A DNA stretch of 64,000 nt from Desulfovibrio sp. ZJ209 (GTDB lineage Bacteria > Desulfobacterota > Desulfovibrionia > Desulfovibrionales > Desulfovibrionaceae), in assembly GCF_011039135.1 (NCBI RefSeq), contig NZ_JAAKEJ010000006.1, forward strand, positions 124,001 through 188,000. Direction: 5' to 3'. This document shows, piece after piece, positions 1 through 64,000 of this stretch (within the stretch, counting starts at the first letter, position 1; each line of letters opens with the position of its first letter). Made by a program: the position numbers and the translations under genes. The notes beneath the pieces are model-generated. The model ran no database searches, was not told the origin of the DNA, and worked only from the letters and a program-made list of their open reading frames with translations.

Positions 1-991
1 CCACGGGCGCGATCTTCAGGCGCTCCCTGTCGGCGCGGAGGGCGACGCCGCAGCGTTCCGCGAGCCCGGAGAGCCGGTCAAAGGCCGCCGGGGAGACGAT
101 GCGGCCGTAATCCGGCGAGGCGAGGGGGTCGGGCCCGAGGAAGCGGCCGAACTCCTGTTCGATAGCCGTCACGAGCTCGTCGAGGATGGCGGCGTCGGCG
201 AGCAGGTAGTCCGGCGCCACGCAGGTCTGGCCGGCATTGAGGATCTTGCCCCAGGCGATGCGCCGGGCGGCCACGCCGAGGTCGGCATCCTTGGGGACGA
301 TGACCGGGCTCTTGCCGCCGAGCTCAAGACACACGGGCGTGAGGTGCCTGGCCGCGCTCTCCATGATGACATGCCCCACGCGCGGGCTGCCGGTATAGAA
401 AATAAAGTCCCACGGCAACGCGAGGAGCGCGTTGGCCGTCTGCTCAGGCGGGGCGCCCGGGGCTTCCGGCGCGTCGAGCACGACCCGGCAGTGCCCGGCG
501 TCAAAGCATTCGGCGACCAGCTCCCGCAAAAGGCGCCCCGTGGCCGGGGACTGCTTCGAGGGCTTGAGCACCGCGCAATTGCCGGCGGCCACCGCGCAGA
601 TGAGCGGGATGAGCGAGAGCTGGAAGGGGTAGTTCCACGGCGAGAACACAAGCGCCACGCCGAAGGGCTCGGGGTGAACCTTGCAGAAGGCCGGCAGGAT
701 GGTGCGCCCGGGCCATACCCGGCGCGGCCGGCTGAAGCGGGCCGCCCTGGCGGCGTAATAGTCCGCCGCGTCCAGCGTTTCCGCTATCTCGGTGAGGTAG
801 GCCTCCACGGCGGGCTTGCCAAGGTCGGCGTGGAGTGCCGCCGTGATATCCGCCTCGCGCCGGCGCACGGCCGCGGCCAGGCCGCGCAGCCGGGCCTTGC
901 GAAAGGCGGGCGCAAGCGTGGCGCCCGTGGCAAAGAAGGCCCGCATCTCTCCATGCAGGGCGGGCAGGGCCTTGTATGACAGCTCATTCAT
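1..991 (-). CDS. Aldehyde dehydrogenase (class 3-like), 3' end outside window
   Basis: NAD(P)-dependent aldehyde oxidation in the cytoplasm is the expected role. The reading frame starts at the ATG at 991, preceded by an AGGGG ribosome-binding site, and stays open to the window edge, giving 330 residues of an expected 450-480. The family signatures are present: the general-base Glu223 in ELGGK and the catalytic nucleophile Cys257 in NAGQTCV, with the FSPWNYPFQL substrate/cofactor segment before them. The short N-terminus without a long leader fits the class 3 (fatty or aromatic aldehyde) group better than the larger betaine-type enzymes. Substrate cannot be told from sequence. The next gene rightward runs in the opposite direction, so this gene has its own promoter in 992-1147. 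Confidence 0.9.
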   Translation of the reverse strand, partial: MNELSYKALPALHGEMRAFFATGATLAPAFRKARLRGLAAAVRRREADITAALHADLGKPAVEAYLTEIAETLDAADYYAARAARFSRPRRVWPGRTILPAFCKVHPEPFGVALVFSPWNYPFQLSLIPLICAVAAGNCAVLKPSKQSPATGRLLRELVAECFDAGHCRVVLDAPEAPGAPPEQTANALLALPWDFIFYTGSPRVGHVIMESAARHLTPVCLELGGKSPVIVPKDADLGVAARRIAWGKILNAGQTCVAPDYLLADAAILDELVTAIEQEFGRFLGPDPLASPDYGRIVSPAAFDRLSGLAERCGVALRADRERLKIAPV

Positions 992-1147
992 GGGTCACGC
1001 CCCTTTGGTCTCGACCTTTCCCCGCGGCTCTGGCATCCTTGGGGGGCGGCCCGCCGCCGGCAGCCCCCTCAAGCTGTAGCGCGCCGGGGGGCGGCGCGCA
1101 ACGGCCTGACACCTCCCCGCCCGCAGGCGGGGAGCACAGGGAGCCCC

Positions 1148-2695
1148 ATGAACATCGCCTTGAAGGGCCATTTCTTGCGCGAAGGGCTCAGGCTCAACGG
1201 CCACCATGTCCACAATCTCGTCATCAGGAAGGGCGAGACCCTTGCGGACGCCCTCAGGGCCGCGCCCGCGCCCGTGGACCTCGTGATCTGGGAGCTCTTC
1301 GGCGCCGCTTCGGACATCCAGGCCCTCGGCCCCTGCGAGCAGCCCATGGCGGCGTTCTGCATCGACACGCCGCTCAACGCCTTCTGGCTGCGCCCCTGCG
1401 TGCAAAATTTCGACGCGGTCTTCGTGGACCAGCCCCAGTGCGTGGCGGATTTCGCCGGCTTGGCACCCCACGTCTCCTGGCTGCCCCTGCCGGCGCATAC
1501 TTCCTATTTCCAGCCGCCGCGGCCGAAAAAGTACGATATCACCTTTATCGGCACCACCAATGCCGAACGCCTGAAGCGCAACAATCTCCTCAGGCTGCTT
1601 CGGTCGCACTTTGAGCTCAACGTCCTCACCGGGCTCACCATAGCGGAAAGCCAGGAGGTCTTTGCCGCGTCGAAGATCGTCCTCAACGAGAACTTCTTCC
1701 CCGGCCTCACCCTGCGCGTTTTGCAGGGCCTGGCGGCCGGCGCGGCCGTTTTCACCGAGCGCTCGCCCTTTGGGCACGATTTCGGCCTCACGGACTTTCA
1801 GGACCTCGTCTTCTACACGCCGGACAGCCTCCTCGAGCGCATGACGGAGGTGCTCGCCAACTACGGGCGCTACGCCGGACTTGGCGCGCACGGGCAGGAG
1901 ACGTGCCGCGCCCTCTATGGGAGCGGCCCCGTGGCGGCGGAACTCCTGGCCCGCATCCCCACGGGGCGCCGGTGGGACGGCCCGGCGCACGCCGAAGCGG
2001 CCCGGTGGCACAGGATCACTTCGGAGCTGCTCTATGCGCAGCGCTTCGGGGGTGACTTTTCGCGCACCGTGCGGGCGCTTCAGGAAGTCGCGCGTTCCTC
2101 GCCGGGCAAGGCGGCCTGCGCGGAGCTCCTGCTCGGCGACGTAGAGGCGCGGGTGAAAAAAGGGAGGGACGCCCGCGCGCACTACCTGAGGGCGCTGGAG
2201 CTGGACCCGGCAAGCCCCGCGCGCCTCAAGCTGGCCCTGCTGGACATCCGCCAAAACGAGCTCGCCGCCGCCCGGGCCGGGCTGCTGGCCTATGCGCGTG
2301 CCACGCCGCTCGGCCTGGCAAAAGTCCCGGAAGCGTCCCTCGCGGGCCCCCCGACGCCCCAAGGCCTGCTCACGCTGGCCGGGGAGCTCGCTTTCGCCTT
2401 CGGCCGGCGGTGGGACATGGGCTTCAACAAGGATTTCCCCGACCCGGTGCCGGACACGGCCTTCGAGCTCGCCCGCATGTCGTGGGAGCTGGCGCCCACG
2501 CCCGACGCCCTTGACCTCATGCGGCGGTGCCTGCCGCAGCACATGCGGGGCGAGCTTTTGCCGCTCCTGCTCGCGGCCCTGAAAAAGGGCCTGCTCCCGG
2601 ATGTGCAGATCCTCGAGACGGCCCGCACGGCCTATGAGTACTACGACCACGAGACGCCCGCGACCATCATGGCGGCCCTGCGCAAGACGAAATAG
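1148..2695 (+). CDS. CgeB-like glycosyltransferase with C-terminal helical repeat region
   Basis: Predicted cytoplasmic sugar transferase of 515 residues. The first ~290 residues look like the GT-B fold of the CgeB/YkvP type: an N-terminal half with DLVIWELFG and CIDTP, then YDITFIGTTNAERLKR and the acceptor/donor segment LNENFFPGLTLRVLQGLAAG followed by a GHDFGL loop. The last ~220 residues are Ala/Leu-rich helical pairs resembling TPR repeats (for example around residues 300-400). A GGGGAGCACAGGGAGCCC leader gives the ribosome-binding site. In this bacterial group such proteins often modify surface polysaccharide or flagellin, but nothing adjacent fixes the acceptor. The MFS gene follows 258 bases later. 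Confidence 0.7.
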   Translation: MNIALKGHFLREGLRLNGHHVHNLVIRKGETLADALRAAPAPVDLVIWELFGAASDIQALGPCEQPMAAFCIDTPLNAFWLRPCVQNFDAVFVDQPQCVADFAGLAPHVSWLPLPAHTSYFQPPRPKKYDITFIGTTNAERLKRNNLLRLLRSHFELNVLTGLTIAESQEVFAASKIVLNENFFPGLTLRVLQGLAAGAAVFTERSPFGHDFGLTDFQDLVFYTPDSLLERMTEVLANYGRYAGLGAHGQETCRALYGSGPVAAELLARIPTGRRWDGPAHAEAARWHRITSELLYAQRFGGDFSRTVRALQEVARSSPGKAACAELLLGDVEARVKKGRDARAHYLRALELDPASPARLKLALLDIRQNELAAARAGLLAYARATPLGLAKVPEASLAGPPTPQGLLTLAGELAFAFGRRWDMGFNKDFPDPVPDTAFELARMSWELAPTPDALDLMRRCLPQHMRGELLPLLLAALKKGLLPDVQILETARTAYEYYDHETPATIMAALRKTK

Positions 2696-2953
2696 CTTTT
2701 TGCCAGGAGGATGCCGACCGCGCGGCCGATTAGGCGCGACCGGGCCTCGTGGCGGCTGCCGTTTCCCGCCATCATGACAGCCCGGCACGCGGGCGGCCCA
2801 CACGGAGGCGAAGCACCGCCCCGGCTTGCCTTTGGGCGCAAAGTGTACCACTCTTGCCGGGGCGCGCCGGATACTCACGCCCGGCTTTCGCGGGCAGGCT
2901 GCCCTTGGGCGCTGCCCCGGCCCCAAGCTTTACGCAAGACCACCGAGGACCGC

Positions 2954-4207
2954 ATGGCCGACACAGCAGCCGCAAAAAACGCCGCGCACCCGGCCAGCCC
3001 TTCCCCCGCCACGGCCGGAACCGAGCAGGAGGGCCGCGGCTACTTTCTCTTCCTCCTCTGTTTTCTCGCGGCCATGAGCGCCTTCCCCTCCATGGTCAAC
3101 GACCTCTACCTGCCCACCTTGCCGGCCATGCGCGCCGAGTTCCACACCTCCAGGCCCGTGGTGCAGCTCGGGCTCTCCTTCGTCATGATCGGCCTCGGGC
3201 TCGGGGGCCTCGTCTGGGGGCCGCTCAGCGACAAGATCGGCCGCAAACCCGTGCTCTTCGTGTCGCTTGGCATGTTCATCGTCTTTTCCGGGGTGAGCGT
3301 GTTTTCGCCAAGCATCGCGTTCTTTCTCGGCTGCCGCCTGTTCCAGGGGCTCGGCGCCTCGGGCGCGGTCATGCTCTCCAAGACCATCCCGGCGGACATG
3401 TACACCGGCCGCGCGCTCGCCAAGATCATGTCCACGGTGGGCGCCATCAACGGCATAGCGCCGGTCTCCGGGCCGCTTCTGGGCGGCTTCATGGCCAGGG
3501 CCATCGGCTGGCGCGGCATCTTCCTCGTGCTCACCGGCATCGGCCTCGTCATGATCCTTCTCACCTTCTTCTTCCGCGAGAGCCTCGCCCCCAGGAATCG
3601 CGACCGCGGCCCGTGGCGCGCGCTTTTCGGCGAATACCTGCCCCTGCTCAAAAACCGGCCCTTCATGATCCATGTGATCCTCAAAAGCGCGGCCTTGGGC
3701 GTGCTCTTCTGCTACATCTCCTCCGGGCCCTTCATCATCCAGGAGCGCTACGGCTTCGACGCCATGCAGTTCGGCCTCATTTTCGGCCTCAACGCCATGG
3801 CCGTGGTGCTCGGCGCCACCCTTTCCGTGCGCTTCCGTACCATGAAAAAAGCCGCCATCACCGGCGCCGCCGGCATGGTGGCCTTCGCCTGCCTTGAGGC
3901 GGGCGCCATCTCCTTCCTCGACAGCATCTGGGTCTTCGAGGGGCTTATCGTGCCCATGCTCTTCTTTTCGGGCATCGTGTTCGCCGCCTCCAACACGCTC
4001 GCCATGACCGAGGGGCGCCTTTCCGCCGGCGCGGCCTCGGCCATCCTAGGGCTCGGCGGCTATGTGTTCGGCTTCATCGTCTCGCCGCTGGTGGGCATGG
4101 GCGACATCCAGCTCTCCACCTCCATCGGCATGACCGTGTGCGCGCTGATCTGCCTGCTCTACGCCTGGTTCGCCTACCAGCTGCCGGCGAGCAAGATCCA
4201 GCCCTGA
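2954..4207 (+). CDS. MFS exporter, Bcr/CflA drug-resistance type
   Basis: Inner-membrane proton-driven exporter of small molecules (417 residues, twelve predicted helices, the usual length). Motif A between helices 2 and 3 is clear (GPLSDKIGRKP), helix 1 is followed by a NDLYLPTLPAM loop typical of the Bcr/CflA branch, and the helix 4-5 region has GCRLFQGLGASGAVM. The start at 2954 is chosen because the first helix begins about 35 residues later and GAGGACC precedes it. The frame is open back to 2711, but that stretch encodes an implausible Arg/Pro-rich leader. The next gene starts 23 bases after the stop, so the two are probably co-transcribed. Substrate unknown. Confidence 0.85.
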   Translation: MADTAAAKNAAHPASPSPATAGTEQEGRGYFLFLLCFLAAMSAFPSMVNDLYLPTLPAMRAEFHTSRPVVQLGLSFVMIGLGLGGLVWGPLSDKIGRKPVLFVSLGMFIVFSGVSVFSPSIAFFLGCRLFQGLGASGAVMLSKTIPADMYTGRALAKIMSTVGAINGIAPVSGPLLGGFMARAIGWRGIFLVLTGIGLVMILLTFFFRESLAPRNRDRGPWRALFGEYLPLLKNRPFMIHVILKSAALGVLFCYISSGPFIIQERYGFDAMQFGLIFGLNAMAVVLGATLSVRFRTMKKAAITGAAGMVAFACLEAGAISFLDSIWVFEGLIVPMLFFSGIVFAASNTLAMTEGRLSAGAASAILGLGGYVFGFIVSPLVGMGDIQLSTSIGMTVCALICLLYAWFAYQLPASKIQP

Positions 4208-4230
4208 ACGCCGCAAAACCGGGAGAACCC

Positions 4231-4800
4231 ATGCTGCTCCAGGCCCACAGCGCCATCCTCGTGGTGGACATGCTCAACGATTTCGTCCTGCCCGGCGCGC
4301 CCATGCGCGTGGAAGGCGCTCTCGCCACCGTGCCGGCCATTGCGCGCTTCCTCGCCTACGGGCGCGAGAACCAGTGGGCGGTGATCTATGTGAACCGCGA
4401 GCACCGCGCCTCCGGCATCGATGCCGAGATGACGCGCCGCCACTTCTTCGAGGAGGGGCAGCCCTTCTGCGTGCCGGCCACCCCTGGCGCGCAGGTGGTG
4501 GACGCGCTCGCGCCCGCGCCAGAAGACATCATCGTCACCAAGCAGCGCTTCAGCGCCTTTGTGGGCACGGACCTCGACATGGTGCTCCGCGGGCTCGGCG
4601 TGAGCACCGTGTTCGTGACCGGGACGCAGTACCCCAACTGCATCCGCGCCACGGCCGTGGACGCCATGGGGCTCGACTACCTGACCATCGTCTGCACGGA
4701 CTGCTGCTCCGCGGCCACGCCGGCCGTGGCCGAGGCCAATGTCTATGACCTCACCATGATGGGCATCACGTGCGCGCCGTCCACGCGGTACATGGAGTGA
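4231..4800 (+). CDS. Isochorismatase-family cysteine hydrolase
   Basis: Cytoplasmic amidohydrolase of the nicotinamidase/isochorismatase superfamily, 189 residues. The catalytic triad is visible: Asp13 in VVDMLNDF, Lys104 in TKQRFSAF and nucleophile Cys137 in TGTQYPNCIRA, with the cis-peptide VTGT turn before it. The ATG at 4231 sits behind GGGAGAACCC. An upstream in-frame start inside the exporter gene is rejected because the family begins a few residues before the first strand. It follows the exporter by 23 bases and precedes a strong terminator, so exporter and hydrolase form a two-gene unit. Candidate substrates are nicotinamide, N-carbamoyl compounds or similar; sequence alone does not decide. 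Confidence 0.85.
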   Translation: MLLQAHSAILVVDMLNDFVLPGAPMRVEGALATVPAIARFLAYGRENQWAVIYVNREHRASGIDAEMTRRHFFEEGQPFCVPATPGAQVVDALAPAPEDIIVTKQRFSAFVGTDLDMVLRGLGVSTVFVTGTQYPNCIRATAVDAMGLDYLTIVCTDCCSAATPAVAEANVYDLTMMGITCAPSTRYME

Positions 4801-4840
4801 GGGGGCGCATGGCGCCGCGTCGGCTGGGTCTTTAGAATGA

Positions 4841-4868
4841 AAAAACCTCCCGCAGGCGGGAGGTTTTT
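4841..4868. terminator. Rho-independent terminator, works on both strands
   Basis: Perfect inverted repeat: a 13-base arm (4841-4853) AAAAACCTCCCGC, a 2-base loop and its exact complement (4856-4868). It ends in a T run on either strand. It lies between the converging hydrolase gene (+) and sensor kinase gene (-) and would stop both transcripts. Confidence 0.95.
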
Positions 4869-4891
4869 CTGTGCCTTGTGGCAAAACGCGC

Positions 4892-7800
4892 TCAGCGCTG
4901 CCGCAAAAACTCGTCCAGCGTCTCCATGAGCTTCTTGATGTCGATGGGCTTGGCCACATAGCCGTTCATGCCCGAATTGATGGCCTCCTCGCGGTCTTCG
5001 TCAAAGGCGTTGGCCGTCATGGCGATGATGGGGATGCCGGAACGGATGGGGTCCTCCAGGCCGCGGATGGCCCGGGTGGCCGCATAGCCGTCCATGACCG
5101 GCATCTGCACGTCCATGAGGATGAGGTCGTAGGTGCCGGCGGGCATGTCGCGCACCTTGGCCACGGCGAGCTGGCCGTTTTCCACGATGTCGAGCTCAAA
5201 GCCCGCGTTTTCCAGGATCATCTGCGCGATCTCCTGGTTCATCTCGTTGTCTTCGGCGAGCAAGAGGCGCTTGCCGGCGAAACTTTCCGGCGTCGTGGGC
5301 TCTTCGTGCTCCTCTTCTTCAGGCTGCGACGGGGAGAGCAGCACATTGCGCAAGCCCGAAAGGAAGATGGGCTTGGAGCAGAAGGCCGTGACGCCGGCCT
5401 CTTTGCCCTCCTCCTCGATGTCCGTCCAGTCATAGGCCGTGAGAATGATGATCGGCACCTCGGGGGGCACGGTCTTGCGCAGGCGGCGCGTGAGCTCGAT
5501 GCCGTTCATGTCCGCCATGATCCAGTCGATGAAATAGGCGCCGTAGGCCTCGTTCTGCTCGCGCGCGAACTCGGTGCGCACGAGGGCCTCCTTGCCGAGG
5601 GTGGTCCAGTCGGGCTTCATGCCGAGCTCGGAGAGCATCTTGGAGAGGCTGGTGCAGGTGTTGATGTCGTCGTCCACCACCAGCGCGCGCGTGCCCTCAT
5701 ATTGCGGCAGGAGCATGTCGGCCGTGTCCTCCTCCACCACGCGGAAGGTGAAGGTCACGGCGAATTCCGAGCCCTTGCCGCTCTCGCTCTCCACCTCGAT
5801 GGAGCCGCCCATCATGTCCACGATGTTCTTGGTGATGGCGAGCCCGAGGCCCGTGCCCTGGATGCCGCTCACCGTGGTGGTCTGCTCGCGCTCGAAGGGC
5901 TCGAAGACATGCTTCAGGAACTCCTTGCTCATGCCGATGCCGCTGTCGCGCACGCGGAACTCGTAGGTGGCCCTGCCGTCCTCCGCCGGCGTGACCTGGA
6001 TGACGCGCACGCTCACCCGGCCCCCGGGGTGGGTGTACTTCATGGCGTTGCTCAGGATGTTGAGCAGCACCTGGTTGAGGCGCAGCCGGTCGCAGAAGAT
6101 GGTCTCGTTGACCACGTTGAGCGTGTCGATCTGGAAGTCGAGCTGCTTTGCGCGCACGTCCGCCTGCACGATGGTGCGCAGGTCGTGGAGGATGGAGGGC
6201 AGGCTCACCTCCTGCTCCTCGATCTTGACCTTGCCGCTCTCGATGCGGCTCATGTCGAGCACGTCGTTGATCAGGCTCAGGAGGTGGTTGCCCGAGGTCA
6301 TGATCTTGCCCAGATAGCGCTGCACCATGGGCACGTTGTCCGCATTGGAGGAGGCGAGCGCGGTGAAGCCGATGATGGCGTTCATGGGCGTGCGGATGTC
6401 GTGCGACATGTTGTTCAAAAAGGCCGTCTTGGCGGCGCTGGCGTAGCGGGACTTTTCGAGCGCTTCGGCGAGGGCCTGCTTCTGCTCCTGCTCGCGGCGG
6501 ATCATGTCGTCGATGTTCCTGAAGCCCGCGAGGATGAGGTCATAGCCGCGGCCGCCGTTTTCGTGCGGCCTGACGAAGGTGAACTGGAAATACTGCGTCT
6601 CGCCGTCCTCGACGATGCGGTAGGTGCCGCTGTATTCCTCCTTTTCGGCGAGCTGCCTGCGGATGGTCTCAAGCGAGAGCGCGTCGCGCAGATAGTCGCG
6701 GTCCTCGGGGTGGACCTTCTGGTCGATATAGCGCCCGGCCAGTTCCGCATAGGGCCTTTCGGCGCCCTGGCTCTCGGCCGTGCCCCCGGGCCCGAAGCCC
6801 GAGAGCTTGATGATGCCCGTGCTCCCCTTGTCCGCATCTATGGCGAGCACGTTGGAATAATCGCGGGAGAGCGCCTCCACGATGGCGAGCTGGCTCGCGA
6901 GCTCCTGGTTGGCGTGCTCGGTGGTGGTGAGCAGCTGCCGGTTCCAGCGGCCGCGCAGCCACATGATGAGGAAGAGCGAGGCCGCGAGCATGAGGATGCA
7001 CGCCGCCACCGACATGGTGCCCGGATTGGCGTAGAGATAGTGCCAGAGGCTCATGTCCCCGGCGCGGTACGAAACATAGTTGGAGCCGAGCTGGTTGAGG
7101 GTGGCCGGCGGCACGCCCTTGACGGCTTTCTTGAGGATGGTGCCGAGCTCATGGTCCGCGCTGGCCGGCACATAAATGCTGAAATTGGCGCCGCCGTCGT
7201 TGAGGATGGCATAGGTGAGGCCGCCGCCGGGGTCGCGGTTGATGAACATCTGCGCGGTCAGCGGCAAGACGTAGGCCGCGTCGGCCTCGCCGCGCTGCAC
7301 GGCGCGCAGGGCTTCCTGCGCGGTGGGATATTCCCGCGTCTCCACATTTTTCAGCAGGCCGTCCGGCAGGTCGAAGGGCATGCCTTTGGGCAGCGCCAGC
7401 TTGCGCACGGGGGCATTGAAGTCCGTGCGCGTCACCCGGGCCACGCCGGTGACAAGATAGGGCTCGGTGGAAAAGCCGTGATAGGGCTCGTCCTCGCCGA
7501 TGCGGTCGGGCTCCAGCCGGTCCAGCATCACGAGCGCATGGGCGCGGTTTTCGCCGGCTTCCCCGGGCGCCGTCGGCGCCACCAGCGTATAGGGCAGCCC
7601 CGCCACCTGCATGACGCGGCCGAAATATTCCGGGATGACGCCCTTGAGCTCGCCGTCCTCCACAAAGGAGTACGGCGCGTTGTCGGCCCGGGCCGTGGCG
7701 GTGATGGCCTTGTCGCCCTGCTTCACCGCTGCCCTGTATTCCTCCTCGCGCGGCGAAAATTCCACCTGGTCGGGCTGGTCCGGCCCGTAGTGGCGGTAAT

Positions 7801-8557
7801 AGAGCCGGTTTTGCCAATCGCCCTCGTTGAGATTCATCTGGTCGATGGCGTGGTTGATCTCGTCGATGATGTCCTTGTTTTCCTTGCGGGCGATAATGTA
7901 AAAATTGTCGCTCTTGATGATGTCGAGCAGGGTTTCGTTGTAGGGCTTGCGCAAATTGCTGGAGAGGATGGCGTCCACGTCGCCCTTTTGCAGGGCGTCG
8001 GAGAGCTCGGACGGCGATTCGTATTCGATGAGCGTGTAGGTGAAGCCCTTGTCTTTCGCAAAATCGGGCAGGTAGCGGTTCTGGCTGCTGCCCGCCACCG
8101 CGCCGATCCTCATGCCGTCATAGGTCTCGTAGTCGCCCGCGCGCAGGTGGGTGTTCTGCAGCTTGCGGGTGAGCACGGTGTGGTTGCGGCCCACGGGCAA
8201 GGAAAACGTGAAGATCTTTTCGCGCTCGGGCGTGCGCCGGGCCGTGCTCACCACGTCGATGTCGCCGTTCTTCAGCATCTCCTGCATGTCCTGCCAGGAC
8301 TTGTCATAGCCCGAAAACGTGAAATTGAGGTTGGAATATTCCGAGAGCAGGCGCAGAAGGTCCATGCCGTAGCCTTCCAGGTTGCCCTCGTCATCCTTGC
8401 TGTGGTAGCCCTCGAAATTGAAGATGCCCGCCTTGACCTCACGGTTGGGGCCACTCGATGTGGAGGGGGTGGCGGGCTCGGTGGCCGTCGGCCACGCCAG
8501 AATAAGCACGAGCGCCAGGGCGGGGAAGATGCCGTGATGCCGGGGAATGTGCAGCAT
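4892..8557 (-). CDS. Hybrid sensor histidine kinase with two periplasmic solute-binding domains and two receivers
   Basis: Inner-membrane signalling kinase, 1,221 residues from the ATG at 8557. Order: signal peptide (~1-25), two tandem bacterial solute-binding family 3 domains (roughly 35-260 and 275-495) facing the periplasm, a transmembrane helix (~512-532), a PAS-like region, a HisKA helix with His719 in SHDIRTPMNAI, an HATPase domain with GTGLGLAI, then two receiver domains with phosphate-accepting Asp1011 (FIDW) and Asp1149 (LILMDVQMP). Each receiver keeps its Thr and Lys (LTAYDW/CSKP; MTANAF/AKPI). The architecture resembles BvgS/EvgS but ends without an HPt domain, so an HPt partner must lie elsewhere. 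The frame extends further upstream, but the hydrophobic signal peptide fixes the start. No response-regulator gene is adjacent. Confidence 0.9.
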   Translation of the reverse strand: MLHIPRHHGIFPALALVLILAWPTATEPATPSTSSGPNREVKAGIFNFEGYHSKDDEGNLEGYGMDLLRLLSEYSNLNFTFSGYDKSWQDMQEMLKNGDIDVVSTARRTPEREKIFTFSLPVGRNHTVLTRKLQNTHLRAGDYETYDGMRIGAVAGSSQNRYLPDFAKDKGFTYTLIEYESPSELSDALQKGDVDAILSSNLRKPYNETLLDIIKSDNFYIIARKENKDIIDEINHAIDQMNLNEGDWQNRLYYRHYGPDQPDQVEFSPREEEYRAAVKQGDKAITATARADNAPYSFVEDGELKGVIPEYFGRVMQVAGLPYTLVAPTAPGEAGENRAHALVMLDRLEPDRIGEDEPYHGFSTEPYLVTGVARVTRTDFNAPVRKLALPKGMPFDLPDGLLKNVETREYPTAQEALRAVQRGEADAAYVLPLTAQMFINRDPGGGLTYAILNDGGANFSIYVPASADHELGTILKKAVKGVPPATLNQLGSNYVSYRAGDMSLWHYLYANPGTMSVAACILMLAASLFLIMWLRGRWNRQLLTTTEHANQELASQLAIVEALSRDYSNVLAIDADKGSTGIIKLSGFGPGGTAESQGAERPYAELAGRYIDQKVHPEDRDYLRDALSLETIRRQLAEKEEYSGTYRIVEDGETQYFQFTFVRPHENGGRGYDLILAGFRNIDDMIRREQEQKQALAEALEKSRYASAAKTAFLNNMSHDIRTPMNAIIGFTALASSNADNVPMVQRYLGKIMTSGNHLLSLINDVLDMSRIESGKVKIEEQEVSLPSILHDLRTIVQADVRAKQLDFQIDTLNVVNETIFCDRLRLNQVLLNILSNAMKYTHPGGRVSVRVIQVTPAEDGRATYEFRVRDSGIGMSKEFLKHVFEPFEREQTTTVSGIQGTGLGLAITKNIVDMMGGSIEVESESGKGSEFAVTFTFRVVEEDTADMLLPQYEGTRALVVDDDINTCTSLSKMLSELGMKPDWTTLGKEALVRTEFAREQNEAYGAYFIDWIMADMNGIELTRRLRKTVPPEVPIIILTAYDWTDIEEEGKEAGVTAFCSKPIFLSGLRNVLLSPSQPEEEEHEEPTTPESFAGKRLLLAEDNEMNQEIAQMILENAGFELDIVENGQLAVAKVRDMPAGTYDLILMDVQMPVMDGYAATRAIRGLEDPIRSGIPIIAMTANAFDEDREEAINSGMNGYVAKPIDIKKLMETLDEFLRQR

Positions 8558-8874
8558 ATATTTCACCACAATCGGCTTTTTTGCAGGGAGGGGCGGCGTC
8601 CCCGGCCGGGGGCAGGCGGGACGCAACGGTCTCCAGTATAGGGGATGCGGCGCCCTTTGCCAATGCCCGGCCGGGCGCCTCCGGCTTCGCCCGCGCCCGT
8701 GGCTCCGGCGCTGCGGGGCTTGCGCCCGTCTTTGCGTCTTTACGAAAAAAGGAAAAACCCCTAGAATGGAGCCTTGCGGCATGATGCACTTTGGCGCGGC
8801 CCCGGGCCGGCCGCTCATGTTGCGCCCGTGAAACCGCACTCTGCCAACATCCCGCGCAGCGCCGACAGCAAACC

Positions 8875-9912
8875 ATGAACAGAAGTCACGCCATCCTCGC
8901 CGGCCCCCTGTTTTTCGCGCTCCTGGGCACCGCCTTTTGCGTCTGGAGCGCGCTCGGGAACGATGTCAATTTCTGCGTCACCACCGGCTGCACCCTGTAC
9001 CAGGACTTCACCGTCGCCGGCATCTCCCTCTGGTGGTTCGGCACCGCTGCCTTCGGCGCGCTGGCCGGCCTTGCGCTGCTCGGCGCGGCGGAGTGGGCCC
9101 GCATCGTGGCCGCCCTCGCCATCCTGGGCGATATCTGCCTGCTCCTGCTCATGGCCTTCACCGCGCCCTGCATCAGTTGCCTTGTGGCGGCGCTGCTCTT
9201 CGCCATCATCTATTTCCTCCTGCGCCGCGAGCCCGCGCCGCAGAGCCGCATGCGCCCCGAGGAGCGGCGGCACTCCGTGCTGCTCTGGGTGTGGGCCGCG
9301 CTCTTCGTGGTCAATGTGGGCGCCGTGGCGCGCTCCCAGGCGGATGTGTGGCCCATCCTCGACGAAAGCGAAAACCCGGTCACGCGCATGTTTTTCTCGC
9401 CCTCCTGCCGCTACTGCATCGAGGGCATCAACGCGCTCTCCGGCAATGTGGACGTGGCCTTCTATCCCCTCGCCGAGACCGAGGCCGATGTCTGGAAGGT
9501 GGCGCGCATGCGCGCCCTGCTCGACGAAGGGCTCAACATCGCCCAGGCCCTCGCCCAGAGCCAGAATGTCCAGGAGCCCTCGGGCTTCGCCTCCTGGCGG
9601 CCGGGCATGCTGCTCCTGCGCTTCCGCCTGTTGCGCAACAAGGCCCACGTTTTCGCGGCCGGCTCGCAGGGCGTGCCCTTTTTCGAGCAGCGCGGGCTTC
9701 CGGGTGACATCCGCGAGCGCGTGGAGCGCGCCCAGCAGCCGCGCGGCCACGCCGACGCCCGCCCGGGCCGCGCGGTAACTTCGCCGGCCGCCCCGGATGA
9801 CGACACCCCCCGGGACGAGCGCCTGCCGCTGGAGACGGGCGGCCTCACGGGTTCCGGGGGCACCCAGTGCGGCGGCGCCGTGCCGTGCCCCCCGGGCAGC
9901 GAGGCCCGCTAG
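8875..9912 (+). CDS. VKOR-like membrane protein fused to a thioredoxin-like domain
   Basis: Probable disulfide-bond formation enzyme in the inner membrane, 345 residues. The N-terminal half has about four to five helices and the vitamin K epoxide reductase cysteine set: a loop pair Cys34/Cys39 and an intramembrane Cys99-Ile-Ser-Cys102. The periplasmic C-terminal part carries a thioredoxin-type FFSPSCRYC motif (Cys178, Cys181). VKOR homologues pass electrons from such a fused domain to quinone, taking the place of DsbB plus DsbA. The last ~60 residues are a low-complexity tail with two extra cysteines. Start chosen at 8875 because the first helix begins within ten residues. A PpiD-like foldase follows 141 bases later, consistent with an envelope-folding role. 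Confidence 0.7.
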   Translation: MNRSHAILAGPLFFALLGTAFCVWSALGNDVNFCVTTGCTLYQDFTVAGISLWWFGTAAFGALAGLALLGAAEWARIVAALAILGDICLLLLMAFTAPCISCLVAALLFAIIYFLLRREPAPQSRMRPEERRHSVLLWVWAALFVVNVGAVARSQADVWPILDESENPVTRMFFSPSCRYCIEGINALSGNVDVAFYPLAETEADVWKVARMRALLDEGLNIAQALAQSQNVQEPSGFASWRPGMLLLRFRLLRNKAHVFAAGSQGVPFFEQRGLPGDIRERVERAQQPRGHADARPGRAVTSPAAPDDDTPRDERLPLETGGLTGSGGTQCGGAVPCPPGSEAR

Positions 9913-10053
9913 GCTCGGGCTCCCTTCCCTTCTCCCCGCCACTTCCCGCCTCCGCGGCCGCGGCGCCCTTTCTTGAAATTTGCCGCGCCCGCGCGTATAC
10001 TGTCCCTTTCCTGTGATCCTCATTCCTGCGGCCCGGGCCGCACGGGAGCGCCC

Positions 10054-11973
10054 ATGCTTGAGTATATCCGCACCAGCGCGCAGTCTTTCGGCGTCAAGGT
10101 GGCCTTCGGCGTCATCATCCTTGTCTTCGTCTTCTGGGGCGTGGGCAACTTCAACGACCGGGATTACTCCAACGTGGTGGCCGTGGTGAACGGCCAGCCC
10201 ATCCTGGCGCAGGAGTTCGAGCGCGCCTACCGCAGCGCCGAGGAATACCTGCTGCGCGCCAATCCCGGGCTCACGCGCGAGCAGCTTATCCGCGACCATC
10301 TCGGGCGCACGGTGCTCAACGACCTTATCCGGCAGACCCTCGTCCTCCAGGAGGCCGAGCGCGCGGGCATCACCGTGACCCCGGTGGAGCTCAGGCACGC
10401 CGTGGGCAAGATGCGCGCCTTCCAGGACGACAAGGGCCGCTTCGACCCCGAGGCCTATACCCGCGTGCTCGCCGCGCAGCGCAAGAGCCCGGCCCAGTAT
10501 GAAAAGGAGCTCGCCGACGAGCTCCTGGCCGGCAAGATCTACGCCCTCGTCACCGCCCCGGCCTGGAGCGACCCGGACGAGCCCCGCCGCCGCTATGACT
10601 TTTTGCGCGAGCGGCGCAGCGTGGACTATATCTTCGTGCCCGCAGGGCGCTTCCTCGACAAGGTCACGGTCACGGACGCCGAGGCCCAGGCCTGGTATGA
10701 CGGCCACAAGGCGGATTTCGCCATCCCGGCGCGCGTCAACGTGGCCTATGTGGCCGTGCGCCCCGAAGAGCTCGTCAGCCCCGACAGCGTGAGCGAGGCC
10801 GACGCGCGGGCCTGGTACGAGGCCAACAGGAACCACTTTGAGCAGCCGGAGCAGGTGCGCGCGGCCCATATCCTCGTGCCCCTGCCGCAGGATGCCGACG
10901 CCGCGGCCGAAAGCGAGGCCCGCGAGGCCATCGCCAAGGCCGCCGCCCGCCTCAAGGCCGGCGAGGCCTTCGCCAAGGTGGCCGACGCCGTGAACCCCGA
11001 GGGCGCGGCGGGCCCGGGCGGCGAGCTCGGCTGGATCACGCGCGGGCGCACCGTGCCCGCCTTCGAGGAAGCGGCCTTCGCCCTCGAGCCGGGCACGGTC
11101 TCGGAGCCGGTGCGCAGCCCCTTCGGCTTGCACCTTATCCTCGTGGAAGAAAAGAATCCCGGCGGCGTGCCGGAATTTGAGAAGGTCGCCGGCGAGGCGC
11201 GCAAGGGCGTGGCCTTCGAGCGCGGCTCGGACAGGCTGCATGACACGCTCGACAGCCTCATCGAGGACAATATCCTCAACAAGCCGCTTGCCGAAAGCGC
11301 GGAGCGCCACGGCCTCAAGGCGGCGGAAAGCGGCCTCCTGGACAAGGAGGGGCTGGTCAGCACCCTCGGCGTCAAGCCCGAGGGCGCGGACGCCCTGCTC
11401 GCGGCCGGCGCGGGCCTGCCGGTGGACAGCGCGCTGGAAGCGGGCGACAGCTACCTCGTGGCGCGCATCGTCGCCACGGAGCCGGCCTCCACCAGGCCCT
11501 TCGCCGAGGTGAAGGACGGCATCGTGAAGATCCTCGCCGAGGAGAAGGCGCTCGCCGACGCGCTCGCCAGCGCGCAGGCCACGCGGGCAAAGCTCAAGGA
11601 CGGCCCCCTGCCGGAGGCCGAAGCCAAAAGCCTCGGCGTGAGGCAGGCGCCCGCCATGGAGCGCGGCGGCGCCCTGGCCGACTTCGCCCCGCACCCGGCG
11701 CTCGCCGAAGCCATCTTCGCGGACAAGCCGGGCGACTGGCTCGAGCGCGTCTACAGCGTCAGCGGCCCGCAGGGCCCGGGCGCCCTCCTCTGCCGCGTGG
11801 CCGCGGTGCTGCCCCCGGACGGCGCGGAGTGGGAGAGCGTGGGCGAGGCGCTCGCCGAGGGCGTAAAGCGCGAGCGCGAGGACGCGGTCTACGCCATCTT
11901 TCTCCAGAGCCTCGCGGACGGCGCCAAGGTGGAAGTGGTCAACAGCAACCTCGTCGACCGCGTGAACATGTAG
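10054..11973 (+). CDS. PpiD/SurA-type periplasmic peptidyl-prolyl isomerase
   Basis: Membrane-anchored periplasmic foldase of 639 residues. A single N-terminal helix (about residues 13-30, VAFGVIILVFVFWGVGNF) anchors it. A SurA-N-like chaperone region follows, then a parvulin domain at about 265-370 with HILVPLPQ, GPGGELGW and SPFGLHLI. A long second helical chaperone part ends the protein. Length and arrangement match PpiD. ATG at 10054 follows CACGGGAGCGCCC; an earlier in-frame ATG at 9973 would add a non-conserved leader. glmS starts 27 bases after the stop, so the two may share a transcript. Confidence 0.88.
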   Translation: MLEYIRTSAQSFGVKVAFGVIILVFVFWGVGNFNDRDYSNVVAVVNGQPILAQEFERAYRSAEEYLLRANPGLTREQLIRDHLGRTVLNDLIRQTLVLQEAERAGITVTPVELRHAVGKMRAFQDDKGRFDPEAYTRVLAAQRKSPAQYEKELADELLAGKIYALVTAPAWSDPDEPRRRYDFLRERRSVDYIFVPAGRFLDKVTVTDAEAQAWYDGHKADFAIPARVNVAYVAVRPEELVSPDSVSEADARAWYEANRNHFEQPEQVRAAHILVPLPQDADAAAESEAREAIAKAAARLKAGEAFAKVADAVNPEGAAGPGGELGWITRGRTVPAFEEAAFALEPGTVSEPVRSPFGLHLILVEEKNPGGVPEFEKVAGEARKGVAFERGSDRLHDTLDSLIEDNILNKPLAESAERHGLKAAESGLLDKEGLVSTLGVKPEGADALLAAGAGLPVDSALEAGDSYLVARIVATEPASTRPFAEVKDGIVKILAEEKALADALASAQATRAKLKDGPLPEAEAKSLGVRQAPAMERGGALADFAPHPALAEAIFADKPGDWLERVYSVSGPQGPGALLCRVAAVLPPDGAEWESVGEALAEGVKREREDAVYAIFLQSLADGAKVEVVNSNLVDRVNM

Positions 11974-12000
11974 GCGCGGGCGGCGCCTGGGGAGCGATCC

Positions 12001-13827
<1,827 letters not shown>

Positions 13828-13834
13828 CGGGGAC

Positions 13835-14407
13835 ATGCTCAAACCCTTCTACCAGGGCAAGCTGGACACCTTCTGCGCCATTTACGCCGTGCTCAACGCG
13901 CTGCGCCTGCTCTACGGCATCCGCGTGCTCAAGGCGCGCGACATCCTGAACGAGACACTCATGGGCCTCGCCTCCCGGCCCGAGGCCTTCCGCGCGGTGC
14001 TCACCCAGGAGACGGACTATATCGCCCTCGTGGACAACCTGCTGCGTATCCAGGCCCGCGCCTTTCCGCTGGACGTACAGGCGCCCTTTGCGGGCGCAAA
14101 GTCCCTGCCCGGGCCGGACGCCTTTTTCGCCGCCTGCCGCGACTGGCTGGCCCCGGGGCGCGGGCGGGCCATCGTCTTCCGCTTTCTGCGCAGCCTCACG
14201 CCCGACGGGGGCCCCATGAACCGCCACTGGACCACGGCCGACCGCGTGGACGGCGATGTCCTCCACCTTTTCGATTGCAGCCACGAGGCCGAAGCCATCC
14301 TCAACATCGACAGGACGAGCTTTGTCACCCGGGCCGACCACGTTTCCGCCGAGCGGCTTTTGCACATCCAGCCCGAAAGCGCGCGCTTCCTGCGCGTGCC
14401 CTTCTGA
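13835..14407 (+). CDS. Small papain-like protein of unknown function
   Basis: Not recognised as a named family. 190 residues with an arrangement expected of a papain-like cysteine hydrolase: Gln7 then Cys14 in QGKLDTFCAIYAVLNALR (oxyanion Gln and nucleophile at the start of a helix), His131 in MNRHWTT and Asp147 in LFDCSHE. Spacing and order (Q-C-H-D) match C39-like or transglutaminase-like folds. No signal peptide is seen, so it should be cytoplasmic. It begins 7 bases after glmS behind GACGGGGAC and rimO begins 5 bases after it, so it is translated from the same message. A peptidase or amide-transfer role is inference from the residue pattern only. Confidence 0.6.
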   Translation: MLKPFYQGKLDTFCAIYAVLNALRLLYGIRVLKARDILNETLMGLASRPEAFRAVLTQETDYIALVDNLLRIQARAFPLDVQAPFAGAKSLPGPDAFFAACRDWLAPGRGRAIVFRFLRSLTPDGGPMNRHWTTADRVDGDVLHLFDCSHEAEAILNIDRTSFVTRADHVSAERLLHIQPESARFLRVPF

Positions 14408-14411
14408 CGCG

Positions 14412-15761
14412 ATGCCTTCCGGCTCCCAGAGCGCTTCCACCCCCCGCGGCCCGCTGCCCGTCTGGGCGCTGAGCCTCGGCTGCCCCAAGAACCGCGTGGA
14501 CAGCGAGCGCCTGCTGGGCTCGCTGGGCGTGCCCGTGAAGCCCGCGGCGCACATGGGCCGAAGCCGCCTCGTCTTCATCAACACCTGCGGCTTCATCGAG
14601 CCCGCGGTGCGCGAATCCATCCGCGCCGTGCTCGACGCGGCGCAACATCTCGGCAAGCTCCGGCGGCGCCCCCTGCTGGCCGTGGCCGGCTGCATGGTGG
14701 GCCGCTATGGCGTGGCCGAGCTCGCCAAGGAGCTCCCGGAAGTGGATCTCTGGCTGCCCACGGAAGACCTTGCGCGCTGGCCGGCCCTCGTGCGCGCGGC
14801 GCTGGGCCTTACTCCGGCGCAAGGTTCCGGGCTGCCCGGCCGGCTGCTCTCCACCGGGCCCGCCTATGCGTGGCTCAAGGTGGGCGAGGGCTGCCGCCAC
14901 CAGTGCGCCTTCTGCACCATCCCGTCCATTCGCGGGCCCCTGCGCTCGGCGCCGGCCGAAGCCCTGCTCGCCGAGGCCCGCACGCTGCTCGCCCAGGGGG
15001 TGCGCGAGCTCGACCTCGTGGCGCAGGACGTTTCCGCCTGGGGCAGCGATTTCAGCGGCGGCGCGGAGCGCCCCCGGCTCGAGGACCTCATCACCGCCCT
15101 CGCCGGCCTGGACGGCCTTTTCTGGCTGCGCCTGCTCTATCTCTACCCCACGGGCGTCACCGGGACCCTGCTCAGGCGCATGGCCGGGCTGGGGCCCCCG
15201 GTGCTGCCGTACCTTGACATCCCCTTCCAGCATGCGGCGCCCGAACTCCTGCGCTCCATGGGGCGCCCCTTCGCGGGCGACCCGCGCCGCGTGCTCGAGC
15301 GCGTGCGCAGCATCCTGCCCGGCGCGGCGCTGCGCACCACCTTCATCGTGGGCTATCCGGGCGAGACCGACGCCCAATTCCTGGAGCTCTGCCGCTTTGT
15401 GGAGGAGGCCCGCTTCACCCACCTCGGCGTTTTCGCCTACCAGGCCGAAGAAGGCACGCCGGCCGCGAAGCTCCCCGGGCAAGTGCCCGTGCCCGTGCGC
15501 GAGGAGCGGCGCGCCGCCCTCATGGAGCTCCAGGCCGGCATCAGCGCGGACATTCTCGCGCAAGCCGTGGGCAGCCGCCTCCCCGTGCTCGTGGACGCGC
15601 CCGCGGCCGAGTGGCCCGGGCTGCATCGCGGGCGCGTGTGGTTCCAGGCGCCGGAGGTGGACGGCGTGACATGGGTGAGCGGCCCGGGTGTCACGCCCGG
15701 GGCCGTGGTGGAGGGCGATATCGTGGAAAGCTCGGATTACGACCTGAGCGCGCTGGCCTGA
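14412..15761 (+). CDS. rimO: Ribosomal protein S12 methylthiotransferase RimO
   Basis: Radical-SAM enzyme that adds a methylthio group to a conserved aspartate of ribosomal protein S12. 449 residues. The N-terminal UPF0004 domain carries its cluster cysteines in LGCPKNRVDSE, INTCGFIE and AGCMVGRYG. The radical-SAM motif is Cys161-x3-Cys165-x2-Cys168 (GCRHQCAFC), and a C-terminal TRAM domain follows (from about 385). The NRVDSE segment after the first cysteine distinguishes RimO from MiaB. The ATG at 14412 gives the shortest leader consistent with the family. It closes the glmS transcription unit; no clear terminator hairpin is visible before the convergent gene. Confidence 0.93.
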   Translation: MPSGSQSASTPRGPLPVWALSLGCPKNRVDSERLLGSLGVPVKPAAHMGRSRLVFINTCGFIEPAVRESIRAVLDAAQHLGKLRRRPLLAVAGCMVGRYGVAELAKELPEVDLWLPTEDLARWPALVRAALGLTPAQGSGLPGRLLSTGPAYAWLKVGEGCRHQCAFCTIPSIRGPLRSAPAEALLAEARTLLAQGVRELDLVAQDVSAWGSDFSGGAERPRLEDLITALAGLDGLFWLRLLYLYPTGVTGTLLRRMAGLGPPVLPYLDIPFQHAAPELLRSMGRPFAGDPRRVLERVRSILPGAALRTTFIVGYPGETDAQFLELCRFVEEARFTHLGVFAYQAEEGTPAAKLPGQVPVPVREERRAALMELQAGISADILAQAVGSRLPVLVDAPAAEWPGLHRGRVWFQAPEVDGVTWVSGPGVTPGAVVEGDIVESSDYDLSALA

Positions 15762-15821
15762 CAGGGGAACCGGCCGCGCGAGGCCAGCCCCCACGCGCGG
15801 CGCCTTGGGGACGATTTTCCC

Positions 15822-16874
15822 TTATTGCGGGGAGGGGGCGGCCTCGTGCCCGCCCCCATCCGCAAGCAGGGGCTTGAGCTTTTCGGCCAGCGCCCGGGAA
15901 AATTCCGCTTTTCCATACCTGTTCAAATGCGTCATGGTGGAGAAATATTTGGCCGGGAAAAACGCCAGCCCCTCAAGCAGGCCGGCATCTTTTTCGATGG
16001 CCAGCTTTTTCGCCACGTCACGGTAGGCCGCCGCCAGCGCGCCCTTCTCGTCCACAAAATGCTCCGCCACGGGCGTTCGCAGCAATACCACGTCCTTCAG
16101 GCCGTACTTGTCCACAACCTCCCGCAGCACCTGGAGGTTTTGCACATAGCCCTCCGCCAGGCCCTGAAAGCCGATATTCTTGGGGCCGCTCTGCACGTCT
16201 TTTAAATATATCACATTGGGGTCGATGACGCCGCCATGGCCCGCGCGAATGGCCTCCTGCGCCGCCTTGGGCGAGCCATAATAGCCGCCGGAGCTTCCCC
16301 GCAGTGGCACATAGAGAACGTGGTCATAAAGAAGCGTGCTCAGGGCATTCTTGACGCCCTTGTACGGGCCTGTGGGCGGAACCACCTCTTTATCAAAACT
16401 TTTCCTGATATATTTTGGCCAGTTGTCATACTGTTTCTGCCGTATGAGCTGGATGGGATGAAAAGCGAACAGGATCAGTTCCGGCACCGGGTTCCGTTTC
16501 AGGTATTCTTCGAGCACGATGGCGCAGCCCCGGGGCCCGGCGTAGGCCAGGGTGCAAAAGTTCTGGACACTCCGCCCCAGCTCCTGCTCGAGGATGAGCG
16601 GGTCTATGCCCATCAGGCCGGAGCTGTCGCCGAAGATGACGATATCGCCCCTTGCCCCCTGCTTTACCCTTTTTACCTGCTCATTGATGAGCAGCATGTC
16701 ATACGATGCCGGCTTCTCGTATTCCGTATCCATGTGCCGTGCGCCAAGCCAGGCAAGGCCGCCCGCAAGCCCGAACATGGCAAGGATGGGCAAACTCACA
16801 AGGGCAACCGCCCGCAGCGGATGCGAGCGGCTTCTTGTGGCGAGGAGGTCACGAAGTTTTTTTAACTGCTCCAT
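15822..16874 (-). CDS. SGNH/AlgJ-like membrane-anchored partner of the MBOAT acyltransferase
   Basis: 350 residues with one N-terminal helix (about 24-45) and a large periplasmic domain. It has a GDS block near residue 83 (VIFGDSSGLMG, Asp83-Ser84) and a C-terminal THLNRYG with His316, which fits an SGNH-type hydrolase/transferase fold such as AlgJ/AlgX. Such proteins move acetyl groups from the MBOAT channel onto extracellular polysaccharide. It lies 121 bases downstream of the MBOAT gene on the same strand. The ATG at 16874 has GAGGCGG ten bases upstream; the ATG at 16898 is an alternative. Base composition is less GC-rich than the flanks. Exact chemistry is inference. Confidence 0.65.
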   Translation of the reverse strand: MEQLKKLRDLLATRSRSHPLRAVALVSLPILAMFGLAGGLAWLGARHMDTEYEKPASYDMLLINEQVKRVKQGARGDIVIFGDSSGLMGIDPLILEQELGRSVQNFCTLAYAGPRGCAIVLEEYLKRNPVPELILFAFHPIQLIRQKQYDNWPKYIRKSFDKEVVPPTGPYKGVKNALSTLLYDHVLYVPLRGSSGGYYGSPKAAQEAIRAGHGGVIDPNVIYLKDVQSGPKNIGFQGLAEGYVQNLQVLREVVDKYGLKDVVLLRTPVAEHFVDEKGALAAAYRDVAKKLAIEKDAGLLEGLAFFPAKYFSTMTHLNRYGKAEFSRALAEKLKPLLADGGGHEAAPSPQ

Positions 16875-16995
16875 AGCGCATGCCGCCTCATGCCTCATTC
16901 GGCGTTTTGGGCTTCGGCGCCCGCCGGGCCCTCGTCTCAGCGAACAGCATCCCACCCGGACCAGCGCGCCCGAGGCAGGGTTGCCGCGCAGGCGC

Positions 16996-18363
16996 CTAAA
17001 ACTGGAAGTAGATAAAACTCAGGATGTTTTTGTTGTAAAAAACAAGCGTGCACAACAGCATGACGCCCAGGCACGCATATTTTATATACCTGTGCAGCCC
17101 TGTCAGGGGAAGGTCCGCTTGCGCCCTGCGCTGGAAAAACTCTATGACAAAGAGGATGCCGCCCAGGAAGAGGAGGGCTTTAAGCTGCCAGTAATTCGCC
17201 GGGAAGAATTCCCAATGTTTCAAGGCATTGCCGGCAAGGGACAATTCCTCGAGGCTGTGCACACGGAAGAAGAACCAGCCGATAAACGCGACGAGGAGAG
17301 TCACCAGCCAGCCCAGGGCGCGCCCCAGGGGCTTGCGGGTAAACTCCGGCGGCACGACGAGCCGCCATGCCACGAGGGCCGCGCCCCACCACAGGCCCCA
17401 GATGACAAAATTCCACCCGGCCCCGTGCCACAGGCCCGCCAGCCCCATGCAGAGGAGGAGATTCAGCGCCATCCGCCGTGTGCCGTGGCGGTTGCCCCCA
17501 AGGGGGATATACAGATAGTCGCGTATCCATGAGCTCAGGGTTATATGCCAGCGGCTCCAGAATTCCCGGGGCTCGGTGGACCAGTAGGGCCGGTTGAAGT
17601 TCAGTGAGAGATTAAAGCCCAGCAATTTGGCAAATCCGATGGCCATCAGGCTGTAGGCAAAAAAATCCGCATAAATCTGGAGCCCGAACGCCATTGACCC
17701 GAAAATGACGGACCAGCCGTTGGCCGTGGCCTGCCCGAATACGCTGTCCGCTATAAGGCCCGCATGGTCCGCGATGAAAACTTTTAAAAAATAGGCATAG
17801 ACCAAGAGGCCCACGGCGAGCTCGGCATCCTCGCGGGAGGCAGTTTTGAGGGTCTTGAATTGCGGCAGGAGGCTGGCCGCCCGCTCGATGGGGCCGGCCA
17901 CCAGCTGCGGGAAGAAGAGCGCGAAGGCGAAAAAATCCACGGGATTTTTTTCGGCGGCCACCTTTTGCTTATATACATCGACCACATAGGCGATCATTTG
18001 AAACGTGATGAACGAAATGCCCAAGGGGAGAATAATGGATTTCTCCGTGGAGCCTCCCCCCCCCCCGAGAGCGCCCAGCGTGGAAAGCAAAAACGTGTAA
18101 TACTTAAAGTAAATGAGCGTCAGGACGATCAGGCTGATGGCAAGCCAGAGAATGAACTTGCCTTTCCTCATCCAAAGTGCGGAAATGTAGGCGATAAAGC
18201 AAATCGAGAGCATCAGGAAGAGGTGGGGAACGCTCCACCAGGCATAAAAAATACAGCTGAACCCGAGGATGCACATATTCCTGAGCGGAATATTCCGGAT
18301 AAAGGGCAAAACGGCAAGGGCGATCCCGAAGAGAAGGAGAAATTCAATGCTGACAAAGCTCAT
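16996..18363 (-). CDS. MBOAT-family membrane O-acyltransferase
   Basis: 455-residue polytopic membrane protein of the AlgI/PatA type, which carries acyl groups across the membrane for O-acetylation of polysaccharide or peptidoglycan. Family marks are RPYWSTEPREFWSRWHITLSSW, IPLGGNRHG and the intramembrane catalytic His313 in GLWHGAGWN. The start at 18363 begins directly with a first helix; the frame extends upstream to 18684 but without membrane character. A run of ten cytosines (18056-18065) encodes a Gly-rich loop and could be a slippage site. The downstream SGNH gene forms the usual two-component acylation pair. Substrate glycan unknown. Confidence 0.88.
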   Translation of the reverse strand: MSFVSIEFLLLFGIALAVLPFIRNIPLRNMCILGFSCIFYAWWSVPHLFLMLSICFIAYISALWMRKGKFILWLAISLIVLTLIYFKYYTFLLSTLGALGGGGGSTEKSIILPLGISFITFQMIAYVVDVYKQKVAAEKNPVDFFAFALFFPQLVAGPIERAASLLPQFKTLKTASREDAELAVGLLVYAYFLKVFIADHAGLIADSVFGQATANGWSVIFGSMAFGLQIYADFFAYSLMAIGFAKLLGFNLSLNFNRPYWSTEPREFWSRWHITLSSWIRDYLYIPLGGNRHGTRRMALNLLLCMGLAGLWHGAGWNFVIWGLWWGAALVAWRLVVPPEFTRKPLGRALGWLVTLLVAFIGWFFFRVHSLEELSLAGNALKHWEFFPANYWQLKALLFLGGILFVIEFFQRRAQADLPLTGLHRYIKYACLGVMLLCTLVFYNKNILSFIYFQF

Positions 18364-18702
18364 AGGATATTCTCCCGCCCCAGGCCCGGAAAAAGGCCGC
18401 CCCCGGCAGGCACGCGCCACCTGAGCGCATGCGGGCCACCGGCGGCGCGCCCGGCATTGCCCCACATGCACACGCCGCTCACCCCATGGCACTGCGGGGA
18501 GCGCCCGGGATTGCGGCGTCTCCCCTCTAAAGCGGGGCCTTGCCTTTCGCGCGGGGCCACCGGCGGCCGCTTTCAGGCCCGGGTCACGCGCAAGGCGTGG
18601 CGCCCCGTGCCCCGCTTTCGGGAAGCGCGCGGAAATTCCGCCGCCAGGCACTGCGCTCATACTGCCTGGCCTGCCTTTTTGCAAGGCGAAACGCCGTCCC
18701 TC
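18364..18702 (-). other. Intergenic stretch, no gene seen
   Basis: 339 bases between the glycosyltransferase stop and the MBOAT start, both genes on the minus strand. Open frames here are Arg/Gly-rich and look like shadows. It is as GC-rich as the chromosome, whereas the MBOAT pair beyond it is not, so the compositional border falls at about 18,360. The promoter of the MBOAT pair should be here, but I could not pick out a convincing -35/-10. Confidence 0.4.
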
Positions 18703-19848
18703 TCACTCCCCGAGCGTGCCCTCCAACCCCGCCGCCACTTCGCCGCAGAAGGCGAGAAAGCGCCCCGCCATGGCCTCGAGGCCGATGCCCGGGCGCAGGC
18801 TCTCGCCGGCCCCGCGCAGGCGCGCCCGGAGGCGCTCGTCGCGCATGACCGCGATCATGGCCCGCGCCAGAGCCTGGGGGTCGCTTTCGCGGATGCGCAC
18901 CGCCGCATGCGGGGGCGCCCCGGCAAGGCGCTCGCGGTGCAGGGGACTCAGCGCGCAGATGAGGGGCACGCCGAGCGCTATGCCGGCCCAGAGGGTCTGC
19001 GGCACTTCCTCGGGCGAGGTGCCGGGCGCGAGCCACGCCGAGCACTGGCCGAGCACTTCCGGCGGCTGCCCGCCGAGGATGGAGAGCCGGCCGGCCACGC
19101 CGAGGCTTTCGGCCTCATGCAGTATCTCCGCAAAGCGCGGGCCCGCGCCGAACATGCGCACTTCCCACGGGGGCAGGTCTTCCCGCTGCCAGAGCGCGGC
19201 CATGGCCCGCACCACGGCGAGGGCGCCGGAATCGGGCCCAAGGCTCTCGCCCATGCCGAAGACATGGCGCCCTGTTTCCGGCGCGGGCACATACTCCGCC
19301 AGCGGGAGGCCCGGGCCGAGCAGGTCGAGCAGGGCGTCCGGGCGGCGCTTTTCGGGCATGCCGGCCCAGAGTTCATGGAGGCGCGCGCGCACATGCTCCG
19401 AGCCGCAGAAGACGCGGCTTGCCGCGCGCATGGCGCGCCCCCGGGCAGTTTCAGGCGCTGGCGGCCGCACGAAAAAGGCATGCGCGAGGTGGGCGCTCCC
19501 CTTTTTGCGCATGCCGAGCACGCGGCGCGAAAGGCCCAGGGCCTCTTCGCCCACGGTCTGGATGATGAGGAAGTCGCACCGCCGCTGCCAGCGCCAGAGG
19601 CGTACAAGGCCCGCCACATCACCCGCGCCGCCCACGGCGAGCAAGGACAGGCCCCGCTCCTCCGCGCGCTGATGCAGCCACGCCCCCCGCCGGCAGACAA
19701 GGAGCGGCGTGAAGCGGCCGTCCTCCCTGAGGCCTTCCGCCATGGCGAGCGCCTGTTCGGCCTCCACGCGCGCGAGCTGCGCGGGAGTTCCCAGAGGGGC
19801 GCCGGAGCCGTCCCCCTCCTGCTGGAGCGCCATGAGAAGAATGTGCAT
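18703..19848 (-). CDS. GT-B glycosyltransferase (GT4-like)
   Basis: 381-residue cytoplasmic sugar transferase. The N-terminal Rossmann half begins MHILLMALQQEGDGSG and contains a nucleotide-sugar-type C-terminal half with HVFGMGESLGPDSG, FGAGPRFAEIL, LSILGGQPPEVL and a terminal acidic loop (GTSPEEVPQTLWAGIALGVP) at the place of the GT4 EX7E motif. The start at 19848 follows CCGGGGAACGTG; the longer frame to 19884 lacks a site. Its stop is 339 bases before the MBOAT start, so a role in the same surface glycan is possible but not shown. The aminotransferase upstream ends 48 bases earlier on the same strand. Confidence 0.7.
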   Translation of the reverse strand: MHILLMALQQEGDGSGAPLGTPAQLARVEAEQALAMAEGLREDGRFTPLLVCRRGAWLHQRAEERGLSLLAVGGAGDVAGLVRLWRWQRRCDFLIIQTVGEEALGLSRRVLGMRKKGSAHLAHAFFVRPPAPETARGRAMRAASRVFCGSEHVRARLHELWAGMPEKRRPDALLDLLGPGLPLAEYVPAPETGRHVFGMGESLGPDSGALAVVRAMAALWQREDLPPWEVRMFGAGPRFAEILHEAESLGVAGRLSILGGQPPEVLGQCSAWLAPGTSPEEVPQTLWAGIALGVPLICALSPLHRERLAGAPPHAAVRIRESDPQALARAMIAVMRDERLRARLRGAGESLRPGIGLEAMAGRFLAFCGEVAAGLEGTLGE

Positions 19849-19896
19849 CACGTTCCCCGGGGCGCGGCATGCGCGCGGGTTCACAGGACGGCTTTG

Positions 19897-20847
19897 CTAA
19901 TAGGGCGTCCCGGTGGCGAGCATGTGCGCGAGCAGGGCGTCCTTGAGCCACAGGGCCACGGGCCCGGGCCGGCCGCGGGTCTCGCCCTCGCCCACCGGGC
20001 GCCCGTCAAAGTGGGTCACGGCCACGCAGAGCGTGGCGCTCGTGAAGAGCAGCATCTCCCGCGCGCGGGCGATCTCGTCCCGGTGGATGGGGCCTTCCAC
20101 CACGGGCATGCGCTCCGCCGCCAGCCTGAGCGCTGCGAGGAGCGTCGTTCCGGGCAGGATGCGCCGTATCTCCGGGCTGCGCAGGCGCCCTTCGGCGTCC
20201 ACGATGCCGATGTTGGCGATGGCCGCCTCGCCCATGTGGCCCTCCTCGTCAAAGGTCACGGCCACGTCCATGCCCTTCTCCCGCGCCTCGGCCGCCATGA
20301 AGACATTGGGCAGATAGTTGGTGTTCTTGATGCGCGCGAGATATTCCTGCTTGGGCGGGATGGCGCTCGTGAAGGCCGTAAGCCCCTTCAGGTAATACTC
20401 CTCCGTGGGGAGGCGCGAGGCGAGCGCCACGATGTAGAGCCCGGCCACCGGGCACTCGGCGGGCGAGATGCCGAAGCCGCCCGGCCCCCGGGAGAGGAAG
20501 ACGCGCACGTCGCAATGGTCGCGCCCGCCGGCCCGGGCCACGTCGAGGATGCGCTCGCGCAGCTCCTCCCACGAACAGGGCGGCGTGATGGCAAGCGCGG
20601 CCGCGCCCTCGCGCAGGCGCGCCAGGTGCGCTTCGAGGGCGAAAACGCGGCGCCCGCGGCAGCAGATGCTCTCGAAAAGGCCGTCGCCCCGGTGACAGAG
20701 GTGGTCGTCCAGCGGCACGAAGAGCAGGCGACCGTCCGTTGAGATGCGGCCCACGCGCCAGTCATAGAAGGCGAGCACCTTTTCCGCGCCCGGCCTCGGC
20801 GCGGCGAGCAGGGCCTCCAGGTACTCCTCGCGGTCGGACGCTTCCAT
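19897..20847 (-). CDS. Class IV pyridoxal-phosphate aminotransferase
   Basis: 316-residue PLP enzyme of the branched-chain aminotransferase / aminodeoxychorismate lyase / D-amino-acid aminotransferase fold. The Schiff-base lysine is Lys174 in LARIKNTNYLPN. Other marks are HRGDGLFESI near residue 50, and GHMGEAAIANIGIVD, which in the family precedes the phosphate-binding region. The sequence does not separate the three activities. It starts at 20847 behind GGAGCGGG, 16 bases after the asd stop, so asd and this gene are likely one transcript, which weakly favours an amino-acid role. Confidence 0.82.
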   Translation of the reverse strand: MEASDREEYLEALLAAPRPGAEKVLAFYDWRVGRISTDGRLLFVPLDDHLCHRGDGLFESICCRGRRVFALEAHLARLREGAAALAITPPCSWEELRERILDVARAGGRDHCDVRVFLSRGPGGFGISPAECPVAGLYIVALASRLPTEEYYLKGLTAFTSAIPPKQEYLARIKNTNYLPNVFMAAEAREKGMDVAVTFDEEGHMGEAAIANIGIVDAEGRLRSPEIRRILPGTTLLAALRLAAERMPVVEGPIHRDEIARAREMLLFTSATLCVAVTHFDGRPVGEGETRGRPGPVALWLKDALLAHMLATGTPY

Positions 20848-20863
20848 CCCGCTCCTCCGACGC

Positions 20864-21910
20864 TTACGCGATGAACACGTCCCTGTCGGGCACGCGCACG
20901 AGGTCGCGCCGCACCAGCTCCTCGGCGATCTGCACGGCGTTGAGCGCCGCGCCCTTGCGCACGTTGTCGGCCACGATCCACATGTTGAGGCCCTTTTCCA
21001 CGGATTCGTCCTCGCGGATGCGGCCCACGAAGACATCATCCTCGCCGATGGCATCGGCCTGCATGGGATAGAGCAACTCGCGCGGATTGTCGAACACGCG
21101 CACGCCCGGCGCCTGCGAGAGCAGGATGCGCGCCTCCTTGGGGGTCATCTTTTTCTTCGTCTCCACATTGACGGCCTCGCCGTGGCAGTAGAACACGGGC
21201 ACGCGCACGCAGGTGGCCGTCACCCTGATGGACGGGTCCTCCATGATCTTGACGGTCTCGTTGACCATCTTCATCTCTTCCTTGGTGTAGTCGTTGTCCA
21301 GAAAGACATCGATGTGCGGCAGCGCGTTGAACGCGATGCGGTAGGGATAGACCTTGCTTTCCGGGTCGCGGCCGTTGAAGAGGTCGCGCACCTGCCGCTC
21401 CAGCTCCTCGATGCCCTTCTGGCCCGTGCCGGACACGGCCTGGTAGGTGGAGACCACCACGCGCGTGACGCCCACGGCGTCGTGGATGGGCTTCAGCACC
21501 ACCACCATCTGGATGGTGGAGCAGTTGGGGTTGGCGATGATGCCCTCGTGGTTCTCGAGCGCGTCGGGGTTGACCTCGGGCACCACCAAGGGGCAGCGCG
21601 GGTCCATGCGCCAGGCCGAGGAATTGTCCACCACCACGCAGCCGGCGTGCGCGGCCAGCGGCGCGAACTTTTCGGAAGTGGAACCGCCAGCGGAAAAGAG
21701 GGCGAGGTTGATGCCCTCGAAGGAGTCCTCCTTCAGCTCTTCCACCACAAGCTCCTCGTCGCCAAAGGGCACGCGGCTGCCGGCCGAGCGCGCCGAGGCG
21801 AAGGCGCGCACACGGGTTGCCGGGAAGGCCCGGTCATGGAGGGTCTTGAGCATTTCACGGCCCACGGCGCCGGTGGCGCCGACAACGGCGACGGTCAGGT
21901 TCTCGCTCAT
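20864..21910 (-). CDS. asd: Aspartate-semialdehyde dehydrogenase
   Basis: Reduces aspartyl phosphate to aspartate semialdehyde with NADPH, the branch point to lysine/diaminopimelate, threonine and methionine. 348 residues. The N-terminal NADP-binding GATGAVGREML, the catalytic Cys130 in NPNCSTIQMV and the C-terminal substrate domain are all present. ATG at 21910 follows AGGAGACCGATACCGCC. dapA, the next enzyme in the lysine branch, is also in this window (43238-44125) but separately transcribed. The gene diverges from the epimerase gene at 22137. Confidence 0.95.
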   Translation of the reverse strand: MSENLTVAVVGATGAVGREMLKTLHDRAFPATRVRAFASARSAGSRVPFGDEELVVEELKEDSFEGINLALFSAGGSTSEKFAPLAAHAGCVVVDNSSAWRMDPRCPLVVPEVNPDALENHEGIIANPNCSTIQMVVVLKPIHDAVGVTRVVVSTYQAVSGTGQKGIEELERQVRDLFNGRDPESKVYPYRIAFNALPHIDVFLDNDYTKEEMKMVNETVKIMEDPSIRVTATCVRVPVFYCHGEAVNVETKKKMTPKEARILLSQAPGVRVFDNPRELLYPMQADAIGEDDVFVGRIREDESVEKGLNMWIVADNVRKGAALNAVQIAEELVRRDLVRVPDRDVFIA

Positions 21911-22136
21911 GGCGGTATCGGTCTCCTTCTTGCTTGGCTTTGCCGGAGGTCATGCGGCCCCTGCCGCCTTTCCGCCAGCAAAGTCAGGGGACTATAGCCC
22001 CGGGCGCCGCAAAAGGGAAGCGGGCCCGCGCCCCGGCCGCGCAGGCCGCCCCGATCCCCGCAGGGCCGGGCGCCGGCCGCTTGCCCCGCGCCCCTATCTG
22101 GCATACTCTCCCGGCTGCCAGCCCAAAGGAGAACTT

Positions 22137-23153
22137 ATGCACGTCCTCGTCACCGGCGCCGCCGGCTTCATCGGCTACCACCTCGCCAAAAGGCTGCTCG
22201 CCGACGGGCACACCGTGGTGGGCATCGACAACCTGAACGCCTATTACGATGTGGCCCTCAAGGAAGCGCGCCTCAAGGAGCTGGCCAGGCTCCCCCAGAG
22301 CGCGGCCTTCCGCTTCGAGCGCCTCGACCTCGCCGACGGGGACGGCATGGCGCGCCTGTTCGCGGCCGAGCGCTTCACGCATGTGGTCAACCTGGCGGCG
22401 CAGGCCGGCGTGCGCTACAGCCTGAAGGATCCGGCCTCCTATATCAGCTCCAACCTCGTGGGCTTCGGCCATGTGCTCGAGGGCTGCCGCCAGAACGGCG
22501 TGGAGCACCTCGTCTTCGCCTCGTCCTCCTCGGTCTACGGGCTCAACGCCGCCATGCCCTATTCCACGCGGCACAACGTCGACCACCCCGTGAGCCTCTA
22601 CGCGGCCACCAAGAAGAGCGACGAGCTCATGGCCCACGCCTACAGCCACCTGTTCGGCATCCCCGCCACGGGCCTGCGCTTCTTCACGGTCTACGGGCCC
22701 TGGGGCCGGCCGGACATGGCGCTCCACCTCTTCACCACGGCCATCCTGAAGGGCGAGCCCATCAAGGTCTTCAACGAGGGCCGCATGCGCCGCGACTTCA
22801 CCTATATCGACGACATCGTGGAGGGCATGGCGCGCCTTCTGCCCATCCCCGCCGCGCCCGACCCGGCCTTCGACGCGGCCGCGCCCAGCCCGGCCGCGAG
22901 CTCCGCGCCGTGGCGCATCTACAATATCGGCAATCACGACACCGTGGAGCTTGGCACTTTCATCGACACGCTGGAAAAGGCCCTCGGCAAGAAGGCCGTC
23001 CGCGAGCTTTTGCCCATGCAGCCCGGCGACGTGGAATCCACCTGGGCGGACGTGGACGACCTCGCCCGCGTCACGGGCTTCACGCCGGCCACGCCGCTCG
23101 CCGTGGGCATCGGCCGCTTCGTGGACTGGTACAGGGAGTATTACGGCGCATGA
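22137..23153 (+). CDS. UDP-glucuronate 4-epimerase-like sugar-nucleotide epimerase
   Basis: Extended short-chain dehydrogenase/reductase of 338 residues. NAD-binding GAAGFIGYHLAKRL is at the N-terminus, the catalytic triad is in SSSSVYG and Tyr155-x3-Lys159 (LYAATKKSDELM), and the segment FTVYGPWGRPDMALHLFT is typical of UDP-glucuronate 4-epimerases, which supply UDP-galacturonate for surface polysaccharide. The AAAGGAGAACTT ribosome-binding site fixes the ATG at 22137. It is the first gene of a chain in which each following start overlaps the previous stop. Confidence 0.88.
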   Translation: MHVLVTGAAGFIGYHLAKRLLADGHTVVGIDNLNAYYDVALKEARLKELARLPQSAAFRFERLDLADGDGMARLFAAERFTHVVNLAAQAGVRYSLKDPASYISSNLVGFGHVLEGCRQNGVEHLVFASSSSVYGLNAAMPYSTRHNVDHPVSLYAATKKSDELMAHAYSHLFGIPATGLRFFTVYGPWGRPDMALHLFTTAILKGEPIKVFNEGRMRRDFTYIDDIVEGMARLLPIPAAPDPAFDAAAPSPAASSAPWRIYNIGNHDTVELGTFIDTLEKALGKKAVRELLPMQPGDVESTWADVDDLARVTGFTPATPLAVGIGRFVDWYREYYGA

Positions 23154-25291
23154 GCGCGGCCACGCCCGACACGCCGGCGCGCCCCGAGATCCTCGCCCCG
23201 GCCGGCGACACGCCCTCTTTCCTGGCGGCGCTCGCCGCCGGCGCCGACGCCGTTTATGTGGGCCTCAAGCATTTTTCCGCGCGCATGGAGGCCGAGAATT
23301 TCGGCGTAGGCGAGCTTACTCGCCTCACCGACCTCGCCCACGAGGAGGGCCGCCGCGTCTATGTGGCCATGAACACCCTCATCAAGCCCGGCGAGACCGG
23401 CGCGGCCTGGCGGCTCGTGGCGCGCCTCGCCCGGCGCGTTGAGCCGGACGGCCTCATCCTCCAGGACCCGGGCCTCATCGACATCGCCCGCCAGGCCGGC
23501 TTCACGGGCGGCCTCGCGCTCTCCACGCTCGCCAATGTGACCCACCCGCTGGCCCTTGAGGAGGCGAAGCGCCTCGGCGCGAGCCGGGTCATCCTGCCGC
23601 GCGAGCTCTCCATCGACGAGATCCGCGCCATGGGCGCCGCGTGCCCCGAGGGGCTCGACCTTGAGCTCTTCGTGCAGGGGGCGCTCTGCTATTGCGTGTC
23701 CGGGCGCTGCTACTGGTCGAGCTACATGGGGGGCAAGAGCGGCCTGCGCGGTCGCTGCGTGCAGCCCTGCCGCCGCGTCTACAGCGAGGTCGCGCGCCAG
23801 GGCGCCCGCCCGCGGGGCAAGGACGCCCCGCGCCGCAAGGGCGCCGGAAACAGCCGTCCCGCGCCTTCAGGGGAAGCGCGCCCGACCCACGCCAAGGCCG
23901 GCGGCAAGTCGGGCCGCTTCTTCTCCTGCCGCGACCTCGAGCTCGGGCCGCTGGTCAAGACCCTGCTCGATGTGCCGCACCTTGCCTCGTGGAAGATCGA
24001 GGGCCGGAAGAAGGGGCCGCACTACGTCTTTCATACGGTGACGGCCTACCGCCTGTTGCGCGACCATCCCGGCGACCCTGCGGCGCGGAAGACGGCCCAG
24101 AACATCCTCGAACTGGCCCTGGGGCGCCCCGGGGTGAAGGCGCGCTTTTTGCCGCAATCGCCGGAGGAGGCCGCCAGCCCGGACAAACAGACGAGCTCGG
24201 GCCTGCTCGCCGGCAAGGTCCGCATCACACCCGAGGGCGGCTGCGAGCTCAAGCCGCATCTCGAGCTTTTGGCCGGCGATTATTTGCGCGTGGGCGTGGA
24301 GGACGAGCGCTGGCACGCCACGCTCCCCGTGACGCGGCGCGTGCCCAAGGCGGGCACCCTGCGCCTCAAGCTCGCAAAGCACGCCACGCCGAAGGCCGGT
24401 ACGCCGGTCTACCTCATCGACCGCCGCGAACCCGAGCTCCAGCGCCTGCTCGGCGAATGGCGCAAGCGCCTTGACGCCCTGAAGGAGCCTCCCGCGCAGG
24501 ATACGGCCCCGCCGGCGGGGGGCCCGCGCCTGCCGAAGCCGGCGCGCCCGCGCCCGCGGCCGGACATGCTGCTCACTTCCGGGGCAGGCCGGGGGAAGGG
24601 CGAAAACAGCCGCGCCGGCGGAAGCGCTCCCGGGCGCCGGACCGTGCCCGCGCTCTGGCTCTCGCCGCGCACGGCCGAGCTTTCGCGCACGCTCGTTGGC
24701 CGCACGGCGTGGTGGCTGCCGCCCGTGGTCTGGCCCGAGGAGGAGGCCGCGCTCGCCCGCATGATCGAGCGCCTCTGGCGCGAGGGCGCGCGGCACTTTG
24801 TCTGCAACTCCCCGTGGCAGCGGGCCTTTTTTCCCGAGAGGCTCCCGGAGGATGCCGACCTTCTGGCCGGGCCCTTCTGCAATATCGCCAATGCCGCGGC
24901 CCTCGCCGTGCTGGCGGGCCAGGGCTTCGCCGGCGCCTTCGTGAGCCCGGAGCTTTCGCGGGACGACGCCCTGGCGCTGCCCGCGCAGAGCCCGCTCCCG
25001 CTGGGGGCCGTCATCTCCGGCTTCTGGCCCGTGGGGATCTCCCGCTTCGGGCAGGCGGCGCTCAAGCCCAACGAACCCTTCATGAGCCCCAAGGGCGAAG
25101 TGTTCTGGACAAGGCGCTACGGCGGCACGCTGTGGATCTATCCGGCGTGGCCGCTGGACCTTTCCGGGCAGCGCCACGAGATGCGGGACGCTGGCTACAG
25201 CTTCTTCGCGCGCATGGAGGAGGCGCCGCCGCAGGGCCTGCCGGAGCTTCGCCGCGAGGGCCTGTTCAACTGGAACGGCGCCCTCCTGTGA
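23150..25291 (+). CDS. U32-family collagenase-like protein (RlhA/TrhP group)
   Basis: 713-residue member of peptidase family U32. Characterised relatives (RlhA, TrhP) do not cleave collagen but hydroxylate rRNA or tRNA bases and carry an iron-sulfur cluster. The U32 core is at about 10-290 (EILAPAGDTPSFLAALAAGA, VAMNTLIKP, QDPGLIDIA), with the cysteine set LCYCVSGRCYWSS and GRCVQPCRR near 180-215. A long Ala/Arg/Pro-rich linker (about 220-255 and 445-500) separates it from a second, less conserved half. The ATG at 23150 overlaps the epimerase stop (ATGA), so translation is coupled. Confidence 0.8.
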   Translation: MSAATPDTPARPEILAPAGDTPSFLAALAAGADAVYVGLKHFSARMEAENFGVGELTRLTDLAHEEGRRVYVAMNTLIKPGETGAAWRLVARLARRVEPDGLILQDPGLIDIARQAGFTGGLALSTLANVTHPLALEEAKRLGASRVILPRELSIDEIRAMGAACPEGLDLELFVQGALCYCVSGRCYWSSYMGGKSGLRGRCVQPCRRVYSEVARQGARPRGKDAPRRKGAGNSRPAPSGEARPTHAKAGGKSGRFFSCRDLELGPLVKTLLDVPHLASWKIEGRKKGPHYVFHTVTAYRLLRDHPGDPAARKTAQNILELALGRPGVKARFLPQSPEEAASPDKQTSSGLLAGKVRITPEGGCELKPHLELLAGDYLRVGVEDERWHATLPVTRRVPKAGTLRLKLAKHATPKAGTPVYLIDRREPELQRLLGEWRKRLDALKEPPAQDTAPPAGGPRLPKPARPRPRPDMLLTSGAGRGKGENSRAGGSAPGRRTVPALWLSPRTAELSRTLVGRTAWWLPPVVWPEEEAALARMIERLWREGARHFVCNSPWQRAFFPERLPEDADLLAGPFCNIANAAALAVLAGQGFAGAFVSPELSRDDALALPAQSPLPLGAVISGFWPVGISRFGQAALKPNEPFMSPKGEVFWTRRYGGTLWIYPAWPLDLSGQRHEMRDAGYSFFARMEEAPPQGLPELRREGLFNWNGALL

Positions 25292-26084
25292 CGGAAGCCC
25301 CGCACTACCCGCGCGGGCTCGCGCAGCCGCGGGGCGCCTACCGCTTCGGGCTGGAGGCTTTGCTGCTGGCGGCCTTTGCCGCGCGAATCCTGCGCGAACG
25401 GCGCGGCGTGGAGCGGGAATGCGCCGTGGCCGAGCTCGGCACGGGCTGCGGCGCGGCCCTGCTGGGCGTGGCCTTGCAACTTCCCCACGCCATGTGCCTG
25501 GGGCTCGAGCGCGAGCCCGTTCTTGTGGAGGCGGCGCGCGCCAATGCCGAGGCGCTGGGCCTTTCCGGGCGCGTCCGCTTTGCTGAGGTCGATGTGGCGG
25601 CGCCGCTGCCAGATGCGGCACCACAGGACATAGTGCTCGCCAATCCGCCCTGGGGCCTTGCGGGCGGCGGGCGCCCTTCGCCCTCGGGCCTGCGCGAGAC
25701 GGCCCTGCGGGCAGAATGCATGCCCGGGGGCGACGCCTTCCCCATTTTTTGCGCGGCGGGCCTGCGCCTCTTGCGCCACAGGGGCGCCTTTTGCTGCATC
25801 GTGCCGGCAGTGGCGCTCACACGCATCTGCGCCGCCCTTGAGGGCGCGCGCCTGGGCCTGCGCCGTGTCCTGCCGCTCAGGCCGCACAGCGGGGAGGCCG
25901 CGCACCGCCTGCTTTTGCTCGCCCTGAAAGGGGCCTCGGCCGAGCCCGTCCTGTGTTCGCCGCTCACGCTCCACCGCAGGGGCGCGACTTCGGGCTCCTC
26001 GTGGACGCACGCGGCGCTCGGCTTCTGCCCCTGGCTCGCGCACGATCCCGCCGCATCCGGCCCGCCGCCCCACGGAGACGCCTT

Positions 26085-26088
<4 letters not shown>
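25288..26088 (+). CDS. TrmN6-like adenine-N6 methyltransferase
   Basis: 266-residue class I SAM methyltransferase. SAM-binding AELGTGCGAALLGVAL and the adenine-N6 signature NPPW (Asn119) point to the YfiC/TrmN6 group, which methylates A37 of tRNA-Val, though other amino-methylases share the motif. The start is GTG at 25288, overlapping the U32 stop as GTGA; no upstream in-frame ATG is compatible. The next gene again overlaps by four bases. The C-terminal ~30 residues are Pro/Gly-rich and not part of the fold. Confidence 0.75.
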
Positions 26089-29261
<3,173 letters not shown>

Positions 29262-29305
29262 GCCAGCGCCGCGCAAAAAATTTTTTCAAGGTGCGCTCAC
29301 GCCCC

Positions 29306-29336
29306 TTGACTCTATAGCCGCTATAGCACTTATGGT
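29306..29336 (+). promoter_or_regulatory. MerR-type (PbrR/CadR/ZntR-like) metal-responsive promoter
   Basis: TTGACT (29306-29311) and TATGGT (29331-29336) are separated by 19 bp, too long for an ordinary sigma-70 promoter and diagnostic of MerR-family control. The spacer holds the dyad CTATAGCCGCTATAG. The left half TTGACTCTATAG matches, from memory, the pbrA promoter of Cupriavidus. It drives the P-type ATPase at 29390. No merR-like regulator gene is in the window. Confidence 0.8.
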
Positions 29337-29389
29337 TGACATGGATGTACGCCGGAGCCGCTGAAACGCCCGGCCTAAGGAGAAAACCC

Positions 29390-31687
29390 ATGTCCCAATG
29401 CCAGTGCTGCCACGACCATCACGAGCTCCACGGCCACGAGGGCCACGAGCATACTCACGCCGCCCACGACCACGACGGGCACGCCCATTGCCACTGCGAC
29501 CACAGCCACGAGGCCCGGGCCGCCTTCACCACCCCCGTGCCCGCGTCCACGGCCACGCGCGCGGTCTACCGCATCCCCAACATGGACTGCCCCATGGAGG
29601 AGGCGCTCATCCGCAACAAGCTCGGCACCCTCCCCGGCGTGACCGGGCTCGGGTTCAACCTCATGCAGCGCCTGCTCACCGTGGACCACGAGCCCGGTCT
29701 CGCGGCCTCCCGCATCGAGGAAGCGCTCCTTGCCATCGACATGGCCCCGGCGCAGCCGGACGCGGCGCCGGCCGCCCCGCAGGCGCTCCCGTGGCGGCGC
29801 ATCTGCTGGGCCACCGGGCTCGCCGCGCTGGCCGAAGCCGTGGAACTTGGCGCGGAATGGGGGCACTTCCCCGCCGCGATGCAAAACGGGGCGGAATGGG
29901 CGGCCGCGGCGCTCTCGCTGGCGGCCATCCTGCTCGCGGGGCTCGGCACCTTCCGCAAGGGCTGGCTCGCGCTCATCAACCGCAACCTCAATATCAACGC
30001 CCTCATGGCCGTGGCCGTCACCGGCGCCTTCTGCATCGGGCAATTCCCCGAGGCGGCCATGGTCATGGCGCTCTTCAACCTCTCCGAAGCGCTGGAGGCC
30101 CGCGCCCTCGACCGCGCGCGCAACGCCGTGAGCGACCTTCTGGCGCTGGCGCCGGCCACGGCCACCGTGCTCCAGCCGGACGGCGCGTGGCTGGAAGTGC
30201 CCGCCGCCGATGTGGCCGTGGGGAGCCGCGTGCGTGTGCGCCCCGGCGAGCGCGTGGCCCTGGACGGCGAGGTGGTGGAGGGCCGCTCCACGGTCAACCA
30301 GGCGCCCATCACCGGCGAGAGCATCCCTGTTGAGAAGGCCGTCGGCGACACGGTCTATGCCGGCACCATCAACGAGACCGGGGCCTTCGAGTTCACCGTC
30401 ACCGCGGCCGCCCGCGACACCACGCTCGCGCGCATCATCCACGCCGTGGAGGAGGCCCAGGCCACGCGCGCGCCCATGCAGCGCTTCGTGGACAGCTTCG
30501 CGCGCTGGTACACGCCCGCGGTCTTCGCGCTGGCCGTGGTGACGGCCCTCGTGCCGCCGCTCTTCTTCGGCGCGGCGTGGGCCGGCTCGGTCTACATGGC
30601 GCTCGTGCTGCTCGTCATCGGCTGCCCCTGCGCGCTCGTCATCTCCACGCCCGTGACCGTGGTCTCCGGCATGGCCGCGGCCGCGCGCAAGGGCATCCTC
30701 ATCAAGGGCGGCGCCTATCTGGAGCAGGGGCGCCTGCTCGACCGCCTCGCCCTCGACAAGACCGGCACCCTCACCCGCGGCGAGCCTGTGCAGACGGACT
30801 TCGTTCTCCTCGCCGAGGAGGGCCGGCGCGACGAGATCGCCCGCATGGCGGCGAGCCTCGCGGCCCGCTCCGACCACCCGGTGTCGCGGGCGGTGGCGGC
30901 CGCGGGCAAGGATCGCGCCCTGCTCGACATGGACGCCGTGGAGGCCCTGCCCGGCGAGGGCGTGGCAGGAAGCGGCGCGGGCCGGCGCTGGTATCTCGGC
31001 AATTACCGACTCATGGAGCGCCTCGGCGCGGGAGGGCCGGCCCTCAGGGAACGCATGGGCGCCCTGGAGGCCGGCGGCAAGACCACGGTGGTGCTGGCCT
31101 CGGCGGAGCTTGCAAAGCCCGAGGCCGCACGCGCCGAAGCCCTGTTCGCCGTGGCCGACGGCCTGCGCGAGACCAGCGTGGAGGCCGTGGCCGAGCTCAA
31201 GGCCCTCGGCGTGCGCACCCTCCTCCTCACCGGCGACACCGAGGCCACGGCCAGGGCCATGGCGAAGGCCGCGGGCGTGGACGAATACCGCGCCGGGCTG
31301 CTCCCGCAGGACAAGCTCGCCATCGTGGAGGAACTGGAGCGCACGGGCGCGCATGTGGGCATGGTGGGCGACGGCATCAACGATGCGCCCGCGCTCGCCA
31401 AGGCAAATATCGGCTTCGCCATGGCGGCCGGCGGCACGGACACGGCCATCGAGACCGCGGACGTGGCCCTCATGGACGACGACCTGCGCAAGGTGCCGCG
31501 CTTCATTCGCCTTTCGCGCGCGACCCACGCCATCCTTGTGGAGAACATCGCCTTCGCGCTCGGCATCAAGGCCGTGTTCTTCACCCTGACCTTCGCCGGC
31601 ATGGCGACCATGTGGATGGCGGTCTTCGCGGACGTGGGCGCCTCGCTCGTGGTGGTGGCCAACGGCCTCAGGATCCTGCGGAAGTAA
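29390..31687 (+). CDS. P1B-type heavy-metal ATPase (Zn/Cd/Pb exporter)
   Basis: 765-residue inner-membrane pump exporting soft divalent cations by ATP hydrolysis. The first ~50 residues are His-rich (metal-binding), followed by one heavy-metal-associated domain whose motif is MDCPMEE rather than the CxxC of copper pumps. TGES, the ion-pore Cys412-Pro-Cys414, the phosphorylated Asp456 in DKTGTLT and GDGINDAPAL complete the cycle. MDCPMEE plus CPC fits the ZntA/CadA group. The ATG at 29390 follows AAGGAGAAAACCC, about 50 bases after a MerR-type promoter, so it is probably induced by its own substrate metals. Confidence 0.93.
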   Translation: MSQCQCCHDHHELHGHEGHEHTHAAHDHDGHAHCHCDHSHEARAAFTTPVPASTATRAVYRIPNMDCPMEEALIRNKLGTLPGVTGLGFNLMQRLLTVDHEPGLAASRIEEALLAIDMAPAQPDAAPAAPQALPWRRICWATGLAALAEAVELGAEWGHFPAAMQNGAEWAAAALSLAAILLAGLGTFRKGWLALINRNLNINALMAVAVTGAFCIGQFPEAAMVMALFNLSEALEARALDRARNAVSDLLALAPATATVLQPDGAWLEVPAADVAVGSRVRVRPGERVALDGEVVEGRSTVNQAPITGESIPVEKAVGDTVYAGTINETGAFEFTVTAAARDTTLARIIHAVEEAQATRAPMQRFVDSFARWYTPAVFALAVVTALVPPLFFGAAWAGSVYMALVLLVIGCPCALVISTPVTVVSGMAAAARKGILIKGGAYLEQGRLLDRLALDKTGTLTRGEPVQTDFVLLAEEGRRDEIARMAASLAARSDHPVSRAVAAAGKDRALLDMDAVEALPGEGVAGSGAGRRWYLGNYRLMERLGAGGPALRERMGALEAGGKTTVVLASAELAKPEAARAEALFAVADGLRETSVEAVAELKALGVRTLLLTGDTEATARAMAKAAGVDEYRAGLLPQDKLAIVEELERTGAHVGMVGDGINDAPALAKANIGFAMAAGGTDTAIETADVALMDDDLRKVPRFIRLSRATHAILVENIAFALGIKAVFFTLTFAGMATMWMAVFADVGASLVVVANGLRILRK

Positions 31688-31802
31688 GGGCGGAAGTAGG
31701 GGCGCAAGCAAGGGCGCAGGCTGGGGGCGCGGGCGCGGCTCCCGGAGGGCAGGCAGGGCATCCGCGCTTGCCCTCGCTCGCCTGAACGGATACTGTCGCG
31801 CC

Positions 31803-32960
31803 ATGAATGACACTCTCTCCCAAGGCGGCGGCACGGCTGCGGATGCGTTCTCCCGGCTCTTCCCCGGCGAACGCATCCGGCCCGTGGCCCCCGCGGATCT
31901 CGAGGCCGCGCGCGCGTGGCTGGACAGCCTCACCAAGCCCATGGGCAGCCTCGGGCGCCTCGAAACACTGGCGGCCCGGCTCTGGGCCATGGCGCGGGGG
32001 CGCCGCCCGCTTGACGTAGGGCCGGCCCTCATGCTCACCGTGGCCGGCGACCACGGCATCGCCGCCCAGGGCGTCTCGCCCTTTCCCCAGACCGTGACCC
32101 GCCAGATGGTCGCCAATTTCCTCGCCGGGGGCGCGGCCATCAACGTGCTCTGCGCCGCCAACGGCCTTTCCCTGCGCGTGGTGGACGCGGGCTGCGCGGG
32201 CGGCCCCTTCCCGGCGCATCCCCTGTTGCTTGACCGGCGCCAGGGCGACGGCACCGCCGATCTGAGCGCGGGGCCGGCCATGAGCCTCGCGGCCTGCGAA
32301 GCGGCCTTGCGCGCGGGCTTCGCCCTTGCGAAAGACGCCCATGCCGAGGGCTTCCGCACGCTGGGCCTGGGCGAGATGGGCATCGCCAATTCCACGGCCG
32401 CCACGGCGCTTTATTGCGCGCTGCTCGGCCTCTCGCCCGAAGCCGTGGCCGGCCCCGGCGCGGGCGCCGAACCGCCCATGGTGGCGCGCAAGGCGCGTCT
32501 CGTGGCGCAGGCGCTCAGCGTCAATGCCGATGCCGTGGCGCAGGGCCCCGTGGAGACCTTGGCCGCGCTCGGCGGCTTCGAGATCGCCGTCATGTGCGGC
32601 GCCATGCTCGGCGCCGCGGCGCAGGGCATGGCCGTGCTCGTGGACGGCTTCATCAGCACCTCTGCCTGCGCGGCGGCGCTCGCCATGGCGCCGGACTTCG
32701 CGGGCTATGCCATCCTGACCCATGTTTCGGCGGAGCCCGGCTATGCGGGCGCCATCCGCCGCATGGCGGGACGGGCCGCCCCCCATGCGGGCACCCTGGA
32801 CTGGGGGGAGCCACTGCTTGCGCTCGGCCTGCGCCTCGGCGAAGGCACGGGGGCGGCGCTGGCCTGGCCGCTGGTGAAGAGCGCGTCCGCCATCTGCAAC
32901 GACATGGCGACCATGGCTTCGGCCGGGGTCAGCGCCCGGGAAGAGGACAGGCTCGCGTGA
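31803..32960 (+). CDS. cobT: Nicotinate-nucleotide--dimethylbenzimidazole phosphoribosyltransferase
   Basis: Makes alpha-ribazole phosphate for the lower ligand of cobalamin. 385 residues; family length is about 350 and the extra is N-terminal. Recognised by SLTKPMGSLGRLETLA, TVAGDHGIAAQGVSPFPQTV, LGEMGIANSTAA and the C-terminal GEGTGAALAWPLV, which contains the proposed catalytic glutamate. ATG at 31803 lies 115 bases after the ATPase stop. No other cobalamin gene is adjacent and no cobalamin riboswitch is evident in the short leader. The stop overlaps the next start (GTGA). Confidence 0.93.
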   Translation: MNDTLSQGGGTAADAFSRLFPGERIRPVAPADLEAARAWLDSLTKPMGSLGRLETLAARLWAMARGRRPLDVGPALMLTVAGDHGIAAQGVSPFPQTVTRQMVANFLAGGAAINVLCAANGLSLRVVDAGCAGGPFPAHPLLLDRRQGDGTADLSAGPAMSLAACEAALRAGFALAKDAHAEGFRTLGLGEMGIANSTAATALYCALLGLSPEAVAGPGAGAEPPMVARKARLVAQALSVNADAVAQGPVETLAALGGFEIAVMCGAMLGAAAQGMAVLVDGFISTSACAAALAMAPDFAGYAILTHVSAEPGYAGAIRRMAGRAAPHAGTLDWGEPLLALGLRLGEGTGAALAWPLVKSASAICNDMATMASAGVSAREEDRLA

Positions 32961-33952
32961 GCGCGCCCGGGCTCCGATCGGGCGCCGACACGCCCCTTCT
33001 GGAGGTGCGGGACGTGGCCCGCTCCTTTGCCGTGCGCCGGGGCCTTTTTGGCGAAACGCGCAGCCTGCGCGCCGTGGACGGCGTGAGCTTCACGCTCGCG
33101 GGCGGCGAGAGCCTCGGCCTCGTGGGGGAATCCGGCTGCGGCAAGTCCACCCTCGGGCGGCTCACCTGCGGGCTGCTCAGGCCCGATGCGGGCGAGGTCC
33201 TGCTGGAGGGCCGTCCCCTGCCTCAGGCCGGCGCCGGGAGCTGGAGCGCCGGGCGTCTCCAGATGGTCTTTCAGGACCCGGCCTCGTCCCTCAACCCGCG
33301 CCTTAAGGTGCGCGCCTCGGTGGCCGAGCCCCTGGCCGCGGCCGGCGTGCCCCGGCCTGAACGCCGCGCCCGCGCCGAGGAGGCCCTGGCGGCCGTGGGC
33401 CTCGCCGGCGCCGGGGAGCGCTATCCGCACGCCTTTTCGGGCGGCCAGCGCCAGCGCATCGCGCTTGCGCGCGCCCTCGTCACCCGGCCGGACATCATCG
33501 TGTGCGACGAGCCGGTCTCAGCGCTCGACGCCTCGGTGCAGGCGCAGATCCTCAACCTGCTGCGCGACGCGCAGGAGCGCTTCCGCCCGGCCTATCTCTT
33601 CATTTCCCACGACCTCGCGGTGGTGGGCTTCATGTGCCGGCGCATCCTTGTGATGTATCTGGGGCAGATCGTGGAGGAGGCCAGCGCCGAACGCCTCTTC
33701 GCCGGGCCCGCGCATCCCTACAGCCAGGCCTTGCTCGCGGCCATGCCCGCCGGCGAGCGGGACTGGGCGCGCGGCCGGGGCCTCGACGACCTGCCCCCGC
33801 CCCTGCGCGGCGAGCCGCCGAGCCCGCTTTCGCCGCCCGCGGGGTGCCGCTTTCATCCGCGCTGTCCGCGCGCGGAGGCCATCTGCCGCGCAACGCCGCC
33901 GCCGTGGAAAGAGCTCGCGCCGGACTGGCGCGCGCGCTGCCATTTTGCCTGA
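32957..33952 (+). CDS. Oligopeptide/dipeptide-type ABC transporter ATPase (OppF/DppF-like)
   Basis: 331-residue ATP-binding subunit of a peptide/nickel-type importer. Walker A GESGCGKST with Lys63, Q-loop MVFQDPASSLNPR, signature FSGGQRQRIALARAL, Walker B DIIVCDEPVSALD and the C-terminal oligopeptide-HPY segment with paired cysteines (CRFHPRCPRAEAIC) are complete. It starts with GTG at 32957 inside the cobT stop. No permease, solute-binding protein or OppD partner is in the window, so it is an orphan subunit here. Coupling to cobT might hint at cobalt, nickel or corrinoid handling, but that is only position-based. Confidence 0.85.
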   Translation: MSAPGLRSGADTPLLEVRDVARSFAVRRGLFGETRSLRAVDGVSFTLAGGESLGLVGESGCGKSTLGRLTCGLLRPDAGEVLLEGRPLPQAGAGSWSAGRLQMVFQDPASSLNPRLKVRASVAEPLAAAGVPRPERRARAEEALAAVGLAGAGERYPHAFSGGQRQRIALARALVTRPDIIVCDEPVSALDASVQAQILNLLRDAQERFRPAYLFISHDLAVVGFMCRRILVMYLGQIVEEASAERLFAGPAHPYSQALLAAMPAGERDWARGRGLDDLPPPLRGEPPSPLSPPAGCRFHPRCPRAEAICRATPPPWKELAPDWRARCHFA

Positions 33953-33968
33953 AAAAACGGATGCTCCC

Positions 33969-34211
33969 CTAGCCCGCGGAGGTCACCACCCGCACCAGAA
34001 GCTCGTCCCCGGGCCAGACGCGGCGGTCGGGCGTGAGCAGTTCGCCACCGCGCACCACCAGGGCGGTCTCTTCCATGAGGCCGAGCGCCTCCAGCAGTTG
34101 CCGCGCCGTCTTGGGCCGGCGCAGGGTGAGGCGACGCTCCTCCGGCTGGAGGAGCACGGTGACGGTATTTTCCCGAAAGTCCGCTCCGGCGGGCGGCGTG
34201 TCGTCCATCAT
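33969..34211 (-). CDS. MoaD/ThiS-like small beta-grasp protein
   Basis: 80 residues with the beta-grasp pattern of sulfur-carrier proteins (VTVLLQPEERRLTLRRPKTARQLLEAL, WPGDELLVRVV). Active carriers end in Gly-Gly; this one ends Ser-Ala-Gly, so thiocarboxylate chemistry is doubtful unless the tail still works. Two adjacent ATGs (34211 and 34208) are possible; the first follows GGGGGAAGC. It lies 11 bases downstream of a nucleoside-recognition membrane protein on the same strand, so the two are a unit of unknown purpose. Confidence 0.6.
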   Translation of the reverse strand: MMDDTPPAGADFRENTVTVLLQPEERRLTLRRPKTARQLLEALGLMEETALVVRGGELLTPDRRVWPGDELLVRVVTSAG

Positions 34212-34222
34212 GCTTCCCCCTT

Positions 34223-35233
34223 TTAGGTGCGCGTCCAGAGATAGTAGACCCAGGTCATGAACGCCATGCTGGCCGCCCGGAGCGCCTGGTTGGCGAGGAT
34301 GAGGCGCAGGGCCTCGGCCGGGCGGAAAAAGCCCGCATAGGCCGGGAACTGGTGCCGGATGGCACGCACCGGCGTGGAGAGGATATTACCGGCAAGCAAG
34401 GCCAGCACCACGTCGCGCGCGTCGAGGCCCCCGGCCTCAAGCAGGCTCCCGGCAGCGCCGAGGGCCGCGCCGAGTTCGGCCGCGAAATGGAGCACGATGA
34501 CGCCCACGGCCTGCGGCTTCAAAAAGCTGAGCCAGTCCATATGGCCGGCGAGCCACGCCTCCAGCGCGGCGAAGGCGCCGAGCCGCTGGAGCGCGTACAT
34601 GAGGATGTAGACCGGCACCGTGAAGCCCACGAGCCTCGGAAGCCGCCGCCGGAAGCGTCGCCACGCCTTGTCCAGCGCAGGCCGGGGGCCTGTCCCGGCC
34701 TGGGGCTGCTCCGGCGCGGGAACGGCGCCGGCCATGCCGCTCTGCCCCGGCGCGGGCAACAGCGCCCGGCCGAGAAAGACGGTAAAGGCGGTGCGCACCG
34801 CCGCGGCCACGAGGGTCAGGCCCACATAGACGACGGCCGGCAGCCCGAGCACCGGCCACGTGAGCAGGAAGATGGCCGGCGTGTGCACGAGGTAGGCGGG
34901 CAGGCTGTTGAAGAGGTTGGCGAGCATGAGCTCGCGGCCCGAAAGCTCGCCCGCGTCCCGCCGGCCGGCGAGCAGGGCATTGGCCGATGCCGGCGACACG
35001 AAGGCCAGGGCAAAGGCCGCGCCGGCCACCGGCGGCATGTGCGCGGCGCGGGCCAGCGGCTGGGCGAGCCGGGCGAGTCCCCGCGTCCAGTTGAGAGCCT
35101 CGAGCACATTGGCGACGAGGAGGCCCAAGGCGAGCCCGAGCACAAGCCGCAACAGCGGCCAGATAAGGGAATGCCAGAGCGCGGCCCCGTCCGCGAGCCA
35201 CGAAACAGGCTCAGCCACGGGCGCCCCCGCCAC
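34223..35233 (-). CDS. Nucleoside-recognition (Gate) domain membrane protein
   Basis: 336-residue polytopic inner-membrane protein with about eight to nine helices and two Gate-like halves (AFALAFVSPASANALLAG with LANLFNSLPAYLVHTP, and FAAELGAALGAAGSLLE with LLAGNILSTPVRAIRHQ). Proteins of this class are related to SpmA/SpmB and FeoB-type gates; substrate is not known. The two halves are joined by a cytoplasmic Pro/Ala loop at ~165-195. It precedes the MoaD-like gene and follows rnhA by 24 bases, all on the minus strand. Confidence 0.7.
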   Translation of the reverse strand: MAGAPVAEPVSWLADGAALWHSLIWPLLRLVLGLALGLLVANVLEALNWTRGLARLAQPLARAAHMPPVAGAAFALAFVSPASANALLAGRRDAGELSGRELMLANLFNSLPAYLVHTPAIFLLTWPVLGLPAVVYVGLTLVAAAVRTAFTVFLGRALLPAPGQSGMAGAVPAPEQPQAGTGPRPALDKAWRRFRRRLPRLVGFTVPVYILMYALQRLGAFAALEAWLAGHMDWLSFLKPQAVGVIVLHFAAELGAALGAAGSLLEAGGLDARDVVLALLAGNILSTPVRAIRHQFPAYAGFFRPAEALRLILANQALRAASMAFMTWVYYLWTRT

Positions 35234-35257
35234 GTGCCCGGCACGGCGCGGGCCTCG

Positions 35258-35743
35258 TCACTTGCGGGCGCCCTCGGCCACAAAGCCCGCATCGGCCGGC
35301 AAGTCCGGGCGCCCGGCGCAGGCCCGGGCCAGCTCGTCGCAACGCTCGTTTTCCGCATGGCCGGCATGGCCGCGCAGCCAGTGCAGCCGCACCTCATGCC
35401 GCTCCAAAAGGGGCACCAGCCGCTGCCAGAGGTCGACATTGAGCACGGGCTTCTTGTCCGCCTTGACCCAGTTTTTCTTTTGCCAGGAGTCGAGCCAGCC
35501 CTTCTCCACCGCATTGCGCACGTATTGCGAATCCGTAGAGAGGTCCACGGCGCAGGGCTCTTTCAACGCCTCGAGCGCGGCGAGGACGGCCATAATCTCC
35601 ATGCGGTTGTTGGTGGTGCGCCTGAAGCCGCCCGAGAGCTCCCGCCGCGCCCCGGTGTCGGGATGCGTGAGCACCGCGGCCCAGCCCCCGGGCCCGGGAT
35701 TGCCGAGGCAGGAGCCGTCCGTATGGATGATGACATGCTTCAT
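35258..35743 (-). CDS. rnhA: Ribonuclease HI
   Basis: Cleaves the RNA strand of RNA-DNA hybrids. 161 residues, full length. The metal-binding carboxylates are in [28 protein letters not shown] and LSTDSQYV, and the C-terminal [15 protein letters not shown] supplies the catalytic His and last Asp. It starts at the ATG at 35743, 20 bases after the dnaB stop. Its place downstream of dnaB fits a replication-related transcript. Confidence 0.96.
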
Positions 35744-35763
35744 GGCGCTGCCTCCACCGCCGG

Positions 35764-37248
35764 TCAGGCACGGCTTTCCGAGGGGCCGGGCGCCCAGTCG
35801 GGCGCCATGGTCTCGAAGGAGGTGTAGGGCGAGAGATACATGAGCTCCACCGCGCCCACCGGCCCGTTGCGCTGCTTGCCGATGATGATTTCCGCAACCC
35901 CCTGCGGGGGCCGCTCCGAGGGCTTCTGGTACTTGTACACGTCCTCGCGGTAGACGAACATGATCACGTCCGCGTCCTGCTCGATGGCGCCGGATTCGCG
36001 CAGGTCGGAGAGCATGGGCCGCTTGTCGCCGCGCTCCTCCACCTTGCGGTTGAGCTGCGAGAGCGCCACCACCGGGATGTCCAGCTCCTTGGCGAGGCCC
36101 TTGAGGGAGCGGGAGATGTCCGAGATCTCGAGCTCGCGCGAGTCGGTGCGGCGGCTCGTGCGCATGAGCTGGAGGTAATCCACCACCACGAGCCCGAGGC
36201 CTTTCTCCGCCTTGAGGCGGCGCGCCCGCGCGCGCAGCTCCAGCGTGGAGAGGGCCGGCGTGTCGTCGATATAGACCGGCGCGCGCGAGACCACGTCCGC
36301 CGCGGTGTAGAGGCGCTGCCAGTCATCGTCCGTGAGCTGCGAGGGGCGCCTGAGCTTGGAGAGATCCACCTTGCCCCACACGGCGAGCATGCGCTGCATG
36401 AGCTGTTCCTTGCTCATTTCCAGCGAGAAGATGCCCACGGGCACCTCCTGCTCCACGGCCGCGTGCAGGGCCATGCAGAGCGCAAAGGCCGTCTTGCCCA
36501 TGCTCGGGCGCGCGGCCACGATGATGAGGTCCGAGGGCTGGAGGCCGGCGGTCAGCGTGTCGAGGCGCCGGTAGCCCGTGGTCACGCCCGTGACCACGTC
36601 GCGCGCATCCGCGAGCTTGGAGAGGTTCTCAAACACCTTGTCCAGCAGCTCGCGCGTGGGCGAAAAATCGCGCCTGGCCGTGCGCCGGGACACGGCGAAG
36701 ACCGCCTGCTCGGACTCGTCCAGAAGCGCGTCCACCTCGCGCGAGGCGTCGTAGCAGTTGCCGATGATGCCGGAGCACACGTCGATGAGCCCGCGCTGGA
36801 GCGCCTTGTCGCGCACGATGCCCGCGTAATATTCGGCATTGGCGCCCGAGACCACGGCCTGCGCGAGGTCCGCGAGGTAGACGGCCCCGCCGGCTTCCTC
36901 CAGAGCGTTCATGGCCTTGAGCTGCTCGGCCGTGGAAACGAGGTCGATGGGCGCGGTCTTGGAATAGAGCTCGAGAAAGGCGCGGAAGATGACCGTGTGC
37001 GCGGGGAGGTAGAAATCCGCGGGCACGAGGATATCCGCGATGGAGTGCATGAGCTGCGGCCGCATGAGCAGGCCGCCGAGCACGGCCTGCTCGGCCTCGG
37101 CACTGTGCGGCGGCACGCGGCGCACGAGGTCGGCCTGGGCGCTGGCCGACCTGTCAGCGCCGGAAGCGGCCCCCCGGTGGCTGCCTCCAGAAGGAACGCC
37201 CCCGGCCTTGCGGCCGGGGGCGTCGGAAGCGTTACCGGCCTGCGCCAC
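35764..37248 (-). CDS. dnaB: Replicative DNA helicase DnaB
   Basis: Hexameric 5'-3' helicase of the replication fork. 494 residues from GTG 37248. Core begins [18 protein letters not shown]; RecA-like domain has Walker [32 protein letters not shown] and [14 protein letters not shown]. The family normally starts about 15 residues before VPPHS, so the ~45-residue Ala/Gly/Ser-rich leader here is unusual; there is no in-frame ATG in it. GTG 37248 is one base after the rplI stop with GGGGCCTAGG before it, and I prefer it; GTG at 37125 or 37116 is the alternative. A perfect 11-bp hairpin (37196-37221) lies inside the leader. Gene order rpsF-rpsR-rplI-dnaB is classical. Confidence 0.93.
37196..37221 (-). 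repeat. GC-rich perfect hairpin between rplI and the dnaB core
   Basis: CGCCCCCGGCC, a 4-base loop and its exact complement. It looks like a terminator stem but has no T run on either strand. It falls in the long N-terminal leader of dnaB, so it may slow transcription or translation after the ribosomal genes, or mark that dnaB truly starts further in. Confidence 0.6.
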
Positions 37249-37249
37249 C

Positions 37250-37789
37250 CTAGGCCCCGGCTTCGGCCTCGGCCACGGCTTCGACAGCTTCGGCCACAGC
37301 CTCGGCTTCGGCGGCGGCAAGCTCCTCTTCCGTCACCTCGGGCTGGTGGTCGGAAACCACCTGCACCGGCACCACGGCGATGACATCGGCGTGCAGGCGC
37401 ACGCGCACGGGGTGCTCGCCCAGGGTGCGGATGGGCGCGTCCATGAGAATGCGGCGGCGGTCCACTTCGAGCCCCTGTTCGGCGATGGCGTCGCCGATGA
37501 TGGTGCTCGTCACCGAGCCGTAGAGCTTGTCGTTCTCGCCCACGTGCATGGGGATGACCACCTTGAGGGCCTCGAGGCGGGCGGCGAGGCCGCGCGCCTC
37601 GGCGCGCAGGGCGTCCATGCGGGCCTGAAGCTTGTTGCGCTCCTGCTCGAAGACCTTGAGGTTGGCCGGGCTCGCCACCATGGCCAGCCCCTGGGGCAAA
37701 AGGTAGTTGCGCCCGTAGCCGGGCTTCACCTCGACCACATCGCCAAGATTGCCGAGATTTTCCACATCGGCGCGAAGAATGAGTTTCAT
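37250..37789 (-). CDS. rplI: 50S ribosomal protein L9
   Basis: Large-subunit protein bound to 23S rRNA. 179 residues, slightly longer than the usual ~150. It begins MKLILRADVENLGNLGDVVEVKPGYGRNYLLPQGLA, the standard N-terminal fold; a central helix and C-terminal domain follow. The last ~30 residues are an Ala/Glu repeat tail (AAAEAEAVAEAVEAVAEA) that accounts for the extra length. The stop is one base before the chosen dnaB start. Confidence 0.97.
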   Translation of the reverse strand: MKLILRADVENLGNLGDVVEVKPGYGRNYLLPQGLAMVASPANLKVFEQERNKLQARMDALRAEARGLAARLEALKVVIPMHVGENDKLYGSVTSTIIGDAIAEQGLEVDRRRILMDAPIRTLGEHPVRVRLHADVIAVVPVQVVSDHQPEVTEEELAAAEAEAVAEAVEAVAEAEAGA

Positions 37790-37798
37790 GGGCGCCTC

Positions 37799-38062
37799 CT
37801 AGATGTTGCTCTTTTTCTTGACGCCGGAATCGTGCGTGGCCGTGTAGATGAGCATGGCCATCTGGCGGGCGCGCTTGATTTCGCGCGTCAGCTCGCGCTG
37901 GTGGCGGGCGCAGGTGCCGGTGATGCGGCGGGCGATGATCTTGCCGCGCTCGGTGATGAAGTCCTTCAGGACTTCGGGATTCTTGTAGTTGAGCGGCAGT
38001 TCCTTGTCGGCGCAGAAGCGGCAGAACTTGCGGCGCGGGGCGAACTTCTTCTTGAAGGCCAT
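37799..38062 (-). CDS. rpsR: 30S ribosomal protein S18
   Basis: 87 residues, normal length. Recognised by [30 protein letters not shown]-type sequence with [23 protein letters not shown], which binds 16S rRNA beside S6. The two N-terminal cysteines (CRFC) and the third at GTC suggest the zinc-binding version. It starts immediately after the rpsF stop and ends 9 bases before rplI. Confidence 0.98.
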
Positions 38063-38371
38063 TTACGCATCCTCCCCGGCCGCTTCGTCGGCCAGCTTGA
38101 CGGTGAGGAACTTGAAGATGCCGTCGGTGATACGGATATTGCGCTCCAGCTCGGCCACGAGCGGCGCCGGGGCCTCGTAGACGAGGCGCACATAGAAGCC
38201 GCGCATGAGCTTCTTCACGGGATAGGCGAGGTCGCGCATGCCCCACTGGTCCACCTCGACCATTTTGCCGCCTTCGCGCTCGATGATGCCCGTGAGCGCG
38301 GCCAGGATGCCCTCGCGGCTCTCGGCCGAAAGCTCCGGCGAGAACAGGAGGAGGGTCTCGAACTTCCGCAT
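38063..38371 (-). CDS. rpsF: 30S ribosomal protein S6
   Basis: 102 residues beginning MRKFETLLLFSPELSAE with the C-terminal RLVYEAPAPLVAELERNIRI segment; partner of S18 on the small subunit. The start at 38371 is set by AAGGAGAAGCATC. The frame reaches back to 38548 but that part overlaps the divergent rlmE start and has no S6 similarity. First gene of rpsF-rpsR-rplI-dnaB; its promoter should lie in 38372-38527, shared with rlmE in the other direction. Confidence 0.97.
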   Translation of the reverse strand: MRKFETLLLFSPELSAESREGILAALTGIIEREGGKMVEVDQWGMRDLAYPVKKLMRGFYVRLVYEAPAPLVAELERNIRITDGIFKFLTVKLADEAAGEDA

Positions 38372-38527
38372 GATGCTTCTCCTTGTGGATTGACAGCTCG
38401 CACCAGAGGTACGGGCAAGGAACCAAGACTGATACCCGCCAAAGGGGCTGCTGTCAACCGGGGGCGCCGGGGGGAACGGGCGCGCCCCTTGGCGGCGCCC
38501 GGAAAAACGTGTATGCTGTTCCGCTGC

Positions 38528-39178
38528 ATGAAGGAATACCGCGACCACTACTTTCTCAAGGCCAAGCGCGAGAACTATCCGGCCCGCTCCATCTACAAGC
38601 TGCGCGAGCTGGACGCCCGCTTCCGCCTGCTTGCGCCCGGCATGCGCGTGCTCGACCTGGGCGCGGCCCCGGGCTCGTGGTCACTGGGCGCGGCCGAGCG
38701 CGTGGGCAAGCGCGGGCGCGTGCTCGCCTGCGATATCCAGGAGACGACCACGGCCTTCCCGCCGCAGGTGGTGTTCATGGTCTCCAACGCCTTTGAGCCC
38801 ACGGCGGCATTCGCGGCCGCCATGGCGGAGACCGGGCCTTTCGACCTCGTCATGAGCGACATGGCCCCCTCCACCACGGGCACGCGCTTCACGGACCAGG
38901 CGCGCTCGCTGGAGCTCGCGCGGACGGCCTTCGAGACGGCGCGGAGGCACCTGAAGCCGGGCGGCAATTTCGTGGTCAAGATCTTCATGGGGCCCGACGT
39001 GGGCGAACTGCTCGCGCCCATGCGCCGGGCCTTCCGCAAGGTCACGACCTTCAAGCCCAAGAGCTCGCGCGCCGAGAGCAAGGAAACCTTTTTCACGGGC
39101 CTGGGCTTCAAGGGCGCGGCACCTGCGAGGGACGCCGCCGGGGCTGCGGAACCCGCACCAGGCGACAACGCCGGCTAG
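38528..39178 (+). CDS. rlmE: 23S rRNA (uridine-2552-2'-O) methyltransferase RlmE/FtsJ
   Basis: SAM-dependent methylation of U2552 in the ribosomal A loop. 216 residues. It has [20 protein letters not shown] at the start, SAM-binding [22 protein letters not shown] and VVKIFMGPD with [12 protein letters not shown]; the K-D-K-E catalytic tetrad is contained in these. The last ~25 residues are an Ala/Pro tail beyond the fold. It diverges from the rpsF operon and is followed 50 bases later by the YebC-type gene. Confidence 0.93.
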
Positions 39179-39228
39179 GGCCGGCGCGGGAATTTTCGGC
39201 ACTTTTTTCACCCACACGGGGAGGTCAT

Positions 39229-39966
39229 ATGTCCGGTCACAGCAAATGGGCCAACATCCAGCACCGCAAGGGGCGCCAGGACGCCAAGCGCGGCAAGGTC
39301 TTCACCAAGGCCGCCAAGGAGATCATCATCGCCGCCAAGAACGGTGGCGACCCGTCCGGCAATCCGCGCCTGCGCGCGGCCATCGCGGCGGCCAAGGCCG
39401 TCAACCTGCCGAAGGACAAGATCGAGGCCGCCATCCGCAAGGGCACCGGCGAGGACGCGGGCGGCGACATCGCCGAAGCCTTCTACGAAGGGTACGGCCC
39501 GGGCGGCATCGCCATCATGGTGGAGGTGGCCACGGACAACAAGAACCGCACCGTGGCGGAGGTACGCCACCTCTTCACCAAGCACGGGGGCGCCATGGGC
39601 GAGAACGGCAGCGTGGCCTGGATGTTCGAGCGCAAGGGCGTCATCGCGGTGCCGCGCGCCGATTACGCCGAGGACGCCATCATGGAGGTCGCGCTGGAGG
39701 CCGGCGCCGACGATGTCATCGATGACGAGGACGTGTGGACCATCCAGACGGCCATGGCCGACTTCGCGGCCGTGCGCGACGCGCTTGAGGCGGCCGGCGT
39801 TGCCATGGAATCCGCGGAGCTCGCCATGGTGCCGGCCAACCTCGTGGCCGTCAACGCCGAGACGGGCGTGAAGCTGCTCAGGCTCATGGACGCGCTGGAC
39901 GACAATGACGATGTTCAGAACGTCTACGTGAACGCGGACTTCCCGGACGACATGCCGGCGGACTAG
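39229..39966 (+). CDS. YebC/PmpR-family protein
   Basis: 245 residues, standard length. It begins [21 protein letters not shown], the signature of this family, followed by [13 protein letters not shown] and [13 protein letters not shown]. Members have been described as DNA-binding regulators and more recently as ribosome-associated factors helping at proline-rich stalls; sequence does not decide between these. GGGGAGGTCAT is a strong ribosome-binding site. ruvC starts 24 bases after the stop, the conserved yebC-ruvC order. Confidence 0.95.
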
Positions 39967-39990
39967 CTGACTCGGGCGCGCCCCACCGGG

Positions 39991-40539
39991 ATGGCGACCA
40001 TCACCGTCATCGGCATCGACCCCGGCTCGCAGCGCACGGGCTGGGGCGTGGTGCGCGAGGTTTCGGGCGTGCTCTCGCTCGTGGAGTGCGGCGTGGTGCG
40101 CACGCTGGGCGGCCGCGGGCGCGAGGATGCGGCCGGGGGTGCGGAGAGCGGCTTTTCCCGCCGGCTTGCGCGCATCTATCACGAGCTCGCCGCCATCCTC
40201 GGGCGCCACAGGCCCGACCAGGCGGCCATGGAGCAGGTCTTCACCGCCAAGAACGCGGCCAGCGCCCTCAAGCTCGGGCAGGCGCGCGGGGCGGCCGTGG
40301 CGGCCTGCGCCGCCGCCGGGCTGGATGTGGCCGACTACGCCCCCACCCTTGTCAAGAAATCCCTCGTGGGCACTGGCCGCGCCGAAAAGGAACAGGTGGC
40401 CTTCATGGTGCGCCGCCTGCTCAATGTGCGCGACGAGGCAGCCGCCAAATGGCCGCTGGACGCCTCGGACGCGCTGGCCGTGGCCATCTGCCACCTGGGC
40501 ATGCGCCGTTTCGCCGCGCTCCGGATCCAAGGCGGTTGA
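39991..40539 (+). CDS. ruvC: Holliday-junction resolvase RuvC
   Basis: Endonuclease that cuts Holliday junctions symmetrically. 182 residues. The catalytic carboxylates are in VIGIDPGSQRTGWG, AMEQVFTAKN and DASDALAVAICH. A short Gly/Ala-rich insertion (GGRGREDAAGGAESG, near 46-60) widens one loop. ruvA and ruvB are not in the window. The strongly AT-rich block begins just after this gene (from about 40,560). Confidence 0.96.
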   Translation: MATITVIGIDPGSQRTGWGVVREVSGVLSLVECGVVRTLGGRGREDAAGGAESGFSRRLARIYHELAAILGRHRPDQAAMEQVFTAKNAASALKLGQARGAAVAACAAAGLDVADYAPTLVKKSLVGTGRAEKEQVAFMVRRLLNVRDEAAAKWPLDASDALAVAICHLGMRRFAALRIQGG

Positions 40540-40653
40540 GGCTTTCTCGAACCCCTCAATAAGGCGTGTTGTCCTTCCCCTAGGCCATCCATAAGGTTTC
40601 CCATGCTGCTGTAGAACCCACGAAGGTAAATTTAAGGGGTAAAATAAACCAAT

Positions 40654-41355
40654 CTAGTTCAAACAGAACTGTGTTGCCCTTTTCTGCCAATATTGGCGTC
40701 GCCATTTATCAAAATCTGCTCTCTGAATTTCGCTCATATTTGTGTGATTATGGAGATCAGAATAATTTTGTGAATGTTCATCAAACAATATTTCCATTAT
40801 TATCCCATCTTCTTCTTGTAAAATATGATGAAGTTGAATAGCTTTACAATTTTTATCAAAAGGAGCATTCCCTAATTTCATTGAGTCACAACTAGTTTTT
40901 CCAGAACACCTTATAGCAACATCAATAATATTATCCCGTTGCGCTACAGGTTTATTATTCACTTCTTTAATTTTGGAGTTTTTTAAAATATTTTTTTCTA
41001 TGGATGAAATATTTCTCGGAAAAAGAAATTGACGTATCTTTCTAATAAATTTAATTTTACTCATATGTTTCCAAAGCCACCTCACAATACTAAATATACC
41101 TTGACCTGTAGAACGTATTATTGCTGGATTTAAAACAGCACTTGCTGCTCCAAAACCTGGCTCTAATTCATCTTTTGAAAAAATAATTTTGGAAAGGCTT
41201 CCATCATTTTGTATCTCGTATAATTCTGAATCGATCATAATAACTTTATTATCATCATCATAAATATAGGTAAAATCATGATTATCTGAAGATAATGCTA
41301 TATTTTCACCACAGATAATTAAAAAAATAAGAAATATGCCAACCTTATACCGCAT
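40654..41355 (-). CDS. Secreted LHH-type (HNH/EndoVII superfamily) nuclease, AT-rich orphan
   Basis: 233 residues, about one-third G+C in a two-thirds G+C neighbourhood, so almost certainly acquired. Residues 1-22 form a hydrophobic signal peptide or anchor. The C-terminal ~65 residues match the LHH nuclease pattern found in polymorphic toxins: QLHHILQEEDG (His176-His177), EHSQ (His194), LHNH (His202, His204), then a basic FDKWRRQYWQKRA helix. The middle (about 55-110) looks like a linker with a hydrophobic patch. GGAG seven bases before the ATG at 41355 is a good ribosome-binding site. No immunity gene or secretion system lies next to it, so target and export route are unknown. Confidence 0.65.
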   Translation of the reverse strand: MRYKVGIFLIFLIICGENIALSSDNHDFTYIYDDDNKVIMIDSELYEIQNDGSLSKIIFSKDELEPGFGAASAVLNPAIIRSTGQGIFSIVRWLWKHMSKIKFIRKIRQFLFPRNISSIEKNILKNSKIKEVNNKPVAQRDNIIDVAIRCSGKTSCDSMKLGNAPFDKNCKAIQLHHILQEEDGIIMEILFDEHSQNYSDLHNHTNMSEIQRADFDKWRRQYWQKRATQFCLN

Positions 41356-41402
41356 ATTATATCTCCAATCTTCCTATTAGCTACTCATCTTTTAGAGTAA
41401 AG

Positions 41403-41435
41403 GGGCGCCGCTCCCCCAGGAACGGCGCCCTTTTT
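41403..41435. terminator. Hairpin terminator beside the propeller gene
   Basis: GGGCGCCG and CGGCGCCC arms (41403-41410, 41423-41430) with a 12-base loop. A T run follows on the plus strand; on the minus strand, where the propeller gene ends at 41459, the tail is CTTTACT, a weaker run. It separates that gene from the AT-rich nuclease. Confidence 0.7.
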
Positions 41436-41458
41436 CATTTTCGTTCAGCCCGAAAGCC

Positions 41459-42370
41459 TTACGGACGCTTGGGCGCGCCCTTGGGCGTCATGGAATAGCG
41501 GTAGATCTCGCTGATTTCCTTGTCATAGCCGGGATAGAAGCCCTTGCCCATGCCAAGCACGATGCGCGCGCCGCGGTTCATGAGCACGAGCAGGTCGCCG
41601 CTGGCCGGGTCGACGCAGAGGCCCTCGATCTCGCCCTGCTTGATGGCCTCGTCCAGGGTCTTTTCCAGCACCACGGGGGCGTTGGTGGCCGAGCTCACTT
41701 CCACGCGATAGATGTGGTCGGGCTCGTTGTCGTCGGCCGTGCCGTCGTCGGCGGTCACGAAGAGCGCGCCGTCCACATAGTAGACGCCCTGCACCCACTG
41801 CGGCACAGGCTGGAGATGCACCTTGCGCAGGTACTTGCCGTTGAGGTCGTATTCATAGAGATAGCGGCCGCTTTCCTCGCCCACCCAGGAGCACATCCAC
41901 ACCGTGCCCTTGACCGGGTCGACAGTGATGCCGGAGACTTCCTCCTGGCCGGACTTGGGCTCGAAGGCGAAGGTGCGCTTCAGCTTCAGCGTTTCCGCGT
42001 CATGCACGGCGATCTGGATGTCCTTGCCCACGCCATCCATGAAGTTCTCGGCGCTGATGTAGAGCTCGCCGTTGTAGATGTCGATGTCGCCGATGTGGTT
42101 GGACGGGATGGAGTAGCCCTCGAAAGGCTTGGTGTTCTCCTTCACCAGCTTGCCGTCCATGTCATACTTGTAGAGCGCGGTGCTGCCGCTCACGTAGATG
42201 AACTTGCCGTCGCAGGCCACGCCCTGGCGGCCAGCCACCGGGATGACGCTTTTCAGCTTGTAGACGTACTTGGGGCCCGGGATCTTGGGGCCGTTCACGG
42301 GCGCGGCGGACGCCATCTGGGGGAAGACCAGGGCCAGGGCCAGGGCGGCAAGCGCCAGGAATTTGGGCAT
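41459..42370 (-). CDS. Secreted beta-propeller protein (SdiA-regulated/SMP-30-like)
   Basis: 303 residues. A signal peptide with cleavage after ASA (about residue 22) sends it out of the cytoplasm. The rest is a series of propeller blades: GVACDGKFIYVSGSTALYKYDMDGK, HIGDIDIYNGELYISAE, VSGITVDPVKGTVWMCSW, VQGVYYVDGALFVTADD and IEGLCVDPASGDLLVLMNRG. The ligand or enzymatic role cannot be told. ATG at 42370 follows AAGGAGTGTTCC. It is flanked by the AT-rich nuclease and the cyclophilin, all on the minus strand but with sizeable gaps. Confidence 0.65.
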   Translation of the reverse strand: MPKFLALAALALALVFPQMASAAPVNGPKIPGPKYVYKLKSVIPVAGRQGVACDGKFIYVSGSTALYKYDMDGKLVKENTKPFEGYSIPSNHIGDIDIYNGELYISAENFMDGVGKDIQIAVHDAETLKLKRTFAFEPKSGQEEVSGITVDPVKGTVWMCSWVGEESGRYLYEYDLNGKYLRKVHLQPVPQWVQGVYYVDGALFVTADDGTADDNEPDHIYRVEVSSATNAPVVLEKTLDEAIKQGEIEGLCVDPASGDLLVLMNRGARIVLGMGKGFYPGYDKEISEIYRYSMTPKGAPKRP

Positions 42371-42519
42371 GGAACACTCCTTCCGTCTTCAGGTTGGCGG
42401 CCGCAAAATGCCGCTTCCGCCTGCACGAGCCCTGCGGTTCGGCAGGATGGCCGGCCAGGGGCCCACAGCGGGCGCCGCTCCGGCCCGCGCCAGCCGCTCC
42501 CGCGGGGCGCGCCGCGTCC

Positions 42520-42536
42520 CCGGCGCAAAGCGCCGG
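42520..42536 (-). terminator. Possible terminator after the cyclophilin gene
   Basis: CCGGCGC, 3-base loop, GCGCCGG just past the cyclophilin stop. There is no T run, so it would be a weak or Rho-assisted stop. Confidence 0.35.
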
Positions 42537-42545
42537 AGCCCGCGT

Positions 42546-43178
42546 TTATTCCAGGACCTCGGCCTTCTTGATGATCACCGGCGTCACGGGCACATCTTCA
42601 TAATGGCCCTTGCGCCCGGTGGTCACGGCCTCGATCTTGTCCACCACGTTCTGCCCCTGGATGACCTTGCCGAACACCGCATAGCCCCAGCCCTGCGGCG
42701 TCTTGGCCTTGAAATCCAGAAAATCGTTGTTCTTCGTGTTGATGAAGAACTGCGCGCTCGCCGAGTGCGGGTCGGACGTGCGCGCCATGGCGATAGTGTA
42801 CTTCTGGTTGCGCAGGCCATTGTCCGCCTCGTTGCGGATGGGGGCCACGGTGCGCTTTTCCTTGAGCTCGGGCGTCATGCCCCCGCCCTGGATCATGAAA
42901 TCCTTGATGACGCGGTGGAAGACCGTGCCATCATAGTGGCCGGATTTCACATATTGGATGAAGTTGGCCACCGTGATGGGGGCCTTGCGGGCGTCGAGCC
43001 GGAGCACGATGTCGCCGAGGCTCGTCTCCAGCTTGACCACCGGGTCTGCCGCGGGCTGCGCCGCCTGGACGCCGGCCGGCGCAAAGGCCGTCGCCAGGGC
43101 CAGGGCGAGAGCCGCCACGGCGGCGCGCAGGGCGCGGCCGAACCATTTCCCGCGGGCGGCGGAGATATTCTTCCGCAT
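42546..43178 (-). CDS. Periplasmic cyclophilin-type peptidyl-prolyl isomerase
   Basis: 210 residues. An N-terminal signal peptide (ALALALATAFAPAGVQA, end near residue 40) precedes a cyclophilin domain: VANFIQYVKSGHYDGTVFHRVIKDFMIQGG with the catalytic Arg, SASAQFFINTKNN and WGYAVFGKVIQG. It resembles periplasmic PpiA. The start at 43178 follows AAGGAGCTTGTC. Together with the PpiD-like protein it serves envelope protein folding. dapA lies upstream on the same strand, 60 bases away. Confidence 0.92.
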   Translation of the reverse strand: MRKNISAARGKWFGRALRAAVAALALALATAFAPAGVQAAQPAADPVVKLETSLGDIVLRLDARKAPITVANFIQYVKSGHYDGTVFHRVIKDFMIQGGGMTPELKEKRTVAPIRNEADNGLRNQKYTIAMARTSDPHSASAQFFINTKNNDFLDFKAKTPQGWGYAVFGKVIQGQNVVDKIEAVTTGRKGHYEDVPVTPVIIKKAEVLE

Positions 43179-43237
43179 GACAAGCTCCTTGTATCTCGAA
43201 ATTTTCTTGCAAATCCGCGGCACCCCGGGCGCCCCGC

Positions 43238-44125
43238 TCAGTCAGCCTCGACGAGCCCCTGCGCGACCAGCACCTCCTTCAGGCGCTCGGTATCCTCCGG
43301 GCTCATGGCGCAGAGCGGCAACCGCATCTCCGCGGACATGCGGCCCATGAGCGCGAGCGCCGTCTTGACCGGGATGGGGTTGCTCACCATGAACATGGCC
43401 CGGTGCAGCGGGAAGAGCTCGTGGTGGATGGCGCGCGCGCCCGCGAGGTCGCCCCGCGCGAAGGCGTTGCACATGGCGGCCACGCGCCCGGGCACGAGGT
43501 TGGAGGTCACGGAGATGACCCCCTGGCCGCCGAGCGCCAGGAGCGCCAGGGCCGTGAGGTCGTCGCCGCTCATGACGCTGAAGCGCGCGGGGCAGCTTTC
43601 CAGCACCTCGCTCGCCTGGGCCATGTCGCCCGTGGCCTCCTTCACGCCCACGATATGCGGGAACTCCGCGGCGAGCCGCGCCAGCACCGGCGGCAGCATG
43701 TTGCAGCCCGTGCGGCCCGGCACATTGTAGGGCACGAGCGGGATGTCCACGGCCTCGGCGATGGCCTTGTAATGGAGATAGAGCCCCTCCTGGGTGGGCT
43801 TATTGTAGTAGGGCGTGATGAGCAGCGCGCCGTCCGCCCCCGCCTTCTGCGCGAAACGCGCGAGGCGGATGGCCTCCTGCGTGTTGTTGGAGCCCGCGCC
43901 CGCGAGCACCGGCACACGGCCCGCGGCCTGCTCGATGCAGATCTCGATGACGCGCTCGTGCTCCTCGTGGGTGAGCGTGGCCGATTCGCCCGTGGTGCCG
44001 CAGGGCACGAGACCGTGGATGCCCTCGGAGATCTGGTTTTCAATGAAGGCGCGGTAGCCTTCCTCATCAATGGCGTTGTTCCTGAACGGCGTCACCAGGG
44101 CAGTCATCGCGCCGGAAAAAAACAT
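43238..44125 (-). CDS. dapA: 4-hydroxy-tetrahydrodipicolinate synthase
   Basis: Condenses aspartate semialdehyde and pyruvate in lysine/diaminopimelate synthesis. 295 residues, normal length. PCGTTGESATL, the catalytic tyrosine in LLITPYYNKPTQEG, YNVPGRTGCNM and the Schiff-base lysine in VGVKEATGD are intact. AAGGAGTCTTCC precedes ATG 44125. Its substrate comes from asd (20864-21910). Confidence 0.96.
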   Translation of the reverse strand: MFFSGAMTALVTPFRNNAIDEEGYRAFIENQISEGIHGLVPCGTTGESATLTHEEHERVIEICIEQAAGRVPVLAGAGSNNTQEAIRLARFAQKAGADGALLITPYYNKPTQEGLYLHYKAIAEAVDIPLVPYNVPGRTGCNMLPPVLARLAAEFPHIVGVKEATGDMAQASEVLESCPARFSVMSGDDLTALALLALGGQGVISVTSNLVPGRVAAMCNAFARGDLAGARAIHHELFPLHRAMFMVSNPIPVKTALALMGRMSAEMRLPLCAMSPEDTERLKEVLVAQGLVEAD

Positions 44126-44209
44126 GGAAGACTCCTTGCGGAACTGTCGTTTTCAACGTCGCTGGCAGAAGGGCGCGGGCATGCGGGCCGGCCATGGCCC
44201 TGCCCGCGC

Positions 44210-44485
44210 TCAACTGTTGATGAATTCCTTGAGCTCCTTGCCGGCGCGGAAAAAGGGCAGCCGCTTGGGCACGACCTCGACGCTCTCGCCGGTCTTGGGA
44301 TTGCGGCCGGAATAGCCGCCGTATTCCTTGATCTTGAAACTGCCGAAGCCGCGGATCTCGATGCGCTCGCCGGCGATGAGCGACTTTTTCATGGCGTCGA
44401 TGAAGGTGTTGACCACCAGGGACGCGTCATCAAAGGGGATATTGCTCTCTTCGGCAAGCGCCTTGATAAGCTCGCTCTTGTTCAT
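44210..44485 (-). CDS. HU/IHF-family DNA-binding protein
   Basis: 91 residues, complete. MNKSELIKALAEESNIPFDDA starts the helical dimer body, and GRNPKTGESVEV is the DNA-contacting arm with the intercalating proline. The sequence sits between typical HU and IHF and I cannot assign which. ATG 44485 follows ACGGAGGCAGC; the longer frame to 44572 has no site. It is upstream of dapA on the same strand with 84 bases between. Confidence 0.93.
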   Translation of the reverse strand: MNKSELIKALAEESNIPFDDASLVVNTFIDAMKKSLIAGERIEIRGFGSFKIKEYGGYSGRNPKTGESVEVVPKRLPFFRAGKELKEFINS

Positions 44486-44970
44486 GCTGCCTCCGTTCGG
44501 CTCTTTCGCATTGCCCGTGGAGGTGGGGCCAGTGGGGGCTGGCCGGCGCCTGGCCGGCCTCGGAATGCGCAATGCCTTACCCTACGGCAAAGCTCAGGAA
44601 TGGGCAAGAGGGCGGGGAGCGGGAACACGGCGGGAAGAGGATTGGCAGGGTGCCAACCGTGCGCCGCCAGGCTAAACTGCGACGCGGCTTGCCGTGAGGG
44701 GCGCCGGGGGACGGCGCGTGCGGCCATGGGCTGTCGCCGCCCTCCCAGCATCCCGGCCCAGGCTGCCCTAGTGACGGCGAGCAAGGGCAGACGGCCAGTT
44801 GAGGGGAAGGCCGTTCAGCAACGCGCGTTGGGCTTTTGGCATCCCGAAGCGTGCCATTTCGCCAAATCCGGCCAGGGCGGCCGAACCCGCGCACAACGCC
44901 GCGCAGGAGAATTTATGTGAGCTTCAGCGGTGGCAAGCATTCCCGCAGCTGCGCCGCCCAGAGGGGGCCA
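44486..44970. other. Gene-free stretch at the island border
   Basis: 485 bases between the HU-like gene and the RexB-like gene. Nothing here reads as a protein. It contains GGCCGGCGCCTGGCCGGCC-type inverted repeats near 44,540-44,562 and a good AGGAG site at about 44,909 that leads only into ATG-TGA. The fall in G+C begins near 44,980. The HU promoter should be in its left end. Confidence 0.5.
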
Positions 44971-45432
44971 CTAAAGGAACTCTAATATTTTAAGTAATTT
45001 ATGAAACAGGCTTGCAATTCGCCACGTTGCAGCAACAGTTCCGACGCCTGCCGCCGTAAATATGGCCGCAAGCGTCGGATGAAAATCATCTCCGGCATAT
45101 AATTGGAAAAAAACCGCACATCCTATGGCCAGAAGGCACCATCCCAGACAACTCCGATGGTAGCGCAAAAGGAGTTGCAGGGTGCCCGATTGTTTCATTT
45201 CGCGAAGAAATTCTTTGTCAGCAAGGCACACAAGCGTAACCATTGATGCAAAGGCGAACCCCAAAAAGGCTGTAAAAACTGATAGATACTGCCATGAAAG
45301 TTTTTGACACCTCTCTACCGTCTTCACATCAGGCCAGCCATAATTGAGCCCCAGGAATGCGATAACGGCAAGCGCCGAGGGATATCGAGACTCAAGTATT
45401 CTACGAATTCGATATATAACCCTGGAGTTCAT
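44971..45432 (-). CDS. RexB-like four-helix membrane protein
   Basis: 153 residues with about four transmembrane helices (near 18-34, 47-70, 92-112 and 118-140): ALAVIAFLGLNYG, YLSVFTAFLGFAFASMVTLV, CLGWCLLAIGCAVFFQLYA, LAAIFTAAGVGTVAATW. Lambda RexB is a 144-residue inner-membrane protein also with four helices and lies just after rexA. Here the start overlaps the end of the RexA-like gene by 32 bases, so the two are translated as a unit. The match rests on size, topology, order and a loose likeness in the middle helices, not on a computed alignment. If right, it would depolarise the membrane once the partner senses a phage. Confidence 0.5.
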   Translation of the reverse strand: MNSRVIYRIRRILESRYPSALAVIAFLGLNYGWPDVKTVERCQKLSWQYLSVFTAFLGFAFASMVTLVCLADKEFLREMKQSGTLQLLLRYHRSCLGWCLLAIGCAVFFQLYAGDDFHPTLAAIFTAAGVGTVAATWRIASLFHKLLKILEFL

Positions 45433-46306
45433 TGGCTCTCACCACCAGAGCGTTACACGCCACAGCGAGAAGGTCATCCTCATCCACTTCCCGGTGGGGA
45501 TTGAGCGCCACATCGGCATCATAGAAGAGGCGGTCTGTCAAAAAATCTACAGGGCTCGTGATCATGGTGCCGTTTTCCTCTATTCGGAGGACGGCGTCCA
45601 ATGCATCGAATTGCTCGTCATAGTTTTCTGAATTTTTAAAACTGACAAGTGCCTTCAGGAGATTCATAAAGGCTCCCGGAAGATTTTCCCGGCTTCCCCT
45701 GCCCATGCTCCATACGATTTCCATATGGGGAGATTGGTAGAGCTGGTGAAGACTCATGGCATCCCTCGCACTTAATCCCAGCTGCTCCAGCTCAGTAAAA
45801 TCTACCTCTCTCCCCAGCTTGACCCTGATTTTTCGGACATAATCAGCACGAGCGAGGCGCCCCTAGGCATCTGTTTTAAGGACAGGCAAAAAATTGATGC
45901 TTGCATCTGGCCTAAATTTATTGATAAATTTTGCCATAACTTTTTCGGACATGGCCTGCCGCCCCGACTGGATAGCCGCGACACTTCCCGTGAAATCACA
46001 GGCAATTGCCGCATTTTCGCCCAAGCCTTCTTCATCTTCCAGCATAAGGCTTTCGCTGCTCCCGTCCCCTTTAATCTTCACGGGGAGCGCACGCATCCGC
46101 TTGCTGGCGAACAGCCACGCCTTGCAGTCTTGTTCCTCGAGGGTTTTTGTTTTCAGCAGGCGCTCCTCCCGGGAAATCACTGCCGTTTTTTCACTTGGCG
46201 GCATTCCGAGAATGGAATCAAGGATTGCCGGGAGCCTTTGCGTGCACCCTGAACCATAGTTCACCTGAAAAAACTTGAAACAGACAGGAACCATCTGGGT
46301 TGGCAT
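45401..46306 (-). pseudogene. RexA-like gene interrupted by one in-frame TAG
   Basis: One 302-codon frame from ATG 46306 (AGGAGG seven bases before it) to TAG 45401-45403, broken only by TAG at 45863-45865. The two pieces (147 and, from the first ATG, 118 residues) plus the 35 sense codons between join into one natural-looking protein. Features recall lambda RexA (279 residues): early RLPAILDSILG, a DEEGLGENAAI acidic turn where RexA has DDESLGFPSFL, a basic AKFINKFRPDASINFLPVLK stretch, then KIRVKLG where RexA has TTVKVEAKL. The family could also be described under DUF6731; I am unsure. Function as intact RexA-like sensor is inference. The TAG makes it a pseudogene unless it is suppressed or read as pyrrolysine. 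Confidence 0.55.
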
Positions 46307-46439
46307 TTTATCGCCTCCTAAGAGTTCTTCAAGGCACCTGCTTTCTTACTGTGGGTCGGTCCCCGGTGTGGGAGCCGGAAGGATACAGGCCAAGTGGAGC
46401 CCACCCTGGGCGGCTTGGTGGGCAGCATTCGGCAAAATT

Positions 46440-46468
46440 TTCATAGCATAAATTAAATTGATTGTCTA
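46440..46468 (-). promoter_or_regulatory. Sigma-70 promoter of the RexAB-like operon
   Basis: On the minus strand TAGACA (46463-46468), 17 bp, then TATGAA (46440-46445) preceded by TG one base away (extended -10). It gives a leader of about 125 bases before the start at 46306. The flanks are AT-rich, unlike the chromosome. Confidence 0.6.
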
Positions 46469-46743
46469 TATAAAACAACCGAAGCAAAGAGGCACAAATG
46501 CCCGAATACCATGCGACTAACCCCACAAGATATGAGTAATTTTAAATCCTCGCCTGTCGCTTGGCGCGCCGAGGCCCGACAACACCTGCCCTCCCTCTGT
46601 TGTGCATAAGATCTCCCGTGCATATCGGGCACGCGGTTCCCGCCGCTGCAGGCAGTCCAGGAGGCACTGGGCGCAATGGCAAAGAAGCGGGGACATTCGT
46701 CCCCGGCTGGAAACAATTATCCCCTTGGGCCGACCGGAACAGC

Positions 46744-46779
46744 AAAAAGCAGGTTGCGGCTTCACGGCTGCAACCCGCT
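46744..46779 (-). terminator. Terminator behind the tRNA-Arg 3' end
   Basis: On the minus strand AGCGGGTTGC (46770-46779) pairs with GCAACCTGCT (46748-46757) with one G-T pair, extended by GCC/GGC towards the loop, followed by a T run (46748-46744). It lies 13 bases past the tRNA CCA, as expected for the host terminator of the original tRNA gene, so the DNA left of 46792 is chromosomal. Confidence 0.75.
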
Positions 46780-46791
46780 CCTTTTCTGCAT

Positions 46792-46836
46792 TGGCGCGCC
46801 CGAAGGGAGTCGAACCCCTGACCAAGAGCTTAGAAG
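46792..46836 (-). other. tRNA-Arg(TCT) 3' fragment: phage attachment junction
   Basis: Minus strand reads anticodon loop CTTCTAA (46830-46836), 3' anticodon stem, variable loop, T arm GGGGTTCGACTCCC, acceptor 3' arm CGGGCGC, discriminator G and CCA (46792-46794). The 5' half is absent: bases beyond 46838 do not form D arm, acceptor or a matching anticodon stem. This is what remains when a tyrosine integrase splits a tRNA gene. The intact copy should be at the far prophage end, beyond 64,000. Confidence 0.8.
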
Positions 46837-46899
46837 GCACGCGGATTATGATATAACCATATGAAATTTTAGGACAATCTAAACATCAAATGCGGCCAA

Positions 46900-46944
46900 T
46901 GTGCCCACTTCACCCTCTAAAATGTGCCCACCCTATGTGCCCAC
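46900..46944 (+). repeat. Three TGTGCCCAC direct repeats (likely integrase arm sites)
   Basis: Exact 9-mers at 46900-46908, 46923-46931 and 46936-46944, same orientation, 62-107 bases inside the attachment fragment. Short directly repeated sites at this distance from the crossover are typical of arm-type binding sites for tyrosine integrases. Confidence 0.7.
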
Positions 46945-47001
46945 GCTCTCGGACATGAAGCGCACTTAAAGACCACGCACCAGCATATCCAAAAAATAAA
47001 G

Positions 47002-47051
47002 TTTACGTTTGCTTTACGCCCCATTTACAAAATTATTTACCATATATTTAC
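47002..47051 (+). repeat. Five TTTAC repeats at 11-12 bp spacing
   Basis: TTTAC starts at 47002, 47013, 47024, 47036 and 47047 (steps 11, 11, 12, 11). The -35 TTGACA starts 11 bases after the last copy. One repeat per helical turn puts all copies on one face of the DNA next to a promoter, which suggests a cooperative regulator or excisionase filament. Confidence 0.7.
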
Positions 47052-47057
47052 AAAAAG

Positions 47058-47086
47058 TTGACAAAAACTTTCCATGTGCCTATGCT
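47058..47086 (+). promoter_or_regulatory. Consensus sigma-70 promoter of the prophage HTH gene
   Basis: TTGACA (47058-47063), 17-bp spacer, TATGCT (47081-47086). It lies 22 bases before the gene at 47108, so the message would be nearly leaderless apart from the AAGGAGG site (47094-47100). Confidence 0.8.
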
Positions 47087-47107
47087 TTCCAAAAAGGAGG
47101 CATGACC

Positions 47108-47542
47108 ATGGCAGATTCCGACAACTCCAAGAAGCCCCTCCCCTATCTCTGGGGGCAAGCCCTCGCGTTTTTTGACGCTGCAACGCCCGATGGCCTATCG
47201 CCTTTTGCCATGAATAACGCCGTCGAGCGCCCCTTGACCAGCCTGCCAAGCCTGACGGTGAAGGCGCGCTCAAAAGATCAGGGCCTTCAGAAGCGCCTCG
47301 CCGAGCATATGGCCGGACTTGGCGGCCTGCCAAAACAGCTTTCCCTGGAAGAGCAGGGTCAAGTGTACTTGGGCTACTATAGCCTTCGAAGCTCTCTCCC
47401 GCCTTCCCCCTCCCGAAACGGCGCGCGGAAAAAGATCGATTGGGAAGATGTGGATTGGGGAAAAACAGACGCCGAGATTGCCGCGATCCTGAACGTGTCG
47501 CGCACCGCTGTCATGAACCAGCGAAAAAAGCGTGAGGCGTAA
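47108..47542 (+). CDS. Small phage protein with C-terminal helix-turn-helix
   Basis: 144 residues, family not recognised. The last ~30 residues read as a helix-turn-helix (DWGKTDAEIAAILNVSRTAVMNQRKKREA), suited to DNA binding; the first ~100 residues have no motif I know. Start at 47108 is preferred over the ATG at 47102 because AAGGAGG ends at 47100, one base before the latter but seven before the former. It is the only plus-strand gene seen in this end of the prophage and sits behind a consensus promoter with phased TTTAC repeats, so a regulator or directionality factor for the adjoining attachment site is plausible. This is inference from position. Confidence 0.6.
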   Translation: MADSDNSKKPLPYLWGQALAFFDAATPDGLSPFAMNNAVERPLTSLPSLTVKARSKDQGLQKRLAEHMAGLGGLPKQLSLEEQGQVYLGYYSLRSSLPPSPSRNGARKKIDWEDVDWGKTDAEIAAILNVSRTAVMNQRKKREA

Positions 47543-47557
47543 AAGCACGTCAAAAGG

Positions 47558-47580
47558 CCCCGCAGCGCGGGGTATTTTTT
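47558..47580 (+). terminator. Terminator of the prophage HTH gene
   Basis: CCCCGC, 3-base loop, GCGGGG, then a T run (47575-47580), 15 bases after the stop at 47542. Confidence 0.85.
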
Positions 47581-47593
47581 GTGTGATGCCTCG

Positions 47594-47890
47594 TCAGCCA
47601 CCGCTCCGCCCTTCAGCTTCTGGCAGCACATAGCGCCCGTCCACAACCCGCAGGCGCCCACCTACCAAAAGCTGCTGAACAGTGCGCGGCTTGGTGCCCG
47701 GCGGCACATCGAGTTGGAGCAGGAGCAGCCTTTCATACCGCCGCACGATGCGCCATATCCTTTCCCTGCGCGCCGATGTGATCCCTTCCCCGTAGGTAAT
47801 CCGAAAAGGCCCATTGTCCCCACGCGGGCACAGGGCAACATAACCGCAGAGGCTATGGATTTTTTGGAGGGGATCAAAAAGGGAGGCCAT
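47594..47890 (-). CDS. Short phage protein, uncertain
   Basis: 98-codon frame downstream of the giant gene. The C-terminal part (ARRERIWRIVRRYERLLLLQL, TKPRTVQQLLVGGRLRVVDGRYVLP) looks like protein, but the ATG at 47890 has no ribosome-binding site and lies inside the stem of the terminator at 47876-47908. It may start further in, be expressed by read-through, or not be a gene. Function unknown. Confidence 0.35.
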   Translation of the reverse strand: MASLFDPLQKIHSLCGYVALCPRGDNGPFRITYGEGITSARRERIWRIVRRYERLLLLQLDVPPGTKPRTVQQLLVGGRLRVVDGRYVLPEAEGRSGG

Positions 47891-47908
47891 GCCGCAGCAT
47901 AGCCTCCC
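47876..47908 (-). terminator. Terminator behind the giant phage gene
   Basis: On the minus strand GGGAGGCTATGC, 4-base loop TGCG, GCATGGCCTCCC (12-bp stem with one T-G pair, 47908-47881), then TTTTT (47880-47876). It lies 24 bases after the stop of the 4,120-residue gene and would end the late transcript. Confidence 0.85.
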
Positions 47909-47931
47909 GTGCCTGTTGGCAGCAAGGGCTC

Positions 47932-50900
47932 CTAGACGCCCCAGACTTCAGCCTGGCGGGCTCCCTTCTCTCTTTGCTTGTCGTTCACTCTGTTCTGACG
48001 CCTGCGGGCCTTCACGCGCCGCATCACATCTTGCAAGGTGATGGTCATTTGCGGCTTGCCCTCCTCCCGCATCTTGGCGTTCCACGCCTCAATTTCCTTG
48101 ATTGCCTGCCTGCGCCCGGAGGGGTCGCCCGTGTCGTGGGTCTTGAGCGCCATGACGGTCAACTCGTCGAGCTTGGCGGAGCGCACCTCGTCCCGCCGCT
48201 TGCTGGCCGCATAGGCGTCATAGCTCTTTGTGCTGCTCACGGGCTGGAAACCGAGAGCCTTGCCGACTGCTTCCGCTCCCGACAGCTTGCGCGCGCCTTC
48301 CTTGCCGGGGCTGTTGATGGGCCTGCCGCGCATGGTCGTCTGGCCTTCGCTGTACAGGCGCCATGCCTGCATCCCGTTTCGGATGAACGTGGGCATGGCC
48401 TCCTCGATCATGCGCCAGTAGTTGCCCTGGGCCTGCGCGTCCATCATGTTTGAGACCTTCACGATGCCGAGGTCATAGGGAATACCGATAATGTCCCCTA
48501 TGCTGTCCGTGAGGACTTCCTTGGGGTTCTTCCCCTTGGAGAGCCCCTTGGTAAGCGGCGTCTCCATTTTGAGGGAGCCGCCAATGCTCACCCCGGCAAT
48601 GGCCGGGGCGCCGTAGCATACCGCGTCCCGCAGCAGATTGTTCTGGGGCAGGTAATTCCTGATGGTTTCCGTCCAGTCGTCATCGTCGCCGGTAACGGCC
48701 TGGAAGAGCGCCATGAGGGTCGCGTACAGGGGCAGCGCCGTCACGCCGCCAAGCGCCATGGTGGCGCCAATGCTCTTGGCGCAAAACGTCGCCCCTTCAC
48801 GGCCTTGGGTTCGCAGCGCCCATGCCCACATGGCGAGCATGTTGTGCGAGAACGTGCGGAACGTGTACATGGAGGCCATGGCGCGCCCGGCAGTGTTGCT
48901 CCGCATGAACTCGGGCATATTGCTCTTTCCATAGACAAAATGCGCGTCGCGCACCACTTCCGAGGCAAACTCCTTGGCCTGCTCGTAGGTCGCCTTCCCC
49001 TCGATGCCGTATTTCCCTTTCGCCTTCTCCTTCAGCTTGCCGCTGCGCGCCGCACGGTAGGCAGCGAGCGCGAGGGAGGCTCGGTTGAAGCGCTCGATTT
49101 CGCTCATGGGGAGGCCAAGAATCTTGGTAAACTTGTTCCAGAGGGACGCCCCGGTGACGCCGCGCAACTGCCCGCGAACCTCCTCCATGAAGGCGTCGGT
49201 AATCACGCTTTCGCCATACAACTCCTCGATAAGGCGGGCTTCGTCATCCGACAGGCCGCGCCCCTTGTTGCCCGTCACGCGATCCACGAGGGCATCCTGC
49301 GCCCCCTTGAGCCACATGAGCCCGCCCCCGGTGACATCCATCTGCAAGCGCGGAACGCCCACGACAAGGTTTTGCGTGGCGTTGACCACGGCGGTCTTTA
49401 TGCTGCCGCCAAGATACCACGCGAAGGCCACCGCCTTGATATTCCCGGTGATCCTGTCCACCCGGTCGCTGTTCCGCAGCATGTCCTTGGTGTACTGCGA
49501 GGCGTACTTCCAGAGGTTCGGCTTCTTGCGGGCGTCAATATTGGACAGCGCATCGCTGAAGTCCCAAGCCGCTTCCATTTTCGTCAGCCACCCGTTCAGG
49601 CCAGCCTTGTAGTCGTACAGGACACGCGCAATGTCCTCCGTCTCAAAGCCCGGCACACCCTTGCGACGGATGCCGTGCGAACCCCAACCCCGCGCCTTCA
49701 GCACATCGGAGACTCCCTCCGAGAGAATCTTGCTGATTTCCTGGGCACGCTCCTTGTCCCCGATTTTCGAGGTTGCCACACGAATGACCTGTTCCATGAC
49801 GGCATAATCAAATGGCGCCCCCAATACCTCGTCCGGCAGATTTTCGTTTTTGCCGTCCGTCCACTTCGCATCAGGATAGTTCGCCCGCTGCTCCATGACT
49901 ATCTGTTTCGCCTTGGCCATGGCAGCCTTCTCGCTTATGGCGTCGAAATGCTGCCGATAGACAACTTCATAGCCTACCTTTTTCTTGCCGTCTTCCCCGA
50001 CAGTGTTCACGGCCACCGTTGCCTGCACGAAATAGGCTCCGTACCGATGGTGCGGGAAGTAGTTGGGCACATGGCCGATACTCTGGCGGAATTTCCGAAT
50101 ATCCCCGTCACTCAATCCGGCCATATGGGCCATGCGATTATGGGCGCGGACAAGATCGTTATCGAGGCTTTTCCGAATTTCGAGCATGGCCTCCTTGGCC
50201 CGCGGCGTGGCATTCTCTGCGTCCAGGGCCTTCTTGAACACTTCGTAGAACTTCGGGTTTATCTCTATGAGTTCACGGCCATTGGGGAGCACCTCCTTGG
50301 TGACGACCTTGTCCACCTGACTCACATGCTCCTGCCACATTTCGCGGCCCTCAATTTTCCAAAGCAGCTTTTTGAGGCTTTCCAGATCAGGCCCAGCAAG
50401 GCGGGACTTGCCAAAGAGCGACGGCACCGTTTCAAGGCTCTTTTTCAGCGCCGCCGAGCGCTCGTCCATCCGCTGCAACTGGCGGTCATAGATCGCGGCA
50501 AATTCCTTGGCCTGCTTTGCAATCCAGTGGGGAAGCTGCACGATGGACTGCATGAAGGTGAGGTCGGACTTGCGGAACAGGTGTTGGATCTCCGGCACAT
50601 CGGATGCCTTGGCGGCATCCTTGACGCTCATGCCGAGGATGCGCTTCAGGCTCAGGGAAGCGAGAGGAGTATTGCCATTCTCGGGGCTGTGATTTATTTT
50701 TTCACCACTGCTTTGCCCCCGTAAGCTCTTCGGTGCATCTTCCGACTTTATGGATGCATGGCCAAGCCGGGCGTTAAATTCGGAGAGAAAGGGGTTCCGT
50801 TCGTCGGTTGCGGTAGAAGCGAGAGAGTGGCGCTTCCAAAGCAATTTTTTTGTCCCGCCTTCAGGATAGCCCGTATCAACGGGAAAGGCGGATTTTATTT

Positions 50901-53900
50901 CATAAAATTCGCCGTTTTTCTCCAGCTCAACAAACCCTGCCTGTTTCCCCTTGCTCCCATGACGCACCAGCGTCATGCTTTTGCCTGAGCCCTCCCATAT
51001 CTCGTCAAAGCCGTTGACCATATCCCACACAAAAGCCTGGACTCCCGGATAGCCAGCCTCCCGGATGTCATCGCCGTGGACATCTTCGATATGGGCAAGG
51101 CCAAAACCGGCGCCCATATAGCTGCGACCTCTCTTAAGGCGGAAAGGCGCGGCCTTGAGAGTGGTTCCATTGTTTAGCCTATGCGCATCCATCATGCCGA
51201 AATCTGGGCTCCCATCTGGTAGCAGCACAAGATCATGCGGGGATTCCCGCCTTCCTAGCTGCTGATAACTCACCTCTTCGGAGCCCTGCCTTACCGAGGC
51301 CATAGCTGTGGCCGCGTCCCTCATGCTGCCCGTGGCCGGTATGCCCTCCATGACATACCGACCGAGGGTCGTGAGCAGCCCGTCCACATCCGCCTTGTGG
51401 GCCACAGTGTAGTCACCCCCGGCCACGGCCCGGACCAGGCGCTCCCACGCCTGCGCCACGGCGCGAACGATACGCTTCCAGAAGGTCATCTCCTGGGGCG
51501 TGAGGCCGTCGAGCCGCTTCTTCTCGGCCAGAGAGGCGACAACCTCTTCCATGACGGTGAGCCGGTCGGCCACGTTGTTTCTCGGGTCGAGGCCATAAGT
51601 GCGCGCTATCTGCCGGATGCGGGCATTGCCCATCCCGCCCATGCTGAACCACAGCCGGTTGAGGATGCTCTTGCGCTCCGCCTCAGTGAGCATGCCCCGC
51701 AGGCCATGGTGGACGATCTGCTCATGTGCCCAGACTTCCGCCACCCGTTCCGCGTCACTGAGGTTGTCGGCCACAAACCACACCACGCCCGTGGCAGGGT
51801 CAAAAACGCCCTCAAGCGTGGTTTCCTCGTCCGCATAGCGCTGGCGGATATTCTCCGGCAATTCATCGAAAGTTTGCACCACGCGCGATTCTGCCGCGTT
51901 CTTGGCATTCTCTCCAAGTTTGGCTACCACGCGGCGCACGGTATCAGCCTGCATCCCATCCGAGGGGAGATGATGGCGGAGAAACTCGGCCGGGCTGATT
52001 GAGGCCAGCGGGCGCACGTCAACCTTCTTCTGGCCCGTGATTTCCCGCGCCACATCCTTGTTGTTGTCGGCCACGAGCCCGAAGCCCTGCGACGACATGA
52101 CCTCAAGGATAGCGCGGGCCTTCTGCTCCGGCAGGAACTTGAGGCACATGGAATTGCCGACCTTGGCAAAATCCTTCCCGGCCGCCTTGAGGATGCCGCC
52201 ATTCAGGTAGTACGCGGCGCCCTTGGCCTTGGATGCCGGCACGGCAATGGTGTAGCTGTCCCCTACGGTCCTCGTGAGAACGAAATTCTTGTCCTCTGTT
52301 TTGACGGCGCCAAACCTCTCCTCAACCCTTGAGAGAAAGTCCATCGCCTGCGCCGGCGTGAGCGGGACGTCGATGTTATTCAGCAGGTCATTGATGTTCG
52401 TGTCCTTGGGCAGCATGATGCCCGGGATGATATTCCCTTCATGATCCTCAAACTGGACGACCTTGCCCTTCCCGAGCCGCTCATAGGCCGCGATGATATT
52501 GCCTGTGGCGATATGCACTTTCTCCCGGCTGTCGCTTTGCCCGCTGTCGAGCGCCGCGTACACAGCATCGGCTTCGCTTTCATGCAAGACCCTGAAGATG
52601 AGCCCCGAAGCATCCTCATTTTCGATTTGCGAGAACGGGGCCATCAGTTTCTTGGAGGCGTCCGCCACAGCGAACTCCACTTTCCATGTGCTGAGGGCGA
52701 GAGGATTGTCCGGTGTGCCCTTCTGGTACACACTGGTCACAATGCCCAGCACCTTTGAGCCGTCCCGGCCATTGCTGATGGTTACGGGCGTGCCGGGGCG
52801 GAAGAAATTCGCCTCCCTCAGGAAAGCGTGCAGTGTCTCGCGGCTGCGCTCCTCAAATCCCTCGCGGCTCTCGGGACTGAGGCCTTTAAGCCGCTTGGCG
52901 AGCCACGTTTCAAAGCGCCTCTCCTGTTCCTCCACATCGACGCTCTTTCCGGCCGCCACCATTTCCCGAACCTTGGCCGCGGGGAAGGGGCGCCCCAGAC
53001 GCTTGACGCTGTATGTGCCCAGCTTTGCAGCCGCAGTGAACGGGGAATTGGCCGGGCCAACATCCTTCTTGGGGGCGATCTCCTCTTCCCGCTCAAGAAT
53101 GGCGTCCAGCGGCAGCGCCTTCGCCTCAAGATCGAGGGTGCCCAGCGCCTCCTCCTGAGCAATCAGCTCATTGTATTGAGTTTCCAAAAGCTCATAGAGG
53201 CGCGCCTGCTCCTTCACGGGGAGCAGGGGGATATACCCGGTGAGCTTCCGCATGGCGCTGTCCTCATCCTCCTTCAGCTTCTCCAGCGGTTTGCCCATCT
53301 TCTCGTGAAGTTCCTCGTTCTCCGCAATAACGGCCTTCGCAACCCTGTCCCCATACTCGTTCATGAAGTCCGGGATATTCTGGAAGGAGGCGTCGGAATC
53401 TTTCGCCGCGGTAGTGTTGGCGTTGAGGCTCGCCATTTTCTTGGCAAGGATGGCGGCCGGCCGCTTTTCGGCTGGGATGTCCGTAAACAGCAACTGGTAC
53501 TTCGGCGGCACGACCTGCCCGGTGCGGAAAATGCGCCCGAGCGTCTGCATGAACGTGTCGATGTTCAGGTCAGGCTGCGCGATGATCATCGTCCGGCGGC
53601 GCTGGTCCTTGAACCGCTCCGAAGCGTGGAGGCTGATGCCCGTGCTCCCCGAGGAATTGAGGATCAGGGCGTCCACGCCGCCGTTGTTGAACCCGTCAAT
53701 GACCTTGGCCCTGAGGCTGTTGCTGTCCTTCCGTGTGGCGAGGACAGGCGTTTCGCCGGAATAGTCGATACCCGCCGTCCGGCCCGTGATTTCCCCCACG
53801 GTGTAGCCCCGCTCCCGCAATCCCTGGGCAATGCTGTCAATGAACGACACGGGCAATTCTTCAAGGTTGGAGCGGTTGATAATTGCTTCAGCCTCCTTGA

Positions 53901-56900
53901 ACCGCCGGACGGCGCCCGGGCCGAGCTCTCCGTCAGTGAGCGGCCTGGTCTCAACCGTGTTCCCGTCGCTGTCCTTGATGGTCACCTGGCGCGCTTTCTG
54001 GAGATAGCGGAGAAAGAGGTCCTTGAACGACAGCCCTATGGCGTCACCCGTGCCAAGGCCATTCTCCTGCGCATACTCCTTGATAGCCGATTCCATGGTG
54101 TTGGAGAGCGTGATGACGGGCTTCTCGCCGCGCTTCAGCGCCTCGTCCGCCCCGTTGACGATGGCGTCCACCTTCTGCGCCAGCATGGCCTGCGCGATCA
54201 GGTTGTGCATGACCGTGGCGAAGCTCGTGGATTTCATGGCGTCTTCATTGGCGCCCTGGTTATCGAAGGCCAGACCGCCCGATGCCGCGGCGGCATCGTT
54301 GGCCTCCTCCACGGCCTTCTGCTTCGCGCGGTCAAAAAGCATGATGGCATGGAGAGCATCGGCGCAGTCATCGGCGCGCCTGGCATCGGTTTTTACCGAT
54401 TGCGTCTCAACATCCGCGCCCTCCCATGTGCGCTCGCGCCGGATGTACTGCCCGGCCTCGGCCAGCTGTGACGCCACCACCTGCTGCATGGGGATGCCGC
54501 CTCGGGAAATGGCTTCCGCGAGGGCGGAAATGTCATTCACCGCATGGCGCATGTCCGTCTTCATGTAGAGGTCCATGACCTTGGGGCTCTTGGCGTAGGT
54601 CGCGGACGAGTAGAACACGCCATTCGGGCTTTTCTGGAGCAGCTCACGGACGAACTTGGAAACAGGCGCTGCCTTGCCCTTGACCTCCCATGAATCGCCG
54701 GAAGCGCTCCCGCCTGCGCTATGGGATTCGTCGAGGATGAACAGCGCCCTCGGCGCCAGTTGGGAAAGAAAGTCGCGCCGTGGCGTCGGCTTGTTCCCGG
54801 TTCCCTTCATCTGGTCGTAGGTGGTGAACACGGCGTCATAGCCGTCAAGGCCATTTTCCAGGGCCTCGCGAAGGATCTTTTCGTGCTTGGCGGATGAGGC
54901 GGTTCTGAGGGTGCGGCCGTCCGGCAGCGGGATGGCGTCCTTGCCGGTAAGGCCGTTGTTCGTGGGCAGCGGCGTGAACCCCTCCATGCCAATATCGGAG
55001 AGGTCGCGCACCATGTCGCCGTAGAGCGTCGTTTGCCGCGTGACAAAGACAGGAATGAGTCCTTGTCTTTTGGCCCAGCGGATGATGGCCGCATTGACGC
55101 GGCCCTTGCCCACGCCCGTCTGGTCGCCGATGATGAAGCCGGCGCCCTGCGAAAGGTTGTGGATGGCAAGGCCGATGGCGTCTATTTGCTCGGCCGCGAA
55201 ATACTGGCCGAGTTCGGAGGCCGGATAGCCGAGCTCGCCCGCAACATAGTCGTCGATGTTGCCGTGGGCCTTTTCGAGCTCGGCCATGGACTTGCGGATG
55301 GACGTGGCCATGTTCTTGGGCACGAGCGTCCCAAGAGATTCATGCGCGCTGGTCTTCTGGTAAGGGGTCTGGAATTTGGTCGCCCGCTGCGGTCTTTTCT
55401 CCGGCTTTTTGCCGCTTAGGCGTTCCCCGTCACGCCCATTGCCCACCATTCCAGGCTTTCCGGGTACTCGCCCGGATCCTCCGTCGTTATCTTGAGGGGG
55501 GACTCGATGTCCCACAGGCTCAGCAGCCTGTCCATCAGCATAATGTCCATCAGCATGCTGTCGATCGCCCCCTCGCCCCCCTCGGCCAGGTAGCTTGCCG
55601 AGATTCCCGTCGCCAGATTGTAGCTGTGAAGCTCCCTGAGCGCCGCGCGCGCCATGTCGTACCGCGCCTCCCGGTTCTCCTCCGGCGTCGCCTCCTCGTC
55701 CTCCACGTCCTGAAGGAGCTTCTTGATGTTCCAGGCCAGAATCTGCTTCAGCTCGTTGAGGTTCTTGACCTCGTTCCCCTTCCAGTTCGGCGGCACTTCC
55801 AACGTCCCCGCGGGCCCGATGCCCGGCGTTATCCAGCGTTCTGCCATTGAAAAGCTCCTCCAGGGATTCAAAGCTCGTGAACATCCTCGGCGGCTGCGCG
55901 CCGGGGAAGATGCGCCCCTCGCTTGTGCCGTTGGTGTCCAGCACGATCACGTCAATGGGGAAACTGGCCCCCTGACGCGAATACAGTTTACCATCTATCG
56001 AGAAGTGTTCCAAGACGTGGTAGTTGTTGAACAGCCAGCCCCAAAACTTCGTCTGGGAGGCGGAACGGTAGCCTTTCTTCCGCGCCTCAGTTCCGCCCTG
56101 CTTGCCGCCGATGATCAGCACGGCGCGGCCCTTGCCGGAAAGCATTGCACCTCTTTGGCCTTTCAGGGCCTTCAATGCCCTCACAACGATTGCCTGGTCG
56201 AGCTCCTTGGTGGCAAAGCCGTCAACCACCATTTCCTGCGTGGCCGTGTGGTTCTCGTTCCAGACGCGCCCGAAGGGGGGATTGGCAATCACCACATCCA
56301 CGCCGTAAGGCGGCTTGAACTCTACGGCGTCCTGCTCGGTGACAGTGAAGCCCTGAGCCCGCAAACGCCGGGCGCGCTTGGGGTTCAGCTCATTGGCCGT
56401 CACATTGCCCGGCGTCGCCTCAATGAGAAGGGCACCGTTACCCGCCGTCGGCTCATAGACGGTCGTGTCCTTCCCGATGTGGGCCAGCCGCGATGCCAGA
56501 AACGCAATGGGCGTCGGGGTGCTGTATGCCTGCTGGGCAACGCTGGTGCTCGTCCTGGTGCCGAGAGTCGGCTGACGCTGGTAGAGGTCAACCAGCGCCC
56601 TGAAGATTTCCACATCGCTCGCGCCCCTGGCCCGCATGTCCTCAACTGTCTTGCGCGCGGCCTTGACAGCGCCAAGCTCGATAGCCTCGTCAATGGCCTT
56701 GGCGCCGATGGTGCCCGGCGCTATGTGACCGCCCATCAGCTCTCCGGCCTCTTTCCGTGCCTGCACAATGGAACTGTAGGCGGTTCCGGCACTGAGCTTG
56801 TCAGCGAAATATTCCGCAAGGGCCACCGTGTTCGGGTTGTCCGCAGTGCCGTAGTTGCGCTTTGCGGGGCGCGGACTTTCTGCCGTGCTGGGATTGCTGT

Positions 56901-59900
56901 TGACAAACGCGGGTTGGGAGCCTATTGCATTCTCAGCTTGTGAATCTGACGGGGGAGTCTTCCCGTTAGCTAAAGTCTGGTCAAAGTCGACTTCCTGGCC
57001 GGAGTTCTCAAGCTGATTATGCAATGGATAGGCTGTTACAAGCCACGTCCTTTTTTTCTCCTGCCATTCTAGGCTTATTACCGCTTTATTCCTATCGCTA
57101 ATAATCAACTTGCGTGACGAATCTTCAGCATCGTTTTCCACGCGGCCATTATTTATTATTTCTGGCAGGCGCTTCGCAAAGGCTACCCCATCGAGACCGT
57201 CTTTGTTTCGCCTTTCAATAATATGCTGCAAGCCGAATTTGCTGTTTCCCCACGGCAAGTCGATGTCCCCCAGCCCTTCCTTGTGGAACGCGGCGGGAAC
57301 GTACCCTTCTCGCACCTTCAGAAGATGCTCGATGGCCTCTTTGGGCCTGCCTGAGTATTCCGGGAAACTCGGCCCGAAGGGATCTTTTTCTACTTCCCCG
57401 TCCCCAGCCTTGTGCTCGATGGACCCGTCAACCAGCTCGGGAAGCGCGGCCGCGCTGCTTTCCTTCTGGCTGCCTTCCCTGTCGCTTGTTTCCTCCTCCT
57501 TCTTCTTGTCGAACATGGCATTGATCATCTCAACTTCGCTGTCCGTCAGCGACTTGACCCGATCCGTATTCACCACGTTCGCAAACAAATCCTTGGGATT
57601 GCTGTCCCGTTTTTCGCTCTCCTCAATAGCCTGTGCGGCCTTCTTGAGCGGTTCAAACTGCCGGGCCACGTCCGGGCCATGCTTTTCCAGGGCGCTCTGC
57701 ACAATTCCCTTGGCCTCGGCAGGGGTCATGCGGCTGTCGCCAACGACAACATGACCGTTTTCCGCATAGACGTGTGCCTGCCCGGTCTCGGTCGGGATGG
57801 TTCCGTAAGACGTGCGCTCTGTACTTTGCGGCTCGCGGTTTCTGCCTTCTTCTTCATGCTTGAGGAAGTTTATGGCATCCTCTATAGCTTTAAATCTACG
57901 CGTAGCGCCATCCTGGCCATATCTGTCTATGGCTTTCTGCATATCATCAATGGCCTCGGCAAGGGATATGCGGCGTTTCCCAATTACAACATGGCCATTT
58001 TCCGTATGAACTTTATACTCTCCAAACTTGTTCTGGATTGTCCCCCAATACTTGCGCTCCGCGTTTTCCTGCTCGGAGTTCTGGGTTTCACTCGCGGCCT
58101 GCTCCGGCTGCATCTGCCCAGCGTTCCCCTCGCTCTCATTAATCTTCGCGCCCTGTGCCACGACATTATTGAAGGCCCATTGCTCCACCCTCTTCTTGCT
58201 GGCACTGGCTTTCTCCGGCGTGGAGAAATCCGTCTTCGGGAAGGGCTTTGTCTTTTTGCCGTCGGGCAGCGCAAAGACCGTCCCGGCCGGCGCGGTTGGC
58301 AGGTTGTAGGCCGGGTCGCGGCTGAGGTTCTCTTCCGTGAGCGGTACCGGGTTTTGCTCGGTCTCAACGTACCGCTCAAGCTCCGCGTTGGTCATGCGCC
58401 GCGCGCCGCGCCTTTTCTCTTCCGACAGGCTGTTGAGAAGTTCAGTGCGCCGAGACGTGCGCGGGCTTGCCCCGCCCTTGGCATAGGGCGCGGTGACGAA
58501 AGAAGGCAGCGCATAGCCCCATGATGGCTCCACCTGCGGTGTTCTTGGCGCGCCCGTAATGGCCGGGGCGGCTTCTGGCGCCTTCGCTTCCTGCGGCATG
58601 GCCTCGGGCGCTGGCATCCCAAGGCCTTCGGCCATGGCCGTTGTGTCCGCACGGGGCGCAACCTGGGTATTGGTAATCTGGCTTTGCGTGGGCATGGCCG
58701 GGGGCGGCGTGACCTGCTCCGGCTGCTGCACACCCATCAGCCCGCCGATGCCCTGGGCCATACCGGGCCATGGATAACTCAACTGGCTGCGGCCACCCGC
58801 CCACCGCCCGGGCCCGGACGACGCGCCCGGCTCCTGCGGGAGCGCCTGCTTTGGCTGGTAGGGGGTGGTAATCGGCCGGGGCTCGTAAAAATCGGTAGGC
58901 GGCGCAATAGTGCCAAGGCCCGTGTCATTGGTGCCCATAGCCTGAGCGCCCGTGCCTTCTGGAAGCCCGAACACGCTGATGCCCTGGGCCATGCCGGTAG
59001 CATCTTGAGGGAGTTGCAGCAGGTCGATGGTCTCGCCTGCTTCCAGAGCCTGCTGGTGGGGCGTGTAGCGCACGGAAGGCGCGCGCCCTTGCTCAATGAG
59101 GAAATCCGCGTCGGCTTGGGCCTGCTCTCTTTCCTCCTGCTCCCTGATAAAATTGTCCGTCTCCGCGTAGCTCATTTCGTCCTGGTAATCGCGGACGAAA
59201 TCTCGCGGCGCCGCGCTCCGGGGAACTGGCATATTCCCCGGCTGCTGCTCAAAGACATACGGTGCCGCAGGCTGGACGCTGCCTGCATCCATGAAGGCGC
59301 TCCCCTTCTGTGGGTTTTCGCCTTCGGCATCCGGGGCCTGCTCGTCTTCGTTGATTGTGTTGTTCGCGGCGTCATCCGAGCGGCGGCGCATCCTGTTGGA
59401 AACAAGGTCAGCCGCTTTCTTGCCCCCGGCCATGAGTGTTGTCTGCCAGAAAGTTGCGGGGGCTACCTCCTTGAACGCTTCCCACGCGCCGGGAGCCTTG
59501 TCGCGCTGCCCAATTCCGGCCTCAATGTCGCCCTGCCCCATTTGGGTCGCCGTTTCGGTAGCAAGCTCCTCTCCATACAGCCCCGCCACCCTTTTAGCAG
59601 CGTGGCCTATGCCGCCCTTGAAAATTTTGGATCCAAGAGGGCCAAGCAGCTTGGCCATGAACAGGTTGCTCAGGGCTTCCGGGCCAGCCTCCCAAAGCCC
59701 ATACTGTGTGGCTTCGGAGTCAAAGTCAGCGGCAATGCGATCCCATTCCTCCTGGGTCGGTGCCCTGCCAAGCGCTTTCTCAGTTTCGCCGAGCATCCGC
59801 CGCATGAAATCTTCTTTGGTCGCCCTGTACGCAAGGACACCCGATGCGGCCATACCCGCCGCCGCCCCGGCCACAGGCCCACCGACAACGCCCGCAGCAA

Positions 59901-60294
59901 GGCCCGCCCCCAGACTCGCGCCCATCGTCCCCATGCTGTACGGCAACGAGGTCATGGCATCGGGGATGCCCTCGAATGTCTTGCCTTGGTATTTGCGGAC
60001 GTATGCCTCCTTTTCCCGTTCCCGTTGTGCGCGGCGCTCAAGCTCCGCCTTGTCCGTCACATCAATGTCACCGCCACCCCAGGCGTCGCGCACCGTGTCA
60101 ACGATGCCGTCTGGGATCATGGTAATCCCCTCAAGGATCGCTTCACCGCTATTGGCGAGCTTGGAGAGGAAGCCGGGCTCCTCCTGCTGCGCTTCCTGCG
60201 GGGCGTTGCCCCCGGTGAAATCTACCCCCGTGAAATCAAGAAGTAGGGAGGAGTAGTCGGTATTCGTCGGGCGGTTGGCGGTCTGCTTGGGCAT
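47932..60294 (-). CDS. Giant phage polyvalent protein: methylase, SBNO helicase, nuclease and peptidase-like domains
   Basis: 4,120 residues. Visible order: hydrophobic Gly/Ala segment ~116-155; Pro/Gln-rich region to ~640; two tandem ~75-residue repeats at ~743-895; barnase/EndoU-like (PBECR) domain ~980-1090 (GDIDLPWGNSKFGLQHIIERR); N6-adenine methylase ~1145-1460 (EPTAGNGALL, NPPF near 1335); Gly/Arg-rich stretch ~1483-1626; Strawberry-notch helicase ~1645-2400 (Walker A GDQTGVGKGR near 1722, LDESHSAGG near 1852, TLGRIFRTGQ near 2250); metallopeptidase-like AHEQIVHHGLRG near 2855; second PBECR-like domain ~3030-3170; C-terminal ~900 residues of the kind in large phage proteins, with a hydrophobic segment ~3835-3868. 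This matches the polyvalent proteins of phages and conjugative elements, thought to enter the cell with the DNA and blunt host defences. ATG 60294 follows GAAAGGACGCGACG. Confidence 0.85.
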   Translation of the reverse strand: MPKQTANRPTNTDYSSLLLDFTGVDFTGGNAPQEAQQEEPGFLSKLANSGEAILEGITMIPDGIVDTVRDAWGGGDIDVTDKAELERRAQREREKEAYVRKYQGKTFEGIPDAMTSLPYSMGTMGASLGAGLAAGVVGGPVAGAAAGMAASGVLAYRATKEDFMRRMLGETEKALGRAPTQEEWDRIAADFDSEATQYGLWEAGPEALSNLFMAKLLGPLGSKIFKGGIGHAAKRVAGLYGEELATETATQMGQGDIEAGIGQRDKAPGAWEAFKEVAPATFWQTTLMAGGKKAADLVSNRMRRRSDDAANNTINEDEQAPDAEGENPQKGSAFMDAGSVQPAAPYVFEQQPGNMPVPRSAAPRDFVRDYQDEMSYAETDNFIREQEEREQAQADADFLIEQGRAPSVRYTPHQQALEAGETIDLLQLPQDATGMAQGISVFGLPEGTGAQAMGTNDTGLGTIAPPTDFYEPRPITTPYQPKQALPQEPGASSGPGRWAGGRSQLSYPWPGMAQGIGGLMGVQQPEQVTPPPAMPTQSQITNTQVAPRADTTAMAEGLGMPAPEAMPQEAKAPEAAPAITGAPRTPQVEPSWGYALPSFVTAPYAKGGASPRTSRRTELLNSLSEEKRRGARRMTNAELERYVETEQNPVPLTEENLSRDPAYNLPTAPAGTVFALPDGKKTKPFPKTDFSTPEKASASKKRVEQWAFNNVVAQGAKINESEGNAGQMQPEQAASETQNSEQENAERKYWGTIQNKFGEYKVHTENGHVVIGKRRISLAEAIDDMQKAIDRYGQDGATRRFKAIEDAINFLKHEEEGRNREPQSTERTSYGTIPTETGQAHVYAENGHVVVGDSRMTPAEAKGIVQSALEKHGPDVARQFEPLKKAAQAIEESEKRDSNPKDLFANVVNTDRVKSLTDSEVEMINAMFDKKKEEETSDREGSQKESSAAALPELVDGSIEHKAGDGEVEKDPFGPSFPEYSGRPKEAIEHLLKVREGYVPAAFHKEGLGDIDLPWGNSKFGLQHIIERRNKDGLDGVAFAKRLPEIINNGRVENDAEDSSRKLIISDRNKAVISLEWQEKKRTWLVTAYPLHNQLENSGQEVDFDQTLANGKTPPSDSQAENAIGSQPAFVNSNPSTAESPRPAKRNYGTADNPNTVALAEYFADKLSAGTAYSSIVQARKEAGELMGGHIAPGTIGAKAIDEAIELGAVKAARKTVEDMRARGASDVEIFRALVDLYQRQPTLGTRTSTSVAQQAYSTPTPIAFLASRLAHIGKDTTVYEPTAGNGALLIEATPGNVTANELNPKRARRLRAQGFTVTEQDAVEFKPPYGVDVVIANPPFGRVWNENHTATQEMVVDGFATKELDQAIVVRALKALKGQRGAMLSGKGRAVLIIGGKQGGTEARKKGYRSASQTKFWGWLFNNYHVLEHFSIDGKLYSRQGASFPIDVIVLDTNGTSEGRIFPGAQPPRMFTSFESLEELFNGRTLDNAGHRARGDVGSAAELEGERGQEPQRAEADSGLEHQEAPSGRGGRGGDAGGEPGGAVRHGARGAQGASQLQSGDGNLGKLPGRGGRGGDRQHADGHYADGQAAEPVGHRVPPQDNDGGSGRVPGKPGMVGNGRDGERLSGKKPEKRPQRATKFQTPYQKTSAHESLGTLVPKNMATSIRKSMAELEKAHGNIDDYVAGELGYPASELGQYFAAEQIDAIGLAIHNLSQGAGFIIGDQTGVGKGRVNAAIIRWAKRQGLIPVFVTRQTTLYGDMVRDLSDIGMEGFTPLPTNNGLTGKDAIPLPDGRTLRTASSAKHEKILREALENGLDGYDAVFTTYDQMKGTGNKPTPRRDFLSQLAPRALFILDESHSAGGSASGDSWEVKGKAAPVSKFVRELLQKSPNGVFYSSATYAKSPKVMDLYMKTDMRHAVNDISALAEAISRGGIPMQQVVASQLAEAGQYIRRERTWEGADVETQSVKTDARRADDCADALHAIMLFDRAKQKAVEEANDAAAASGGLAFDNQGANEDAMKSTSFATVMHNLIAQAMLAQKVDAIVNGADEALKRGEKPVITLSNTMESAIKEYAQENGLGTGDAIGLSFKDLFLRYLQKARQVTIKDSDGNTVETRPLTDGELGPGAVRRFKEAEAIINRSNLEELPVSFIDSIAQGLRERGYTVGEITGRTAGIDYSGETPVLATRKDSNSLRAKVIDGFNNGGVDALILNSSGSTGISLHASERFKDQRRRTMIIAQPDLNIDTFMQTLGRIFRTGQVVPPKYQLLFTDIPAEKRPAAILAKKMASLNANTTAAKDSDASFQNIPDFMNEYGDRVAKAVIAENEELHEKMGKPLEKLKEDEDSAMRKLTGYIPLLPVKEQARLYELLETQYNELIAQEEALGTLDLEAKALPLDAILEREEEIAPKKDVGPANSPFTAAAKLGTYSVKRLGRPFPAAKVREMVAAGKSVDVEEQERRFETWLAKRLKGLSPESREGFEERSRETLHAFLREANFFRPGTPVTISNGRDGSKVLGIVTSVYQKGTPDNPLALSTWKVEFAVADASKKLMAPFSQIENEDASGLIFRVLHESEADAVYAALDSGQSDSREKVHIATGNIIAAYERLGKGKVVQFEDHEGNIIPGIMLPKDTNINDLLNNIDVPLTPAQAMDFLSRVEERFGAVKTEDKNFVLTRTVGDSYTIAVPASKAKGAAYYLNGGILKAAGKDFAKVGNSMCLKFLPEQKARAILEVMSSQGFGLVADNNKDVAREITGQKKVDVRPLASISPAEFLRHHLPSDGMQADTVRRVVAKLGENAKNAAESRVVQTFDELPENIRQRYADEETTLEGVFDPATGVVWFVADNLSDAERVAEVWAHEQIVHHGLRGMLTEAERKSILNRLWFSMGGMGNARIRQIARTYGLDPRNNVADRLTVMEEVVASLAEKKRLDGLTPQEMTFWKRIVRAVAQAWERLVRAVAGGDYTVAHKADVDGLLTTLGRYVMEGIPATGSMRDAATAMASVRQGSEEVSYQQLGRRESPHDLVLLPDGSPDFGMMDAHRLNNGTTLKAAPFRLKRGRSYMGAGFGLAHIEDVHGDDIREAGYPGVQAFVWDMVNGFDEIWEGSGKSMTLVRHGSKGKQAGFVELEKNGEFYEIKSAFPVDTGYPEGGTKKLLWKRHSLASTATDERNPFLSEFNARLGHASIKSEDAPKSLRGQSSGEKINHSPENGNTPLASLSLKRILGMSVKDAAKASDVPEIQHLFRKSDLTFMQSIVQLPHWIAKQAKEFAAIYDRQLQRMDERSAALKKSLETVPSLFGKSRLAGPDLESLKKLLWKIEGREMWQEHVSQVDKVVTKEVLPNGRELIEINPKFYEVFKKALDAENATPRAKEAMLEIRKSLDNDLVRAHNRMAHMAGLSDGDIRKFRQSIGHVPNYFPHHRYGAYFVQATVAVNTVGEDGKKKVGYEVVYRQHFDAISEKAAMAKAKQIVMEQRANYPDAKWTDGKNENLPDEVLGAPFDYAVMEQVIRVATSKIGDKERAQEISKILSEGVSDVLKARGWGSHGIRRKGVPGFETEDIARVLYDYKAGLNGWLTKMEAAWDFSDALSNIDARKKPNLWKYASQYTKDMLRNSDRVDRITGNIKAVAFAWYLGGSIKTAVVNATQNLVVGVPRLQMDVTGGGLMWLKGAQDALVDRVTGNKGRGLSDDEARLIEELYGESVITDAFMEEVRGQLRGVTGASLWNKFTKILGLPMSEIERFNRASLALAAYRAARSGKLKEKAKGKYGIEGKATYEQAKEFASEVVRDAHFVYGKSNMPEFMRSNTAGRAMASMYTFRTFSHNMLAMWAWALRTQGREGATFCAKSIGATMALGGVTALPLYATLMALFQAVTGDDDDWTETIRNYLPQNNLLRDAVCYGAPAIAGVSIGGSLKMETPLTKGLSKGKNPKEVLTDSIGDIIGIPYDLGIVKVSNMMDAQAQGNYWRMIEEAMPTFIRNGMQAWRLYSEGQTTMRGRPINSPGKEGARKLSGAEAVGKALGFQPVSSTKSYDAYAASKRRDEVRSAKLDELTVMALKTHDTGDPSGRRQAIKEIEAWNAKMREEGKPQMTITLQDVMRRVKARRRQNRVNDKQREKGARQAEVWGV
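55416..55847 (-). CDS. Nested gene in another frame inside the giant phage gene
   Basis: 143 codons on the same strand as the giant gene but in a different frame. GGAGGAG at 55855-55861, seven bases before ATG 55847, is among the best ribosome-binding sites in the window. The product is acidic and of natural composition (WITPGIGPAGTLEVPPNW, LKQILAWNIKKLLQDVED, ARAALRELHSYNLATG, IDSMLMDIMLMDRLLSLWD), with no family I recognise and no signal peptide. In the same stretch the giant frame encodes only Gly/Arg/Gln-rich text, as if it were the shadow. The giant frame must nevertheless be read through, so both are probably translated. Confidence 0.6.
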   Translation of the reverse strand: MAERWITPGIGPAGTLEVPPNWKGNEVKNLNELKQILAWNIKKLLQDVEDEEATPEENREARYDMARAALRELHSYNLATGISASYLAEGGEGAIDSMLMDIMLMDRLLSLWDIESPLKITTEDPGEYPESLEWWAMGVTGNA

Positions 60295-60323
60295 CGTCGC
60301 GTCCTTTCAATGTATAGGGGTGA

Positions 60324-62147
60324 CTATCGGGTTTGCGGGTAGCGGGCAGGGAGGCGTCCCGTTCTGCGCCATTCGGCCTTCTCTTCATTGGAAAGCTCGC
60401 CCTCAACATCCTGAAAGGTGACCTTTCGCGGACGGTCTTTTCTGGATTCGTTCCACCTTTTGCGGAACCAGGAGGGTTCAGCCGATTGCGCGGCGCGGAT
60501 TTGGGAGACTTCATCATCGGATATGGGACGCGGGCCTTCGGAGGTGACGATATATGCCTGCCGCCCGTTGGGGGTATTCTGGTACATGATATTGGCTTGC
60601 GCCGGGTCGTATCCTTGCCCGGAACCCATGGCAGCGCCCCCAATCCCTGCCGCTATGCCCCGCTGGCCATGATCCCACCGGAAGGCGCGATGCTGCTCCT
60701 CAGCTTCTTTTATTATCTGGCGGTCATCGTCTGAGAGTCCGCCCCATGCCCCATTTTCGCCCTGCCCTGTGGCAGCGCGCCGCATCCGCTCGTGCGTGGC
60801 CTGCGTTGCCGGATTCACTGGTTTCTCTTGGGCCGTTGCGGCGCCTTGGGGCTGTTGGCCCTGCTGCGGGGCGCTTGCTTTGGGTTGGGCGGTGCCCATA
60901 CGGGCCATGACATACCTTTCCGCCTCCTCCCGGCTCGCCCCCTTCTGCATTGCCATTTTCACGTTATCCTCAAAGGCGGCAATCGCAGCATGGGGTGTCA
61001 ATCCAGTTTGGCGGACAATACCCTCAAGAAACGCCGCCGTGCCGTAGTCCGTGGTCTTTTCGCCCGTCTCTGGGTCTGTTCTGGTGGCGTATTTGTTCAG
61101 GATGGAAACGTCGCCGGAGGAAAGGCTGTATCTTCCGCTCCCACCTGCGCCACCCTTCCCTGCACCAGCAGGACGGTACGGGGAGAGGCCGGCGCTCATA
61201 ACGCCGTTGATGCCGTCAAAGACGCCAAGCTGCTTCCCGTCTTTACCGTAGGCGAAAAGGCGCGGGGCGGCGCCGTAGTCGTCGAGGGGATTCTGGATGA
61301 TACCCACCCCGGCAATGCGGCCGTTCCCGTCGTAGAGGGGGATCTGCTTTTTGGGGTCAAGCCGATTCTCGGCATTGCCCATCATGGTGCCCCAATAGGA
61401 ACGCCTCGCGGCGGCATTGAATGCCGCGTTGAAAGGCTGTTCCTTCATATCTGCACCGCGCAACATCGTCTGCTCTCCGCGCAGGATGTTGTTCATCTCG
61501 TTGTACGCCTGCTCCGGCGTGATGGTGCGCCCCGTTGCCGTCCACCCCCCGGCCTCGTCGCTGCGAAACATCTCTTTGAAATTCCCCTGCCCATCGAGCT
61601 CAAGCCTGTAGGGAAGCGGGGAGCTTGCCACAAGCTGCTGCATGGCTGGCATGTATTTCGCCATGTCGCCCGACTGCCAGGCATCGCGCACTCCCATGGC
61701 CTGCAAGCGCCAGTCCTGATAGAGCTTGTCCGCCATTTCATCCATGCCCTTGAGCATTTCATTGTAGCCTTTCTGGCTATTGGCGCGGTCGCGCATGAAC
61801 TGCCCGAGGGCCTGGCTGTGGTGGTAGTCCTGCATGTCCGGGTTATTCTGGATTGCCGCGATACCGCCCTCGGCAAAGGCCTTGTCAATGTTGTCGTAGG
61901 CGTCCCGGAGCTTGTACTTGTCGTACATACCCCAGACGTTATCCGCCGTATTCACGAGCGTACTGACGGCATTCGCCCCGGCGTTGAGAGCCCGCGCCCC
62001 CTTGTAAAAGTCATCCCAGAAGTCAGTGTCGCGCTTGGTGGTTGTCGTGGTCTGTTTCTGCTGTGCTGCCATGGCGGACGTGGCCGAGCCCATGGCCTGC
62101 TGCGCCAGCTGCGGCATACTCGCGCCGGAAGTGTGATAGAGCGGCAT
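60324..62147 (-). CDS. Probable phage internal/ejection virion protein
   Basis: 607 residues, not matched to a named family. The N-terminal ~250 residues are helical and Ala/Gln/Asp-rich (MGSATSAMAAQQKQTTTTTK, YKLRDAYDNIDKAFAEGG); the middle has a Gly-rich turn near 330-350; a Pro/Gln/Ala linker at about 420-450 leads to a charged C-terminus (FRKRWNESRKDRPRK). Strong TAGGAG site before ATG 62147. It lies between a glycine-zipper protein and the giant polyvalent protein in one tight run (gaps 9 and 29 bases), the position of T7-like internal core proteins that form the ejection channel. Function inferred from position and composition. Confidence 0.6.
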   Translation of the reverse strand: MPLYHTSGASMPQLAQQAMGSATSAMAAQQKQTTTTTKRDTDFWDDFYKGARALNAGANAVSTLVNTADNVWGMYDKYKLRDAYDNIDKAFAEGGIAAIQNNPDMQDYHHSQALGQFMRDRANSQKGYNEMLKGMDEMADKLYQDWRLQAMGVRDAWQSGDMAKYMPAMQQLVASSPLPYRLELDGQGNFKEMFRSDEAGGWTATGRTITPEQAYNEMNNILRGEQTMLRGADMKEQPFNAAFNAAARRSYWGTMMGNAENRLDPKKQIPLYDGNGRIAGVGIIQNPLDDYGAAPRLFAYGKDGKQLGVFDGINGVMSAGLSPYRPAGAGKGGAGGSGRYSLSSGDVSILNKYATRTDPETGEKTTDYGTAAFLEGIVRQTGLTPHAAIAAFEDNVKMAMQKGASREEAERYVMARMGTAQPKASAPQQGQQPQGAATAQEKPVNPATQATHERMRRAATGQGENGAWGGLSDDDRQIIKEAEEQHRAFRWDHGQRGIAAGIGGAAMGSGQGYDPAQANIMYQNTPNGRQAYIVTSEGPRPISDDEVSQIRAAQSAEPSWFRKRWNESRKDRPRKVTFQDVEGELSNEEKAEWRRTGRLPARYPQTR

Positions 62148-62156
62148 CGTGGTCTC

Positions 62157-62954
62157 CTAGAGGAAAAAGGATGCGAGGGCACCGATACCGGCGCCAATGA
62201 GTGTTCCGGCGCCAGGCACAGCGGAACCAGCCGCCGCGCCTGCGGCTGCCCCACCGGCTGCCGCTCCCGCGCCGCCTGCCAAGGAGGCCCCGGCAATCCC
62301 GCCGAGATATGCTCCACCGGCTGCTCCGGCTACGCCGCCGATTGCCGCGCCCGTGTCACCGCCAATGGCCTTGCCAAGCTCCTTGCCCGCGTAGCCCCCC
62401 GCGACACCGCCTATTGCCGGGGCCACCACGGGGCCCATGCTCGTCAAGCCCTGCGGGGCCGTACTGGCGGCGGTCTGGCTTGCGGCCTTTGCCGCGCCAT
62501 TGGAGCCTTCAGCAAGTGCCTGAGCGGCAATATCGTCAGACATGCCCGCCAAGGTGTTCTTCCCCGCCTCGGCAGCGGCCTCGGCTCCGTTCTGCGCCAC
62601 CTGAGCCCCGGTATTGAGTTGTGCCGCGCCTGCTGCCGCGCTGTTCGCAGCCTGCTCCGCTTGAACAGCCCCTTGGATCGGTGCAGCCCCTGCCCCGGCT
62701 TGTGCGGCCTGCGAAGCGGTGTCGGGCGCGCCGAGGTTCTTTATCCAGTCGAGCCCTTTATTCCCGTATCGCCAGAGCGACTCTCCCGTGCCGATAAGGC
62801 CAATGCCTTGCGCCAGGACTTGCCCAGCCGTCGGGCGCGCGGCCTCGATTTCCGTGCGCGGCCCCTCCTTGGTCTGCTTTCCCATTGTGGCCGTAGCGCC
62901 CTGCATCTGGGTGCTTGCCAAGTCAAACGGGTTCTGCTGTCTGTAGAGCGGCAT
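62157..62954 (-). CDS. Glycine-zipper phage virion protein
   Basis: 265 residues, over half Gly and Ala. The C-terminal ~110 residues repeat small-residue zippers (GGVAGGYAGKELGKAIGG, GGAAAGAAAGSAVPGAG, GAGIGALASFFL), well suited to membrane insertion; the middle is Ala/Gln-rich. It begins MPLYRQQNPFDLAS, much like the MPLYHTSGASMPQL start of the next gene, so the two may share an N-terminal packaging signal. TAGGAG precedes ATG 62954. Likely part of the trans-envelope ejection conduit; inference. Confidence 0.6.
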   Translation of the reverse strand: MPLYRQQNPFDLASTQMQGATATMGKQTKEGPRTEIEAARPTAGQVLAQGIGLIGTGESLWRYGNKGLDWIKNLGAPDTASQAAQAGAGAAPIQGAVQAEQAANSAAAGAAQLNTGAQVAQNGAEAAAEAGKNTLAGMSDDIAAQALAEGSNGAAKAASQTAASTAPQGLTSMGPVVAPAIGGVAGGYAGKELGKAIGGDTGAAIGGVAGAAGGAYLGGIAGASLAGGAGAAAGGAAAGAAAGSAVPGAGTLIGAGIGALASFFL

Positions 62955-62963
62955 GACTGTCTC

Positions 62964-63635
62964 CTACCCCTTCGTGAAGCTGATGCCCTGCAAGATGCCA
63001 TTCTGGGCATTCAGAGTTGCGGCCTTCATCAAGCGATCAAAGTTCTCCTGTTCTGCACCCACGCGCGCCTGTGTCCGCGCCCCGGCAAGCTGTGCTGCCT
63101 TTTGCGTGTCGAGGGCGGCGGCAATCCCTTGGAATCGCCCGGAGTTCGGGTTGACCCCAAGCCGGGCATTCGCGCGCGCCGTCGTTGCCTGAACGTCCTT
63201 CCAGGCATTCGCCGTATCGGCGGTAGCCAAGGCCATGCGCTCGTTCACGTCCACGCCATCCAAGGCGGCGGTCATAATTTTTTTGGATGCCTCGGCCTGC
63301 TGCGGCAAGAGCTCCGTGGCCGCAGTCAACTGCTTCTTGTAGAGGTCGGTTTCAAGTGGCAACATTGCCAAATTGGCTTTTGCTTGCGCGATCTCGTAGG
63401 GCTTCTGGTAGTCCTGCCAGAGCTTGAAATACTCCCTCGCCCATGCCTGCTGCTCCTCGGAGAGTGTGGCCATGCGCGCGTTGTAGGCATAGTCCACCGT
63501 ATTTGTGGTGGAGCTCCCGCCACCGCTGCCACCGCCCATGCACTGAGCGACCGGGCCTTCGTAGTCGTAGCACTCGGCCTCCAGGGTTTCCCCCGTCTCA
63601 ATATCCATGACAAGGCGGGTGTAGATTTTCACCAT
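62964..63635 (-). CDS. Phage structural/internal protein, helical
   Basis: 223 residues starting MVKIYTRLVMDIETGETLEAECYDYEG, then a Gly/Ser loop (GGGSGGGSSTTNT) and a long helical body rich in Ala and Gln (YEIAQAKANLAMLPLETDLY, TDKQ-type heptads). The opening strand pair is common at the start of small podovirus structural proteins upstream of internal proteins. GGAGGTG eight bases before ATG 63635 decides the start; the frame extends to 63788 but overlaps the previous gene. It overlaps that gene by seven bases and ends nine bases before the next. Exact role unknown. Confidence 0.6.
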   Translation of the reverse strand: MVKIYTRLVMDIETGETLEAECYDYEGPVAQCMGGGSGGGSSTTNTVDYAYNARMATLSEEQQAWAREYFKLWQDYQKPYEIAQAKANLAMLPLETDLYKKQLTAATELLPQQAEASKKIMTAALDGVDVNERMALATADTANAWKDVQATTARANARLGVNPNSGRFQGIAAALDTQKAAQLAGARTQARVGAEQENFDRLMKAATLNAQNGILQGISFTKG

Positions 63636-64000
63636 CTCGCGGGCACCTCCTCCCCCTCGGCAATTCCGAGGATTTCTCGCGTGGCGCTCGTGACCACGCC
63701 TCCAACACTCTCTGCGCTTGCCGCAATGAAACACCGCGCCGGGATTGTCCCCGCGAGCTTCCACCCGCACTTTATGGCGGCGCGCCAAGCCAAGGGGTTT
63801 GTTTCAGGCGTTACCCCATAGAGGCAGTCGAAAAGGTATCCGGCCTCGTCCTTCCGGCTCAGGATGTACCTGTACAGGTGCCAGCCAATCCGCCGGTGGG
63901 TATTGCGCCCCCAGAATTTGCGGAAGATCACGAAATGGACACGCGCAGCCCGGCCCTCAATGCAGTTGAGCCATGTCAGGGCGGCTATTTGCTCCCCGCA
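63629..64000 (-). CDS. GNAT-like phage protein, 5' end outside window
   Basis: Open from the window edge to TGA 63629-63631, 123 codons visible. The text GEQIAALTWLNCIEG, then HRRIGWHLYRYILSR, and NPLAWRAAIKCGWKLAG has the pattern of an N-acetyltransferase C-terminal half, where the Asn-Ala-Gly/Gly-Trp segment ends the acetyl-CoA fold. Such proteins recur in the late regions of podoviruses; their target is unknown. A GTG at 63931 is possible but the frame is clearly coding upstream of it. Confidence 0.6.
   Translation of the reverse strand, partial: CGEQIAALTWLNCIEGRAARVHFVIFRKFWGRNTHRRIGWHLYRYILSRKDEAGYLFDCLYGVTPETNPLAWRAAIKCGWKLAGTIPARCFIAASAESVGGVVTSATREILGIAEGEEVPARW

What the first reader, a model, noticed from the sequence alone, without database searches (positions are those of the whole stretch)
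55416..55847. Overprinted gene: 143-codon ORF with a strong RBS nested out of frame in the giant phage gene
Both frames are open for 432 bases on the same strand. The nested frame has GGAGGAG seven bases from its ATG and encodes an ordinary-looking acidic protein. The giant frame in exactly this stretch (residues ~1483-1626) turns into Gly/Arg/Gln-rich text between the methylase and helicase domains, as if that linker were the derived frame. This suggests a small phage gene was swallowed when two proteins fused, and that it still works.
Basis: partly seen in the sequence, partly recalled or inferred. Interest (0 to 1): 0.82.

Follow-up and report, generated by a model that had tools for sequence, protein, structure and literature searches.

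The report
Hidden conserved gene inside phage gene
Inside one very large phage gene, in the stretch joining its DNA-methylating and helicase parts, a second small gene is written in another reading frame, and relatives of it sit in the same place in phages of bacteria from several phyla, so it almost certainly makes a working protein that genome annotation overlooks.

Summary
A 143-codon ORF (55416-55847, minus strand) with GGAGGAG 7 nt before its ATG lies +1 out of frame inside a 4120-codon giant gene, between its methylase and strawberry-notch-type helicase. Comparative evidence says it is a real gene. Of 139 distinct linkers from related methylase-helicase genes (Desulfovibrio, cyanobacteria, Bacteroidota, Pseudomonadota, viral contigs), 136 hold a +1 ORF over at least half the linker (51.4 expected from codon shuffles); the other three hold one over 37-44%. 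None has a +2 ORF over half, or a stop in the giant frame. In the overlap the fast-changing base moves to the nested wobble position, in 33 of 33 non-overlapping pairs. A relative is modelled at pLDDT 94; no fold match was found, and no Pfam, NCBIfam or PHROGs family fits. A 'swallowed gene' origin is not shown: no free-standing copy was found, and most distant fused methylase-helicases show no nested ORF. Most likely function (inferred): a small acidic partner of the DarB-like methylase-helicase, comparable in role to P1 Ulx but not related in sequence. No expression data were available.

The parts
55416..55847 (-). Nested gene, 143 aa, ATG at 55847, +1 relative to the giant frame
   Evidence: relatives at the same place
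55855..55861 (-). GGAGGAG ribosome-binding site of the nested gene, 7-nt spacer
   Evidence: sequence; SD of 6 nt or more at 32 of 90 nested first ATGs versus 1 of 971 giant internal Met codons
47932..60294 (-). Giant host gene, 4120 aa, polyvalent methylase-helicase type (DarB-like in broad architecture)
   Evidence: Pfam PBECR1, N6_Mtase, AAA_34, Helicase_C_4
56164..56307 (-). N-6 DNA methylase core match (Pfam N6_Mtase, residues 1330-1377); the aligned methylase region runs to about 55875
54382..55146 (-). Strawberry-notch-type helicase, AAA_34 (residues 1717-1971)
53131..53802 (-). Helicase_C_4 (residues 2165-2388)

Best explanation
A genuine overlapping gene. The mRNA of the giant polyvalent methylase-helicase has an internal ribosome-binding site just after the methylase domain, from which ribosomes make a separate, mostly acidic, folded protein (88-233 aa among representatives) in the +1 frame; it usually stops about 10 codons before the helicase region (in a few relatives, before a further domain). 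Ribosomes in the giant frame read the same bases as a hydrophilic, probably disordered linker. Shown by computation: conservation, fixed position and frame, start signals, selection on both frames, and a confident fold model for a relative. Inferred: the free protein acts with the methylase-helicase in whose gene it is encoded, as a dedicated partner in its folding, packaging into the phage head, or antirestriction activity after ejection, as Ulx is thought to do for DarB in phage P1.
For: Census of 153 distinct linkers: in the main clade (139) a +1 ORF over at least half the linker in 136, +2 in 0, best antisense frame in 28, giant stops in 0; codon-shuffle expectation 51.4 for +1 and 0.0 for +2. 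The three below the cut (L054, L060, L131) hold nested ORFs over 37-44% of longer linkers. Substitutions per site in 220 pairs at 70-80% identity: flanks 0.216/0.150/0.524 and 0.191/0.100/0.529 at giant positions 1/2/3; overlap 0.248/0.175/0.351 at nested positions 1/2/3, where nested 2 is giant 3. 33 of 33 non-overlapping pairs and 91 of 91 (not independent) Bacteroidota-type pairs have nested position 3 above nested position 2. Stops: giant frame 0 observed, 183 expected from shuffled nested codons, 90 representatives. Nested amino-acid identity 0.814 versus linker 0.708 at 0.848 nt identity, higher in 33 of 33 pairs. Strong SD at nested starts. pLDDT 94.2, pTM 0.88 for L124; 82.2, 0.75 for the window protein. 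On a 94-row methylase+helicase tree the 7 distant nested-free rows are split from the rest by one branch, SH-aLRT 88. Partner role: every nested-profile hit lies beside a methylase or helicase profile; methylase loci without a helicase profile (L050, L066, and L038, which is recombined) keep it. P1 precedent: Ulx is encoded next to darB and listed as aiding DarB localization (PMC9024508, a table passage).
Against: No transcript, ribosome-profiling or mass-spectrometry evidence. No fold or family match gives a biochemical function. The partner role rests on gene position and analogy. Sequence identity within the family is low (13-26% to the window protein in A2); 17 loci with both flanking profiles, outside the distant group L067-L078, gave no nested-profile hit at 1e-3, although they have a +1 ORF, so one common ancestry of all nested ORFs is not proved. 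33 of 90 nested first ATGs lack an SD match of 4 nt or more. L059, a methylase-only locus, has no nested ORF.
Confidence: 0.93

Rival explanations
1. Swallowed gene: a separate small gene lay between methylase and helicase genes, and the giant frame became open through it when they fused, making the linker the newer frame.
For: Nested frame has ordinary codon-position G+C, the linker does not; a nested relative folds confidently; a paper says methylase and SWI2/SNF2 ATPase occur in one polypeptide or as neighbouring genes (PMC5512222, section 14).
Against: No separate methylase - small gene - helicase arrangement and no relative outside such a gene or its remnant was seen (tblastn searches also found nothing but missed a known copy, so they weigh little). 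Distant relatives are fused without a nested-profile hit. Codon bias may reflect which frame is under stronger selection rather than which is older.
Confidence: 0.3
2. De novo overprinting: the nested frame arose inside an existing linker of an already fused methylase-helicase, once, before the spread into phages of many phyla.
For: Fused nested-free distant group, one change on the tree; no known family or fold found; a hydrophilic linker should tolerate composition change (inference).
Against: The root is not inferred, so gain and loss cannot be told apart; ordinary codon bias in the nested frame; the short nested forms may not be homologous.
Confidence: 0.5
3. The nested protein is itself an antirestriction DNA mimic, independent of the methylase-helicase.
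For: Acidic: median pI 4.43, net charge -5 or lower in 78 of 90 representatives; lies in an antirestriction-type gene.
Against: Median net charge only -10; no fold match (inconclusive); strict co-location with one gene.
Confidence: 0.12
4. Not a gene: a by-product of G+C-rich repetitive linker sequence.
For: The linker composition favours open +1 frames (51.4 of 139 expected under shuffles), and 28 of 139 linkers also hold an antisense ORF over half their length.
Against: 136 of 139 observed; rotated substitution pattern; SD signals; confident fold; open in low-G+C members (0.39-0.47 in L113, L024, L049, L149).
Confidence: 0.02
5. The nested frame is reached by frameshift from the methylase frame, making a methylase-nested fusion.
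For: Same strand, +1 frame, close behind the methylase.
Against: ATG with SD; a nested-frame stop lies within 10 codons upstream of the start in 70 of 90 representatives and directly before it in 30.
Confidence: 0.03

Closest known systems
Phage genes embedded out of frame in another gene (Rz1 inside Rz of lambda-type phages; phiX174 overlaps)
   Same: A complete gene nested in another frame of a phage gene, own start signal, both products selected (the named examples are recalled, no call).
   Different: Host frame is an interdomain linker of a giant polyvalent enzyme; the nested product matches no family searched; conserved in phages of several bacterial phyla.
DarB-like methylase-helicase polyvalent proteins (PMC5512222)
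   Same: The host gene: adenine methylase followed by an SF2 helicase, phage-borne, near a gene matching a virion structural protein.
   Different: Helicase is the strawberry-notch type (AAA_34/Helicase_C_4), not the SNF2 type of P1 DarB. P1 DarB is hit by none of my methylase, helicase or nested profiles even at E 10; between its methylase and helicase it has a 177-codon open +1 stretch, Arg/Ser-rich, which I did not test for selection. In the passages and section 14 seen there is nothing on a nested gene ('overlapping' 0 times, 'nested' twice, of a hairpin).
Phage P1 Ulx
   Same: Small protein (146 aa) encoded next to darB; listed as aiding DarB localization.
   Different: Separate gene downstream, not nested; no sequence relation (hhalign probability 0.1).

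Membership tests
Embedded overlapping gene (kind) | Complete ORF inside another ORF in another frame | tested here: met
Embedded overlapping gene (kind) | Both frames under selection | tested here: met
Embedded overlapping gene (kind) | Nested product made in cells | not testable with these tools
   needs ribosome profiling or mass spectrometry
DarB-like polyvalent methylase-helicase (host gene) | Adenine methylase with NPP(Y/F) motif fused to an SF2 helicase | tested here: met
DarB-like polyvalent methylase-helicase (host gene) | LPD36 domain before the methylase | not tested
   no search with an LPD36 model was made
DarB-like polyvalent methylase-helicase (host gene) | Packaged in the virion and ejected | not testable with these tools
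   a neighbour matches a PHROG virion structural protein, which is only context
P1 Ulx | Sequence homology to Ulx | tested here: not met
Any Pfam, PHROGs or NCBIfam family | Profile match for the nested protein | tested here: not met
   PHROGs: window protein best E 0.28, two families each match 1 of 56 members at about 0.003; Pfam 0; NCBIfam 1 of 61 members, far below cut-off
Known protein fold (PDB) | Significant structural match | tested here: inconclusive
   no Foldseek E at or below 0.001 (viral library 59); VIA-align no Z of 2 or more for L124, best Z 3.8 for the window model; a missing match does not prove a new fold
DNA-mimic antirestriction proteins (Ocr/ArdA-like) | DNA-like acidic surface and restriction inhibition | not testable with these tools
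   only bulk acidity was measured

The most novel reading that the evidence does not exclude
A previously unrecognised protein family with a possibly new fold is encoded almost obligatorily inside the linker of phage methylase-helicase genes across several bacterial phyla; it is the missing small subunit of DarB-like antirestriction machines, made from within its partner's own gene so that the two are always inherited and produced together.
Probability: 0.45. Interest if true: 0.88.

Novelty: new variant of a known kind. Interest (0 to 1): 0.82.

Why it matters
A gene in phages of several bacterial phyla appears to be missing from annotation because pipelines do not call a gene inside another: in Bacteroides phage BS-TP4, and in a Synechococcus plasmid as listed in the (incomplete) plasmid gene table, only the giant gene is annotated over it. 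It gives a clean, testable case of one DNA stretch coding a folded protein in one frame and a probably disordered linker in the other, kept over large divergence, and it may supply a missing part of DarB-like antirestriction systems.

Tried and rejected
Chance ORF: rejected. Frameshift product: disfavoured. Homology to Ulx: rejected. Weak hits judged chance: PADLOC CARF 8.5e-4 in 1 of 61 members, NCBIfam Rpb4 0.0039 in 1 of 61, PDB best E 0.56. Structure look-up: nothing with Foldseek E at or below 0.001; VIA-align no Z of 2 or more for the relative, Z 3.8 at best for the window model. Scans of viral contigs with two distant-type cores (L069, L253) found no relatives. L013 was fetched as a weak hit and is unrelated. 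The longest-ORF rule picked wrong nested ORFs in L054 and L060; corrected. Two hits were flagged with one inner stop (G330, G337); it is the gene's own stop, run past by the match. tblastn of two nested proteins against the phage records found nothing although one record, BS-TP4, holds a copy that the profile finds, so those two searches are insensitive.

Row handling: the 90 representatives come from 124 loci chosen for nested ORFs of 240 nt or more, leaving out same-contig duplicates and L054, L060, L073, so their zero nested-frame stops are partly by construction; one search has no such filter (251 loci, 98 identical linkers left out, none too short). Pairs and the 91 are not independent; the 33 share no sequence. 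The 214 loci hold duplicates (112 distinct nested hit sequences). On the tree I labelled L067-L078 'absent' and every other row 'nested', also rows without a profile hit. Of 181 viral relatives only the best 80 were kept.

Literature: seven searches (listings and abstract starts seen), passages of PMC5512222, PMC9024508 and PMC12810830 and one section of PMC5512222 showed no description of this nested gene; subscription papers and preprints were not searched.

Full report
What is there. On the minus strand at 55416-55847 an ATG-started 143-codon ORF lies +1 out of frame inside a 4120-codon gene (47932-60294), with GGAGGAG 7 nt upstream of the ATG. The giant protein has Pfam matches to PBECR1, N6_Mtase, AAA_34 and Helicase_C_4; the overlap falls between methylase and helicase, where the giant text is Gly/Arg/Gln-rich. 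The third ORF upstream (62964-63788; residues scanned 62967-63734) matches a PHROG virion structural protein at 8e-9, while the two ORFs between gave no PHROG match, so this looks like a phage structural neighbourhood in a bacterial genome.

First relatives. The nested protein itself found relatives in 3 of 100 other genomes, all of the same genus, at 28-32% identity, each nested +1 at the same place. With the methylase-helicase core as bait, 67 loci came from genome contigs and 80 (the best of 181) from viral contigs. In 149 of the 161 loci then held both flanking profiles fell in one frame, with no stop in the giant linker.

Census. After all fetching, 251 loci had both flanking profiles in one frame, giving 153 distinct linkers: 139 in the main clade (methylase profile E below 1e-35) and 14 outside it. 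In the main clade a +1 ORF covers at least half the linker in 136, a +2 ORF in 0, the best antisense frame in 28, and the giant frame has a stop in 0. Synonymous shuffles of the giant codons would give 51.4 (+1) and 0.0 (+2). The three below the cut (L054, L060, L131) have longer linkers with nested ORFs over 37-44% of them. Of the 14 outside, 1 passes for +1 (L254), 1 for +2 (L253), 4 for antisense, and none has a nested-profile hit. A profile of the nested family hit 214 loci (112 distinct hit sequences), always +1: 211 of 211 with a methylase hit on the same strand and 209 of 209 with a helicase hit. With later loci the number of hits is 225, none with a stop more than 12 residues inside the hit. 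35 loci with a methylase profile gave no nested-profile hit: 12 are the distant group L067-L078, 17 others have both flanks and mostly short or diverged +1 ORFs, 6 have the methylase flank only.

Selection. In the flanks the third giant codon position changes fastest. In the overlap the same column (nested second position) is the slowest and the nested third position the fastest: 0.248/0.175/0.351 against 0.216/0.150/0.524 and 0.191/0.100/0.529 (220 pairs at 70-80% identity). All 33 non-overlapping pairs agree, as do all 91 pairs of a Bacteroidota-type set of 19 loci, 12 of them fetched afterwards (all 19 with the +1 ORF, 17 with a profile hit). The nested wobble (0.351) is still slower than flank wobbles, so the giant frame also constrains it; and the giant frame shows 0 stops where shuffled nested codons predict 183 over 90 representatives. 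The linker is slightly less hydrophobic than that null (0.118 against 0.129; lower in 85 of 90). Thus both frames are kept: one as a protein sequence, the other as an open hydrophilic linker.

Start signals. Taking the first nested ATG by position alone, an SD match of 6 nt or more precedes 32 of 90, against 1 of 971 giant internal Met codons and 24 of 1222 other out-of-frame ATGs in the flanks; at 4 nt or more the figures are 57 of 90, 170 of 971 and 273 of 1222. A nested-frame stop lies within 10 codons upstream in 70 of 90, which argues against a frameshift fusion.

Protein. Median length 131 aa, range 88-233; median pI 4.43, range 4.05-9.10. AlphaFold2 gives pLDDT 94.2 and pTM 0.88 for L124, and 82.2 and 0.75 for the window protein. 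Foldseek found nothing at E 0.001 or below in PDB for both models, nor in viral predicted structures for the L124 model; VIA-align gave no Z of 2 or more for L124 and at best 3.8 for the window model. No sequence family fits. A new fold is possible but not shown.

Origin. On a 94-row tree of methylase+helicase columns the 7 rows labelled as without the gene are split from the other 87 by one branch (SH-aLRT 88; midpoint root, long branches flagged). Those 7 are already fused; they are Pseudomonadota of a type also common on plasmids (334 plasmid records match the core). No copy was found outside a methylase-helicase gene or its remnant in genomes (9 of 297, 21 of 28 and 1 of 297 with hits) or viral contigs (44 loci), all hits that were fetched lying +1 beside a flank profile. 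Overprinting in an existing linker is therefore slightly favoured over a swallowed gene, but codon bias points the other way and the root is unknown.

Function. Inferred only. The strict address, and methylase loci without a helicase profile that keep the nested ORF (L050, L066; L038 is recombined behind it), suggest a partner of the methylase part. In phage P1, DarB, also a methylase-helicase, has a 146-aa neighbour gene product, Ulx, listed as aiding DarB localization; Dar proteins are said to be ejected with the DNA. The nested protein could work like Ulx; it is not its homologue. P1 DarB itself is beyond the reach of all three profiles; a 177-codon +1 open stretch before its helicase looks unlike the family, but was not tested for selection.

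Noticed in passing
L173 3045-4091 (minus), genome G073: The nested-family sequence is here the in-frame C-terminal part of a 348-aa ORF whose front matches a DarB-like PHROG (1.6e-27); the helicase behind it is truncated. The only copy seen outside a host gene of the usual plan.
   Followed up: partly
L256 (Thioflavicoccus mobilis plasmid pTHIMO01), linker between methylase and helicase profiles: A distant methylase-helicase has a +1 ORF (48% of the linker) with acidic, gene-like text in a Gly/Pro/Arg-rich linker, without a nested-profile hit: a possible second or very diverged nested gene.
   Followed up: partly
L257 10469-17236 (P1 darB), codons about 646-823: A 177-codon open +1 stretch, Arg/Ser-rich, lies between methylase and helicase of P1 DarB; no profile hit; selection not tested.
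   Followed up: no
L050 (Acidobacteria 28-1): Methylase kept, no helicase profile; the nested ORF is intact and the methylase frame ends right after it.
   Followed up: partly
L033, L103, L113, L127, L160 and others: A short form of the nested ORF (about 90-100 aa) lacking the N-terminal W-x-P part, without a nested-profile hit, occurs in part of the tree; whether it is the same fold was not tested.
   Followed up: no
genome G328 (Nodosilinea sp. LEGE 07298, loci L036, L053, L240-L243): Five nested-family hits in one cyanobacterial genome, suggesting several related prophages or elements.
   Followed up: no
L045 and L162: The nested protein of a Phocaeicola massiliensis DSM 17679 locus is identical to that of cultured Bacteroides phage BS-TP4, giving an experimental handle.
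   Followed up: yes
window 57025-57291 (minus): PBECR1 nuclease-like domain in the same giant protein (Pfam 2.4e-15).
   Followed up: no
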